A stretch of 32,357 nt of DNA from positions 1 through 32,357 of the forward strand of contig VBLP01000387.1 in the NCBI GenBank assembly GCA_005887925.1, given 5' to 3'. Under the pieces are notes generated by a model. That model saw only the letters and a list, made by a program, of their open reading frames with translations, searched no databases and had not been told where the DNA came from. This DNA comes from Deltaproteobacteria bacterium (lineage in GTDB: Bacteria; Myxococcota_A; Polyangia; Haliangiales; Haliangiaceae). The position numbers and the translations under genes are program-made. Positions 1-32,357 of this stretch are shown here, piece after piece. Each line of letters starts with the position of its first letter. Positions within the stretch are counted from its first letter, which is position 1.

Positions 1-55
1 CCCGAGCCTTGACGATGATCAGATCGTCATCGGGATCAAAGCGCCGAACCTTCAT
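1..55 (-). CDS. Partial CDS at left edge, possible retropepsin-like aspartic protease N-terminus
   Basis: An ATG at 53-55 (minus strand) opens a frame that runs off the left edge. Only 18 residues are visible, starting MKVRRFDPDDDLIIVKAR. It starts 2 bases after the stop of the gene at 58-330, so the two are almost certainly co-transcribed. The short N-terminus resembles, from memory, the start of small clan-AA (retropepsin-like) proteins, which open with a hydrophobic strand before the catalytic DTG. The catalytic motif lies outside the window, so this identification is a guess. That it is a real gene is better supported, by the tight spacing. Confidence 0.45.
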   Translation of the reverse strand, partial: MKVRRFDPDDDLIIVKAR

Positions 56-57
56 GT

Positions 58-330
58 TCAGCGCACGAAGTCAATCGCGTGCGCACGCACGCGGCCGGTG
101 TAGAAATGGCCGACCGTTTCGTACTTGAGCCGCGCGGCATGCATCTGCTCGAACGGCGCGCGGCGACTCGTACCATGCCCCGCAACGCGCGCCACGGTGA
201 ACTCGTCGGTCTCGTCGTTCCAGTCCATCTCGACCAGCGCCACCCACTGGTCGGGGTAGCGCTCGCAGATCTGCTTCCAGGTCAGCAGCTCCGTCAGCGT
301 CTCGAGCGCGATCGCGTGGGCTTCGCTCAT
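58..330 (-). CDS. Small conserved-looking hypothetical protein (90 aa)
   Basis: The protein begins MSEAHAIALETLTELLTWKQ and is a compact soluble domain with a WKQICERYPDQWVALVEMDW core and a GHFYTGRV motif near the C-terminus. I do not recognise a function. The pattern resembles small cytosolic proteins encoded next to retropepsin-like genes, and the next gene begins 2 bases downstream. The start is uncertain. The ATG at 328-330 has only a weak ribosome-binding site. The frame extends upstream to an ATG at 469-471, which has a much better one (GGAGGTGAGGAG, 6 bases before the ATG). The extra 47 residues would be Arg-rich and look unlike a folded domain, so the short form is preferred. Confidence 0.6.
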   Translation of the reverse strand: MSEAHAIALETLTELLTWKQICERYPDQWVALVEMDWNDETDEFTVARVAGHGTSRRAPFEQMHAARLKYETVGHFYTGRVRAHAIDFVR

Positions 331-678
331 GGCTCGATCGAGCCTGCCGACAGGACGGCGCCGACGCAAGTTTCCTCGGGCCTCTGTACACCGCTGAGGG
401 CGGCCGCTCGGCTGCGCCGTCCGCACGGCCGATCTTCGGCGCCGCTTCTGTTCGCTCCGTTGATTCCCCATGCGAGTCTCCTCACCTCCAAGCTGGAGCG
501 TCCGGCTGCGATTCTAAACAGGCCGACATGGTCCGAGATCGTGTGCACTCTGGTGCGCGTTCGGCTCGACCCGTGCGGGTGAGGGGCCAGCGTCACCGTG
601 GTCTGCCGCCTGGGTCCTAGCTGGGTCCTACGGCTAGGACCCGGGGTCGCTCAAGTTGCGCTAAACACGCCAATAACG
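331..678. other. Intergenic stretch between the left-edge genes and selC
   Basis: No gene is called here. The stretch holds the possible N-terminal extension of the minus-strand gene (to 471) with its strong ribosome-binding site at about 478-489. It also holds a tandem duplication of CTGGGTCCTA (611-630) and a hairpin at 623-642. The short open frames on both strands are rich in Arg, Pro and Ala and look like GC-driven shadows. Confidence 0.5.
623..642 (-). terminator. Perfect 8-bp inverted repeat downstream of selC, candidate terminator
   Basis: GGGTCCTA at 623-630 and TAGGACCC at 635-642 form a perfect 8-bp stem around a 4-base CGGC loop. It lies about 37 bases past the 3' end of the minus-strand tRNA-Sec gene. 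There is no T-run after the stem in the direction of transcription, so it is not a canonical intrinsic terminator. It could be a processing or pausing hairpin, or an unrelated dyad. An extra copy of one arm (612-620) lies directly beside it. Confidence 0.3.
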
Positions 679-775
679 CGGAAACGCAAGGGAATCGAAC
701 CCTCCGATCCGTCGCTCGCGCGAGGATCCATCGGTTTTGAAGACCGAGGTCGGCACCAGTCCGGCACGCGCTTCC
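679..775 (-). tRNA. selC: Selenocysteine tRNA (tRNA-Sec, anticodon TCA)
   Basis: Read on the minus strand from 775, the 5' end GGAAGCGC pairs with GCGTTTCC (687-680), giving an 8-bp acceptor stem with one G-T wobble, followed by discriminator G679. The anticodon arm is TCGGT-CTTCAAA-ACCGA, so the anticodon is TCA, which reads UGA. The T arm is GAGGG-TTCGATT-CCCTT. The variable arm is long: GATCC and TCGC pair with GCGA and GGATC around a GCGA loop with one bulged C. The 8+5 acceptor/T-arm geometry, long variable arm and UCA anticodon are diagnostic of bacterial tRNA-Sec. No CCA is encoded. The D arm pairs imperfectly (GCCGG with CCGAC, one C-A mismatch), so exact D-arm boundaries are uncertain. 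No selA, selB, selD or evident selenoprotein gene lies in the window. Confidence 0.9.
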
Positions 776-859
776 GCCGCAGACGTTACACCGGGTGGCG
801 GGAGGTGCAAGGCCGGATGCGTGGAGTGTGGTGGGGGGCGGTGGTGGCGCTGCGGTACG

Positions 860-1687
860 ATGGGGGCGATGATCACGCTGTACGACAACGCGTTTAGCCC
901 GTTTGCCCGCAAGGTTCGCCTGGCGCTGGGGTGGAAGGGAGTGGAGCACGAGGTCGTGGATGGACTGGCGGTGGTCAACCGCGATCGGCTGGCGGCGGTC
1001 AATGGTCGGGTCGAGGTGCCGGTGCTCGACCATGATGGGGTGGTGGTGGTGGGGTCGGCGGACATTGTTGCATATCTGGAGCGGGTGTGGCCGGAGCCGG
1101 CGCTGTACCCGGCGGAGCACGGGGCGTGGGTGCATGCGCGGGCCTGGGAGCGCTGTGCGGACACGCTGATCGATCCGATCTTGACGAACGTGTCGTACTG
1201 GCGATGGGCGCTGCGCGAGGACGGGCTTCCGGATGAGGTGCTGGCGGCGGCGCGGCGCGATCTGGAGGGGGTGTACGCGGCGCTCGAGCGGGATCTGGGG
1301 GGCGGTGACTTCGTGTCGGGGGCGGCGCTGTCGGTCGCGGATGTGGCGCTGTTTCCGCATCTGACGGCGACGCGCGGGGTGGGGGTGGGCTACGACGCGG
1401 GGCGGTTTCCGCGGCTGCATGGCTGGTTGAAGCGGCTGCGGGTGATCGAGGTGTTCGCGGACGACCTGCGCCGCACGGCGGGGTTCGTCGCGGAGCTGCC
1501 GCACAGCACGGGCTACGAGCGGCGCAAGATCTTCTGGCGCGGCGATCGGATCGAGTGGATGCTGGCATGCGGGCAGCACGACTGGTTGATGAGAGAGATC
1601 GCGGCGGACCGGGTGCTGTGGCCGGGGCCGGGGATCCCGGGGCCGGGGATCCCGGGGCCGCGCGGGGCGACGACGGAACGGGGGTGA
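860..1687 (+). CDS. Glutathione S-transferase family protein
   Basis: The protein (275 aa from ATG 860; ATG 869 is an alternative) begins with a thioredoxin-like GST N-terminal domain: MITLYDNAFSPFARKVRLAL, then EVPVLDHDG and the GSADIVAYLE segment that normally binds the glutathione backbone. An all-helical C-terminal domain follows, with the N-capping-box-like SVADVALFPHL at about residues 156-166. The family conjugates glutathione or acts as a thiol-dependent reductase or isomerase in the cytosol; the substrate cannot be told. The last about 20 residues are a Gly/Pro tail made by a tandem 15-bp palindromic repeat (1622-1660), and are probably not part of the fold. The gene is transcribed away from selC and stands alone. 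Confidence 0.85.
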   Translation: MGAMITLYDNAFSPFARKVRLALGWKGVEHEVVDGLAVVNRDRLAAVNGRVEVPVLDHDGVVVVGSADIVAYLERVWPEPALYPAEHGAWVHARAWERCADTLIDPILTNVSYWRWALREDGLPDEVLAAARRDLEGVYAALERDLGGGDFVSGAALSVADVALFPHLTATRGVGVGYDAGRFPRLHGWLKRLRVIEVFADDLRRTAGFVAELPHSTGYERRKIFWRGDRIEWMLACGQHDWLMREIAADRVLWPGPGIPGPGIPGPRGATTERG

Positions 1688-2063
1688 GGCGGGAGCGTGG
1701 TGGTGACCGGGAGCGGTCATGGCGAGATCATCGGGCGCTGGACGATGGGGTCGGCGGGCGAATGGAGCTGCGTCTCCAGGCACGGCAAGAATCCGCTCGT
1801 GCTGAAAAGCGGAACACTGGGTGCGACTGCGATGGATCGGGGATTACAGCGCTGGCGCAAGGCATTCATGGATGAAGACGAGACGCGAATCGAGCGCGGC
1901 ACGTGCGACGCGCTGCTCGACGGGCGGGACCGGCGTGGACCTGCGACCTCCAGAATGGATGATGATCTGGTGCAGATGTGGGACGCGGCTGCGCGACGTG
2001 ACTGCATGACGTGAATTGCTGCAGAGGCTGTCATGCGCCGCGGGCTGTGGCATTGTTCGATCC
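1688..2063. other. Intergenic region with no supported gene
   Basis: This 376-base stretch between the GST and MBL-fold genes has lower GC than its surroundings. It contains only weak short frames; the longest plus-strand one (1697-2014, about 105 codons) gives a composition I do not recognise and has no ribosome-binding site. It may be a decayed gene or a regulatory region. No tRNA, hairpin terminator or repeat was seen. Confidence 0.4.
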
Positions 2064-2702
2064 GTGCTGCTGGTGGAGACCTTCGCCGCGGGCCCGCTGC
2101 AATGCAATTGCACGGTGATCGCGTGCGCCGACACGAAGGACGCGGTGGTGATCGATCCGGGCGGCGAGACGGAGCGGATCGCGGAGATCATCGCGCACTA
2201 CGACCTGACGGTTCGCTCGATCATCCACACGCACGGCCACCTCGATCACATCTACTGCACGCACGACGTCAAGCGCGCGCACGGCGGTGACATCTGCCTG
2301 CACCGCGGCGACATGTTCCTGTACGACGGGTTCGCGCAGCAGTGCGCGATGTTCCGGCTGCCTGTGTGCGGGTTGTCGCCGATCGATCGCTTCGTGCAGC
2401 ACGGCGACCGGGTCGCGCTGGGCAAGCACGGGCTCGACGTGATCCACACGCCGGGGCACACGCCGGGCTCGATCTGCTTCGAGGTCACGGACGGGGCGCG
2501 CACGGTCGTGTTCGCGGGCGACACGCTGTTCCGGCGCGGGGTGGGCCGCACGGATCTGCCGGGCGGCGACTCGGGCGCGCTGCGGCGGTCGATCCGCGAG
2601 CGGCTGTACACGCGCGATCCGCACGCGCTGGTGGTGCCAGGACACGGCCCGTCGACGACGCTGGGCGAGGAGGCGAGGGCGAATCCGATCGTGCGTGCGT
2701 GA
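2064..2702 (+). CDS. MBL-fold metallo-hydrolase (glyoxalase II-like)
   Basis: The 212-aa protein has the full metallo-beta-lactamase-fold signature: HTHGHLDH at about residues 55-62 (first metal site), HTPGHTPGS with the second-site histidine, FAGDTLF with the bridging Asp, and the C-terminal PGHGP. The N-terminus VLLVETFAAGPLQCNCTV matches the usual start of the hydroxyacylglutathione-hydrolase-like subfamily, so GTG 2064 is chosen over the upstream ATG at 2016. The likely role is hydrolysis of a thioester such as S-lactoylglutathione, but many paralogues have other substrates. The neighbouring GST gene makes a glutathione link plausible, but this is inference. Confidence 0.87.
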   Translation: MLLVETFAAGPLQCNCTVIACADTKDAVVIDPGGETERIAEIIAHYDLTVRSIIHTHGHLDHIYCTHDVKRAHGGDICLHRGDMFLYDGFAQQCAMFRLPVCGLSPIDRFVQHGDRVALGKHGLDVIHTPGHTPGSICFEVTDGARTVVFAGDTLFRRGVGRTDLPGGDSGALRRSIRERLYTRDPHALVVPGHGPSTTLGEEARANPIVRA

Positions 2703-2747
2703 CGGGCGGCGATCGCGCGGCGGGCGCGCGGTGGGAGGCAGCGGCGG

Positions 2748-3835
2748 TCACGGGGTGAGCGCGACGACGGGAGGGACGCGGGGGACGACGCCGCCGCGCC
2801 GGCCGACCTCGATCGAGCCGTAGCGCTCGGTGAACGCGGGCGGGAGCCGGCGGCCGACGGGTGGGCACAGCCACAGGCGCAGGAGGTGGCGGCGGCGCGC
2901 GGGGTCGGGGTGATCGAGGAACGCGGTGCGGTCGTGGAGGAGCTGGTGGTTGTGGACGAGCTGGACGTCGCCGGGCTCGAGGTCCATCTCGAGATGGAGG
3001 TCGGGATCGTCGAGCACGGCGTCGAACAGGTCGAGCGCGGCGCGCTGGCGGTCGTCGAGGCGCGGCGCGGCGGCGAACCGCGCGGCGGATTCGATGTAGC
3101 GGCGCTGGTAGATCACGGTGAGGCGATCGTCGAGGAATGACAGCACGGGGATCTCGAACCAGGGCCGCGCGCCGGGGGGCTCCTCGCCGCGGTGGTCGGT
3201 GGCGACGGGCGCGAACAGCGCGGGGGCGAGCTCGGGGGCGCGCGCGAGGACGGCGTTGAACGCGGCGGCGGCGCTGGCGAGGCTGCTGCGGCCGCCGCTG
3301 CGCGCGGCGCGCAGGCAGAGCAGGGCGACGACGTCGGCGGAGTCGGTGTGAAAGCCCTGGCGCTGGTTGGTCTGGTAGAGCCGGGTCGCGGGGTCGGCGG
3401 CGTCGTGGCCGAGGTCGCAGACGTGGCCGAGAGGTGGAGGCCGAGCACCCACAGGCGGGCCGCGACGCGGGCGGGGTCGTCGGCGATCGGCAGGCCGCGC
3501 AGCAGCGTGAAGCCGCGGCCGAACAGGAGCTGGTCGCGGATGCCCGACATCAGGGCTGCGATCGGCGGCGGGCGATCGAGGGGGGTGGGGACACCGAGGG
3601 CTGCGCCGGCGGGGCGGGGGTCCTCCGCCGTGGGATCGATCGGGGGCGACGCGGTGCGGGGGGCGAGCGCGGCGTCGGGCCAGCCGGCGGCGAGCAGGCG
3701 GGCGGCGGCGTCGTCGATCGCGGCGAGCTCGTCGTCGGTGAACCGCCGCAGCCACTGGGCGGGGGCGGCGGCGAGATCGGCGCCGCGCCAGACATCGGGG
3801 CCGGCCAGCGGCGCCGTCGGATGTGACAGCGGCAT
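2748..3835 (-). pseudogene. TauD/TfdA-family Fe(II)/2-oxoglutarate dioxygenase, frameshifted
   Basis: Two minus-strand frames together encode one dioxygenase. The N-terminal part starts at ATG 3835 (MPLSHPTAPLAGPDVW) and runs to WVLGLHL near 3433. The rest continues in another frame from LGHVCDLGHD (about 3432) to the stop at 2748. The second part has the iron-binding HTD (in QRQGFHTDSAD), the distal His region (HNHQLLH) and the 2-oxoglutarate-binding Arg region (RRRHLLRLWL). From family knowledge, about a dozen residues (a VSQN-containing segment) normally lie between the hLG and LGHV motifs and are missing. An out-of-frame deletion of about 35 bases therefore explains the shift better than a single-base error. 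The N-terminal part also carries dispersed element copy A (3573-3642). No strong ribosome-binding site is seen. Confidence 0.75.
3573..3642 (+). repeat. Dispersed palindromic element, copy A (inside the dioxygenase gene)
   Basis: This 70-bp GC-rich element on the plus strand contains GGGGGTGGGGACACC, a CGGCGGGGCGGGGGTCC core and the end GTGGGATCGA. It matches copies B and C (the latter inverted) along its whole length, including the GGGGTGGGGAC start and the CGTGGGAT end. It lies in antisense orientation within the dioxygenase coding sequence. There it is translated as an insert of about 23 residues containing EDPRPAGAALGVPTP, at a site where the family has no conserved segment. Confidence 0.75.
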
Positions 3836-4160
3836 CGCAGCGAGCTTCGAAGCCGGGCCGCGGTCCGTCAAGGTGTGCGCGGGGTGACCGTGCGCCCGGT
3901 TCGCAGCGGCGCGATCTTTCGTCAAAAGTGAAACAGCGGGTGGCGCCTCGATGGCGAGCGGCCATACTGCAGAACATCAGCGGTTTGCTGGTACTCGCCG
4001 GCGGCGGCGCCGCCGCCCTGCGCGATCTCCGGGAGCACCGACAAGTCCTCAAAAAACCTGCGACTGTGCCGATGTGCACACGTCGCGCACGCCCCGCGAT
4101 GTCATCGAATCGACCTGACGCTTGCGACATGCGTCTCTATACTAACGGGTAGCCCGCGCC
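3836..4160. other. Divergent intergenic region between dioxygenase and TonB-like genes
   Basis: No gene is supported here. The region holds the rightward promoter at 4115-4143 and an 18-bp perfect GC palindrome at 4000-4017 (repeated GGC units then GCC units). An open frame on the plus strand (3823-4152) has no coding look and no ribosome-binding site. GC content drops near the promoter, as expected for a control region. Confidence 0.55.
4115..4143 (+). promoter_or_regulatory. Sigma-70-type promoter for the TonB-like gene
   Basis: A -35 box CTGACG (4115-4120) and a -10 box TATACT (4138-4143) are separated by exactly 17 bases. Transcription would start near 4150, only about 10 bases before the ATG at 4161, so the leader would be very short. 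Confidence 0.65.
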
Positions 4161-5612
4161 ATGCCGACCGCACGCAATCGACGGGTTCGCCAGTCCATGA
4201 CGTGGGTCGCCGTGGCGATCGCGCTCGTGGTGCACGGCGCGATCCTCGGGACGGTGCATGCGTTCGGGCTGTCGATCATCACCGAGGGGCTGGTCGGCCG
4301 AGGCCCGGCGAAGCCATCGGCGGACGCCGACGACGCCGAGCTCAAGGCGACGTGCTTCAACGACGCGGTGTTCGCGATCTCGGGGCGCGCGGCGATGTGC
4401 CTGGCGCCCTGGGTCCACGATGTCGATCAGTGCTTGAGCGATGCGCAGATGTCGCTGTGGCTGGACCTGTCGTCGTGCCAGGGGCGCGCGGATCCGGGGA
4501 CGGCGATCGCGATGGTCGAGGCCAAGGCGGTCGAGCGGCTCAAGCCGATCGATCCGGAGAAGCTGCTCGAGGAGCTCCGCCAGGATCCGCTGATGCAGCC
4601 GCCGCCACCGCCGCCGCCGCCGCCGCCGCAACCTGCGATGGCGCAGGCCGCGCCGCCGCCGCCGCCCCCGCCGCCCGAGCGGCCGCGCCAGGTGATCGAG
4701 ACGGTCAAGCCCAACCAGGAGAAGGAGCCGGAGAACACGCGGTTCCTCGCCGAGTACAACACGAGCGCCGAGAAGCAGAAGGTGTCGCGCGGCGCGCGCA
4801 ACGAGCCGATGGTCGCCAAGGCCAAGCCCGAGGAGCTGACGCCCAAGAAGGACGCCAAGGAAGATCCGTCGGTGAAGCAGAAGCAGCCCGACCGGGTGAT
4901 CGGCAGAAACGAGCAGGCGCCCGACGTGCCGGGCAAGCTGTCGATGCGCAATCCGGGCGCGCTGTTCCCGGCGCAGAAGGAGCAGGACGCCAAGACGCGC
5001 GGCGCGCAGAACGGCGCGGTGCCGACGTCGGTGGCCGACGGTTACACCCAGCGCAAGGGCGACGGCGCGGTCGAGCAGGAGCGCCGAGAGCGCTCGGAGA
5101 TCCCGCGCGGCCAGAACGGCGCGGGCGGCGGGGCGCCCGAGGTGCCCAACCTCAAGCCGAACCAGGAGGTGCTCGAGCGCGCGCTCGGCGGTGGCTCGGT
5201 CGATCACCTCGAGGACGTCGAGAACAGCGACGAGACCGCGCTGTCGGCCAAGCGCTGGGTCTACGCGAGCTTCTTCAACCGGCTGAAGCGGCAGGTCGCG
5301 CAGAACTGGGATCCGAACGCGGTGTGGCGCCGCGCCGACCCGACGGGAACGGTCTACGGCAGCAAGACGCGGGTCACCGAGGTCCGGGTCAGCCTGTCGC
5401 CCAAGGGCGACCTGGTGAAGGTCCTGGTGACGACGCCGTCGGGGTCGGTCGAGCTCGACGAGGAGGCGCGCCGCGCATTCCAGGCGGCGGCCCCGTTCCC
5501 CAATCCGCCCGAGGGCCTGATCCAGAAGGACAACCTGATCACGTTCGCCTTCGGGTTCTACTTCCAGCTCGGCGTGCAGCACCTGACGTGGCGGCTGCCG
5601 CAGTCGATGTAA
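4161..5612 (+). CDS. TonB-family C-terminal domain protein (energy-transducer or gliding-type)
   Basis: The 483-aa protein has an N-terminal transmembrane helix (about residues 12-36) and a small Cys-containing region (about 65-112). Next come proline runs (about 148-176) typical of periplasm-spanning TonB spacers and a long charged, low-complexity linker. The C-terminal TonB-like domain (about 375-475) shows VWRRADPTGTVYGSKTRVTE, SLSPKGDLVKVLV and LDEEARRAFQAAAPFPNPP. TonB proteins transmit inner-membrane energy to outer-membrane receptors; myxobacteria have many variants, some tied to gliding or envelope complexes. No ExbB or ExbD lies in the window, so the partner is unknown. The gene has its own promoter. 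Confidence 0.82.
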   Translation: MPTARNRRVRQSMTWVAVAIALVVHGAILGTVHAFGLSIITEGLVGRGPAKPSADADDAELKATCFNDAVFAISGRAAMCLAPWVHDVDQCLSDAQMSLWLDLSSCQGRADPGTAIAMVEAKAVERLKPIDPEKLLEELRQDPLMQPPPPPPPPPPQPAMAQAAPPPPPPPPERPRQVIETVKPNQEKEPENTRFLAEYNTSAEKQKVSRGARNEPMVAKAKPEELTPKKDAKEDPSVKQKQPDRVIGRNEQAPDVPGKLSMRNPGALFPAQKEQDAKTRGAQNGAVPTSVADGYTQRKGDGAVEQERRERSEIPRGQNGAGGGAPEVPNLKPNQEVLERALGGGSVDHLEDVENSDETALSAKRWVYASFFNRLKRQVAQNWDPNAVWRRADPTGTVYGSKTRVTEVRVSLSPKGDLVKVLVTTPSGSVELDEEARRAFQAAAPFPNPPEGLIQKDNLITFAFGFYFQLGVQHLTWRLPQSM

Positions 5613-5679
5613 CATCGCGCGCCGTGACCGCGTCGAGCACCTGGTCGTCGAGCAGGCGGCAGCCCGGCGATCGCCGGTC

Positions 5680-6132
5680 ATGACGTCCCGGCGACTCGCG
5701 GCGGTCGCCTCGCTCGCGCTGTGCGGCGCGGTGCTCGAGCCGCTTGTCCGGGATCCGGACGACGATGGCTTTCCGCTGTCGACCTATCCGATGTTCGCGG
5801 CGCCGAGGTCAGCGGAGGTGACGCTGGCCCATGCGCAGGGCGCGACGCGCGACGGGCGGGTGCGGCCGCTGTCGCCGGCGCAGCTCGACACCGGCGAGGT
5901 GATGCAGGCGTTCACGACGCTGCAGCGCGCGGTGGCGGCCGGCCCCGAGGCGCGCGCGGCGCTGTGTGCGGCGATCGCGGGCCGGGTCGCGGGCGATGCC
6001 GCGCTCGGCGACGTGGCCGAGATCCGGATCGTCAGCGCGACCCACGACGCGATCGGGTTCGTCGCGCGCGGCGCGCCGGCGCTGCGCGAGGCGGTCCTGG
6101 TGCGCTGCGACGTGGCGCGAGGTGCGCCGTGA
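5680..6132 (+). CDS. Hypothetical protein coupled to HTTM-like membrane protein
   Basis: The 150-aa protein has a short hydrophobic N-terminus (LAAVASLALCGAVLEPLV) followed by DDDGFPLSTYPMFA. That motif often marks small proteins encoded beside HTTM or vitamin-K-carboxylase-like membrane proteins (recall, not checked). The rest is Ala-rich with no recognised domain. Its stop overlaps the start of the next gene in TGATG (6130-6134), implying translational coupling and a joint function. It is probably membrane-anchored, with the mass outside the cytoplasm. Confidence 0.7.
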   Translation: MTSRRLAAVASLALCGAVLEPLVRDPDDDGFPLSTYPMFAAPRSAEVTLAHAQGATRDGRVRPLSPAQLDTGEVMQAFTTLQRAVAAGPEARAALCAAIAGRVAGDAALGDVAEIRIVSATHDAIGFVARGAPALREAVLVRCDVARGAP

Positions 6133-7061
6133 TGGTGGAAGGCCGGCAGGGGGTGTTCGAGATGACGCGGCTGGCGCGCTGGTGGTTCGCGCCGGCGCCG
6201 GCGGAGCGGCTCGCCGCGCTGCGGATCGCGGTCGGGGCGTACGCGGCGATCTGGATGGTCGCGCAGCTGCCCGAGCTGGCGGGCGTGGCGCGGCTGCCGG
6301 CGAGCCAGCTCGCGGCGGTCGGTGTGATCGGGGTGCTGCACGCGCCGCTGCCGCCGGCGGTCGTGGTGGCGATCGCGGTGGCGACGATCGCGCTCCTGCT
6401 GGCGTTCACCGCGGGGGCCGGCTATCGCGTGACTGCGCCGCTCGCCGCGCTGGGGCTTCTGTGGACGCTGTCGTATCGCAGCTCGTGGGGGATGGTGTTT
6501 CACACGGAGAACCTCGTGGTGCTGCACGTGATCGCGCTGGCATGCGCGCCGGCGGCGGATGCCTGGGCGCTCGGCCGCGGCGCCGGCGAACCACCGCGTG
6601 GACCGGGCGCCGGCCACGGCTGGGCGGTCAAGCTGCTCGCCGCGCTGACCTCGGCGACGTACCTGGTCGCGGGCATCGCCAAGCTGCGGCTGGCGGGACT
6701 GCACTGGCTCGACGGCGACCCGCTGCGCACGCAGATCGCGATCGACAACCTGCGCAAGGCGCTGCTCGGCGGGGCGACGGCGCCGCTCGCCGCGCCGCTG
6801 GTCGCGCATCCCGCGATCCTGGCGGCGCTGTCGATCGCGGCGCTGGCGATCGAGCTCGGTGCGCCGCTCGCGCTGCTCGGCGGCCGGGCAGCCCGGCGCT
6901 GGGCGTGGGCCGCCTGGGCATTTCACGTCGGTGTGGTGCTCACCATGAACGTGTGGTTCCCGTATCCGCTCACCTGGGTCGCGTTCCTGCCGCTGATCGA
7001 GGCAGAGCGCGCCGTGGCGTGGCCGGCGCGGCGGTGGCGTCGCGCGATTTCAGCGAGTTGA
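6132..7061 (+). CDS. HTTM-like multi-pass membrane protein
   Basis: Starting from the ATG at 6132 that overlaps the upstream stop (a second in-frame ATG is at 6162), the protein is 309 aa with about eight hydrophobic segments. Features resembling HTTM (vitamin-K-dependent-carboxylase-related) proteins are the opening ERLAALRIAVGAYAAIW, SYRSSWGMVFHTENLVVLHV, the YLVAGIAKLRLAGLHWLDGD loop and the MNVWFPYPLTWVAFLPL segment. Family members are integral membrane proteins of mostly unknown reaction. The coupled upstream gene is its likely partner. Family assignment is by motif memory. Confidence 0.72.
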   Translation: MVEGRQGVFEMTRLARWWFAPAPAERLAALRIAVGAYAAIWMVAQLPELAGVARLPASQLAAVGVIGVLHAPLPPAVVVAIAVATIALLLAFTAGAGYRVTAPLAALGLLWTLSYRSSWGMVFHTENLVVLHVIALACAPAADAWALGRGAGEPPRGPGAGHGWAVKLLAALTSATYLVAGIAKLRLAGLHWLDGDPLRTQIAIDNLRKALLGGATAPLAAPLVAHPAILAALSIAALAIELGAPLALLGGRAARRWAWAAWAFHVGVVLTMNVWFPYPLTWVAFLPLIEAERAVAWPARRWRRAISAS

Positions 7062-7171
7062 CACGGGCGGTGACGGCGCGCGACGTCGGCGGCGAACCGC
7101 CGGTGGAGCGGGCCGCCGGTGCCGGATATTTCATCCGGGCTGCAACGGCATGCCGGCGCTTGGCTTCCAAC

Positions 7172-7184
7172 TACGACTGTAGTA
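7172..7184. promoter_or_regulatory. BlaI/MecI-type operator
   Basis: TACGACTGTAGTA is an imperfect 13-bp palindrome centred on T7178 (half-sites TACGAC and GTAGTA). It matches the TAC..AC.GT..GTA pattern of BlaI/MecI operators. It lies 7 bases before the GTG start of the blaI-like gene, so the repressor probably controls its own operon. A TTGGCT box at 7160-7165 may be the -35, placing the operator over the promoter. Confidence 0.65.
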
Positions 7185-7191
7185 ATCCTAC

Positions 7192-7602
7192 GTGAGCGTC
7201 GTGGCCATGACTCGTTCTCCGGATCTCACTGCTGCCGAGCTTCGCGTGATGAAGGCGCTGTGGGAGGTCGGCACCGGCACGGTGGCCGAGGTCCGCACCG
7301 CGCTCGGCAAGCGCGGCCAGGACCTGGCGTACACCACGGTGATGACGCTGCTCGGCCGGCTCGCGGCCAAGCGCGCGGTCGTCGTCGATCGCACGCGCGA
7401 GCCGTTCGTGTACCGGCCGGTGCATCGCCGCGAGTCGGTGCTGCGCGACCGGCTGCGCGAGTTCGTGCGCGAGGTGTTCGACGGCCAGGCCGAGTCGCTG
7501 GTGCTCAACCTCGTCGAGGACGAGTCGCTGTCGCGCGCCGAGCTGCGGGCGATCGAGCGGCGGATCGCCGAGGCGGAGCGCGCCGCCAAGGACCGAAAAT
7601 GA
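7192..7602 (+). CDS. BlaI/MecI/CopY-family transcriptional repressor
   Basis: The 136-aa protein (GTG 7192; ATG 7207 would give 131 aa) has the family's winged-helix domain: LTAAELRVMKALWEVGTGTV, then LAYTTVMTLLGRLAAKRAV (recognition helix and wing) and PFVYRPV. A C-terminal helical dimerisation region follows (FDGQAESLVLNLVEDESLSRAELRAIERRI). BlaI repressors bind DNA as dimers and are released when a BlaR1-type membrane peptidase cleaves them. The next gene, 13 bases downstream, encodes such a peptidase, and a matching operator precedes this gene, so the pair is a complete signal unit. The signal is unknown; no beta-lactamase lies nearby. Confidence 0.93.
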   Translation: MSVVAMTRSPDLTAAELRVMKALWEVGTGTVAEVRTALGKRGQDLAYTTVMTLLGRLAAKRAVVVDRTREPFVYRPVHRRESVLRDRLREFVREVFDGQAESLVLNLVEDESLSRAELRAIERRIAEAERAAKDRK

Positions 7603-7615
7603 TCGGGGGCATGCG

Positions 7616-8896
7616 ATGAGCCTGGCGCGGTCGCTGGTCGAGACGCTCGCGATGATGGGGGTGCAGGGCACGGTGCTCGCGCTGCTCGCGATGATCGTCG
7701 TGCGCGCGGGCCGGCTCCGCCCCGGCTGGCAGGCCGCGGTGTGGCTGGTGGTGCTCGTGAAGTTCATGCTGCCATGGGGGCCGGCGCTGCCATGGTCGAT
7801 CGCGGACCTGTTCGCGGCGCTGCGCCATCACCCGATGGTGTGGCCGGCGCTCGCGGCGCTGTGGTTGACCGGCGCGTCGCTCGTGCTCGCGCGGGCGCTG
7901 ATCGCGCAGCACCGCGCCACGCGTGCGGCGCGGCGCGCACCGCCGGCACCGGCCCGCGCGCAGGCGCTGCTGGCGGCGTTCGCGACGCGTCCGCCGCGCC
8001 TGGTGGTGGGCGACCCGGCGACGGGCCCGCACGTGGTGGGGCTGTTCCGGCCGAACATCGTGATCCCGCCGGCGCTACTCGACGAGCGAAGCGAGTCGAT
8101 GGGGGGTGGGGACCCTGCCGGCTCTGCCGGTGGGGCGGGGGGCAACGCCCCCCGTGGGATCGACGAACCGGGGCTGCTGTGCCCGGCGCTGCTCCACGAG
8201 CTCGCGCACGTCCGGCGGCGCGACGCGCTGGCCCGGCTGATCCAGGTGATCGCCGGCGCGGTGTTCTTCTTCTGGCCGGTGATGCGGCTGGTCAGCCGGC
8301 GGCTCGATCAGGCGCGCGAGGCCGCGTGCGATGCGTGGGCGCTCGAGACCAGCGAGGTGCCGCGGCCGGCGTATGCGCGGCTCCTGGTCCGCATGGCCGA
8401 GCTCCAGGTCGCGGCGGCCCCCAGCATGGGCGCGTCGCACGGGCTCGATGCGCGCGTCGCGGCGGTGCTGGGGCCACCGGCGCGCGGCCGGGTCGGCATG
8501 GTGCACGGGCTCGCGCTCGCGGTCTGGATCGCGGTCGCGCTCGGCGGCGCCCGGTCGGCGGCGGCGCGCGGCGAGCACGCGACGTGTCGCTACACGCCCG
8601 CGCTCGCCGAGGCGCTGCGCCAGGTCCACCCCGAGGCCGACCGCGACGGCGACGGCGTGCTGTCGCGCGACGAGGCCTGCGAGCTCCAGGCCGAGCTGCG
8701 CCGGCGGGTCGAGGCCGACGGCGCCGCCCCGGTGTCGCGGCCCGACCGCTCCACGATCGCCCCGATCGATGAGAGCCTGCTGACCGAGTCGCTGTGTTGC
8801 AATTGCGACCGCGGTGCGGAAAACTCCGCGCCCGGAGCGCCCTGGATCGAGAAGCGCTCGGACACGTGCCCGTCCGACGAAGGAGTGAGTCGATGA
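7616..8896 (+). CDS. M56-family (BlaR1-like) membrane metallopeptidase with C-terminal EF-hand
   Basis: The 426-aa protein has several N-terminal transmembrane helices and the zinc site HELAH (His194-Glu195-His198), followed by RRRD, with the third ligand in EAACD (about residue 235). A TM helix follows at about 298-318. The C-terminal tail carries an EF-hand-like loop, DRDGDGVLSRDE (about residues 342-353), and a cysteine cluster, CCNC. No penicillin-binding sensor domain is present, so this is not a beta-lactam sensor of the classical kind. Dispersed element copy B adds about 27 residues (SESMGGGDPAGSAGG...) just before the HELAH helix. The stop overlaps the start of the lipoprotein gene (ATGA). 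Confidence 0.9.
   Translation: MSLARSLVETLAMMGVQGTVLALLAMIVVRAGRLRPGWQAAVWLVVLVKFMLPWGPALPWSIADLFAALRHHPMVWPALAALWLTGASLVLARALIAQHRATRAARRAPPAPARAQALLAAFATRPPRLVVGDPATGPHVVGLFRPNIVIPPALLDERSESMGGGDPAGSAGGAGGNAPRGIDEPGLLCPALLHELAHVRRRDALARLIQVIAGAVFFFWPVMRLVSRRLDQAREAACDAWALETSEVPRPAYARLLVRMAELQVAAAPSMGASHGLDARVAAVLGPPARGRVGMVHGLALAVWIAVALGGARSAAARGEHATCRYTPALAEALRQVHPEADRDGDGVLSRDEACELQAELRRRVEADGAAPVSRPDRSTIAPIDESLLTESLCCNCDRGAENSAPGAPWIEKRSDTCPSDEGVSR
8084..8164 (+). repeat. Dispersed palindromic element, copy B (inside the M56 peptidase gene)
   Basis: The element runs from GAGCGAAGCGAGTCGAT through GGGGGGTGGGGACCC and a GCCGGCTCTGCCGG hairpin. A second hairpin follows (GGGGGGC-AAC-GCCCCCC), then CGTGGGATCGAC. 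It is in the same orientation as the host gene and keeps the frame open. It lies about 30 bases before the codons of the zinc-binding HELAH motif. It aligns with inverted copy C across both hairpins and the flanking GCGAAGC..GAG and GTGGGAT ends. Confidence 0.78.
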
Positions 8897-9753
8897 TAAA
8901 GCTAGTGCTACTTGGCGTCGTGGTCGTGGCCGCGTGCCAGACCGACAATCGCAACCTCGAGCGCAAGCTCGACGAGATGGGGAAGGACATCCGCGACATC
9001 AAGGCGCAGATCGCCCGCGGAGGCGCCGGTGCCCAGGCGCCGCGCGCGCCGGCCCGCGCCGAGCCCGATCGCGCCAAGACCTACGCGATGCCGGTCGAGG
9101 GCGACCCGGTCGACGGTCCGGCCGACGCCAAGGTCACGCTGGTCAAGGCCTACGACTACGCGTGCCCGTTCTGCGAGAGGGTCCGCGACACGATGGACGA
9201 CCTGCGCAAGAAGTACGGCAACGACCTGCGCATCGTCTACAAGCAGTTCGTCGTGCACCCGCAGGTCGCGACGGCGCCCGCGCTGGCCGTGTGCGCCGCC
9301 GGCAAGCAGGGCAAGTTCCTGCAGATGGATCAGCTGCTGTGGGACAAGGGCTTCAAGGCCCGCCAGTTCGACAAGGACGCGACGGCCGAGGCCGGCGGCC
9401 AGGCGCAGCGCTGCTGGGAATCGGCCGCGGGCTGCCCGATCGTGCTCGGCTTCGCGCAGGAGCTCGGCCTCAACGCCGACAAGTTCAAGGCCGACATGAA
9501 GGGCGAGTGCCAGGCGCTGATCCAGAAGGACATGCGCGACCTGACCGCGATCGGCGTCGGCTCGACCCCGACGTTCTTCGTCAACGGCCGCTACCTCGTC
9601 GGCGCGATGCCGATGGATCAGTTCGTCGCGCTGATCGACGAGGAGCTCAAGAAGGCCAACGAGAAGATCCAGGCCGGGATGCCCGCCGCGAGCTACTACC
9701 AGCAGGTGGTCCTCGACAAGGGCCTCAAGCAGCTCGAGAAGCCGCAGCAGTAG
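8893..9753 (+). CDS. DsbA-like thioredoxin-fold lipoprotein
   Basis: The 286-aa protein starts at ATG 8893 behind a good ribosome-binding site (AAGGAG, 8 bases upstream). It opens with a lipoprotein signal peptide ending VVVVAAC (lipobox Cys15). A short coiled-coil-like stretch follows (RNLERKLDEMGKDIRDIKAQ, about residues 19-38). The thioredoxin fold has the redox pair CPFC (Cys91, Cys94) and the cis-Pro loop GVGSTPTFFVNGRYL, matching DsbA/DsbG/BdbD-type disulfide exchange proteins. It is predicted to sit in the periplasm, anchored to a membrane. Its start overlaps the M56 gene's stop, so thiol chemistry is probably part of this operon's output. Confidence 0.9.
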   Translation: MIKLVLLGVVVVAACQTDNRNLERKLDEMGKDIRDIKAQIARGGAGAQAPRAPARAEPDRAKTYAMPVEGDPVDGPADAKVTLVKAYDYACPFCERVRDTMDDLRKKYGNDLRIVYKQFVVHPQVATAPALAVCAAGKQGKFLQMDQLLWDKGFKARQFDKDATAEAGGQAQRCWESAAGCPIVLGFAQELGLNADKFKADMKGECQALIQKDMRDLTAIGVGSTPTFFVNGRYLVGAMPMDQFVALIDEELKKANEKIQAGMPAASYYQQVVLDKGLKQLEKPQQ

Positions 9754-9798
9754 CGCGGTCCGGCGGCGGCCGGGCGATCTGGTAGGCTGCGCCGGCAG

Positions 9799-11145
9799 AT
9801 GGCGTTGCCTGCTTCACGCGTCGCGGCGATCCCCGACCGCAACTGGGTCAACATCCAGTGGCTGGCGCGGCTGCGCTGGGCCGAGATCGCCGGCCAGGCC
9901 GCGACGGTGCTGGTCGGGCAGTTCCTGCTCGACGGCGCGTTGCCGATGGCCCACCTGCTCGCGGTGATCGCGGTGGGGCTGGTGTCCAACCTCGCGATCG
10001 AGCTCTACTACTTCGGCGACCGCCGGCGATCGCGGGCGGTGGCGCGCCCGGTCCACGAGCGCCAGATCGCCCTGGTGATGATGCTCGACATCGCGGTGCT
10101 CACGGGGCTGCTGTACTTCACCGGCGGGCCGCACAACCCGTTCGCGTTCCTCTACGTCGTGCAGATCGCGCTGGCGACGGTGCTGGTCCGCGCGCTGTGG
10201 AGCTGGATGCTGGTCGGGCTTTCGTTCGTCGGCTTCGGGATCCTCCTGATCGCGAACCAGCCGCTCGACATCCCCGACGATCGCCGCATGGTCGGGGCGT
10301 GGGTGGCGCTCGGCGTGGCCTCGGCGTTCGTCCTCCACTTCCTGCGCCGGATCACCGGGGCGCTGGCCGAGCGCGACGCCGAGCTGACCGAGGCGCGCGG
10401 GCTGGCGGCGCGGCAGGAGCGGCTGGCGTCGCTGGCGACGATGGCGGCGGGAGCGGCGCACGAGCTGTCGACGCCGCTGGGCACGGTCGCGCTGGCGGCC
10501 AAGGAGCTCGAGCGCGCGCTGACCCGGACCGGGGCGCCCGAGCTGGTCGCCGATGCGCGCCTGATCCGCGAGCAGGTGGGGCGCTGCCGCGCGATCCTCG
10601 AGCAGATGGCGCAGGGCGCCGGCACCGTCGGCGAGGGCGTCACGGCGTGCACGATCGGCGAGCTGCTCGACGAGGCGCTGGTCGGGGCGCGCGCCGCGCC
10701 CGGGGTGCACCGCGACGTCCCGCCGGAGCTGGCGCGGGTCGAGCTGCGGCTGCCGCCGCGCGCGGTGAGCCAGGCGCTGCGCTCGCTGATCACCAACGCC
10801 CAGGACGCCTCGCCCGCGGACGCGGCCGTCGTGGTCAGCGTGCGCGGCGAGGGCGCCGCGGTCGAGCTGGCGATCCGCGACCGCGGCCAGGGCATGCCCA
10901 CCGAGATCCTCGCGCGCATCGGCGAGCCGTTCTTCACGACCAAGCCGCCGGGCAGCGGGATGGGGCTCGGCCTGTTCCTGGCCCGCGCGGTGATCGAGGC
11001 GGTCGGCGGGGCGCTCGATATCGAGTCGAGCGCCGGCGCGGGGACCTGCGTCCGGGTCGCGCTGCCGACCGACGTGTCGTACGGCGGGGCCAAGCATCAA
11101 TCTCGTGAATCGATCCCGCCAGGGATGGTATCCAAGCCAGCATGA
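9799..11145 (+). CDS. RegB/PrrB-like membrane sensor histidine kinase
   Basis: The 448-aa protein has about six transmembrane segments (residues 20-185), a short linker and a kinase core. The phospho-acceptor motif GAAHELSTPLGTVALAAKEL (His221) is typical of the RegB/ActS/PrrB family rather than of the generic HExxxP H-box. The ATP-binding domain has the N-box LITNAQDASP, the G1 box RDRGQGM, the F-box EPFFTTK and the G2 box GSGMGLGLFLA. RegB kinases sense redox or respiratory state through the membrane quinone pool; whether the redox cysteine is present was not resolved. The start of the response-regulator gene overlaps its stop. Confidence 0.92.
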   Translation: MALPASRVAAIPDRNWVNIQWLARLRWAEIAGQAATVLVGQFLLDGALPMAHLLAVIAVGLVSNLAIELYYFGDRRRSRAVARPVHERQIALVMMLDIAVLTGLLYFTGGPHNPFAFLYVVQIALATVLVRALWSWMLVGLSFVGFGILLIANQPLDIPDDRRMVGAWVALGVASAFVLHFLRRITGALAERDAELTEARGLAARQERLASLATMAAGAAHELSTPLGTVALAAKELERALTRTGAPELVADARLIREQVGRCRAILEQMAQGAGTVGEGVTACTIGELLDEALVGARAAPGVHRDVPPELARVELRLPPRAVSQALRSLITNAQDASPADAAVVVSVRGEGAAVELAIRDRGQGMPTEILARIGEPFFTTKPPGSGMGLGLFLARAVIEAVGGALDIESSAGAGTCVRVALPTDVSYGGAKHQSRESIPPGMVSKPA

Positions 11146-11699
11146 CCCTCGATCAGAAGCCGTCGATCCTGATCGTCGATGACGACGAGACCTACCGCAA
11201 CCGGCTCGCTCGCGCGTTCGTCGATCGCGGCTACGAGGTGCGGACCGCGCACGACTACGACAGCGCGATCGCCGCCGCGACCAGTGAATCGCCCGAGTTC
11301 GCGGTGGTCGATCTGAAGATGCCCGGCAAGAGCGGGCTCGAGCTGATCAAGTCGCTGCACGAGATCGATCCGGCGACCAAGAGCGTGGTCCTGACCGGCT
11401 ACGGCAGCATCGCCACCGCGATCGACGCCGTGCGGCTCGGCGCGGTGTACTACCTGTCCAAGCCCGCCGACGCCGACGACATCGTCGGCGCGTTCGCCCG
11501 CGCCGAGGCGCCGCCGCTCGAGCCGCGCGCGCCGGACTCCGGCGAGTACAAGGCGCCGTCGCTGGCCCGCGCCGAGTGGGAGCACATCAACCGCGTGCTG
11601 TCGGACGCGGGTGGGAATATCTCGGAGGCCGCGCGCCGCCTCGGCATTCATCGCCGCAGCCTGCAGCGCAAGCTCCAGAAGTACCCGCCGCGCGAGTGA
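11142..11699 (+). CDS. RegA/ActR/PrrA-like response regulator
   Basis: The 185-aa protein has a receiver domain with the acidic pair in IVDDDE, phospho-acceptor Asp57 (VVDLKMPG), Thr85 (LTGYGS) and Lys107 (LSKPAD). A linker follows, then a Fis-type helix-turn-helix, ISEAARRLGIHRRSLQRKLQK, close to the RegA-family consensus. It is the cognate partner of the kinase encoded immediately upstream, with a 4-base ATGA overlap. RegA-type regulators control respiration, redox balance and electron-transfer genes. Targets cannot be read from the window. Confidence 0.93.
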   Translation: MTLDQKPSILIVDDDETYRNRLARAFVDRGYEVRTAHDYDSAIAAATSESPEFAVVDLKMPGKSGLELIKSLHEIDPATKSVVLTGYGSIATAIDAVRLGAVYYLSKPADADDIVGAFARAEAPPLEPRAPDSGEYKAPSLARAEWEHINRVLSDAGGNISEAARRLGIHRRSLQRKLQKYPPRE

Positions 11700-11769
11700 G
11701 AGCCGCGCTGTCCCATCAGTGCGCAGCCGCACACATTGCGCCGCGCCCGCCGCATGCTGAGATCAGAGG

Positions 11770-14049
11770 ATGCCCGCGTCCGAGCGACCCTCGCACGGGT
11801 ACTTCCGCGGGCCGCGGTGGCAGGTGACGCCGTGGCGGCCGCGCTACCGGCCGCGCGAGTCGGCGTGGATCCTGGTCGCGCACGTGCTCGCCGCCGAGGC
11901 GCTCGGCGGGCTGGAGGCCAGCCGGCTCGGCCTCGCGCTCGGCCGCACGCTGGTCCCGATGTTCGCGTTGACCGGCCTGGTGATCGGCTGCGTGGTCGCG
12001 CTGACCGAGCGCGTCGCACCGCGCTCGGGGTGGGCTGCGCCGGTGCTCGCACTGCCGACCCTGGCGATCACGGTGCCGATGTCGCTGACCTTGTACGACG
12101 GCGCGTTCGCTCAGAGCTTGCCCTACGCGAGCGCGCTGCCGTGGGCCACCCCGGTGGCGCTGTGGCTGGTCGCCGCGGTCGGCATCGCGCTCGGCCGCGC
12201 GCTGGCCCGCGATCGGATCGGCCGCGCGATCGCGATCCTCGCGCTCGCCGGGGCGATCGGCGGCGTCGTGTGGATCGAGCGCCACGTGCTGCGCGCCGGC
12301 TACCCGGGCGCCCACGTCGCCGCGACGCTGACCCTCCTCGTGCTGGCCGGCACCGCGCTGCGGCTGATGCGAGCGCCCGAGCTGCCGGAGCCGCAGGGAG
12401 CGCCGGGCTCGATCGCGCGGGGGTTCTCGCCGGCGCTGGCCGCGGCGGTCGCGGCGATCGCGCTCGGCACCGGGATCGCGGCGATGATGTACGGCCTGCG
12501 CGCGCCGGCGGAGCGCCAGCGCCTGGCCGCCCAGGGCGAGCACAGCCGCGACCTGATCCAGCTGTGGCGGCGGATCCTGGACCTCGATCGCGATGGCTAC
12601 TCGGCGCTGCTCGGCGGCGGCGACTGCGACGACAGCGATCCGTCGATCCATCCCGGGGCGCGCGACATCCCCGGCGACGGCATCGACCAGGACTGCGACG
12701 GCCACGACGCCGCGCCGCCGCCCGCGCCGCCGCACGCGATCTATCCCACGGGGGAGGACCCCCGCCCCGTCGGCAAAGCCGTCGGGGTCCCCACCCCCCG
12801 CGCTCGGGCTTCGCCGATCGACCTCGAGACCTGGCGGCGGTCGCGCGAGGTCACCGCGCTCGTCGAGCGCACGCGGGCGATGACGATCGTCCTGGTCACC
12901 GTCGACGCGCTGCGCTTCGACCTGCTCGCGCCCGGTGCGCCGCACCGCGACGACTTCCCGCGCCTGAGCCAGTTGCTCGACGAATCGGTGTGGTTCACGC
13001 GCGCGATCGCGCCGGCGTCGGCGACCGATGTCTCGCTGTCGACGCTCGTCACCGGGCGGCTCGACCCGTACCAGCGCATCGCGACCACGCTGCCCGAGGC
13101 GCTGCGCGGCGAGCGCCGGACCTGCAGCGCGATGCCCGGCGAGGTCACGCGCTACGTCGGCGATGTGCTGCTCGGCCGCGGCATCGATCGCGCGATCGCC
13201 GTGCAGACCGATCGCGGCCAGGCCGATGTCGGCGACCACGTCAGCGCGGGCGAGACCACGGCGGTCGGGTTGCGCGCGCTGCGCGAGGCCGCCGGCGCGC
13301 CGGCGTTCATCTGGCTGCATTACTTCGACGTCCACGAGCATCATCAGATCCCGGTCGGGCCCGAGCTGCTCGCCGCGGTCCACGACACCGGCGGCGGTGC
13401 GGCGGTCCGGCGCTATCGCGCGCTCCTGGCGCAGATCGATCGCGAGATCGGCCGGCTGCTCGACGAGCTCACCGCGCGCCAGCTCGCCGACTCGGCGATC
13501 GTCGTGTTCGCCAGCGATCACGGCGAGGCGCTCGGCGAAGATCCCCGGCTCGGCGACAGCCACGGCCGGGTCGCCTACGCGCCGCTGGTCCGGATCCCGC
13601 TCGCGTTCCGCATCCCGGGGGTCGCGCCGGGTCGCCGCAGCGATGCGGTCTCGCTGGTCGACGTCGCGCCGACCCTGCTCGCGCTGGCCGGCCGCCCCGA
13701 CGCGATCCGGCCGCTCGACGGCCTCGATCTCACGCCGGCGCTGCTCGACGGCCCGGCCGAGCTCCGACCGCGCGACCGCGCGATCGCGATCCACGAGGAG
13801 CTCCAGCGCTCGGTCGTGGCGTGGCCGCACCAGCTCGTGGTCAGCCCGGCCGATAACCTCGTCGAGCTCTACGACCTCGAGCGCGATCCGGCCGAGCGCA
13901 CCGACCTCGCCGCGGCGCTGCCCGACGTGGTCAGCCGGCTGGCGGGGCTGCTGGCGCAGGCGCCCGACGTGCGCGTCGACCGAACACCGGCCGGACGAGC
14001 GTGGCGAGAGCGCCAAGCGCAACCGCCAGAGCGCCATGCGCGGCCATGA
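11770..14049 (+). CDS. Membrane-anchored sulfatase with MopE-like Asp-rich linker
   Basis: The 759-aa protein has about five or six N-terminal transmembrane helices (residues 33-255). A MopE-like calcium-binding-type segment follows (about 270-315: DLDRDGYSALLGGGDCDDSD, then a short IPGDGIDQDCDG repeat). The C-terminal catalytic domain is of the sulfatase/phosphoglycerol-transferase type: VLVTVDALRFD for the metal-binding Asp, ATDVSLSTLVTGR where the modified nucleophile normally lies, and SDHGEALGE near residue 581. A classical CxPxR sulfatase motif is not seen, so the nucleophile may be Ser/Thr and the true reaction phosphate-ester or phosphoglycerol transfer. Element copy C inserts about 28 residues between linker and catalytic domain. 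The 3' end overlaps the convergent gene by 119 bases. Confidence 0.82.
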   Translation: MPASERPSHGYFRGPRWQVTPWRPRYRPRESAWILVAHVLAAEALGGLEASRLGLALGRTLVPMFALTGLVIGCVVALTERVAPRSGWAAPVLALPTLAITVPMSLTLYDGAFAQSLPYASALPWATPVALWLVAAVGIALGRALARDRIGRAIAILALAGAIGGVVWIERHVLRAGYPGAHVAATLTLLVLAGTALRLMRAPELPEPQGAPGSIARGFSPALAAAVAAIALGTGIAAMMYGLRAPAERQRLAAQGEHSRDLIQLWRRILDLDRDGYSALLGGGDCDDSDPSIHPGARDIPGDGIDQDCDGHDAAPPPAPPHAIYPTGEDPRPVGKAVGVPTPRARASPIDLETWRRSREVTALVERTRAMTIVLVTVDALRFDLLAPGAPHRDDFPRLSQLLDESVWFTRAIAPASATDVSLSTLVTGRLDPYQRIATTLPEALRGERRTCSAMPGEVTRYVGDVLLGRGIDRAIAVQTDRGQADVGDHVSAGETTAVGLRALREAAGAPAFIWLHYFDVHEHHQIPVGPELLAAVHDTGGGAAVRRYRALLAQIDREIGRLLDELTARQLADSAIVVFASDHGEALGEDPRLGDSHGRVAYAPLVRIPLAFRIPGVAPGRRSDAVSLVDVAPTLLALAGRPDAIRPLDGLDLTPALLDGPAELRPRDRAIAIHEELQRSVVAWPHQLVVSPADNLVELYDLERDPAERTDLAAALPDVVSRLAGLLAQAPDVRVDRTPAGRAWRERQAQPPERHARP
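12738..12822 (-). repeat. Dispersed palindromic element, copy C (inside the sulfatase gene)
   Basis: In the reverse orientation this copy reads GTCGATCGGCGAAGCCCGAG, then CGGGGGGTGGGGACCCC, a hairpin with CGGCTTTGCCG, GGGGCGGGGGTCCTCCCCCG and GTGGGATAGATC. It matches copies A and B throughout. It is antisense to its host gene, like copy A, and is translated there in the same frame as copy A, giving a peptide with EDPRPVGKAVGVPTP. It lies in the linker between the Asp-rich segment and the catalytic domain. Confidence 0.78.
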
Positions 14050-15421
14050 CCAGCAGCGGTGACGAGTAGGCGGTGAACCGCGGCACGACCGGCGCGACCT
14101 CGGCGCCGAGCACCGCGCTCCAGGCGCCGGCGGCGGTCAGCGCGGCGGCGGCTGCCGCCAGCGGCGCGGCCAGCTGCGCCACCACGACCCGGACCAGCGT
14201 CGTGCGGCGGACCCCGGCCAGCGTCGCGGCGAACCCCAGCGGAAGCAGCGGCAGCCAGATCACGATCATGTCGCGCGGCTGGTAGACCCACCACTTCGAC
14301 AGCGTCGGCTCGCCGCGCAGCATCACCAGCGCGACGCCGCCGAGCACGAACCACCAGGGGGCCAGCCACCAGGGCCGCGCCGCGAGGAGCGTCAGCGCGA
14401 CGCCGATCGCGAGCAGCGACATCGCGATCGCACCGGCGCCGAGCGCGATCGCCGGCAGCGCGTCGTCGCCGGTCAGCGGCGCGGCGAGCGCGACCGCGAG
14501 CGGGCGGCCGATCGACGCGCGGGGCAGCTCGGTCCCCGTCGAGTCGGCGATCGCGCGCGATACGTCGGCCAGGTGCAGCAGCTGGCCGCGGCCGGGCAGG
14601 ATGCCGGGTCCGGCGAAGCAGCCCTGGACCTGACGGATCTCGCGCTCCTCACCGCCGTGGCCGCCGTGGCCGCCCGCCAGGTGGCCGTGGTCCGACAGCG
14701 CGAACCAGCGCGCCGTCGGATCCCCGGCGAGCAGCGCGCCGAGCAGCGCATCGGCGTCGCGCGCAGCCGCGCGGTACTCGGCCGAATCGCCGCCGTGGCC
14801 GTGGCCGGCGGCGTCGACCTCGAGGACGTGCACGAACACCAGGCGCGCGCCGCTCGTCACCGCGGCCGCCGCGCGGCGCTGCCAGACCGCCTTCCAGCCC
14901 TCGGGGTCGGCGTCGCGCGCCGGGTCGGTCGGGTCGGCCGCCGGCTCGGCCGTCGCGAAGCCGAGCGAGCGGACGATCCAGCCATGGCTCTCGGCGACCG
15001 CGCGGCTGTCCGGCACCTGCGACGGGATCCCGGCGAGCGGCGGCACCAGCGGCCGGCCGTCGCGATTGACGATCCCGGTCTGCTGCTGGGTCAGCCCCGA
15101 CCACAGCACGGCCTCGACCGGCAGCGACACCGACGGAAACCCGACATCGATCCGCGCCGCGACCCCGCGCTTGCACAGCGCCTGCAGCACCGGCAGCGTC
15201 GCCGCGACCTCGGCCGACAGCCCGTCGATCACCACCACGCGGGTGCGTGCCGCCGGCGCCAGACCCGCCCCGGTGCCGCCCGGGATCACCGCGGGCTCGC
15301 CCGGCAGCGCGTCCCAGTGCGCCGCGTCGTACATCACGCGGCGGCGGACCTGTGGCAGCTCCCAGGCCAGCGCCCCGAGCACGCAGACGACCACCAGCGC
15401 GGTGAGCCGCGGCCGCGGCAT
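13931..15421 (-). CDS. Membrane alkaline-phosphatase-superfamily protein (type I phosphodiesterase/nucleotide pyrophosphatase-like)
   Basis: From ATG 15421 the 496-aa protein has an N-terminal signal-anchor helix (residues 5-21). The phosphatase domain has VVVIDGLSA (metal-binding Asp67), FPSVSLPVEAVLWSGLTQQQ (nucleophile region, Ser97/Ser99), DAAGHGHGGD and SDHGHLAGGHGGHGG (second metal site, 243-257). The C-terminal third holds about four or five transmembrane helices. The catalytic domain is probably periplasmic and would release or transfer phosphate groups on an envelope substrate; the substrate is unknown. The longer frame from 15508 reads through repeat copy D and is not used as the start. 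The 3' end overlaps the facing sulfatase gene, a member of the same enzyme superfamily. Confidence 0.82.
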   Translation of the reverse strand: MPRPRLTALVVVCVLGALAWELPQVRRRVMYDAAHWDALPGEPAVIPGGTGAGLAPAARTRVVVIDGLSAEVAATLPVLQALCKRGVAARIDVGFPSVSLPVEAVLWSGLTQQQTGIVNRDGRPLVPPLAGIPSQVPDSRAVAESHGWIVRSLGFATAEPAADPTDPARDADPEGWKAVWQRRAAAAVTSGARLVFVHVLEVDAAGHGHGGDSAEYRAAARDADALLGALLAGDPTARWFALSDHGHLAGGHGGHGGEEREIRQVQGCFAGPGILPGRGQLLHLADVSRAIADSTGTELPRASIGRPLAVALAAPLTGDDALPAIALGAGAIAMSLLAIGVALTLLAARPWWLAPWWFVLGGVALVMLRGEPTLSKWWVYQPRDMIVIWLPLLPLGFAATLAGVRRTTLVRVVVAQLAAPLAAAAAALTAAGAWSAVLGAEVAPVVPRFTAYSSPLLVMAAHGALAVALGALATLVRPVFGRRARRAPAPAAPPAG

Positions 15422-15423
15422 CA

Positions 15424-15500
15424 GTCGATCGAGAGGGGGCTTTCCCGCCCCCTCTGGACCGGCAAAGCCGGTCCATTCACCCCCCCGCGCGTCGCGTCGC
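15424..15500 (-). repeat. Dispersed palindromic element, copy D (5' of the phosphatase gene, diverged)
   Basis: On the minus strand this copy reads a GC-rich start, GGGGGGGTGAATGGACC, a hairpin GACCGGCTTTGCCGGTC, a second hairpin AGAGGGGGC-GGGAAA-GCCCCCTCT and CGATCGAC. The two-hairpin order and the CGGCTTTGCCG core match copy C, but the outer sequence has drifted. It occupies the gap between the phosphatase gene start (15421) and the hydrolase stop (15531), in the same direction as both. It may therefore be transcribed between them. Confidence 0.7.
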
Positions 15501-15530
15501 GCGGCCACGCTGGATGACGGGTCGATGCGA

Positions 15531-16436
15531 TCATGGGGTTCCGTCCGGCGTAGCCGTCGGGGCGGCAGCGTCGACCAGGGGCGGCAGCGAGCCCAGCGGC
15601 AGCCGCCACGGCTCGTCGGCCAGGAGCTCCACCGGCAAGAGGCGGAGCAGCGACGGCAGCACGATCCCCTCGGTGACCAGCGGCATGTGCAGGTACTGCG
15701 CGCGCACGTAGACCGAGCGCGCGGTCCTCGCCGCCGGCGGCCACGTATCGTAGGTCGGCGGGAAGCGATCGATCGTCAGCGTCTCCGGCAGCTTGTCGGC
15801 GACCGACTCGGTCCCGAGCAGCGTGTCCTCGCCGACGAAGATCAGGCGATGGCGCGGCGACGCGCGCAGCCAGCCCACCACCGCGTCCTCGTCGCCGTAC
15901 ATCGCGTCGACCATCACCAGCTGGTCGAGCAGCGGCTCGTCGAGCCAGGCCTGCAGCGTGCGAAACGCGCCCGAGTGGCCGATCGCCGCCGTCATCGCCG
16001 CGCCGCGGGTCACCCCGGCGCCATCCTCGACCAGCCGCAACAGCTCGCCGAGGTCCGGATAGTTGATCGGCGTCTTCTGCGCGACCGGCGCCTCCGGCAC
16101 CACGAACACCGCGTTGAGCGCCGACAGCGCGAACTGCGGCGCCAGCTGGTGGCCCGTCCACGCCGTGTCCGCGTCGTCGAAGTAACCGTGCACGTAGATC
16201 ACCGTCGCCCCGGTGTCCGCGTGATAGCTCGGCGGGATCCACACGTGGATCGGGCCGCGCGGCCCGTCGATACGGACGTGGCGCCCGGCGGCCACCGCCG
16301 ACGCGACCGCCGTGCCCGCGGTGTCCGCCGCCGGTGCGAGCTGGGCCTCGCCCGCCAGCGCGGCGCCGAGCCAGCCCAGTCCGATCAACCCGAGGAGCCC
16401 GAGACTCGCGAACAACGCGGTACGCCCACGATGCAC
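15531..16436 (-). CDS. Exported or membrane-anchored alpha/beta-hydrolase-like protein
   Basis: The 301-aa protein has an N-terminal hydrophobic segment (residues 7-29) followed by IHVWIPPSYHADTGATVIYV. A YVHGYFDDAD oxyanion-type loop and the nucleophile elbow IGHSGAF (Ser155, in a GxSxG) follow. A late Asp (FVGEDTLLG) and a possible catalytic His could complete a triad. The fold is probably that of esterases or peptidases acting in the periplasm; no specific substrate can be named. It is transcribed in the same direction as the phosphatase gene, 109 bases upstream of it, with element D in the gap. Confidence 0.7.
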   Translation of the reverse strand: MHRGRTALFASLGLLGLIGLGWLGAALAGEAQLAPAADTAGTAVASAVAAGRHVRIDGPRGPIHVWIPPSYHADTGATVIYVHGYFDDADTAWTGHQLAPQFALSALNAVFVVPEAPVAQKTPINYPDLGELLRLVEDGAGVTRGAAMTAAIGHSGAFRTLQAWLDEPLLDQLVMVDAMYGDEDAVVGWLRASPRHRLIFVGEDTLLGTESVADKLPETLTIDRFPPTYDTWPPAARTARSVYVRAQYLHMPLVTEGIVLPSLLRLLPVELLADEPWRLPLGSLPPLVDAAAPTATPDGTP

Positions 16437-16482
16437 GCGATCGATCGTAGCAAACCGCCCGGCCCTCGCGCCATCCCCTGGC

Positions 16483-17022
16483 TCACCCCTGGCCGCCGCG
16501 CAGCACCTTCAGCGACGAGCGCACCCGGGCGCGCTCGGCCGGCACCAGCGCCGCGCGGAGCAGGGCCGACCCCGGGCAGCGCCGCAGCCCCGCCTCGCAG
16601 GTCGCCACCGCCGCGTCGTGCAGCCCCAGGGTCTCGAGGATCGTCGCCTTCTCGTAGTACAGGTCCTCGAGCATCCACTCGTCGTCGTCGGTCACCGCGC
16701 GGAACGCTGCCTCGATCGCGCGCAGCGCCTCGCGATGGCGGCCGAGGTCTCCGAGCACCGCGCCGCACCAGTACAGGCACTCGGCGCGCTCCGGCGCACG
16801 GTGGAGCGCCATCTCCGCCGCCGCCAGCGCCGCGATGTCGTCGCCGGTCGCCGACGCGACCTGGCACTTGACCAGCCAGCCGTCGACCGAGTTGGGGCAC
16901 AGGGTCAGCGCCTGGTTGACCGCCGTGTTCGCCTCACCGAGCACCGCGTCGTTCGCCGCTCCGAGCAACTCGCGCGCCCGGTCGAGCAGGCGGTCGAACT
17001 CGGAGTCGTAGTGCGCGCGCAC
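16483..17022 (-). CDS. TPR-repeat protein
   Basis: The 179-aa soluble protein starts at GTG 17022; an in-frame TAG lies four codons upstream, so the start is well bounded. It is built of helical pairs resembling tetratricopeptide repeats, for example NTAVNQALTLCPNSVDGWLV, AAAEMALHRAPERAECLYWC and REALRAIEAAFRAV. TPR proteins are protein-interaction scaffolds. No enzyme domain is present. It may be the first gene of a minus-strand unit with the hydrolase, whose start is 46 bases downstream. Confidence 0.8.
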   Translation of the reverse strand: MRAHYDSEFDRLLDRARELLGAANDAVLGEANTAVNQALTLCPNSVDGWLVKCQVASATGDDIAALAAAEMALHRAPERAECLYWCGAVLGDLGRHREALRAIEAAFRAVTDDDEWMLEDLYYEKATILETLGLHDAAVATCEAGLRRCPGSALLRAALVPAERARVRSSLKVLRGGQG

Positions 17023-17144
17023 GCGTCCACACTAACACGGCGATCCCGGCCGGGCTAACCCAACGCATCGTGAAGCTCGTGTCACCGCGGTGTCGCGGCT
17101 GGCGGGTCGTGGCCGCGACCGTGCGCCACGGCCGAGCGCGACCG

Positions 17145-18245
17145 TCATCCGAGGTACGCCGAGAGCACCGGCGAGCGGCGCCGGCCGAGGAGCTGCTCGA
17201 TCATGTCCTGGATCTGGGTGCGGATCTGGTCGGCGAGCTTGTTGACCAGCAGGCGATCCTCGGCCGCGGCCGGGCCGTGTGCCTTGCCGAGATCGATCGG
17301 AGGGCCGAACGCGACGTACCACTTGCTCGGCAGCGGCAGGAGCCCCGCGGGGCCGAGCCAGGGGAACGTCGGGGTCACCGGGATCCAGGGGATGCCGATG
17401 TTCTTGGCGAACCAGGTCACCTTGCCGAGCATCGGCGCGGCCTCCTCGGCGCCGACGACGGCGACCGGGATGATCGGCGCGCTGGTGCGCAGGGCGAGCT
17501 TGACGAACCCGCCGCGGCCGAAGCGCTGCAGGCGGTAGCGGTCCTTCCACAGCTTGGCCATGCCCTTCTCGCCCTCGGGGAACACGGCGACCAGCTCGTC
17601 CTTCATCAGCAGGCGCTCGGCGTTCTCGGGGTCGGCGCGCACGCCGCCGATCCGGTTCATCAGCAGCCCGAGGAACGGCAGGTGGAACACGGTGTCCTCG
17701 ACCAGCGGGCGGACGTCGCGGCGCGCGGGGTGATCGCGCCGCACGGCGTGCATCACCATCGCGCTGTCGTAGGGCAGCGAGCCGGCGTGGTTGGCGACCA
17801 GCAGCGCGCCGCCCTTGTCGGGGATGTGCTCGAGCCCGGTGGCCTGGACCCGGAACCACCGCGAGTAGAGGAACTCGAACAGCCACTCCCAGCGCGCGGT
17901 CGCGCGCGGATCGCGGCCGAAGTCGTCGACGACGTCGCTGCGGCCCCACATGGCGAGCGCGCGCCAGCGCCGCCACACGCCCTCGAGCGGCAGGCGGCGG
18001 CGCAGGTCGATCGGGAACACGGGGGTGCGGTGCTGCTCGAGGCGGCGCTCGAGCTCGCGCATCTCGGCGGCGCCGTCGTCCGGGGTCACCGGCTCGGCGA
18101 TCTGCACGTGATCGCCGAGGTAGACGTCGTCGCCGAGGAACCCGAGGTCGCGGTCGGGCCATGCCGAGGCGTCGGGCACGCGCGGATCGGAGTCGCCGTA
18201 CCAGTCGTCGTCGCCGGAGTCCGGTGGGTCGCTGTCGTCGGTCAT
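17145..18245 (-). CDS. Lysophospholipid acyltransferase (PlsC/MGAT-like LPLAT)
   Basis: The 366-aa protein starts at ATG 18245 (MTDDSDPPDSGDDDW). It has an acidic N-terminal region and then an acyltransferase domain with the catalytic motif NHAGSLPYD, typical of the MGAT-like LPLAT subgroup rather than classical NHx4D. VFPEGEKG is the substrate-phosphate motif, and PIIPVAVVGAEE is the usual third block. It likely transfers an acyl chain to a glycerolipid or similar acceptor at the inner membrane. It lies 34 bases downstream of the SDR gene on the same strand. Similar SDR-acyltransferase pairs occur in mycobacteria and myxobacteria (recall), suggesting one lipid pathway. Confidence 0.87.
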   Translation of the reverse strand: MTDDSDPPDSGDDDWYGDSDPRVPDASAWPDRDLGFLGDDVYLGDHVQIAEPVTPDDGAAEMRELERRLEQHRTPVFPIDLRRRLPLEGVWRRWRALAMWGRSDVVDDFGRDPRATARWEWLFEFLYSRWFRVQATGLEHIPDKGGALLVANHAGSLPYDSAMVMHAVRRDHPARRDVRPLVEDTVFHLPFLGLLMNRIGGVRADPENAERLLMKDELVAVFPEGEKGMAKLWKDRYRLQRFGRGGFVKLALRTSAPIIPVAVVGAEEAAPMLGKVTWFAKNIGIPWIPVTPTFPWLGPAGLLPLPSKWYVAFGPPIDLGKAHGPAAAEDRLLVNKLADQIRTQIQDMIEQLLGRRRSPVLSAYLG

Positions 18246-18279
18246 CGTCACAGCTCGGGCAACTCGGGTCGCGGGCCGG

Positions 18280-19284
18280 TCATGCGTGGGCCCCGGCGAT
18301 GTCGATCGCACCGTCGTCGGGCGGGATGCCCAGGAAGTCGAGGATCGTGCGCTTGATCGAGAGCCGCGCCGAGAACCCGAGCTCGCGGCGCGCCCGTGCG
18401 CCGTCGGCGACGCACAGGTAGAGCAGGAAGTCGAGGAAGCTCGGGGGCGAGCCGACGATCTGGGTGGTCCACAGGACCTTGGTGAGCTGGCGGGCGACCA
18501 GCTGCGGCATCGGGATCGGCACGCGGCCGAGCAGCGCGAGCACCGTGGTGTACGGCAGGACGCCCTTGCCGACGATGTTGAACGCGCCGGTCGCGTGCGA
18601 CTCGACCGCGCGCTGGAGCGCGAACGCGGCGTCCTGCTCGTGGACGAACTGCATCAGCGGATCGTGCCCCATCATCACCAGCGCGACCGGCCGCGCCAGG
18701 AACCGCGTGTAGAGGTTGGACACCGTCGGCCCGAGGATCGGCGCGAACCGCAGCACCGCGACCTCCACCCTGGGGTGCTCCTTGGCATAGCGCTGGACCT
18801 GGCGCTCGGCGCGGACCTTGTCGTTGACGAACCGCGAGTCGCGGTGGCCGCGCAGCTCGGCGTCCTCGGTGAGGAAGTTGGGGTTCTTGGGGTGCGCCCC
18901 GTAGACCAGCGTGGTCGAGATCATCACCAGCCGGCGCGGCTCGACGCCGGCGCACGCGTTGAGCACGTGCATGGTGCCGACGTCCTCGAGCTCGTGCGCC
19001 CAGTCCGAGGCGTGGGTCGGGTGCGACAGGAACGCGCCGTGGACAAAGGTGTCGACCGCGTGGCGCTCGAGCAAGGTCGCGAGCTCGCCGTCGATCGTGG
19101 GCTGCGTCAGGTCGATCTTGATGAACTCGGTCTTGCCGCCCGGTGCCAGCGCGGGCGGCCGGATGTCGAGCGCCAGCACGCGGCCATACCGCGGATCCTC
19201 CTCGAGACGGCGCAGCAGCTCACCACCGAGGTAGGTGCATGCACCCGTGACCGCCACGACGCGGCCGGTGGTCGAGCTCGCCAT
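18280..19284 (-). CDS. NAD-dependent epimerase/dehydratase-like SDR protein
   Basis: The 334-aa protein has an extended-SDR Rossmann start (VVAVTGACTYLGGELLRRL), an acidic residue after beta-2 (LALDIR), VHGAFL, and the catalytic Ser/Thr region MISTTLVYG. The usual YxxxK is replaced by FVNDK in the right place, so the catalytic Tyr appears to be Phe. A C-terminal substrate lobe follows (MQFVHEQDAAFAL, GAFNIVGKG). It may bind a lipid or sugar nucleotide without normal redox chemistry, or use another residue. It is co-directional with the acyltransferase gene and probably co-transcribed with it. It is divergent from mutL, with a 103-base shared control region. Confidence 0.85.
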   Translation of the reverse strand: MASSTTGRVVAVTGACTYLGGELLRRLEEDPRYGRVLALDIRPPALAPGGKTEFIKIDLTQPTIDGELATLLERHAVDTFVHGAFLSHPTHASDWAHELEDVGTMHVLNACAGVEPRRLVMISTTLVYGAHPKNPNFLTEDAELRGHRDSRFVNDKVRAERQVQRYAKEHPRVEVAVLRFAPILGPTVSNLYTRFLARPVALVMMGHDPLMQFVHEQDAAFALQRAVESHATGAFNIVGKGVLPYTTVLALLGRVPIPMPQLVARQLTKVLWTTQIVGSPPSFLDFLLYLCVADGARARRELGFSARLSIKRTILDFLGIPPDDGAIDIAGAHA

Positions 19285-19387
19285 GCGCGCCTTATAGCGT
19301 ACACCGGCGGGCGCTGCTCCGGCTCGCCGAGAATTTCGACCGGCCGGCGCCGCAAGGGCCGTCAGAGGGGTGTGTTAGCGATCGGCC

Positions 19388-22460
<3,073 letters not shown>

Positions 22461-22466
22461 CACCCG

Positions 22467-22988
22467 CTAGAACGACCCGCTGATGCCCACGCCGACGACG
22501 GCGCTCGCGGTCGTCGGCGCAACGATCGGTGTCACCTGGAGGTGGTGCCGCTTGTTGTAGTTCTTCGCCGCCGTGCTGGCTGTGGCGACATCGTAGATGA
22601 TGCCGCCGGCGTAGCCGAGGGCACCGACGCCAACGAGAGCCAGGCCCGAGAGCGGGTTACTGTGGCAATGGTTCCCGCGGTCCGCGAGGCACTCGTCGAT
22701 CCCGCTGGTCCCGGCGAACACGAGGCCCGCAGAAACGAGGCGGATGCCCATGCCCCAGGTGAACGGTGTACCAGCATAGATCTGACCGGCGGACGGCGTG
22801 ACGAGCGAGCTCAGCAGGCCGGCGCCCGCGAGGGTGTTGTTATTGAAATGCAAGCCCGCAGCAAACAGGCCGGCCGAGAGCGCCGTGCCGCCCACTGAAA
22901 GCAAGCCCGCAACTTCAGGACTTCTAGGTGTCGTGTCGTCCGCCGACGCGAAGCGAGTCGTGAAGAGGAGAAAGCAAGAAACGCCCAC
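22467..22988 (-). CDS. Small exported or membrane protein of unknown function
   Basis: The 173-aa protein starts at GTG 22988, with AAGG nine bases upstream and an in-frame TAG eight codons before. It has a signal-peptide-like N-terminus ending FASA, then DDTTPRS. Alternating Gly/Ala-rich hydrophobic segments follow (about 25-48, 52-72, 77-93, 112-135), including SLVTPSAGQIYAG, and a final KNYNKRHHLQVTPIVAPTTA stretch. The last strand-like segment VVGVGISGSF ends in Phe, as in outer-membrane proteins. I do not recognise the family. Base composition is less GC-rich than its neighbours, which may hint at different ancestry. Confidence 0.65.
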   Translation of the reverse strand: MGVSCFLLFTTRFASADDTTPRSPEVAGLLSVGGTALSAGLFAAGLHFNNNTLAGAGLLSSLVTPSAGQIYAGTPFTWGMGIRLVSAGLVFAGTSGIDECLADRGNHCHSNPLSGLALVGVGALGYAGGIIYDVATASTAAKNYNKRHHLQVTPIVAPTTASAVVGVGISGSF

Positions 22989-23139
22989 CGTGGTGAACCT
23001 TATAACTGGCTAGAATCACGCGACGAGCTGTCGAAAGTTGGCCGAGATTCCACCGTCGCGTGACGGACTCTGGACGTTGCTCGACACCTGGCAGCCGTAG
23101 CTGGCAAACCGTGGAACGCGTCGTCGGACGCCGGGCGGA

Positions 23140-24516
23140 CTACCCGCCGAGCGCGAAGTAGATGAGGAAGGCGAGCGACGAGGCGAGCATGAGCGGATGG
23201 ACCTGGCGGGCGCGGCCGGTCAGGAGCTTGAGCACCACGTAGGTGAGGAAGCCGGCGCCGATGCCGTTGGTGATCGAGTAGGTGAACGGCATCACGGTGA
23301 CGGTGAGGAACGCGGGGATGGCCTCGGTGGGATCGTCCCAGCCGATCGCACCGACCTCGCGCATCATTAGGAAGCCGACCAGCACGAGGATCGCGCCGGT
23401 CGCCTGGGGAGGCACCACGCCGGCGAGCGGCGAGAGGAACAGGCACAGCGCGAACAAGAGGCCGGTGACGACCGAGGTGAGGCCGGTGCGGCCGCCGGCG
23501 GCTGCGCCCGAGGCGCTCTCGATGTACGTGGTCGCGGAGCTGGCTCCGACGGCGCCACCGGCGGCGGCCGCGAGCGAGTCGACCAGCAACACGGCGCCGG
23601 GGCGCGGGAAACCGCCCTGGTCGTCGAGGTAGTGCGCTTCCTGGCCGACGGCGACGACGGTGCCGACGGTGTCGAAGAAATCCGACAGCATGATGGAGAA
23701 CACGGTGAGCACGGCGGCGGCCGGTCCGAGGACGCGGGCGAAGCCGAAGCTGAATCCGCCGACCAGCGAGAAGTCCGGGGCCGCGACGACCGCGGCGGGG
23801 AGCTCGGCCACGTGGGACGCGAACCCGGCACCGCCGAAGCCGGCGCGGGCGACGAGCGCCACCGCGGTGCTCGCGGCCATGCCGATCAGCAGCGCACCTC
23901 GCACGCCGCGGGCCAGCAGCCAGCCCGTGAACAGCAGGGTGACCGCGAACAGCCCGACCGGGAAACCATGCAGCCGGCCGGCATCGCCCAGCGTGAGCAA
24001 CCCGCCCCCGGCCGAGACGAAGCCGGCGTTCTTGCAGCCGATCAGTGCGAGGAACAGGCCGATGCCGATCGCGATCGCGCGCTTGAGCGGCAGCGGCACC
24101 GATCGGACGACCACCTGGCGCAGCCCGGTCACGACGAGCAAGGTGACGACGAGCCCCTCGGCGACGATCACGCCCATCGCCTCGGCGAAGGACAGGTGGT
24201 CCGCGCCGACCAGCTGGAACGCGACGACGGCGTTGAGGCCCATCCCCGGGGCGAGCGCGAGCGGCAGGTTGGCCGCGAGCCCCATGATCACGGTCATCAC
24301 CGCCGCGACCAGCGCCGTCGAGGTGAGCAGCGCGCCCGCGCGCTCGGGCCCGGCCGCGGCCCCGAGGATCTGCGGGTTCACGAACAGGATGTAGGCCATG
24401 GTCACGAACGTGGTCGCGCCGGCGAGGATCTCGCGGCGCATTGTCGTGCCATGGCCGGTGAGATCGAACAGGCCGTCGAGCCAGGGTCCCTGCGAGCTGC
24501 CGGGGGGCGATGCCAT
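23140..24516 (-). CDS. NCS2-family nucleobase permease (AzgA-like, purine)
   Basis: The 458-aa protein starts at ATG 24516 (MASPPGSSQGPW), has about 12-14 transmembrane segments and follows the AzgA/PbuG subfamily pattern. This includes REILAGATTFVTMAYILFVN near the N-terminus, LALAPGMGLNAVVAF, IMLSDFFDTVGTVVAVG and TTYIESASGAAAGGRTGLTS. These proteins import adenine, guanine or hypoxanthine with protons across the inner membrane. It is divergent from miaA across 114 bases. No purine riboswitch was recognised upstream. Confidence 0.9.
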   Translation of the reverse strand: MASPPGSSQGPWLDGLFDLTGHGTTMRREILAGATTFVTMAYILFVNPQILGAAAGPERAGALLTSTALVAAVMTVIMGLAANLPLALAPGMGLNAVVAFQLVGADHLSFAEAMGVIVAEGLVVTLLVVTGLRQVVVRSVPLPLKRAIAIGIGLFLALIGCKNAGFVSAGGGLLTLGDAGRLHGFPVGLFAVTLLFTGWLLARGVRGALLIGMAASTAVALVARAGFGGAGFASHVAELPAAVVAAPDFSLVGGFSFGFARVLGPAAAVLTVFSIMLSDFFDTVGTVVAVGQEAHYLDDQGGFPRPGAVLLVDSLAAAAGGAVGASSATTYIESASGAAAGGRTGLTSVVTGLLFALCLFLSPLAGVVPPQATGAILVLVGFLMMREVGAIGWDDPTEAIPAFLTVTVMPFTYSITNGIGAGFLTYVVLKLLTGRARQVHPLMLASSLAFLIYFALGG

Positions 24517-24630
24517 GGCGCGCGGCATCATACACGGCGCGCAGCGAGCGTCGCGGCGTTCTCGCGCTGGCCGATCGCCTCGGTCCATGATCGCATGCGG
24601 CCGCCGCGCGGCGTACTACACTGCGAGATC

Positions 24631-25554
24631 GTGGTGCACCGCCTCGTCGTGATCGTCGGTCCGACCGGCGCGGGCAAGACGCGGCTGGCGCTGCAGCTGG
24701 CCGAGCATACCGGCGGCGAGGTGGTGTCGGCCGACTCGCAGCAGGTGTACGCGGGGATGGACATCGGCACGGGCAAGGTCACGGCCCAGGAGCGGGCGCG
24801 CGTGCCGCATCACGTGCTCGACGTGGTCCGTCCCGACGAGGACATGACGGCGCAGCGCTTCATCGACCTCGCCGACCGCGCGATCGCGGACGCGTGGGCG
24901 CGCGGCAAGCGCGTGATCGTGTGCGGCGGCACGGGGCTGTACGTGCGCGCGCTGCTGCTCGGGCTGTTCGCGGGCCCGCCGGCGTCGCGCGAGCTGCGCG
25001 ACGAGCTGGCCGAGCGGGCGCGGCGAGATGGCACCGCGGCGCTGCACGCCGAGCTCGCGCGCATCGACCCGGCCGCGGGGGCGAAGATCGATCGCAACGA
25101 CGCCAAGCGGATCATCCGCGCGCTCGAGGTGTTCCGGCTGACCGGCGAGCAGATGAGCGCGCACCAGGCCAAGCACGATCACCGCTCGACGCCGCCGCGC
25201 TACGAGGCGAACCTGATCGGCCTGGCGCCCGAGCGCGATGCGCTGTACCGCGCGATCGACGGGCGGGTCGACGCGATGATCGACGCGGGGCTCGAGCACG
25301 AGGTGGCGGGGCTGCGCACGCAGGGATACCGGCCGCCGCTGCGCTCGCAGCAGGCGATCGGCTATGCGGAGCTGCACGATGTGGCAGACGGCCGCGTCAC
25401 CCGCGCCCGGGCGATCGAGCTGATCAAAAGAAATTCGCGTCATTACGCACGGCGTCAGCTGTCGTGGTACCGCGGCGATGGCGCGATCCGCTGGCACCCC
25501 GACCCCGCCGCCGTTGACCTCGCCGACCTGGAGCGGTACCTAGCAGGGCTCTAG
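24631..25554 (+). CDS. miaA: tRNA dimethylallyltransferase
   Basis: The 307-aa protein adds a dimethylallyl group to A37 of tRNAs that read UNN codons. The motifs are all present: P-loop GPTGAGKT, SADSQQVYAGMDIGTGK, VCGGTGLYVRALLLG, RNDAKRIIRALEV, RSQQAIGYAEL and KRNSRHYARRQLSWYR. GTG 24631 is chosen because the conserved LVVIVGPTGAGKT begins a few residues later (GTG 24634 is equally possible). Nine bases separate its stop from accA, so the two are probably co-transcribed. Confidence 0.95.
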   Translation: MVHRLVVIVGPTGAGKTRLALQLAEHTGGEVVSADSQQVYAGMDIGTGKVTAQERARVPHHVLDVVRPDEDMTAQRFIDLADRAIADAWARGKRVIVCGGTGLYVRALLLGLFAGPPASRELRDELAERARRDGTAALHAELARIDPAAGAKIDRNDAKRIIRALEVFRLTGEQMSAHQAKHDHRSTPPRYEANLIGLAPERDALYRAIDGRVDAMIDAGLEHEVAGLRTQGYRPPLRSQQAIGYAELHDVADGRVTRARAIELIKRNSRHYARRQLSWYRGDGAIRWHPDPAAVDLADLERYLAGL

Positions 25555-25563
25555 TCCTCCGTC

Positions 25564-26555
<992 letters not shown>

Positions 26556-26559
<4 letters not shown>

Positions 26560-28307
26560 TCTACGACCTGCTCCTGCTCGGCGTGGTGGTGGGGGCGGGG
26601 TACTGGGGCGCGTTCTTCGTTCGCCAGCGCCCCTACGGCACGGCGACCTACGGCGTCATGCAGCTCGCGGCGGCCGCGCTGGCCGGCCTGGGGCTGCTCG
26701 GCCGCAAGACCGACAGTGCGCTGCTCGGCATCGCCGGCGCGATCGGCCTGGGCGCCGGGCTGTGCCTGCTCGTGATCGGCCCGGTCGCGCGGATCCTGGC
26801 GCGGCGGCTGGCGGCGGCCGAGCGGCTCGCGCTCGCCAGGCGCCTGCTGGATCTCGCCGAGCTGCTCGGGCCCGGATCGGGCGTCGCCGATGACAAGGCG
26901 CTGGTCCAGGCGATGGCCGAGATCCGCGAGGGCCGGATCGAGCAGACGGTCGAGGCGCTGACCATGGCGCGCGATCGCGCGTCGGCCGAGGCCCGGCTCG
27001 CGATCGACGAGCGGATCGCGATGCTCTACCTCGCCGCGTATCGCTGGACCGACGCGATCGCGCACGCCGAGGCCAACCTGCTGGGCGCGGAGCTGCCGAG
27101 CCGCAACGACGCCGAGGGCTCGCTGCGCCGCGAGCTCGGCATCGCCCCGCCGGTGTGGGTCGATCTGCTCGGCGCGTACGGCCGCGTCGGCGACCTCGAT
27201 CGCGCGGCGCGCATGCTCGCGCAGCTCGAGGACGCCTGCGCCGGACGCAACGACGCCGCGCTGTGGATCCACCGCGGCCGGATGATGTTCCTCGCGCTCG
27301 CGGGCCGGATCGACGCGGTGCGCACCCTGGTCGCCCCGAACCGCGCGCGCCACATGACGCCGGCGGCGCGGACGTACTGGATGGCGGTCGCGCACGAGCA
27401 CCACGGCGATCGCGCGGCCGCCGCGGCGGCCTACGAGAAGGCGCGCGCACGGTCGCGCGGCCGCCCCCGCGAGCTGATCGAGGAGGCGATCGCCCGCCTC
27501 GGCGACAGCCGGCGCGCCGAGCCGGGCGCGCTGGCCAGCGAGGTCGTCGCGCGCGTCGAGGCCGCGCCGCTGCCGCCGCCGATCCGGCTCGCCCGACCGC
27601 GCCGGCACGTCGCGACCTCGGCGATCACCGCGGCGGTGCTCGTGGTGTCGGTGGTCACGCGCGTCGCGGTCGGCCACACCTGGGACACCGGCGTGCTGGT
27701 CCGGGCGGGCGCCATGGTGCACAGCATGGTCGACGCCGGCGAGTGCTGGCGGCTGGTGTCGTGCGTGTTCGTCCACGTCGGGCCCGCGCACCTCGCGCTC
27801 AACGCGTTCGGGCTGTTCGTGATCGGCTGGCTCACCGAGGACATCTTCGACACCGCGCGCACGATCGCGATCTTCGGGGTCGCCGGCGTGGCCGGGGCGT
27901 TCGCGAGCTACGCCGCCTCGCCGGCCGGGATCTCGGCGGGCGCCTCGGGCGCGGTGTTCGGCCTGCTCGGCGCGCTGTTCGTCGAGCTGACCTGGCACCG
28001 CCAGCGCTATCGCGCGGCGTGGAAGCGCGGCCTGTGGGGCGCGCTCGCCGTGATCACGATCGGGCAGCTCGCGTTCGGCTTCCTGTTCTCCGCGATCGAT
28101 CAATGGGCACACGGCGCGGGGCTGGCGGCGGGCGCAGTGCTCGGCGGTGCGCTGTCGCCGAGCGTGCGATGGGCGCGCGCCGGCAAGACGATCGGCCGCG
28201 TCCTCGCCGTCGGGTTCGCCGCCGCCGCGGTGATCGCCGGAGGCCTCGTCGCGGCGACCCCGCTCGCCGATAGCCTCGGCCGCGCGACGGCTTCGAGCGC
28301 CGGGTGA
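26556..28307 (+). CDS. Rhomboid-family intramembrane serine protease with N-terminal TPR-like region
   Basis: The 583-aa protein starts at GTG 26556, overlapping the accA stop. Its N-terminus has two or three transmembrane helices (residues 3-80), then a soluble helical region of TPR-like character (about 95-330). A C-terminal six-helix rhomboid domain follows, with CWRLVSCVFVHVGPAHLALN (the HxxxN region), the catalytic serine in GISAGASGAVFG and the catalytic histidine in AIDQWAHGAGLAAGAVLGG. Rhomboids cleave transmembrane helices within the membrane. Fusion to a TPR-like sensor or adaptor region suggests substrate recruitment. The next gene's start overlaps its stop (GTGA). Confidence 0.87.
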
Positions 28308-28756
28308 ACGACCACGTCCACGTCGCGATCCGGGTCCCCGCGGGGTGGATCGAGCCTCCGGACAGCCCGGCCGATCGCCTCCGCGACGGCCTGCAGCGCT
28401 ACCTCGTGGCCCAGCCCGAAGGGCTGGTGCAGGTCACGATCGCGCGCGTTCCGGAGGCCGCGCTGGCCGAGCAGCTCAGGAGCTGGAGCTCGAACCAGAG
28501 CCAGGGCTTGCAGGGCTCGCCCGGCGAGTCGCAGCCCGCCGAGTCCGCGATCGCGCAGCGCGCCGGCTGGATCGGCCGCGAGCTTCGCGGATCGTTCGAG
28601 GACGAGATGGAGTATCGCCAGCCGATGCGGGTGATCGTGTGCGGCCGGGCGTTCGGCGCCCAGGCGATCGTGGTGGCTATCGCGGCCCCCGAAACCATCG
28701 CGGCCGGCGCGCCGGAGTTTTTCGCGCAGCTGCTCGCCTCGATCGGGCCGGCCTGA
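28304..28756 (+). CDS. Hypothetical protein at the end of the miaA-accA-rhomboid operon
   Basis: The 150-aa protein starts at GTG 28304, overlapping the rhomboid stop by four bases. It lacks a signal peptide and has the pattern IRVPAGWIEPPDSPADRLRD early, a Ser/Gln-rich middle (SWSSNQSQGLQGSPGE) and a C-terminal mixed strand/helix region (MRVIVCGRAFGAQAIVVAIA). The fold may be of the PsbP/DcrB kind, but I cannot confirm this. The last 80 bases overlap the convergent M50B-like gene. Confidence 0.7.
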   Translation: MNDHVHVAIRVPAGWIEPPDSPADRLRDGLQRYLVAQPEGLVQVTIARVPEAALAEQLRSWSSNQSQGLQGSPGESQPAESAIAQRAGWIGRELRGSFEDEMEYRQPMRVIVCGRAFGAQAIVVAIAAPETIAAGAPEFFAQLLASIGPA

Positions 28757-29600
28757 ACGTCGGCCGGGTGCCGGTGGTCTGCTCGATCCAGACGTCGATC
28801 TCGCGGTCGGTCTGGCGCACGGGCTCGCGCTCCGCCCGCGCGGCCTCGCGCCCGGCCGGCATGACCTGCGCGAGCGCGCGCGAGCCGCCGAGCCGGAGCG
28901 CGACGTAGAGCACCGCGAGCGACCACAGGAGCCACACGATCGCCCAGCTCCACACCGCCCAGGTCGCCGTGGTGCCGAATGTCGCCGCCGCCATGTTGGT
29001 GGCGTCCGAGGCGCCCGCGACCTTGCCGCCGACGACCTGCGCCGGCCGGAACAGCACGCGGATGTCGAGGATCGCATCGACGCACGACTGCGCGGCGATG
29101 AAGTGCGCGATCGCGAGCCGCAGCCGGGCGGGCACGGCGATCGCGGCGACCGCACACGCGGCGCCGATCGCCCCGATCGCCCACGGGCCGAAGCTGTCTC
29201 CGTCGGGCGTGTCGATCACGGTCAGTGCGGTGCCGACCAGCAGCGCGGCCAGCGCGAGCAGCGCCCAGCGCGCCCAGCGCAGGTCGGGGGTCACGACCAG
29301 CAGCACGGCGCCCCACAGCGGCGTGCCCATGTAACCGGCCGCCGCGATCAGCGCGCTGGCGACCCGGCCGGCCTCGCTGCTGCCGTAGGCCAGCCCGCTG
29401 GTGTCGCGGTAGATCAGCACGCGGTCGAAGCCGATGCCGGTGACGATCATCGCCAGGCCGTGCGACAGCTCGTGCAGCCAGGTCGCGAGCAGCTTGAACG
29501 GGTAGAGCAGCACGCCGCCGAACGGCAGGTTCCACAGCAGCAGCGAGGCCAGCAGCGCGAAGGCCAGCGTACGGAGCTCGAGACGGTCGGTAGGCTTCAC
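28677..29600 (-). CDS. M50B-like membrane metalloprotease-family protein
   Basis: From GTG 29600 the 307-aa protein has about seven transmembrane helices and the zinc motif HELSH (ATWLHELSHGLAMIVTG, about residues 43-47). Further pattern fits the peptidase M50B-like group: AAAGYMGTPLWGAVLLVV. The C-terminus is a basic cytosolic tail. Members are intramembrane protease relatives with mostly unknown substrates. The start overlaps the stop of the upstream gene (GTGA). Its C-terminal coding end overlaps the facing hypothetical gene by 80 bases. The last about 35 residues are Arg-rich and may not be conserved. Confidence 0.78.
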   Translation of the reverse strand: MKPTDRLELRTLAFALLASLLLWNLPFGGVLLYPFKLLATWLHELSHGLAMIVTGIGFDRVLIYRDTSGLAYGSSEAGRVASALIAAAGYMGTPLWGAVLLVVTPDLRWARWALLALAALLVGTALTVIDTPDGDSFGPWAIGAIGAACAVAAIAVPARLRLAIAHFIAAQSCVDAILDIRVLFRPAQVVGGKVAGASDATNMAAATFGTTATWAVWSWAIVWLLWSLAVLYVALRLGGSRALAQVMPAGREAARAEREPVRQTDREIDVWIEQTTGTRPTFRPARSRRAAARKTPARRPRWFRGPR

Positions 29601-30283
29601 TCGGACTTGGCAGGGGGCGAGGGGTCGTCCGCCGCGGGCGGCTTGGCATCAGGCGGCGGAGGAGGCGCTGGATCGAACATGCCCTCGAACAGGTGCGATG
29701 TGCGATGGCGAACTGCGGCACCGAGCCGGACCAGCTCGCGCGGATCGAGCCAGCTGAGCAGCGCCTCACTCGGCTTTCTGGCCAGCGACCAGACGTCGGC
29801 GAGCTCGACCGGGGCCGTCCCACCGCACACCAGGCCGATCAGCGCTCCCGAGGCCGCTCCCGTGACCACCCCGGCAGCCGGGTACGCCAGCCAGGCCAGC
29901 GAGTGCCCCGGCAGGTGGCCCTGCGGGATCGCCGCGATCAGCACGAGACCTGCGCTTGCGACCGCGTGCGCCCGCGCCGCCACGAACACCGCGCGCCTGC
30001 GTCCGCCGTCGATCGATGCATATGCAGACAGTCGGCCGATCCCACCCGCGGTGAAGATGGCCGCGACACCGGCGAACACCGCGGTGAGCCGCATGATCTG
30101 CATCACGGGGACGTCGGGGTTGCCGATCCCGAGCCGCGCGAGGACCCAGATCGCCGCGGTGAGCGCCGGGACCTCGACCGCGACTCCCGTCAGCGCGCCC
30201 TTCCAGAATCCCCAGCGCGGCTTGGCCAGAGGAATCCGGCCAGAAGATCGCGCAGTTATGCTGGCTGACGGATGGTCGTCCAT
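29597..30283 (-). CDS. Membrane protein of unknown function
   Basis: The 228-aa protein has about four transmembrane segments (about residues 30-50, 64-82, 106-122, 130-152). A cytosolic-looking region (LARKPSEALLSWLDPRELVR) and a Pro-rich, acidic C-terminal tail follow. I do not recognise the family. It is translationally coupled to the M50B-like protease, so it may be its substrate, regulator or partner. It is divergent from the tube-like gene, with 66 bases between the starts. Confidence 0.65.
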   Translation of the reverse strand: MDDHPSASITARSSGRIPLAKPRWGFWKGALTGVAVEVPALTAAIWVLARLGIGNPDVPVMQIMRLTAVFAGVAAIFTAGGIGRLSAYASIDGGRRRAVFVAARAHAVASAGLVLIAAIPQGHLPGHSLAWLAYPAAGVVTGAASGALIGLVCGGTAPVELADVWSLARKPSEALLSWLDPRELVRLGAAVRHRTSHLFEGMFDPAPPPPPDAKPPAADDPSPPAKSE

Positions 30284-30304
30284 GGCCCGTGCGAAGTGAC
30301 TGGC

Positions 30305-30332
30305 TTGGCGGTCGCTGCATTCCCTGTACTAT
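30305..30332 (+). promoter_or_regulatory. Sigma-70-type promoter for the tube-like gene
   Basis: A TTGGCG box (30305-30310) and a TACTAT box (30327-30332) are separated by 16 bases. A GAGGG ribosome-binding site lies about seven bases before ATG 30350. Both hexamers deviate from consensus but the spacing and position are right. Confidence 0.5.
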
Positions 30333-30349
30333 CGCCCGAGGGCTGACCG

Positions 30350-31258
30350 ATGGCTAACGAAACTCGCGCCTATGCCGCTGCTCACTTCGCGCTGGAGCTC
30401 AGCGGCATCGAAAAGCTGGGCGTGCTGCGCTCGATCGAAGGTGGGGGGCTCAAGGCCGAGGTGATGACCTACCAGAACGGCGGCACCTACGACCGCTGGC
30501 GCCAGCTCGGCAAGCCCAGCTTCGAGGACATCAAGCTGCAGGTCGGCATGGCGATGTCCGAGCCGTTCTACAAGTGGATCGAGCTGTTCTTCGCCGGCAA
30601 GGCCGACCGCAAGGACGGCGCGATCGTCGCCGGCGACTTCTATTACAAGGAGCGCGCGCGTCGGGAATTCACCGATGCGATGATCAAGGAGCTCACGTTC
30701 CCCAAGTTCGACGCGACGGACAAGAACACCGCGTACATGGGCGTGACGTTCAGTGTCGAGAACATCCTGTTCAAGAAGGGCGAAGAGGGCAAGACGCTCG
30801 ATCAGAACGCCGGGACCGAGACCCAGAAGTCGTGGAAGGCCTGCAACTTCACGTTCAGCATCGACGGCTTCGACTGCTGCAAGCGCGCCACGAAGATCGA
30901 CTCGTTCACGATCAAGCAGAACGTGCTCGACTACCACGCCGGCGGCCGCCGCGCGCCGTCCAAGACGCCGAGCGCGATCGACTTCCCGCAGATCTCGTTC
31001 TACCTCCCCGAGGTCGACGCCCAGCCGCTGGCCGATCACTTCAAGAAGCGCGGCGTCGACGGCGAGGTCCCGGGCCGGCTGCACGGCCAGATCACGACGT
31101 TCGACAACGCGCAGTCCACCAAGTTCACGCTCGAGTTCTTCAACGCCGACATCCTCAACATGGCGCCCGACAAGGCCGACTCCTCGACCGAGGAGATCAA
31201 GCAGGTCAAGGTCGACCTGTACGTCGAGAAGATGTCGTTCAAGTACACGCAGGGCTAG
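30350..31258 (+). CDS. Phage tail-tube / contractile-injection tube-like protein with duplicated domain
   Basis: The 302-aa protein resembles T4 gp19-type tube proteins. The N-terminal half shows HFALELSGIEKLGVLRSIEG, a GGTYDRWRQLGKPSFEDIKL stretch, FYKWIELFFAG, and the late FPKFDATDKNTAYMGVTFSVENI strand pair. The C-terminal half (about 155-302) repeats the plan: NFTFSIDGFDCCKRATKIDS, then PQISFYLPEV, HGQITTFDNA, FTLEFFNADILNMAPDKADS and a final VDLYVEKMSFKY strand. Tube proteins form hexameric rings in phage tails, type VI secretion and extracellular contractile injection systems; a double-domain subunit would give a trimeric, pseudo-sixfold ring. No sheath, baseplate or ATPase genes are nearby. 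It ends 7 bases from the facing small gene. Confidence 0.72.
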   Translation: MANETRAYAAAHFALELSGIEKLGVLRSIEGGGLKAEVMTYQNGGTYDRWRQLGKPSFEDIKLQVGMAMSEPFYKWIELFFAGKADRKDGAIVAGDFYYKERARREFTDAMIKELTFPKFDATDKNTAYMGVTFSVENILFKKGEEGKTLDQNAGTETQKSWKACNFTFSIDGFDCCKRATKIDSFTIKQNVLDYHAGGRRAPSKTPSAIDFPQISFYLPEVDAQPLADHFKKRGVDGEVPGRLHGQITTFDNAQSTKFTLEFFNADILNMAPDKADSSTEEIKQVKVDLYVEKMSFKYTQG

Positions 31259-31265
31259 CCCGCGA

Positions 31266-31466
31266 TCAGCTGCAGCGGGCCGCGCGGTGCAGCGAGTGCC
31301 AGCGCGCGACCGCCTCGCACTTGGCGGCGCCCAGCAGCGCGGCGACCGCGTCGCGCTCGTCGGGGCCGGCCGCGAACGCGTCGACCGGCGTCAGCACGAA
31401 CGCCAGCACGTCCAGCGCGCTGCCGGGATTCGGCTGGTACGTGGTGCTGAACAGCGTCTCGCCCAT
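31266..31466 (-). CDS. Small hypothetical protein (66 aa)
   Basis: From ATG 31466 the protein begins MGETLFSTTYQPNPGSALDV and continues as a compact Ala-rich helical sequence (PDERDAVAALLGAAKCEAVA) ending with Cys-Ser. A strong ribosome-binding site, GGGAGGG, lies six bases upstream, which supports this start over the longer open frame from 31685. The function is unknown. It faces the tube-like gene across a 7-base gap and is divergent from the kinase gene. Confidence 0.6.
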   Translation of the reverse strand: MGETLFSTTYQPNPGSALDVLAFVLTPVDAFAAGPDERDAVAALLGAAKCEAVARWHSLHRAARCS

Positions 31467-31585
31467 GGCGCACCCTCCCATCCGAGGATCCGGGCCGCAA
31501 GTTTTTGACATCGTGCAGCCGTGTGCGCGAATGGCGCATATCGGTCCGCCGCGGCGAAAGCTGCATGTTGCCCGGAGGCCGTTGC

Positions 31586-31591
31586 TATAGT
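31586..31591 (+). promoter_or_regulatory. Possible -10 element of the kinase gene
   Basis: TATAGT matches a -10 box and lies 8 bases before the GTG start at 31600, which would give an almost leaderless transcript. No clear -35 box is seen at the normal distance, so the call is weak. Confidence 0.3.
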
Positions 31592-31599
31592 GCGCGCGC

Positions 31600-32357
31600 G
31601 TGGACCCCGCGACCTCGGAGCACAGGGGTGTCACGACCCGGCTCGGGTCGTTCGAGATCCTGCGCCGGCTGGCGCGCGGAGGCATGGCCGAGATCTACCT
31701 GGCCCGCGCCGACGGCCCCGCCGGCAAGCTCGTCGTGCTCAAGAAGATCCTGCCCAGGTACGCCGACAAGCCGCGCTACGTCCAGCTGTTCCTCGAGGAG
31801 GCCAAGCTCGCCGCCGGCCTCGATCACCCCAACATCGCGCAGGTCTACGACATCGGCTTCGAGGGCGGCCCGTTCTTCGCGATGGAGTACCTCCACGGCC
31901 AGGACCTGCGCTCGATCCTGCACCGCACCTGGCGGCTGCACGAGCGGTTCCCGATCGAGCACGCGGTCGACATCGCGCGCCAGGTCGCCTCCGCGCTGCA
32001 CTGCGCGCACGACAAGCGTCGCGACGACGGCACGCTGCTCGGCATCGTGCACCGCGACGTCTCGCCGTCGAACATCATCGTGACCTACGACGGCGCCACC
32101 AAGCTCCTCGACTTCGGCGTCGCCAAGACCGCGGCGAGCACGGTGAAGACGCGGACCGGCACGCTCAAGGGCAAGATCTCGTACATGTCGCCGGAGCAGG
32201 CGAGGGGCGCGGCGATCGATCGCCGCAGCGACATCTTCTCGCTCGGCATCGTGCTGTGGGAGATGGTGACCACGCAGCGGCTGTACCGCGCCGAGAACGA
32301 CCTCGCGACGCTGCAGCTGATCATCACCCGGCCGCCGCGGCCGCCGTCGTCGGTGTG
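31600..32357 (+). CDS. Hanks-type serine/threonine protein kinase (partial, runs off right edge)
   Basis: The frame opens at GTG 31600 and stays open to the window end (252 complete codons, no stop). It encodes most of a protein-kinase domain: glycine-rich loop LARGGMAEIYLAR, catalytic Lys in VVLKKIL, Glu in LEEAKLAAGLDHPNIAQVYD, hinge FFAMEYLHG, catalytic loop IVHRDVSPSNII, DFGVAK, and the activation/P+1 segment KGKISYMSPEQ followed by RRSDIFSLGIVLWEM. The HRDVSP variant is common in myxobacterial kinases. The C-terminal part, where sensor or TPR domains usually lie, is outside the window. Confidence 0.95.
   Translation, partial: MDPATSEHRGVTTRLGSFEILRRLARGGMAEIYLARADGPAGKLVVLKKILPRYADKPRYVQLFLEEAKLAAGLDHPNIAQVYDIGFEGGPFFAMEYLHGQDLRSILHRTWRLHERFPIEHAVDIARQVASALHCAHDKRRDDGTLLGIVHRDVSPSNIIVTYDGATKLLDFGVAKTAASTVKTRTGTLKGKISYMSPEQARGAAIDRRSDIFSLGIVLWEMVTTQRLYRAENDLATLQLIITRPPRPPSSV

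Follow-up and report, generated by a model that had tools for sequence, protein, structure and literature searches.

The locus raises the question of whether a selenocysteine tRNA (tRNA-Sec, selC) gene that ends without an encoded CCA and carries a C-A mismatch in its D arm still serves a working selenocysteine (Sec) pathway. The window, that is, the whole stretch of 32,357 nt that was analysed, harbors the gene on its minus strand at 679–775, with 97 nt from the acceptor stem through the discriminator G (window position = 776 minus tRNA position). ARAGORN reported tRNA-SeC (tca) at 678–775 of the minus strand, and the Rfam family RF01852 was matched at 680–775 of the same strand over the entire model, with 67.9 bits (E 5e-12) against a gathering cut-off of 47 bits; it was the sole RNA family above threshold within the window. 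The acceptor stem of 8 bp (GGAAGCGC/GCGUUUCC) is followed by a 2-nt linker, and the anticodon loop is CUUCAAA (Table 1). The first-pass annotation had named the gene selC from its 8-bp acceptor, 5-bp T stem, UCA anticodon and long variable arm; the two stems are fully paired (8/8 and 5/5), the variable arm measures 24 nt, and both the anticodon call of ARAGORN and the covariance-model search that the annotation had proposed uphold the name. The covariance score, the UCA anticodon, the 8 + 5 bp acceptor-T helix and G73 are all those of bacterial tRNA-Sec, and the gene is a genuine selC and an ordinary member of that group. With the bacterial 8/5 type (RF01852) it shares UCA, the 8-bp acceptor, the 5-bp T stem, the long variable arm, G73 and the GG in the D loop, whereas it departs from this type by lacking CCA, by a D arm that is one base longer and by the C-A in its D stem.

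Table 1. Features of the selC gene in the window
Feature	Position	Strand	Basis
selC, tRNA-Sec, anticodon UCA, no encoded CCA	679–775	-	Rfam RF01852, ARAGORN, parsed stems
Acceptor stem, 5′ strand (partner 680–687)	768–775	-	8/8 pairs, one G-U
D arm, 17 nt, GCCGGACUGGUGCCGAC; 5/6 D-stem pairs, bulged A at 760, loop UGGU	749–765	-	Parsed arm
C of the C-A mismatch, tRNA position 12	764	-	Parsed arm
A of the C-A mismatch, tRNA position 26	750	-	Parsed arm
Anticodon UCA, complementary to UGA	738–740	-	Sequence, ARAGORN
Long variable arm, 24 nt	706–729	-	Sequence; paired in computed fold
T arm, 5-bp stem GAGGG/CCCUU (5/5 pairs), loop UUCGAUU	688–704	-	Parsed stems
Discriminator G (G73), then CGT instead of CCA	679	-	Parsed sequence

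The genome is a draft of 12.2 Mb in 778 contigs and is 81% complete. Profile searches returned one selA (556 bits) and, above the cut-offs, one selB (296 bits) and one selD (319 bits), all complete in the matched frames and located on contigs other than that of selC. The profile alignment of selB was limited to model positions 1–356 of 581; Pfam assigned the two winged-helix domains of SelB to the same product of 633 residues and found the SelA domain in the product of selA. SerRS domains share the contig of selB. Across the genus, tRNA-Sec was found in 15 out of 16 genomes and selA in exactly those 15, the remaining genome (G042) being 73% complete. In three genes, an in-frame TGA with conserved flanks occupies the position expected for the redox residue: selD (ARGGGUAAK), a formate dehydrogenase gene (TQARVUHGPTV, which we take to be the motif of the Sec form of this enzyme; 1 out of 15 formate dehydrogenase model matches with TGA) and a thioredoxin/AhpC-like (AhpC/TSA-like) gene (CWSSWUGCR; 1 out of 15 AhpC-TSA matches with TGA). 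The sequence 3′ of each of the three TGAs is foldable as a hairpin, in a folding run without a control. Such genes had been predicted in the first pass, with the caution that selC would be a relic in a genome devoid of selA, selB and selD; because all three are present together with the three in-frame-TGA genes, selC cannot be called a relic. Some UGA codons are very probably read as selenocysteine in this genome, and ordinary gene calls would therefore truncate SelD, the formate dehydrogenase and the thioredoxin/AhpC-like protein. A composition scan of the window for TGA codons with coding-like flanks gave one candidate, at 2700, which was rejected as a selenoprotein site, being the ordinary stop of a metallo-hydrolase ORF.

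The 3′ end of selC reads CGT after the discriminator. Fifteen other tRNA genes of the genome were read for this feature, one of which was set aside for its poor stems, and CCA is encoded in 1 of the 14 credible genes. The missing CCA of selC is therefore ordinary here; it is a habit of the host genome and was rejected as a sign of decay. The first pass was right that the CCA end is absent from the sequence, but the absence carries less weight than the D-arm mismatch. Within the class, CCA is encoded in 47 out of 137 tRNA-Sec genes (one of the 47 cut short there) and within the genus in 8 out of 16, G055 among them; outside the class, it is encoded in 68 of the 83 genes read. Survey figures for bacterial tRNA-Sec genes with an encoded CCA are 89.2% in one account (PMC5143459) and 93% in another (PMC5330540), and the former mentions certain Myxococcales in which CCA is encoded in no tRNA genes or in initiator genes only (PMC5143459). 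The PolyA_pol family, which includes CCA-adding enzymes, has three matches in the genome.

The consensus D arm of the family consists of a six-pair stem and a four-base loop. The arm of the window is longer by one base (17 nt versus 16), with one inserted base likewise marked in the Rfam alignment, and in place of an unbroken stem it has 5/6 pairs and one bulge, with the loop UGGU. The extra base, which is absent from the first-pass annotation, was rejected as specific to the window: arms of 17 nt are present in 125 out of 137 tRNA-Sec genes parsed within the class and in 49 out of 83 read elsewhere in the phylum (the latter from 82 of the 162 matched genomes, mainly top-scoring and not a random sample), and D-arm length is mostly uniform inside a family. 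When the extra base was allowed anywhere on the 5′ side, 93 of the 99 distinct 17-nt arms could be read as six pairs and one bulge, with the best-fitting bulge site at tRNA position 14, 15 or 16, and the other 6, the window's included, reached five pairs only. Since the trait varies in this way among accepted members, the broken D stem does not exclude membership in tRNA-Sec. All other tRNA-Sec genes of the genus (15 out of 15) have six D-stem pairs and one bulge. The three outer pairs covary, with pair 11-27 standard in 99 of the 99 distinct arms (shuffled mean 53.8), pair 12-26 in 98, the window being the exception (49.0), and pair 13-25 in 97 (56.9), an excess that does not amount to a probability because the shuffles do not keep relatedness. 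Two class matches above the RF01852 cut-off (L161 in G280 and L162 in G279) have the anticodon UGA and are thus serine tRNAs; they were excluded from D-arm parsing, and they imply that the threshold admits false positives in the class.

Bacterial tRNA-Sec genes are described in published surveys (PMC5330540 and PMC5143459) as having a 6-bp D stem and a 4-base loop, and Clostridiales tRNA-Sec with a 7-bp acceptor as having a D-stem bulge at position 13a (PMC5330540). The likeness to these bulged Clostridiales molecules lies in a single base left unpaired on the 5′ side of a D stem of six pairs, at position 14, 15 or 16 in the present lineage. However, the Clostridiales cases combine a 7-bp acceptor with a 12-bp acceptor-T helix, whereas the window has an acceptor of eight pairs and so falls outside the Clostridiales type.

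At the second D-stem pair of the window, C12 (764) stands opposite A26 (750). The C-A mismatch claimed in the first pass is present in the sequence, and of the irregular D arm described there it is the part peculiar to this gene, whereas the stem is otherwise the usual extended one of the relatives, with a bulge. Pair 12-26 is C-G, G-C, U-G, A-U, G-U or U-A elsewhere; in the other members of the genus it is C-G, U-G or U-A. Because G055, of the same genus, has an A in this column that is paired with U, the C-A looks like a C-G to U-A exchange of which one half has taken place. It is most simply one tolerated G-to-A change, or an error of the draft assembly; such a change is not neutral across the lineage, as the near-universal standard pairing at 12-26 attests. 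One odd 86-nt match (L241, G538:C121; 70.2 bits, anticodon UCA, stems poor under 8/5 parsing) was also scored as C-A at this pair. It is counted in the class/outside tally and excluded from the 99-arm and genus counts, and if it were a true, correctly parsed tRNA-Sec, the C-A of the window would not be unique.

On the strength of these comparisons, the gene is most probably (roughly 0.9) a functional bacterial selC with the bulged six-pair D arm of its lineage, the second pair of which would have become C-A by one G-to-A change. According to the account in one review, recognition of the D arm by SelA is structural, and activity is increased by the fifth and sixth pairs (PMC7609411). Both pairs are intact in the window's tRNA, which is expected to work because they are present; the G-to-A change in the second pair would spare these two distal pairs, and the mismatch is presumably tolerated.

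A single miscalled base would look identical to a substitution, and the C-A may accordingly be a base error in a fragmented draft whose true pair is C-G, the gene being otherwise as described. We consider this a possibility of some weight, although short of even odds: the assembly is an incomplete draft in many contigs and, with C-G, U-G or U-A as the genus pair, a single substitution yields C-A, but the U-paired A of G055 shows that the column drifts to A in nature, and the five-pair arms, 6 out of 99 with the window's included, show that a lost pair occurs. That selC is decaying, with the mismatch as the first mark of relaxed selection after a partial loss of Sec use, is very unlikely. A pair that is standard in every other distinct arm is indeed broken, and the lowest-energy unconstrained fold of the tRNA is without the native D stem, whose pairs have a mean probability of 0.037 (the 8th lowest of 103 distinct tRNAs, with some intact-stem relatives lower still, so that the measure does not separate broken stems from intact ones). 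Nevertheless, the three machinery genes are complete in their frames, the three TGA-containing genes retain their conserved flanks, the remaining stems are all paired or have lineage-typical exceptions, and only 1 out of 97 positions differs from every genus relative, this position being in the variable arm.

A26 presumably corresponds to position 24 in the numbering of the Hirsh mutation G24A. The Hirsh UGA suppressor is described as tRNA-Trp with G24A (PMC11805395), likewise a G-to-A change in the 3′ strand of the D stem, and by analogy A26 might be an adaptive hinge change that would make the tRNA easier to bend and UGA decoding faster. We regard this as highly improbable, and any Hirsh-like effect of A26 is speculation: Hirsh tRNA-Trp reads UGA as a near-cognate, whereas UGA is cognate for the window's tRNA, with delivery by SelB. 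Were it true, Sec would be helped against termination in a lineage whose tRNA-Sec D stem is already bulged and flexible. Least credible of all is that the gene encodes a serine or leucine tRNA with a long arm, or is a pseudogene, for although RF01852 also matches other tRNAs of the genome weakly (the next one has 47 bits and is named tRNA-Leu by ARAGORN), and the matches in G279 and G280 bear the anticodon UGA, this is refuted by the UCA anticodon and the acceptor length, with the 67.9-bit score, the complete Sec machinery and separate tRNA-Ser genes for GGA, CGA, GCT and TGA also against it.

For the functional selC that we prefer, the transcript would be trimmed and supplied with CCA by tRNA nucleotidyltransferase, and the tRNA would be charged with serine by SerRS. 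SelA would then convert the charged tRNA to selenocysteyl-tRNA with selenophosphate made by SelD, itself a predicted selenoprotein in this genome, and SelB would deliver it to UGA codons with a hairpin after them.

The gene is adjoined by a small minus-strand ORF (58–471) and by a divergent glutathione S-transferase-like (GST) gene (869–1687), a search with which returned two loci, one at 59% in a MAG of an alphaproteobacterium and one at 34% (partial) in a MAG of Myxococcota. A tblastn comparison with the 138 other class loci found no match beside selC for the GST, metallo-hydrolase and TauD genes; among the neighbors in the window, only ORF 58–471 had a homologue close to another selC, namely that of G062, a member of the same family. 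No sigma-70 promoter-like site was found next to selC, and no U-tailed terminator either, the single terminator-like match falling inside the tRNA. A strong hairpin downstream of selC (610–644) has 14 pairs and a 7-base loop, with no T run. Further along the window, 19797–26559 contains mutL (MutL_C domain), a miaA-like tRNA isopentenyltransferase domain and accA; MiaA modifies A37 in tRNAs for codons whose first base is U. At 30350–31258, a T4 gp19-like tail-tube domain occurs in a protein that may belong to a contractile injection system or to a prophage.

Other tRNA-Sec loci were also noticed. A different type, best read as a 7-bp acceptor in a 12-bp acceptor-T helix, is present in five genomes of the class, each from a different family (L074:1559-1655, L075, L114, L140 and L155, in G005, G015, G190, G085 and G214). 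Directly downstream on the same strand, these loci have a protein that is 44–66% identical among them and was identified as SelA in the three cases tested by Pfam (3 out of 3); the scattered selC-selA pair has possibly moved horizontally. Two genomes, G083 (L046, L139 and L267) and G085 (L040, L140 and L266), each contain two selA genes and two tRNA-Sec genes that differ from each other, which reflects either two parallel Sec systems in a single cell or a mixing of bins (contamination 4 and 6%). On contig G049:C163, the tRNA-Sec genes L034 and L072 are identical in sequence and separated by 7 kb. Eight genes, all of family f17 (L081, L093, L100, L104, L105, L106, L108 and L151), have the anticodon loop CUUCAAC in place of CUUCAAA.

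A literature search on tRNA-Sec D-arm variants and myxobacterial selenoproteins, in a collection with few subscription journals, turned up no recognisable study of this arm in the tRNA-Sec of myxobacteria. The single C-A pair is of little importance by itself. The selC finding matters for annotation, with three genes of the genome prone to truncated calls. Most of the tRNA-Sec genes read in the class, and many of those in the phylum, have an extra base in the arm that SelA recognises, and the tolerance of SelA for a bulge thereby becomes testable.

Follow-up and report, generated by a model that had tools for sequence, protein, structure and literature searches.

A double-barrel tube-type protein encoded apart from a contractile injection cluster: a probable inner-tube component supplied in trans

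The closest described relatives of the protein reported here are the tube proteins of contractile injection systems (CIS) and those of certain siphophages. In CIS, Cis1, Afp1 and Alg1 form the main tube, and Cis5 and Cis7 are initiators (PMC8894136, PMC8894135); the roles of Cis1/Cis5 and Alg1/Alg5 used below are taken from these papers. The CIS tubes compared here are single-barrel proteins that form sixfold rings. In pb6, the tube protein of siphophage T5, the hexamerisation domain is duplicated and the tube is threefold, its trimeric rings being pseudo-hexameric (PMC5717097). A duplicated tube barrel is also present in the myophage hub (gp27-like) and in the type VI secretion system (T6SS) spike protein VgrG, where the barrels are linked otherwise than in pb6 (PMC5717097).

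The window analysed here, a stretch of 32,357 nucleotides of contig VBLP01000387.1, carries a single gene for a protein of this kind. Like T5 pb6 and the tubes of DT57C, P74-26 and SH-Ab15497, which it matches in fold from end to end (TM about 0.6), the protein has two fused barrels per chain. Unlike pb6, with which it shares 8-12% identity and which belongs to a non-contractile tail, it is one of three chromosomal paralogues linked to a contractile sheath. With Cis1/Afp1/Pvc1/Alg1 and the initiators Cis5/Alg5 it has in common the gp19 domain (PF06841/TIGR02241) and a genomic tie to sheath, hub, spike and baseplate, but those proteins are single-barrel, hexameric and encoded within the cluster. 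The protein described here has fused barrels, and only one of the three paralogous genes lies within a cluster. As regards gp27-like hubs and VgrG, the CIS clusters considered below have a GPD-type hub of their own. The gene product is probably an inner-tube protein of a CIS, encoded in trans to a main cluster located elsewhere, with pseudo-hexameric trimers as its rings.

The gene, its promoter and the fold of its product

The double-barrel gene (30350-31258, plus strand) starts with ATG and encodes a tube-type protein of 302 aa without an export signal, of what we call class A; the evidence is PF06841, the AlphaFold2 (AF2) model and its orthologues. PF06841 (T4 gp19 tail tube) matches it in two stretches with E=9.6e-16 and 58.3 bits, as against a cut-off of 28.2, and is the only Pfam family matched at E up to 1; the Hcp family of T6SS is not matched. 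The first barrel, approximately residues 1-147 (30350-30790, plus strand), contains the Pfam stretch at 11-137. The second, approximately residues 153-302 (30806-31255, plus strand), contains the other Pfam stretch (30839-31234), which is below the cut-off. Since the profile of the first half of the double-barrel family matches the consensus of the second half with E=2.4e-20, the halves are duplicates, the second having diverged from the first.

The AF2 monomer, built with 69 homologues, has a pLDDT of 93.3 and a pTM of 0.87 and consists of two beta-barrel-like domains with one main helix apiece, that is, of confidently modelled gp19/Hcp-type barrels. In a Foldseek search the top matches of this model were two-domain tube and baseplate proteins of the siphophages T5, DT57C, P74-26 and SH-Ab15497, followed by single CIS tube subunits, each matching one half with TM(target) values of 0.65-0.78. 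In sequence, the first barrel is nearest to CIS inner-tube proteins, namely Streptomyces 8bl4_v, Afp1 and Pvc1 (hmmsearch of the family profile against the PDB). The first-pass annotation, made from the sequence alone, had read both halves as gp19-type, and on this Pfam, the half-against-half profile, AF2 and Foldseek agree. Its suggestion that a fused dimer would assemble as a pseudo-sixfold trimer is a reasonable one, given the pseudo-hexameric trimers of pb6, a solved relative.

Class A orthologues in the same genus and in near genera align over the full length with 50-65% identity, and dN/dS in orthologous pairs is 0.25-0.58, which indicates purifying but loose selection. Full-length orthologues and dN/dS together show that 30350-31258 is a real gene. 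It was also described at first as standing alone with its own promoter, and this description holds. A putative promoter (TTGGCG, 16 nt, TACTAT; 30305-30332, plus strand) precedes it, and the -10-like element is kept in orthologues: TA[CG]A[AC]T occurs no more than 60 bp upstream of the start in 19 of 24 of them, versus 0.5 expected. A generic promoter scan raised no flag at 30305-30332, as TTGGCG-16-TACTAT falls under its threshold.

A phage origin was considered and rejected: there were 0 matches in 50,697 phage records or IMG/VR viral contigs, and the only match was a plasmid-borne tail protein of Rhodococcus, 28% identical over half the length.

Paralogues, gene order and co-inheritance with the sheath

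The assembly that contains the window has two further double-barrel genes. One of them (C182:268-1149) heads a CIS cluster, where it is followed by genes for a small DUF6760-like protein, a sheath and a single gp19 tube protein and then by hub-like and OB-spike-like genes. The other (C550:9416-10300) occupies a second orphan site. Two more loci of this genome (G000:C515 and G000:C733), each with a sheath gene and a single gp19 tube gene, probably represent other CIS types.

We compared the neighbourhoods of about 75 double-barrel genes from metagenome-assembled genomes labelled Kofleriaceae, Myxococcales or Deltaproteobacteria. Genes on the relatives' loci were called with a simple codon-bias caller, and tblastn was used instead for the low-GC genomes G016, G025, G017 and G320. 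The genes fall into three syntenic classes. In class A, that of the window, the double-barrel gene stands between genes for a membrane protein and a 66-aa protein. Class B genes lie within the CIS cluster, between sheath1 and sheath2, and class C genes are orphans that adjoin genes for a membrane protein and an M16-like peptidase (neighbours named by eye). In a relative with a long contig, the complete CIS reads DUF4255-like cap, sheath1, double-barrel B, a 131-aa protein, DUF6760-like protein, sheath2, single gp19, a 1575-aa protein, CIS_tube, GPD hub, OB spike, gp25, baseplate J and Tail_P2_I, with an AAA ATPase further on; the DUF4255-like cap and DUF6760 labels are the family names that we take to apply. 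The single-barrel gp19 gene is present once in many genomes, near the CIS_tube/hub block. G036 and G388 carry two tandem double-barrel genes inside the CIS cluster plus one orphan. In G166, which is distantly related within the phylum, the sheath is directly followed by three tandem single-barrel tube genes (L194:9119-10508), two of which outscore all other single-barrel proteins against both double-barrel halves; this tandem is likely a picture of the state before fusion.

The lack of sheath, spike, baseplate and ATPase genes nearby, noted in the first-pass annotation, is true of this locus and of its counterpart in every relative examined, but the paralogue in the same genome sits in a CIS cluster. 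That paralogue and the distribution of the genes among 56 relatives contradict the view that the protein has no connection with injection. Of these relatives, 29 have both double-barrel and sheath genes and 23 have neither. Three have a double-barrel gene but no sheath (two genomes that are 59% and 75% complete, and G042), and one has a sheath, with weak matches, but no double-barrel gene. Among the 29 sheath-positive genomes, 24 have exactly three double-barrel genes and none has more than three of full length (counted by hand); in several of the genomes short of three, the loci are on broken contigs. Another genus of the same family includes three relatives with neither sheath nor double-barrel genes.

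The window's gene is flanked by genes for an M50B-like protease (28677-29600, minus strand), which is coupled to that for a membrane protein (29597-30283, minus strand), and, on the other side, for the 66-aa protein (31266-31466, minus strand); neither of the latter two belongs to a Pfam family above cut-off. In the CIS-less relatives G016, G025 and G030, the M50B protease and 66-aa genes remain at site A (in G030 also the membrane protein gene) but the double-barrel gene is absent, and no trace of it was found between these flanks. Similarly, the flanks of site C remain in CIS-less G016, G030 and G034, where the double-barrel gene is absent. The persistence of the flanks implies that the neighbours are independent of the gene and that the gene tracks the CIS. 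In the CIS-less relatives the whole set may have been lost or never been present, so the independent events are few. The genomic link to a CIS is one in trans and not one of adjacency: it consists of co-occurrence, the paralogue in the cluster and absence from CIS-less relatives. The block of protease, membrane protein and 66-aa protein is itself old and conserved, and in the family it is found beside accA and miaA, independently of the tube gene.

Divergence of the double-barrel genes and exported relatives

In a maximum-likelihood tree, class A forms one lineage (support 100/100) and so does class C (100/99). Orphan genes from two further families group with class A (99/96), which makes the orphan state an old one. 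Mean distances are 1.08 for A, 1.92 for B and 1.35 for C, compared with 0.14 for sheath1, 0.48 for sheath2 and 0.75 for the single tube protein; the rate of the double-barrel genes is 8-14 times that of sheath1. The disparity is seen in G017 (4.1 Mb; L118, L120, L198), where all three double-barrel proteins have no more than 30% identity while sheath1 has 80% and DUF6760 79%. Across several families sheath1 is 75-98% identical, in many genomes more so than accA, and the identity of the adjoining tube-type gene falls to about 25% (for example, sheath1 at L122:8294-9511 and double-barrel B at L122:9680-10594). Net of sheath distances, the distances of the three classes are correlated, with partial r of 0.83 for A-C, 0.70 for B-C and 0.57 for A-B; without the fastest genus, the A-C and B-C correlations hold and that of A-B vanishes. 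Such in-step change fits mutual contact of A, B and C, and may in part reflect shared lineage effects.

Some double-barrel proteins have N-terminal export signals, recognised by eye (L188:9507-10445, L191:3-488, L085:8115-9098, L189:9553-10488, L193:9631-10545 and L175:632-1630). Those of G320 and G273 are lipobox lipoproteins, that of G042 has a Sec-type signal, those of G346 and G048 have Tat (twin-arginine) signals, and the N-terminus of the L175 protein is hydrophobic. No sheath was found in the five genomes searched that carry such proteins, and the Tat form, as modelled by AF2, retains two tube-type domains. They give the impression of genuinely domesticated tube proteins that are exported. 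Domestication away from injection, which had been suggested for the window's gene, is not supported for that gene but fits these other members, that is, exported forms in sheath-less genomes of three other families.

Role in the injection apparatus

The family profile of the double-barrel proteins scores inner-tube chains above initiator chains in all six systems compared in the PDB. Main-tube chains reach 56.0 (8bl4_v), 35.4 (Afp1) and 33.6 (Pvc1) bits and initiator chains 24.6 (9gtp_a) and 19.5 (7aeb_Y), with no match for Afp5/Pvc5. For the single-barrel protein, initiator chains score above main-tube chains in three of the six systems (Streptomyces CIS, PVC and Afp) and not in the other three; its gene lies near the CIS_tube/LysM-type initiator and the hub, the position of Cis5. 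The NCBIfam CIS1 and CIS5 models, tried as indicators of role, gave scores below cut-off: the 302-aa protein misses that of the CIS1 inner-tube equivalog (19.4 versus 220 bits), and the clusters' single-barrel gp19 is likewise under the CIS1 cut-off. The role of main inner tube is more likely than that of an accessory ring.

The likely history leads from tandem single tube genes through fusion into a double-barrel gene to dispersal of its copies. Genomes of the Kofleriaceae type usually keep three, B directly after the main sheath in the cluster and A and C at fixed orphan sites. Three double-barrel copies would close into a pseudo-sixfold ring, matching the six sheath subunits per layer. We infer this trimeric ring from the precedent of T5 pb6; the main-tube role and the joint assembly of the three classes are likewise inferences. 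In the likeliest arrangement, A, B and C all contribute to the inner tube (the Cis1/Afp1 role), as different or mixed rings, and the only single-barrel gene of the cluster would encode a tube initiator of the Cis5/Afp5 type. A stricter form of this reading, which we put forward tentatively and think improbable as it stands, is that the tube consists of heterotrimeric A+B+C rings, in which six non-identical barrels would form a mixed, possibly asymmetric and fast-evolving conduit within a near-invariant sheath. A candidate parallel to such mixing is the Hcp2-Hcp3 heterohexamer of the Bacteroides fragilis T6SS (PDB 9vne, by its entry title), a tube-type ring made from different paralogues, although these are single-barrel proteins, unlike A, B and C.

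The strongest point against the main-tube role is the fast change of A, B and C beside a near-constant sheath, which is odd for a tube packed in that sheath. It would be easier to understand if the single-barrel gp19 were the main tube and A, B and C were accessory rings, such as adaptors from the trimeric hub to the tube, tube-cap adaptors or cargo-bearing rings. A single tube gene suffices in some contractile tails, and duplicated barrels are known in hub-type proteins of contractile machines (PMC5717097). Nevertheless, the Cis5 position of the single-barrel gene, its initiator-like scores in Streptomyces CIS, PVC and Afp, and the location of double-barrel B next to the conserved sheath1 count against such an arrangement, and we consider it doubtful. 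It also seems rather unlikely that A is a spare CIS tube protein, redundant with B and used in certain states, in the manner of the orphan Hcp genes of type VI systems. The promoter of A does differ from those of C and the cluster, and simple patterns revealed no motif common to the three; but the fixed number of three genes and the separate, old lineages of A, B and C argue for non-redundant roles.

The inner-tube reading also has to be set against the earlier proposal that an isolated or domesticated tube protein forms an envelope or signalling device with its neighbours (the M50B protease, the membrane protein, the 66-aa protein and a kinase). The neighbourhood is fixed across the genus, the promoter is conserved, and exported relatives do occur in sheath-less genomes. 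This proposal is largely refuted by the CIS-less relatives, in which the protease, membrane protein and 66-aa protein persist without the double-barrel gene. Furthermore, the sister orphans of two other families have neighbours different from those in the window, the presence of the genes follows that of the sheath, and the CIS-linked members have no export signal, so that we see very little chance of its being correct.

The gp19 barrel, CIS and the fused tube proteins of siphophages are already known. In the literature searched, which was not exhaustive, we found no CIS whose duplicated tube proteins are encoded by three genes inherited together, two of which lie outside the cluster; searches on duplicated or trimeric CIS tube proteins returned phage and known-CIS cases only, and none of the papers found named Kofleriaceae with contractile injection. 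The present case cautions that an orphan phage-tail gene should not be called domesticated before the whole genome has been checked. If the inner-tube reading is true, the duplicated, threefold tube has also arisen in a contractile machine, and CIS gene catalogues built on compact clusters would miss core parts. The near-constant sheath beside a fast-changing tube also raises the question of what drives the change, be it cargo, lumen or assembly.
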